A stretch of DNA of 11,986 nucleotides, taken from assembly GCA_004195045.1 (NCBI GenBank), contig SGBC01000005.1, positions 1 through 11,986 of the forward strand. Reading direction: 5' to 3'. Origin of the DNA: Candidatus Acididesulfobacter guangdongensis. Its GTDB lineage: Bacteria; SZUA-79; Acidulodesulfobacterales; Acidulodesulfobacteraceae. Shown here piece by piece: positions 1 through 11,986 of this stretch. The notes beneath the pieces are model-generated. The model made no database searches and had not been told where the DNA came from. It saw only the letters and a list, made by a program, of their open reading frames with translations. The translations under genes were made by a program, and so were the position numbers. Position 1 is the stretch's first letter. Each line of letters opens with the position of its first letter.

Positions 1-129
1 ATTGTGCCGCCTATCCATATTAAAGATAATTTGGCTTTAAAACCTAATGAGTATGTTATTCTTATAAAAGGCGTAGAGGTATCCAGATTTGAAATAATGC
101 CGGGCAAGTATTTGGCAATGAATGCTTAA
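1..129 (+). pseudogene. flhA: FlhA C-terminally truncated fragment (flagellar export component)
   Basis: The frame is open from the first base and ends at TAA 127-129, giving 42 residues. It reads VPPIHIKDN, then [19 protein letters not shown], then MPGKYLAMN. This matches the conserved segment of FlhA/LcrD-family type III export proteins at the start of the cytoplasmic domain (family consensus VPPIRIRDN...LKPNEY.IKIKGVEVA.GE..PG..LAM). FlhA normally runs on for about 300 residues past this point; here it stops one codon after LAMN. FlhA sits in the inner membrane and docks export substrates and chaperones. No other flagellar gene is visible in the window. The abrupt stop suggests a break or chimeric join at about 121-125. 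Identity of the fragment is fairly secure; the cause of the truncation is not. Confidence 0.72.
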
Positions 130-304
130 ACCATGCGGGTATAACCTTTTTATAGTTGCGAAAGGTTTTGCGACAAGAGATGAAGCGATAAAGGCACGCT
201 TAGAATTTAGAAAAAACAAAAAATTCGAGGCCAGCAAAAGTAAAAGGGGATGGAATGTTCACATACAAGAATATATTCCCCGGGCTAAAAAAAGAATTTC
301 ATAA
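122..304 (+). CDS. small basic protein, possibly a gene fragment
   Basis: A 60-residue reading frame starting at ATG 122, which overlaps the last codons of the flhA fragment. I see no ribosome-binding site. It is strongly basic (many K and R) and ends in an unstructured-looking KRIS tail. The stretch [23 protein letters not shown] vaguely recalls the strand-helix pattern of SPOR-type domains (aromatic-x-V..G.F.....A...L), but it is too short to assign. Because it begins exactly where the FlhA homology ends, it may be the 3' end of a longer gene whose start was lost at the junction. Real gene or remnant: uncertain. Confidence 0.4.
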
Positions 305-340
305 TCTAATTTTTAAATTCATATATAAAAACGGTGTTTT

Positions 341-613
341 ATGGACGATATTGTTATTGCTTGGTATAAAAAAGACGAATACGACAAATTATTAAGAGTC
401 ATTGATGATAAGGATTCTATGCCTAGTGTTTATGAAGTTTGGCTTGAAATTGCGACTGCTACAATGCAAAATTTAAGGAAAGAAGGGTATAATGTTAAAA
501 AAGTAATTGTAAACATTGATGAACTGGTAGATTGGTGCAACGTTATGAAAAAAGAAAATATTGCTAAAAATAGAGCTTTGTTTGTTAGTTTAAGGGCAAA
601 TAAAAACTATTAG
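341..613 (+). CDS. conserved-looking hypothetical protein, 90 aa
   Basis: Starts at ATG 341 and ends with TAG 611-613. No strong ribosome-binding site is visible (the upstream sequence is AT-rich). The protein is soluble and mostly helical. The pattern IAWYKKDEYDKLLRVIDD, then YEVWLE, then a Gly-Tyr-x-V-x-KV element and a DELVDWCN motif near residue 57, looks like a compact family found scattered in bacterial accessory DNA; this is from memory and I cannot name its function. It lies 14 bp before the next gene, so the two are probably co-transcribed. Coding status is likely; function unknown. Confidence 0.6.
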   Translation: MDDIVIAWYKKDEYDKLLRVIDDKDSMPSVYEVWLEIATATMQNLRKEGYNVKKVIVNIDELVDWCNVMKKENIAKNRALFVSLRANKNY

Positions 614-627
614 AAAGAGGTGTCGAA

Positions 628-1023
628 ATGTTTGAAAATTTTAAATTAAAATCTGTAAAAAAAAAGATTGCTGAAATTGAAGCACAAATTGTATCTAATC
701 AAAAAGAGATAATTAGAATGGAAAAAAAGTTATCGGAAATACCTGAAAATATGGAATTCTTAAAAAAAATACTTAAGATAACGGACGAAAGAACGCAGGA
801 ATATATTAACGATAACGGTCATGATGATTTCAGCAATAAAATAATAGACGCTTCTTTAAACAGAAGCGCAAAGATTTACTATTTAGAAGAAGATTTGAAA
901 AGAATACCTGAAATAATTAAAAGTTTGAAAGCAGAGTTATTTGATTTGGAAAAAGAATACAAAAAAGAAAAGTTAAAAGAAAAGGTTTATTCTTTAACGG
1001 AAGGAAAGCAAATTTCCGTATAA
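628..1023 (+). CDS. coiled-coil hypothetical protein
   Basis: 131 residues. The ATG is preceded by a good ribosome-binding site (AAAGAGG at 615-621). Two long charged heptad-like helices are visible: about residues 6-50 (LKSVKKKIAEIEAQIV...) and 88-125 (LEEDLKRIPEIIKSLKAEL...). They are separated by a segment containing the NDNGHDDFSNK turn. There is no signal peptide, membrane segment or catalytic motif. The shape is that of an antiparallel coiled-coil scaffold or accessory protein. It sits in the same-strand run from 341 to 2906, probably an operon. I do not recognise the family. Confidence 0.65.
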   Translation: MFENFKLKSVKKKIAEIEAQIVSNQKEIIRMEKKLSEIPENMEFLKKILKITDERTQEYINDNGHDDFSNKIIDASLNRSAKIYYLEEDLKRIPEIIKSLKAELFDLEKEYKKEKLKEKVYSLTEGKQISV

Positions 1024-1061
1024 AATATATATAAAATATTAAAGAAAAAGAGGGGGGAGGC

Positions 1062-1319
1062 ATGAAAACTACGAGTAAGGTTAGAAATTATATTTTCTAC
1101 GCATCGCTTATAGCTTTTCTTGTTGCGACTATAATGTCGATTATACACGGAGTCAAATACGGCTCTATTTTTGAGAATGGCAGTTTTTCCGGAACTAAAT
1201 TTGAACTGCTTATCTATCTCGTGTCTATAGGTGGCTATATCTTATCGTGGCTCGGTTGGCTTGGTATATTGATATTAGCATATATATGGAAAAAGCTATA
1301 TGAAAATCCAGAATTATAA
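1062..1319 (+). CDS. small integral membrane protein
   Basis: 85 residues, with a very strong ribosome-binding site just upstream (GGGGGGAGG, about 1050-1060). A hydrophobic helix spans about residues 10-30 (NYIFYASLIAFLVATIMSII), followed by a polar loop and a second long hydrophobic stretch from about 48 to 77 that could hold one or two helices. The short polar ends suggest an inner-membrane protein with two or three passes. Its last 20 bp overlap the start of the next gene, so the two are likely translationally coupled. Similar small membrane proteins are common in conjugation-type clusters, but nothing here is specific enough to name it. Confidence 0.62.
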   Translation: MKTTSKVRNYIFYASLIAFLVATIMSIIHGVKYGSIFENGSFSGTKFELLIYLVSIGGYILSWLGWLGILILAYIWKKLYENPEL

Positions 1320-1824
1320 CGAACCAAAATTATATAAAATCGCAAAAGAAATAACTGAGCTCATTCTCCGGATTCCAGGGAATAAACGTATTACCTTTAT
1401 ATACGGTTCTTCCATAGATAAGACGGAAAAGGCAAATGTCTTTTTATCGCCTGAAGGCGTGTTTTGCGGTAGTTATAGCGAGTTTATGGCGGAGGAAGGG
1501 ATAAAACGTGCGATGCCGGAAATCGTTCGTAGAAATCGTTTGGCTGCCGGAGACAGCTTTAGGAATTTTTTGCAAAAGGTCATAACTTGTGCTTTCGGAA
1601 ACATAATAATAAGTCAAGAATTAGGTATTGAAACGGATAGAAAAGGTAATGTTCGCCCCATATCTCAGAGAAAAATATATGGGATAAAGTTATACGAAGG
1701 GAATTGGCAGCCGTTGTCAAAAGAAGAAGCCGAGGAAATTCATGCCCAAGAAGCGGAAGACATGAAACGTATAGGCAAGAGTTCTTTTGTATATTCTGAT
1801 TTGTCGGAATTCCTTAAAAAATAA
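1300..1824 (+). CDS. hypothetical protein, 174 aa
   Basis: The start ATG at 1300 lies inside the preceding membrane-protein gene (20-bp overlap), with GGAAAAAG just upstream, so translational coupling is likely. The protein is soluble and charged. Visible blocks are ITFIYGSSIDKTEKANVF (about residues 31-48), GVFCGSYSEFMAEEGIKRAMPEIVRRNRLAAGD (about 53-85), and a glutamate-rich helix KEEAEEIHAQEAEDMKRI near 141-158. There is no signal peptide or membrane helix. I do not recognise the family. Base composition matches its scaffold neighbours, arguing that it belongs to the host element rather than to the AT-rich cargo. Confidence 0.65.
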   Translation: MKIQNYNEPKLYKIAKEITELILRIPGNKRITFIYGSSIDKTEKANVFLSPEGVFCGSYSEFMAEEGIKRAMPEIVRRNRLAAGDSFRNFLQKVITCAFGNIIISQELGIETDRKGNVRPISQRKIYGIKLYEGNWQPLSKEEAEEIHAQEAEDMKRIGKSSFVYSDLSEFLKK

Positions 1825-1845
1825 AATCTTAAAGCGGAGATTATA

Positions 1846-2385
1846 ATGTTAACCCAAACCGCATTAGACCTTGACGGCGTTATATTCGACTACGAGAAAA
1901 CTTTCAGGAAGAAAGCCGCCGAACTTGGTCTAAATATTTCAATCAAACGTCCCGAAATATACAATATGGCGGATAGATACGAGATTACGGCGGAGCAGGT
2001 CTCCTTAATCAATTCAAGAATTGACTTTTCCGATATGGAAGTTTTTGACGAGGTTATAAACTTAAAACATTATATTAAGGATATCAAATGCTTTATAACG
2101 TCAAGCCCGAAAGAAGCTTTGCATTTGAGAAAATTAAACGTATCTACAGTATTCGGCAAAGACATTCCCGTATATCATGCCGATACGAAAGAAAAGCATA
2201 GAATTATTTCAGAACTTGGAATAAAATATTTCATAGACGATTATAATTTGGCAATTCATCATATAGAATTAAACTGTCCTGAGTGCAACGCTTATTGGCT
2301 CAATAGAGGTTATGGAGATTTTAGTCTGCCGGAGCCGGAGAATAAGATAAATAGTTTGACGGAATTTTTTAAAATTAAAAAATGA
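1846..2385 (+). CDS. HAD-superfamily phosphatase (5'-nucleotidase-like)
   Basis: 179 residues, with a clear ribosome-binding site (GCGGAG) before ATG 1846. HAD motifs are in order: motif I DLDGV with the paired aspartates D8 and D10; motif II ITSSP with T85/S86; a lysine-bearing segment TKEKHR (K115/K117) as motif III; motif IV IDD at 131-132. The short inserted cap and the FITSSP/FIDDY pattern resemble the cytosolic 5'(3')-deoxyribonucleotidase-type branch. The family hydrolyses phosphate monoesters through an aspartyl-phosphate intermediate and needs Mg2+. The substrate cannot be read from the sequence. Its stop codon overlaps the start of the exported-protein gene (ATGA at 2382-2385), so the two are in one operon. 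Confidence 0.75.
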   Translation: MLTQTALDLDGVIFDYEKTFRKKAAELGLNISIKRPEIYNMADRYEITAEQVSLINSRIDFSDMEVFDEVINLKHYIKDIKCFITSSPKEALHLRKLNVSTVFGKDIPVYHADTKEKHRIISELGIKYFIDDYNLAIHHIELNCPECNAYWLNRGYGDFSLPEPENKINSLTEFFKIKK

Positions 2386-2906
2386 TTAAAATAATTTTTA
2401 AAATATTTATATTTGCATTTATTTTGTTTTCTGCAAATAAGGTTTTTGCTTTAGGGATTTTTAATATTCCTTACAACCAGTCAGACTCTAACTTTAACAA
2501 GCTTGCAATGCGGGTGTATAATTTAAATAGTCCTTATACTTATACCAGCGGAGCTTATACCTATAACGCTTTGCCGCTAACGACGACTATGTCAGGGTGC
2601 AAGCTGATAAGCATAATCTGCAGGACACAGGGCTTCCCGAAACCGGTTTATTGGGCTGTGGAAAATTATAAGATTTGCTCCGGCAATATAGCGGAAGTTA
2701 AAAATACCAATATGGCGGGTTGGGATAACTTGCCAAACGGGATTAAATCTGTTATAAATAATACTATCCAAGAATCAAGGCAATACGGCAAAGCAACGGC
2801 TAATTATTACGGATACAGGATAATAGCAAAAACAGGAGTTTACGTCGGGACGGTATTCGTATATGTGCTTAATGGGATAAAGTTGGAAGCGATTATGAGG
2901 TTTTAA
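2382..2906 (+). CDS. exported protein E1 (signal peptide, unknown family)
   Basis: 174 residues beginning at an ATGA overlap with the HAD gene. Residues 1-23 form a Sec signal peptide (basic start, hydrophobic core, VFA just before a likely cleavage site). The mature part is about 150 residues, rich in Tyr, Asn and Thr. It has cysteines at 73, 80 and 99, a YTYTSGAYTYNALPLTTTM segment, and a C-terminal stretch GVYVGTVFVYVLNGIKLEAIMRF with strand character. It is probably periplasmic or surface-associated. I do not recognise the family. A second, frame-broken copy lies at 5317-5849 and differs at only about 20 of ~150 mature residues by eye. In both copies a methyltransferase gene follows directly. 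Confidence 0.75.
   Translation: MIKIIFKIFIFAFILFSANKVFALGIFNIPYNQSDSNFNKLAMRVYNLNSPYTYTSGAYTYNALPLTTTMSGCKLISIICRTQGFPKPVYWAVENYKICSGNIAEVKNTNMAGWDNLPNGIKSVINNTIQESRQYGKATANYYGYRIIAKTGVYVGTVFVYVLNGIKLEAIMRF
2448..2906 (+). repeat. direct repeat E, copy 1 (mate 5386-5849)
   Basis: The mature-protein part of the exported gene occurs twice in the same orientation, at 2448-2906 (459 bp) and 5386-5849 (464 bp). The 5-bp length difference is fully explained by one extra TGGGG unit in the second copy. The signal-peptide region upstream is much less conserved. The two copies bracket the first methyltransferase/nuclease pair plus the P1 gene, a repeat unit of about 2.9 kb. Confidence 0.9.
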
Positions 2907-3004
2907 AGATAAAAGTATAAGTATAAATTCCAAAAGCTATTGATATTTTTGCAAAAGATAATAAAACTAAAAACATAAAAAAATAATAAAGATATGAAAT
3001 TAAT

Positions 3005-3877
3005 ATGAATTCTACAGAAAATAGCACAAAAGAATACGACTATGATATTCAAAGAAATAAAGAAATAATGAATAATAATATTATTGATATAGGTTTGTCT
3101 ATTAATAAAGTTTATAACGAAAATTGCATTAATATATTGAAAAAAATAAACGATAATTCAATAGATTTAACTCTAACTTCTCCACCATACGACAATCTAA
3201 GAAATTATAAAAATAATATTTTCGAAATATGGAATAAAAACATATGGGAACAAGTCATATACGAACTTTACAGAATAACAAAAACAGGTGGCATAGTAGT
3301 TTGGGTCGTAGGCGATGCTACGATTAACGGTAGCGAGACTTGTTCAAGCTTTAAACAAGCACTTTACTTTAGAGAAGTAGGATTTAATTTACATGATACG
3401 ATGATATACCAAAAACAAAATCCTATACCGCAATTTAAAGCGCACAGATACACAAATTCGTTTGAATATATGTTTGTATTCAGCAAAGGCTTGCCAAAGC
3501 ATGGAAAAATTATAGAAGTAGAAACCAAACAATGTGGGCGTATAGATATAAACTATAGAGGACAAGTAACAGCAGACGAAATATATATAGGAAAACCTAA
3601 AAAAATAGTTAAATCAAGTAAAATAAAATCAAATATATGGATATATAGCCAAAACAACGGAATAGACAGAAAAATAAAACACAAAGCACAATTTCCCGAA
3701 CAACTTGCAAACGATCATATAATAAGTTGGAGCAATGAAGGTGATATAGTTTTAGACCCATTTGCAGGATCAGGAACTACGCTTAAAGCAGCAAAACTAA
3801 ATAAAAGAAATTATATAGGAATTGAAATTAATAAAGAATATTGTGAAATTATTAAAAAAAGATTGGAATTTTTTTGA
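3005..3877 (+). CDS. beta-class DNA methyltransferase (N4-cytosine or N6-adenine)
   Basis: 290 residues. The catalytic motif IV TSPPY (58-62) comes first and the AdoMet-binding motif I DPFAGSGTT (251-259) comes near the C-terminus, followed by IGIEI (271-275). This order defines the beta class of N6/N4 amino-methyltransferases. The SPPY form occurs in many N4-cytosine enzymes, but the modified base cannot be settled from sequence. The FPEQLA element (230-235) is also typical. Translation may start at ATG 3005 or, without the low-complexity N-terminus, at ATG 3068, which has AAAGAA upstream; the core begins about residue 35. It converges with the next gene, a probable cognate nuclease, with 6 bp between the stops. 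It is much more AT-rich than its flanks (13 G/C in 3601-3660), suggesting recent acquisition. It should protect host DNA from the partner nuclease. Confidence 0.9.
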   Translation: MNSTENSTKEYDYDIQRNKEIMNNNIIDIGLSINKVYNENCINILKKINDNSIDLTLTSPPYDNLRNYKNNIFEIWNKNIWEQVIYELYRITKTGGIVVWVVGDATINGSETCSSFKQALYFREVGFNLHDTMIYQKQNPIPQFKAHRYTNSFEYMFVFSKGLPKHGKIIEVETKQCGRIDINYRGQVTADEIYIGKPKKIVKSSKIKSNIWIYSQNNGIDRKIKHKAQFPEQLANDHIISWSNEGDIVLDPFAGSGTTLKAAKLNKRNYIGIEINKEYCEIIKKRLEFF

Positions 3878-3883
3878 TAATAT

Positions 3884-4675
3884 TTATATGGCTTGAATAT
3901 AATTATAAGCATAGTAAATATTTGAAAAAGCTTTCAGGTTATCGCTTAAATATAAACCATATTTTTTTAGAAATGACTGTATATCAATATTTTTATCTTT
4001 AATTGATGTTAGCATTGGATAAAATAACTCATTATTCTCCAATAATAAACATTGGTTTTTAGTGTCTAATGTTGTATTATTAGAAATTTGATGAAATAGA
4101 ATATAAGCTTTTCCATTAAGTTTTGAAATAAAATTTTGTTGAACTAAATATTGTTTAGGATTAACTTTATTACAACGGAATTTAAACGTTTTAAAAATGT
4201 TTTCTATAGCCGATTGAATATTTACAGTATCAAATAAATAAGTTGCTTCGATAGATATAAGTTTTTTATTATTACTTAATTCTAATGAATCTATATCACA
4301 AGTAAGACAATTTAATGGTCTGGTTTCTAATCTATATTGCCAATAAGAATTAATTAAATCATTATTGCTAATATTTTTAGACAAAGTTAAATTTAACATA
4401 CTACTTATTTTAGTATTATCAATTTTATATGGAGAATTTTTTTGAAAACTTATTTTAATACAATTAATTGGAATACTGGAAATTAATTGACAAATTTGAT
4501 TAAAAAGAATAGATTGTGGATTATTTATATTGTTTTTTATTTCAAATACAATAGATATTGGTTCTGCTTTAAGATTATAATTAATTTGGGGCCATATAAA
4601 TTCTCCATAATTATTAATAACTGATATTCGCCAGTTTTCAAAAACTTTTACTTTATTGGTTTGAATATTTTTCAT
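3884..4675 (-). CDS. putative cognate restriction endonuclease, PD-(D/E)xK-like
   Basis: 263 residues on the minus strand, convergent with the methyltransferase, a common arrangement for type II systems. I do not recognise a named family. The segment RPLNCLTCDIDSLELSNN followed by KKLISIEATYLF (about residues 118-147) has the spacing and hydrophobic pattern of a PD-(D/E)xK core (D-I-D, about 11 residues, hydrophobic strand, then E-x-K). However, the lysine position is threonine (IEAT), so this is a variant core or a misassignment. A possible promoter on its own strand is TTTACT-N17-TATATT within 4684-4712. It is extremely AT-rich (10 G/C in 4501-4560). The role as the cutting partner is inferred mainly from gene position; confidence that it is a gene is higher. 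Confidence 0.55.
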   Translation of the reverse strand: MKNIQTNKVKVFENWRISVINNYGEFIWPQINYNLKAEPISIVFEIKNNINNPQSILFNQICQLISSIPINCIKISFQKNSPYKIDNTKISSMLNLTLSKNISNNDLINSYWQYRLETRPLNCLTCDIDSLELSNNKKLISIEATYLFDTVNIQSAIENIFKTFKFRCNKVNPKQYLVQQNFISKLNGKAYILFHQISNNTTLDTKNQCLLLENNELFYPMLTSIKDKNIDIQSFLKKYGLYLSDNLKAFSNIYYAYNYIQAI

Positions 4676-4721
4676 TTTTTTAATATATCATTTTTTTATT
4701 TATTAGTAAAATAAAATAATC

Positions 4722-5306
4722 TTGCTTTTTATTTTTAATAGTTCTAAATCCAAACGCATATTTATTCTCCCCGTTATTGCCGTTTTTGCCGGCGTGCTTT
4801 TGCTTTATCCCTTTTTCTCCCGCAATTTTACCGATATTTATTTTGCCGTAACTACCGCTTTTTCAACCCATAAATTAATTATCCCTGACGGTTTTAACTT
4901 TAAATATCTCATTCTTTTCTCCGGATTAATTTTAATGTCTTTGACGGATATGCTTTTTGAAAGAATACACAGATTTATCCCCATATTTTTAATGCTTGCG
5001 GGCGTGTTATTCGCCTACATCGCAAATAAGCCCCTTATTAACGCTTTTGAGGCGTTGTTAATTGGTTTAGGCTTGTTTATCCTAATTGATATTTTAAAGG
5101 TCGGTTCTTACGCCGCAGGCGACGTTTTATCGGCAGGGGCGATAGGAATATTTGTCGGGAGAGAAAATATAATAATAATTTCGGTTTTGGCGATTATTTT
5201 AGGAAAAATAATTATGAATTTCAGCGCCAAGATAGACGGAGTGTTCGACAAGTCAAAAATTAAGCAGTTTCATTTTGCTTTAGATATTGATTTTTTATTA
5301 AGATAA
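4722..5306 (+). CDS. P1: truncated prepilin-peptidase-like membrane protein, probably decayed
   Basis: 194 residues from a weak TTG start. It is a close copy of the intact gene at 7925-8548. It keeps the A24 features: a membrane-boundary LTDMLFERIHRFIP segment and an AAGD variant of the GxGD motif, with two aspartates expected to be catalytic. Aligned with P2, the ancestral ATG corresponds to ATT at 4731-4733, so the native start is lost. The tail departs after QFHFA and ends in LDIDFLLR, deleting the last membrane helix (about 25 residues). Function is doubtful. It starts 46 bp from the divergent putative nuclease and is followed after 10 bp by E2. A TTG or ATT start could still give some product. 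Confidence 0.7.
   Translation: MLFIFNSSKSKRIFILPVIAVFAGVLLLYPFFSRNFTDIYFAVTTAFSTHKLIIPDGFNFKYLILFSGLILMSLTDMLFERIHRFIPIFLMLAGVLFAYIANKPLINAFEALLIGLGLFILIDILKVGSYAAGDVLSAGAIGIFVGRENIIIISVLAIILGKIIMNFSAKIDGVFDKSKIKQFHFALDIDFLLR
4731..5282 (+). repeat. direct repeat P, copy 1 (mate 7925-8475)
   Basis: Homology between the two prepilin-peptidase-like genes starts essentially at the codon corresponding to the start (ATT 4731 here, ATG 7925 in the mate). It runs to the shared QFHFA end at about 5282 and 8475. Roughly 27 of about 185 residues differ by eye. Same orientation, about 3.2 kb apart. The copies bracket E2 and the Dam/nuclease pair. Confidence 0.9.
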
Positions 5307-5316
5307 GGATAAAAAA

Positions 5317-5849
5317 ATGATAAATAAATATAAATTGATATTATTATTAGCGTTGTTTTTTATATTCCAAACAACGCAATCTTTTGCTTTCGGCATTTTT
5401 AACATTCCATACAATAAATCAGATTCTAACTTCAACAAACTTGCAATGCGGGTTTATAATTCCGGCAGTCCTTATACTTATACTTACGGAGCCTATACCT
5501 ATAACGCATTGCCTATAACAACGACTATGTCAGATTGCAAAATAATAAGCATAATAAGGCGCACTCAGGGCTTTCCTAAACCGGCATATTGGGCAATAGA
5601 AAATTATAAGATATGCAACGGAAACATCGCAGAGGTTAAAAATACCAATATGGTGGGGTGGGGTGGGATAATTTGCCAAAAGGAATAAAACCTGTTATAA
5701 ATAATACTATTCAAGAGGCAAGGCAATACGGCAAGGCAACGGCTAATTATTACGGATACAGGGTAATAGCAAAGACGGGAGCTTACGTCGGGACGGTATT
5801 CGTTTATGTGATGAACGGGATAAAGCTGGAAGCGATGATGAGGTTCTAA
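5317..5849 (+). pseudogene. exported protein E2, frameshifted copy of E1
   Basis: The second copy of the exported gene has a good ribosome-binding site (AAGGAT about 8 bp before ATG 5317) and its own signal peptide (hydrophobic core, then SFA). The reading frame breaks at the TGGGG run 5654-5667 and stops at 5688. The rest of the protein continues in another frame from about 5658 (GWDNLPKGIKPV...) to the stop at 5849. Removing a single TGGGG unit restores NMVGWDNLP, the exact counterpart of E1's NMAGWDNLP, so this is one gene with a +5 bp slippage. The shortened product would be 123 residues and lack the conserved C-terminal third. It follows P1 by 10 bp. Function unknown. Confidence 0.85.
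5654..5667 (+). repeat. TGGGG slippage tract in E2
   Basis: The tract reads TGGGG TGGGG TGGG, nearly three tandem copies of a 5-bp unit inside the coding sequence. E1 has the non-repetitive equivalent GCGGGTTGGGA and is in frame. Loss of one unit puts E2 back in frame, so the tract acts as a potential on/off switch or marks a recent slippage mutation. Confidence 0.85.
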
Positions 5850-5852
5850 ATG

Positions 5853-5880
5853 TTGATATTTTTAAAGTAAATTTTATAAA
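5853..5880 (+). promoter_or_regulatory. candidate promoter for the Dam/nuclease pair
   Basis: TTGATA (5853-5858), a 16-bp spacer and TATAAA (5875-5880) sit 15 bp before the methyltransferase start codon. That leaves only a few bases of leader, which fits the lack of a visible ribosome-binding site. The AT-rich background makes chance matches likely. Confidence 0.35.
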
Positions 5881-5895
5881 TAAATTCAAATCCAT

Positions 5896-6753
5896 ATGCC
5901 TATTTTAAGTTTAGTAGAATCAAAAACAGATGCAAACCTTACCAATCCTAAGCCTTTCATTAAGTGGGCCGGGGGGAAAAGACAATTAATCGAAGAACTT
6001 ATAAGTTTGTTTCCCGCAAACTATAATAGATATTTTGAACCATTTATCGGCGGCGGCGCATTATTCTTTGCTATTCAACCTGAAAATGCTTATATATCTG
6101 ATATAAACCCGGAACTCATTAATCTTTATAATGTCGTAAAAAATGATGTAGATTCCTTAATCGAGGATTTACGCAGATATAAAAATACGGAAGAAGAATT
6201 TTATAAAATAAGAAATTTAGATAGAAAACCTTCTTACAAAAAATTTAGCAAAGTCAGAAAAGCAAGCCGTTTTATATATTTAAATAAAACTTGTTATAAT
6301 GGTCTATATAGAACTAATTCGGATGGATATTTTAACGTACCGTTCGGTTTTTATAAAAATCCAAACATAATAGATGAAAAAAATTTAAAAGTATGTAGCG
6401 AGTTATTGAAAAAAACCGAAATTGCATTGTCGCCTTTTTCGGCCATAGAAAGTAAGATAAAAACCGGCGATTTTGTTTATTTTGACCCTCCTTATATGCC
6501 TATAAGCAAAACATCGTCTTTTACTAAGTATTATAAGGACGATTTCGACGTTGATGCCCAGTTTGAACTTAAAGAGTTATGCGACAGGCTCACTAAAAAA
6601 AGAGTTTATTTTATGTTATCAAATTCTTATAGTGAATTAATCTTAAATTTATATAAACAATATAATATCAAGAAAATAAGGGCTATAAGGGCAATAAACT
6701 GTAAGGCGGCTAAAAGAGGCGCTATAGACGAATTAATTATTACTAATTATTAA
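5896..6753 (+). CDS. dam: Dam-family DNA adenine methyltransferase (likely GATC)
   Basis: 285 residues, the usual length for Dam/DpnII-type alpha-class N6-adenine methyltransferases. The motif order is alpha class: KWAGGK (23-28) and EPFIGGGALFF (48-58) for AdoMet binding, ISDIN (67-71), the recognition-side segment LNKTCYNGLYR (129-139) with NVPFG (147-151), and catalytic DPPY (197-200). The last segment KRGAIDELIITNY matches the family end. These features are those of enzymes that methylate adenine in GATC, but specificity is inferred. No strong ribosome-binding site precedes ATG 5896. The nuclease gene follows 13 bp downstream, so the pair forms a restriction-modification module. It is cargo between E2 and P2. 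Confidence 0.9.
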   Translation: MPILSLVESKTDANLTNPKPFIKWAGGKRQLIEELISLFPANYNRYFEPFIGGGALFFAIQPENAYISDINPELINLYNVVKNDVDSLIEDLRRYKNTEEEFYKIRNLDRKPSYKKFSKVRKASRFIYLNKTCYNGLYRTNSDGYFNVPFGFYKNPNIIDEKNLKVCSELLKKTEIALSPFSAIESKIKTGDFVYFDPPYMPISKTSSFTKYYKDDFDVDAQFELKELCDRLTKKRVYFMLSNSYSELILNLYKQYNIKKIRAIRAINCKAAKRGAIDELIITNY

Positions 6754-6766
6754 AAAGGTATGAAAA

Positions 6767-7924
6767 ATGGCAGGATATATATTTAATTTAGACAGTGAAG
6801 ATTCATTAAAGTTGTATATAAACAATGGAATATATGCAACAAAAATAAATTATCCAGTTAATAGATGGAGAGACTTTCAGGAAGCTACTTTTGCGGATTA
6901 TGCTACTATGAAAGCGGGTGATAATGTTTATTTTTTTATTAAAAGAAATATTTATGGAATAGGAGAACTTACTAATATTAATAATGATTGTAAATATTCT
7001 AATTTTCTATCTATTAAAGATCCGCTTAAGGTCAAATATGATGAAATCAACAAAGAACTTTTATGGAATGAAAATATAATTGACAATAAATTTCAGCCAT
7101 GGGTTTGTTTCTTTAAACCTGCGCCATATTTTTTTACGAAAGGAATAGATATGGATGATGTTCTTGCTTCTAATCCTTCTGCTTTTAAAATGCTTAGGGC
7201 TTTTTGGAAGGTTTCGTTTATAAAATTTGACGACGAAGAGAATCAAGCATTAAAGAATATTATACTTAAGTTTAATCAAAGTTGTTTACAAGAACACACA
7301 TCGGATTGTATTTATACCACAAATTATAAATATTTCCACCAAGAAATTGACAATAAAGTTAAAAATAATGATTATATATTAAATTTAAGTACAATTTTAA
7401 GTTGTAATGACGAAGATGGTAGGTTGACACACGAAATGGCGTTAGAAGCTGGCATTTTATATCAATTATCTTATAGATACCCCAAAACTATTGATATATT
7501 AGGTGAATGGGATTATTTGTCTCACCAAGTAGTAGCTTCTCCTTTTAAACCTATTGATTATATGGATAAAATGGATATATTTGGTTTAAAGTTTATAACT
7601 GGTTTTGCTCCTATGAAATCGAAATATGTTGTTATAGAATTAAAAAAAGATTCAGGCTATAATCAAGATATAGAACAATTAATGAAATATGTCGATTGGG
7701 TTAAAGACGAATATTGTCATGGAGACTATTCGATGATTGAATCTTTTTTAATTGCGTTTGATTTTCCTGAAAATATTAATGAATATAAGAATAACTATGC
7801 GGTTAGAAATTACATTATAGGAAGGAGGCCTGCAAAATCGTCTAAATGGAATAATCTAAATATAGTTAAATATAAATATAATAAAGAACTAAATGAAATA
7901 GAATTTATTAAGTTTAACGAATAA
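6767..7924 (+). CDS. restriction endonuclease: N-terminal EVE-like domain + C-terminal PD-(D/E)xK nuclease
   Basis: 385 residues, with ribosome-binding site AAAAAGGT before ATG 6767. Residues about 2-110 (AGYIFNLDSED, WRDFQEATF, MKAGDNVYFFI, YGIGELTNI) look like an EVE/PUA-type fold, a domain known in other nucleases to read modified bases. The middle is unassigned. The C-terminal part has a PD-(D/E)xK arrangement: a helix with E227, the D of YMDKMD (270), and IELKK with E291 and K293, followed by helical IEQLMKYVDWVKDEY. The partner Dam-type methyltransferase is 13 bp upstream. It could be the cutter of a GATC-type type II system or a modification-sensing nuclease. Its stop codon abuts the P2 start (TAA then ATG at 7922-7927). 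The domain calls are by eye. Confidence 0.65.
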   Translation: MAGYIFNLDSEDSLKLYINNGIYATKINYPVNRWRDFQEATFADYATMKAGDNVYFFIKRNIYGIGELTNINNDCKYSNFLSIKDPLKVKYDEINKELLWNENIIDNKFQPWVCFFKPAPYFFTKGIDMDDVLASNPSAFKMLRAFWKVSFIKFDDEENQALKNIILKFNQSCLQEHTSDCIYTTNYKYFHQEIDNKVKNNDYILNLSTILSCNDEDGRLTHEMALEAGILYQLSYRYPKTIDILGEWDYLSHQVVASPFKPIDYMDKMDIFGLKFITGFAPMKSKYVVIELKKDSGYNQDIEQLMKYVDWVKDEYCHGDYSMIESFLIAFDFPENINEYKNNYAVRNYIIGRRPAKSSKWNNLNIVKYKYNKELNEIEFIKFNE

Positions 7925-8475
7925 ATGTTTAATTTCGCCATATCTAAGCGCATATTCATTCTCCCCGTTATTGCCGTTTTTGCCGGCGTGCTTTTGCTTT
8001 ATCCCTTTTTCTCCAGCAATTTTACCGATATTTATTTTGCCGTAACTACCGCTTTTTCAATTCATAAATTAATTATCCCCGCAGGTTTTAATTTAAAATA
8101 TCTCGTTCTTTTCTCCGGATTAATTTTTATGTCTTTGACCGATATGCTTTTTGAAAGAATACACAGGTTTATCCCTATATTTTTAATGCTGGCGGGCGTG
8201 TTGTTCGCTTATATGGCGAATAAGCCCCTTATTAACGCTTTTGAGGCGTTAGGCACAGGTTTAGGCATATTTATCCTAATCGATATAACAAGGCTCGGTT
8301 CTTACGCCACAGGCGACGTTTTATCGGCGGGAGCGATAGGGGCGTTCGTAGGGATAGAAAATATAATTATTATTTCGATATGCGCTATAATATTAGGAAA
8401 GCTAATAACTTATTTCAGCGCAAGATTGGACGGGATATTTGATAAAAGCAGGGTAAAACAGTTTCATTTTGCTTT
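7925..8475 (+). repeat. direct repeat P, copy 2 (mate 4731-5282)
   Basis: This is the intact member of the repeated prepilin-peptidase-like pair. After about 8475 it continues with its own C-terminal helix (VPVLFLVTALLFVLTLYL), which copy 1 has lost. No third copy of E follows: cargo begins immediately after the gene. Confidence 0.9.
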
Positions 8476-8548
8476 TGTGCCGGTGTTGTTTCTGGTGACG
8501 GCTCTTCTGTTTGTATTAACGCTGTATTTGCCCTTTCAAGCCTTTTAA
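7925..8548 (+). CDS. P2: prepilin-peptidase-like (A24-type) membrane protein, intact copy
   Basis: 207 residues, very hydrophobic, with about six membrane helices. Two aspartates at membrane edges fit the A24 aspartic peptidase pattern: D73 in SLTDMLFERIHRFIP and D131 in SYATGDVLSAGAIGAFVG, a variant of GxGD with Ala at the first Gly. A24 enzymes cleave leader peptides of type IV prepilins or related proteins in the inner membrane. The N-terminal zinc-cysteine methylation domain of PilD is absent, as in the short preflagellin/TadV-like forms. The first aspartate-to-IP spacing (nine residues between D73 and I83) is longer than usual, so family assignment is probable rather than certain. The ATG directly follows the nuclease stop with no clear ribosome-binding site. 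P1 at 4722 is a damaged copy. Confidence 0.7.
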   Translation: MFNFAISKRIFILPVIAVFAGVLLLYPFFSSNFTDIYFAVTTAFSIHKLIIPAGFNLKYLVLFSGLIFMSLTDMLFERIHRFIPIFLMLAGVLFAYMANKPLINAFEALGTGLGIFILIDITRLGSYATGDVLSAGAIGAFVGIENIIIISICAIILGKLITYFSARLDGIFDKSRVKQFHFAFVPVLFLVTALLFVLTLYLPFQAF

Positions 8549-8561
8549 TAAATTATTTTCA

Positions 8562-8590
8562 TTGACATAAAATTAACGGTATTATATAAA
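8562..8590 (+). promoter_or_regulatory. candidate promoter for the 8688-10130 nuclease pair
   Basis: A perfect TTGACA (8562-8567), a 17-bp spacer and TATAAA (8585-8590) lie just after P2 ends. Transcription from here would give a leader of about 90 nt that contains the two 18-19 bp repeats at 8609-8649. This is one of the two best sigma-70-type promoters in the window. Confidence 0.6.
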
Positions 8591-8608
8591 AAATAAGAAG
8601 GGATTAAC

Positions 8609-8649
8609 CCGTCCAGTTAAAAACGGAAAAGCCGTCCAGTTAGAACGGA
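8609..8649 (+). repeat. two tandem 18-19 bp repeats with inverted ends (operator-like)
   Basis: CCGTCCAGTTAAAAACGGA (8609-8627) and CCGTCCAGTTAGAACGGA (8632-8649) share all but two positions, with a 23-bp period (about two helix turns). Each copy begins CCGT and ends ACGG, so each could form a small hairpin or bind a dimeric regulator. They sit between the candidate promoter and the start codon at 8688. The GC-rich words stand out in an AT-rich leader. Possible roles: repressor operator, RNA structure that affects translation, or a mobile-element scar. Confidence 0.8.
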
Positions 8650-8687
8650 ATAAGCAAAACAACAGAAAATATAATAATCTAAAAGAT

Positions 8688-9380
8688 ATGGTTCAGGATA
8701 ATTTATTAAATTTGATACTTGAAATTAATAAAGCCACCGCAAATGATTTATTTAGAATGTACACTGCGAACGGCGGACCTAATTCTACCACTATATTATC
8801 GGGATTGATATTTCCGAAATATCGAAATGATAATAGTAAGATGACTTCTGAATTAGAATTAAGAATAAGCGAACAAGAAGCGAGAATGCTTTATTGTTTT
8901 AACTTAAATAATAATAATAAATATAAATACTTATATTCCATTGAAACGCCAACCAGTAAAATTTATAATTTTACCAAACTAGTGAGGAAAGACAATAACG
9001 GCAAACAAGGAAGAAGCGCACTTTCTGATTTAAGTATTTATGATTCATCAGAAAATAAGTTGCTTAACGTTGAGTTTAAGGCTCACAATCCGGAACAAAG
9101 AAGCTACGATAAAGACATAGAAAAACTTATAGGAGAAGCAGTTTGCGGCAATTGGTTTCATTTATTGAAAAATGCGGATAAAGGAACTATTCAGTCTTTA
9201 AATGATAAATTTAAATCTGCTCTAAATAAAATTAATCCCGAAAATATTCTTAAAGAGAACAAAGATTTATGGATTCTTTTCTTCATTGTTATTTTAGATA
9301 GAAATGAGACAAAACATAAACAATTAAGTTTTAGTCAGATTAGCGATAAAAATTATATAGAAAAATTATTTTCTGAATGA
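8688..9380 (+). CDS. putative PD-(D/E)xK nuclease-family protein
   Basis: 230 residues from ATG 8688 (weak AAAAG upstream). The core is visible: an N-terminal helix ELELRISEQEARMLYCF (residues about 55-71), the strand YSIETPTSKIYNF (83-95), SALSDLSIYD with D114, and LLNVEFKAHN with E129 and K131. D114, then E129-x-K131, is the PD-(D/E)xK spacing. The ETPTSK.Y.F and SD(L).IYD...NVEFK wording looks familiar from uncharacterised defence-region proteins, but I cannot name the family. A long helical C-terminal half follows. No methyltransferase is adjacent; an HNH nuclease gene follows by 36 bp (or 3 bp if a TTG start is used), so the pair may be one system. More AT-rich than the next gene. Confidence 0.6.
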   Translation: MVQDNLLNLILEINKATANDLFRMYTANGGPNSTTILSGLIFPKYRNDNSKMTSELELRISEQEARMLYCFNLNNNNKYKYLYSIETPTSKIYNFTKLVRKDNNGKQGRSALSDLSIYDSSENKLLNVEFKAHNPEQRSYDKDIEKLIGEAVCGNWFHLLKNADKGTIQSLNDKFKSALNKINPENILKENKDLWILFFIVILDRNETKHKQLSFSQISDKNYIEKLFSE

Positions 9381-9416
9381 TAATTGGTAAACGCAAAATA
9401 TAACCAAATTTATATA

Positions 9417-10130
9417 ATGGCTATTGAAGATTTTAACACCGACCCAAACATCCAAATTTGCTATTTATGCGGGACGTCTCTTTCCGGGGAAACTAACCGA
9501 GACCATGTTCCGCCGCAACAACTGTATGCCGATGCAATAAGGAAAAGCCATAATCCTAATCTCCTTACCCTGCCGGTCCATAAAAACTGCAATAGTTCTT
9601 ATTAGTTCGACGAAGATTATTTTGCCGCCACGTTAATGCCGCTTGGACTCGGTTCTTATTCCGGCAATGCATTTTACTCGGAAACGCTTTCTAAATTTAA
9701 ACAAAACAAAAAAGTAGGCTTAATCCGCAAAATTTTAGGCGAGTTTGAGCCTCGTCCATCTGGATTATATCTGCCGAACAATAAAGTAGCAAAACGGTTT
9801 GACGGCATGCACCTTAGACGTATAACATGGAAGATTATTCGGGGGCTATATTTTTATCATTTTAAAGAATTTATTCCGGAAAGAATAAAAAAGGATATCA
9901 GGATTGTCTCGCCAGGGGAAGAACCGCCGCCGGATTTCCTTGAGATTCTTAACGAACCGACGCATGGACAATACCCTGGTGTTTTCGACTATAGGTTTAT
10001 CGCTTTTCCCGAACTTCACAATTCCCATTACTGGGCAATGCTTCTATGGGATAGAATAATTCTAATAACCGTTTTCCAATATCCGGCATGCGAATGCGAT
10101 ATATGCGTTGCGCCGCTGGTATCGGTTTGA
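9417..10130 (+). pseudogene. HNH endonuclease gene interrupted by an in-frame amber codon
   Basis: One frame, about 238 codons from ATG 9417 (a TTG at 9384 is an alternative), interrupted only by TAG at 9603-9605. Before the stop come the zinc/HNH elements: CYLCG (two Cys), RDHVPPQQLY with the catalytic-type DH, and LPVHKNCNSSY with the metal-binding H..CN. After the stop the frame continues FDEDYFAATLMPLGLGS to the end at 10130, with a second CECDIC near the C-terminus. Related HNH proteins have Gln at the stop position (NSSYQ.DE.YF), so a single CAG-to-TAG change explains it. Without suppression only the HNH half (about 62 residues) is made. It is more GC-rich (33 G/C in 9901-9960) than the upstream nuclease gene, so the two may have different origins. 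Confidence 0.78.
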
Positions 10131-10146
10131 GCGGCTTAATCCTGTT

Positions 10147-10776
10147 TTAAGGTTTATATTTTTTAAAAACAGAAGACAACTCTTCTTTGTAAATACATAA
10201 AAAATCTTCAATTTCATAGGGTTTTAAGTAATAATTTTCGAATATCTCAAGGCATGGTATATATCCCATCTCTATATATTTTTTATTCCTAATATTAATT
10301 CCCATATTCTTAGCGCCTTTTTTTGTACCTGCATGCAAGTAAATTTTTTTAGGTAATTTATCGAGGTGTGCCCCTATTAAGAACGCTGTGTCGTAATAAT
10401 ATAATGGACCAATGTATTTTAATTTTTTAAGCGATTTAATTATAATTTCATGCAAATTGTGAAAATTATCGGCTCCGGAAATTTTAGTTTGATTGTCTAA
10501 CAATATATCTTTGGCTATATCAAGCTTATTTTTTGATTTAAGACGATGATGTGGATGTCTTTTGCCTTTACCTATAATCATTAAAGCGGCTTTTTTGATT
10601 GCATCGGTTATCGATGGCATGTTTTTAAATTCTTTAATTTCTTCGGCTGTGATTTTGCTATAGTTATATTTATATTCTTTTATATAGATTTCTAATTTTT
10701 TACATTCATCGGGGGCCGTATTTCTATTTATTATACTCGTTTCGATTTTGTTTTTTGTATACAATTTTTTAGACAT
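10147..10776 (-). CDS. unrecognised DNA-associated protein with possible helix-hairpin-helix-like motif
   Basis: 209 residues, basic, minus strand, in tandem with and 34 bp downstream of the repressor gene. Visible segments: a leading charged helix, ITDAIKKAALMIIGKGKRHPHHRLK (about 56-80) with a histidine cluster, a helix NLHEIIIKSLKKL, then YIGPLYYYDTAFLIGAHLDKLPKKIYLHAGTKKGAKNMGI (about 121-160). The IGPLYYYDTA...IG...L.....YLHAGT..GA pattern recalls a glycosylase-like helix-hairpin-helix fold in unnamed proteins; I recall this loosely and cannot confirm it. No catalytic residues can be assigned. It ends 16 bp from the HNH gene, tail to tail. Co-transcription with the repressor suggests it is part of the same element. 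Confidence 0.6.
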   Translation of the reverse strand: MSKKLYTKNKIETSIINRNTAPDECKKLEIYIKEYKYNYSKITAEEIKEFKNMPSITDAIKKAALMIIGKGKRHPHHRLKSKNKLDIAKDILLDNQTKISGADNFHNLHEIIIKSLKKLKYIGPLYYYDTAFLIGAHLDKLPKKIYLHAGTKKGAKNMGINIRNKKYIEMGYIPCLEIFENYYLKPYEIEDFLCIYKEELSSVFKKYKP

Positions 10777-10810
10777 AATAATTATATATCCATATTGTAT
10801 TAAACTATTT

Positions 10811-11512
10811 TTATATATCCTGCCAAACCCATTTAACCTTTCCTATTATAAAACTTTTTCCTGTTTTCAGTTCTTCATTTGAAATTTCAATATCATTATA
10901 TATTATATTCTTGGATTTTAAAACTATACCTTTTTGGTTTTTTGTAACATATCTTATTACTGGTCCTTCATAGGGCAAATAAACACAATATATATGCCCA
11001 GAAATAGGGATCCTATTTTTGCTATCTGTATCTATTCCGACATAAGCATTGTTTTTGATGTAAGGATCCATTCCTTTATCGTTTATTTTTAGGACTTCTA
11101 TTGATTGTGAATTAAATTCTTGTGAAATCATTAAAGTACCTATTGGTTTTATTCCAGGTAAATCGGCTAATTTTTTTATATTGTCAAATGCATTCATAGG
11201 AATAGTTTGATATTTTAATATATTAGGAAGAGATATATCAATAAATGATAAAATTGACGTTTCATAAAATGGTATATTATTTTCACTTTTTGTAAAAAAA
11301 TAAGAAATATCAACTTTAAAGACCTTTGCCAATTTTATTAAACATTCGATTGTAATACCCTTACCTTTTTCTTCCATCCTCCAAATAGTCATTTTACTTT
11401 TATTGATTGCCTTAGCAAGTTCTTCTTGTGAAAGTCCCTGCTCTTCTCGTTTTTTTTTTATTAATGAGGCAATTCTTGCTTTTATTTCTATATTTTCAGT
11501 TTCTGATATCAT
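10811..11512 (-). CDS. XRE-family repressor with inactive S24-like C-terminal domain
   Basis: 233 residues. The N-terminal helix-turn-helix (about 10-72) shows the Cro/CI pattern: KKKREEQGLSQEELAKAINKS, MTIWRMEEKGKGI, LIKLAKVFKVDISYFF. The C-terminal part (about 122-230) has the fold of S24/LexA-type domains: INDKGMDPYI, GHIYCVYL, IRYVT, then GIVLKSKN and IIGKVKWVW. The nucleophile position of the family motif (G-D-S-M-x-P) is Gly147 here, and the lysine position is Arg187, so self-cleavage is not expected; the domain probably dimerises or senses a ligand. It is divergent from the gene at 11648, across a region with a 13-bp inverted repeat that is its likely operator. No ribosome-binding site is visible; a TTGTTT-N17-TATAAA promoter (11549 down to 11521) would give an almost leaderless mRNA. 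Confidence 0.85.
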   Translation of the reverse strand: MISETENIEIKARIASLIKKKREEQGLSQEELAKAINKSKMTIWRMEEKGKGITIECLIKLAKVFKVDISYFFTKSENNIPFYETSILSFIDISLPNILKYQTIPMNAFDNIKKLADLPGIKPIGTLMISQEFNSQSIEVLKINDKGMDPYIKNNAYVGIDTDSKNRIPISGHIYCVYLPYEGPVIRYVTKNQKGIVLKSKNIIYNDIEISNEELKTGKSFIIGKVKWVWQDI

Positions 11513-11520
11513 AATATTTA

Positions 11521-11549
11521 TTTATATCATTAAATGTTACAATAAACAA
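11521..11549 (-). promoter_or_regulatory. candidate promoter for the repressor
   Basis: Read on the minus strand: TTGTTT (11549-11544), 17-bp spacer, TATAAA (11526-11521). The expected transcription start falls within a few bases of the start codon at 11512, so the message would be leaderless or nearly so. AT-rich context lowers certainty. Confidence 0.35.
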
Positions 11550-11559
11550 TAAAAAAATA

Positions 11560-11588
11560 TTGACATATTACAAATTATGTTATATTAT
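11560..11588 (+). promoter_or_regulatory. promoter of the truncated restriction-type gene
   Basis: TTGACA (11560-11565), an exact 17-bp spacer and TATTAT (11583-11588). The left arm of the inverted repeat lies inside the spacer and the -10 box lies in the repeat's central gap. A ribosome-binding site AAGGA (11635-11639) precedes ATG 11648, leaving a leader of about 55 nt. Confidence 0.65.
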
Positions 11589-11604
11589 ATGACATAATTT
11601 GTAA
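11568..11604. promoter_or_regulatory. 13-bp perfect inverted repeat, probable repressor operator
   Basis: TTACAAATTATGT (11568-11580) and its exact reverse complement ACATAATTTGTAA (11592-11604) are separated by 11 bp. Each arm is itself nearly symmetric (ACA-N5-TGT), so the pair could be two operators of about 11 bp with centres 24 bp apart, a lambda-like arrangement for a Cro/CI-type dimer. The repeat brackets the -10 box of the rightward promoter, so binding would block it. Confidence 0.75.
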
Positions 11605-11647
11605 AATATTATTCAATAAATTATTTAAAATAGAAAGGAAATAAAAT

Positions 11648-11884
11648 ATGGAAGAAAATATATTTTGTAAAAAAACTGATCAAAGAAATGAAAGCGATGT
11701 AGAGCAATTTTTTGCCATAAGATTATTAAAAGAACTTGGGTTTAAAGACAGTAATATTTTAACTAAATTTACAATTCCCAAACATCTTATCGGTAAAGGT
11801 GCAAAAAAGAAAGAACATAGACCAGATTATGCGATAAAAATAGGAAATACTTGGGTGATGATTGTTACAATGACATACCCGTAA
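11648..11884 (+). pseudogene. truncated N-terminal nuclease domain of a restriction enzyme (HsdR_N-like)
   Basis: 78 residues. The start of a large restriction protein is recognisable: RNESDVEQFFAIRLLKELGF, then ILTKFTIPKHLIGKGAKKKEHRPDYAIKIGNTWVMIV. It resembles the PD-(D/E)xK N-terminal domain of type I HsdR subunits and of fused methylase-nuclease enzymes (RPDY with D60, then a strand WVxxxxAK). The sequence stops matching right after WVMIV, exactly where the catalytic E/D-x-K should follow. The last residues (TMTYP) come from the opposite strand of a MarC-type gene. The protein therefore cannot work as it stands. It has a good promoter, operator and ribosome-binding site, suggesting that an intact version exists elsewhere or that the join is artificial. 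Confidence 0.7.
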
Positions 11885-11986
11885 ACCCCAACCAATATCA
11901 AAAGAGTTGTCAAAACTCCGGGTCCGACTATTAACGGAACTCCGATAGGCACAACGCCTAAATCAGCATTATTTAAAGATTTTTTC
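11827..11986 (-). pseudogene. MarC-family membrane protein fragment
   Basis: The minus-strand frame is open from the window edge to a stop at 11829-11827. The first part reads VVPIGVPLIVGPGVLTTLLILVGVYGYVIVTI, a good match to the MarC/UPF0056 signature (VPL..P.L.GPG..TT..). After about 11867 the frame (ITQVFPIFIA) is simply the reverse strand of the truncated nuclease gene. So only about 120 bp are real MarC sequence. MarC proteins are multi-pass inner-membrane proteins of unclear role. Confidence 0.7.

Follow-up and report, generated by a model that had tools for sequence, protein, structure and literature searches.

SXT has an F-type T4SS and a CI-like repressor. In the SXT/R391 family of conjugative elements, variable DNA containing many restriction-modification (R-M) genes is held in fixed intergenic slots, the hotspots HS1-HS5, and the left edge of HS2 falls immediately after the traA stop codon (PMC2791158). 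Red-like genes promote the formation of hybrids among the SXT/R391 integrative and conjugative elements (PMC2786100). In the antiviral hotspots of P2 and P4, two conserved genes of the mobile element enclose small defence cargo that turns over at a high rate (PMC9122126).

The locus described here comes from Candidatus Acididesulfobacter guangdongensis and contains two copies each of an exported-protein gene, E, and a prepilin-peptidase-like gene, P. We propose, with a probability of about 0.72, that E and P mark the boundaries of an exchangeable slot for defence cargo on the conjugative elements of this phylum, and that the locus is two such slots in tandem. Its likeness to the SXT/R391 family, which is one of functional parallels only, lies in equally exact cargo edges, a phage-type annealing protein and an exonuclease carried on the element, an integrase, and the formation of hybrids by recombination. 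Unlike those of SXT/R391, the boundary genes are not tra genes and are duplicated and dispersed through genomes; the cargo is almost only defence, and the slots can be stacked. As in the P2/P4 hotspots, small defence cargo is flanked by a pair of conserved genes on a mobile element, but the best-resolved host element of the E-P slot is conjugative and not a phage. Integron arrays share with these slots co-directional, exchangeable cargo, and tyrosine recombinases occur near some of the loci. The E-P cargo, however, is not made of single genes and its ends generally lack an attC-like site, a repeat being present at some junctions only, and the boundary genes are duplicated together with the cargo.

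The window, which is the whole stretch of DNA analysed, is the entire contig C5 of the source genome (11,986 bp). It contains the following features.

341 to 2385, forward strand: conserved left flank, small genes of 90, 131, 85, 174 and 179 aa, common to conjugative-element loci
2382 to 2906, forward strand: E1, the left boundary of slot 1, intact exported-protein gene with a signal peptide and two invariant Cys
2927 to 2978, forward strand: junction repeat in degenerate form, between E1 and cargo 1, 81% match to its copies at other slot junctions
3005 to 3877, forward strand: cargo 1, N6_N4_Mtase-type DNA methyltransferase (PF01555, E 4.9e-48; CcrM-like partial match)
3884 to 4675, reverse strand: cargo 1, convergent gene of a 263-aa protein, a putative restriction enzyme by position alone
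4722 to 5306, forward strand: P1, damaged A24 (prepilin-peptidase-like) gene, homology at 4731-5289
5317 to 5849, forward strand: E2, E copy frameshifted by a 5-bp TGGGG insertion
5896 to 6753, forward strand: cargo 2, Dam-family adenine methyltransferase (PF02086, MethyltransfD12, E 2.3e-67; TIGR00571, E 5e-90)
6767 to 7924, forward strand: cargo 2, 385-aa putative restriction endonuclease, partner of Dam, weak NucS_C match
7925 to 8548, forward strand: P2, intact A24-peptidase-like membrane protein (PF01478, E 6.7e-8), right boundary of slot 2
10811 to 11512, reverse strand: CI/LexA-like repressor (HTH_3 and Peptidase_S24), member of cluster c14, to which the G011:C2 repressor also belongs

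The original prediction, made from the letters of the window, had described same-direction repeats of E and P around unrelated cargo, and this description was borne out. E1 and E2 are offset by 2938-2943 bp with 81-89% nucleotide identity over 281 and 194 nt, and P1 and P2 by 3194 bp with 90% identity over 300 nt, in both cases far above chance. The copies are similar over most of their length, as had been stated, with the qualification that the two inner ones are damaged. The first codon of P1 is ATT instead of ATG, an upstream TTG (4722) is needed as its start, and its C-terminus is lost, the last 20 or so residues being replaced. E2 is split by the insertion into two open reading frames, 5317-5688 and 5658-5849. 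We propose that the inner P and E were free to decay, an intact copy of each gene being still present. The cargo edge at P also lies where it had been placed: the stop codon TAA of the 385-aa protein gene (7922-7924) abuts the ATG of P2 (7925), and the homology of P1 begins at the equivalent codon, 4731. P belongs to the Peptidase_A24 family; D73 and D131 are invariant in 15 copies, and with both catalytic aspartates of a GxGD-type peptidase kept, P is a predicted A24 prepilin peptidase. The structure models of E and P were too poor to interpret (pLDDT 46 and 43), and a sequence search of the PDB gave nothing meaningful.

The two cargo blocks, a N6_N4 methyltransferase with the convergent 263-aa protein and a Dam-family methyltransferase with the 385-aa putative endonuclease, are unrelated. 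The Dam pair also follows E in L132 and G013. The 385-aa protein had been called a nuclease; its junction with P2 stood, and its only family match is a weak, NucS_C-like one. The same label is unproven for the 263-aa protein (3884-4675) and for a 230-aa protein (8688-9380), since neither has a match in Pfam, NCBIfam or PADLOC. After P2, at 8610-8645, there is a short repeated motif, CGTCCAGTTA..AACGG, and about 80 nt around it match L118, L183, L170 and the sequence after HsdR in L147. The region 9384-10130 encodes an HNH-like protein (CxxC...HVPPQQL...CN) with an in-frame stop at about 9603.

About 80 loci were fetched for a comparison of the E and P neighbourhoods. The comparison disclosed one variable slot between the two genes, filled mostly by R-M or other defence genes, as the original prediction had anticipated; these modules lie after E and before P, mostly on the same strand. 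The cargo comprises type I-like, II, IIG, ISP and III R-M systems and Druantia-like genes. The modules adjoining P are of type ISP (L107, L108, L111), type IIG (L110) and type III (L109, L114), a methyltransferase-specificity fusion (L105), MT-A70 (L106), LlaJI plus AAA (L116) and DruA/NurA/HerA (L117). Type I systems (L118, L120, L164), type III systems (L113, L129, L130, L148), GmrSD (L139) and nucleotidyltransferase/HEPN-like pairs (L141, L149) follow E with no P immediately downstream in view. The locus thus belongs with the defence hotspots of mobile elements, in which two constant genes flank defence cargo that differs across genomes. An E-P pair without cargo, the other arrangement that had been envisaged, was not seen in the about 80 loci. 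Degraded P fragments occur inside or near slots. In L105 two cargo modules are separated by a remnant of the 5' end of a P gene, and in L119 a P gene in two pieces (2386-2550 and 7479-7767) flanks an E-cargo unit in permuted order. The polarity of the cargo is also seen in a blind count of three methyltransferase families in 19 genomes: a DNA methyltransferase gene lies within 3 kb downstream on the same strand in 21 of 46 E copies against 0.40 expected, a comparison that ignores the lack of independence among related copies. One methyltransferase was found upstream and one on the opposite strand.

E is present in 20 of 30 genomes of the host's GTDB phylum (the Candidatus Acidulodesulfobacterales group), often in multiple copies and at up to 14 places in a genome, and P in fewer. 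The records that bear E are uncultured metagenome-assembled genomes, one of them named Candidatus Acididesulfobacter. Neither gene was found convincingly outside the phylum, nor was either found in viral contigs (IMG/VR) or plasmid collections, and no E was found in phage records. In the source genome, further E copies lie on contig C3, and an E fragment on C1 adjoins a type I R-M operon. As about half of the E copies have no methyltransferase after them and several lie in ordinary chromosomal surroundings, E may also exist independently of the slot. Longer proteins (300+ aa) with an E-like C-terminal domain are encoded at L148:14453-15499, L178:1500-2486 and L160:9273-10193.

In pairs of loci that carry different cargo and are 92-95% identical up to E, some over 1.4 kb, the identity ends at the E stop codon, the break falling 3-6 nt past the last E codon in all eight of eight pairs. 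On the P side the break lies at position -1 or -6, or else within the gene, at about +144; the homology between P2 and L105 starts at -1 of the ATG. P is mosaic (PHI p=0.001), its 5' and 3' parts being uncorrelated, and E is marginally so (PHI p 0.05-0.09). The co-inheritance of E and P is weak (Mantel r 0.38, p 0.03). The frameshifted E2 allele with its TGGGG insertion also occurs in L110 and L143, so that one allele is found in three genera, followed in each by a different downstream module. Between the window and L110 the 3' halves of this E copy hardly differ, while the 5' halves agree at about 80%, and the cargo past the stop codons is unrelated.

The exactness of the edge at the E stop would also be expected of a site-specific cassette system, in which a tyrosine recombinase inserts cargo just past E, as happens in integrons or at the 3' ends of genes. 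Tyrosine recombinases do lie within 6 kb of 15 of the 50 full-length E copies, among them a type of about 225 aa upstream of E, and a junction repeat of about 40-60 nt, made of units of about 20 nt (CAAAAGTTATTGAAACTCTA...), recurs, always in slot orientation, at module junctions in about 8 loci (including L116:828, L132:921, L161:13991, L111:4450, L105:8355 and L110:18863). The repeat is, however, absent from most junctions, no sequence is common to all cargo ends, the 3' ends included, and breakpoints also fall inside P. An att-like site at the 3' end of E was considered and dropped, as synonymous sites there are not more conserved than elsewhere in E (p=0.24). Such a system is on the whole an improbable source of the slots. 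A bolder reading, which has a low but appreciable probability, regards E as a portable landing-pad gene whose stop codon, together with the junction repeat, makes the next base the entry point for R-M cassettes; if it were true, one phylum would build and stack its restriction repertoire by a dedicated cassette system. The junction repeat is a lead on how cargo first enters the slot. The exact edges at the stop codon could also come from selection that keeps E intact.

It is quite unlikely that E and P are linked to defence systems by function, for instance as an envelope-level exclusion pair, instead of by recombination. Such a link would agree with the purifying selection on both genes (dN/dS 0.14 for E, median, and 0.24 for P), the catalytic aspartates of P and the polar order of E, cargo and P. 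The cargo, however, is mechanistically unrelated between slots, the frameshifted form of E has been kept in three genera next to R-M systems of different kinds, and E often occurs without P. The tandem in the window might in turn be two single slots, separate in reality, that were merged in assembly. The first 123 nt (1-123) and the last 127 nt (11860-11986) of the window are exact copies of unrelated chromosomal genes on other contigs, of flhA/flhF-region (C3) and marC (C1) sequence. These end copies are assembly overlaps and show that the assembly graph is tangled here. An open reading frame at 11648 is truncated by the contig end. The longest exact repeat within the window, however, is 57 nt, too short for the repeats by themselves to misdirect a long-k assembly; a similar double array, E-RM-P-E-RM-P, occurs in another genus (L110; G016:C104). 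The damage, moreover, is specific to the inner P1 and E2. A merge is accordingly very improbable.

The nature of the host element is clearest in a relative, where the slot lies on one 138-kb contig, G011:C2, with F-type TraC/G/H/E/K, a TrwC relaxase, a coupling protein, an integrase and a UmuC-like polymerase. RecT, an exonuclease, SSB, helicases, a CI-like repressor and a primase are also present, so that phage-type replication and repressor genes stand together with conjugation genes. The element of this relative is an integrative and conjugative element with an F-type T4SS. A phage origin, which the RecT, primase and CI-like genes had suggested, was dropped once the same element proved to carry T4SS and relaxase genes. 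By eye, IscB-like and TnpB-like genes can be recognised in it as well (L126:9645-11027 and L126:5754-7037). The genes to the left of the G011:C2 slot match the left flank of the window, and the clusters of this flank (c12, c8, c9, c75 and c3) are in part found again, similarly ordered, upstream of the E genes of L105/L126, L110, L111, L128 and L162. TraC is found in three genomes of the family, and RecT lies 10-16 kb from E in four contigs. The original prediction had placed no transposase or integrase in view of the array; this part of the picture changes, as the array is not free-standing and its flanks are genes of an SXT-like conjugative element, which has an integrase, RecT and an exonuclease. 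Since no TraC and no RecT were found in the window's own genome, we infer the conjugative origin of this contig from its flanking genes only. Given that absence and the chromosomal overlaps at both ends, the window is a fragment, probably of an SXT-like conjugative element.

If E and P bound a slot of this kind, any R-M or other defence module could be accommodated between the stop codon of E and the start of P, in most cases pointing the same way as both genes, and the cargo would probably be read through from E to P. When two elements meet, recombination in the flanks they have in common, made up of E, P and the adjoining genes, would exchange the cargo, probably with the aid of the RecT/exonuclease pair of the element, in the manner of the lambda-Red-like genes of SXT/R391 elements. 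The window may have arisen by a tail-to-head fusion of two filled slots. Slot swapping by homologous exchange is the best-supported of these steps. The original view of the scaffold genes as homology arms is upheld to the extent that the flanks bound a variable slot, that P, and less so E, is mosaic, and that the L110 array exists, but it leaves the exact edges at the E stop unaccounted for.

The idea of a cassette slot thus stands, with the difference that the slot is part of a conjugative element, like the hotspots of SXT/R391. The shared frameshift allele and the P mosaics make the mechanism of exchange testable from sequence, and, with E or P as bait, defence modules can be listed, some of them still unnamed. 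Hotspots of the SXT type with exact cargo edges would extend to a distant, uncultured, acid-living phylum, where they are restriction-specialised and stackable, and in this group of acid-mine bacteria almost any type of DNA-cutting antiviral system would be swapped into the E-P slot.
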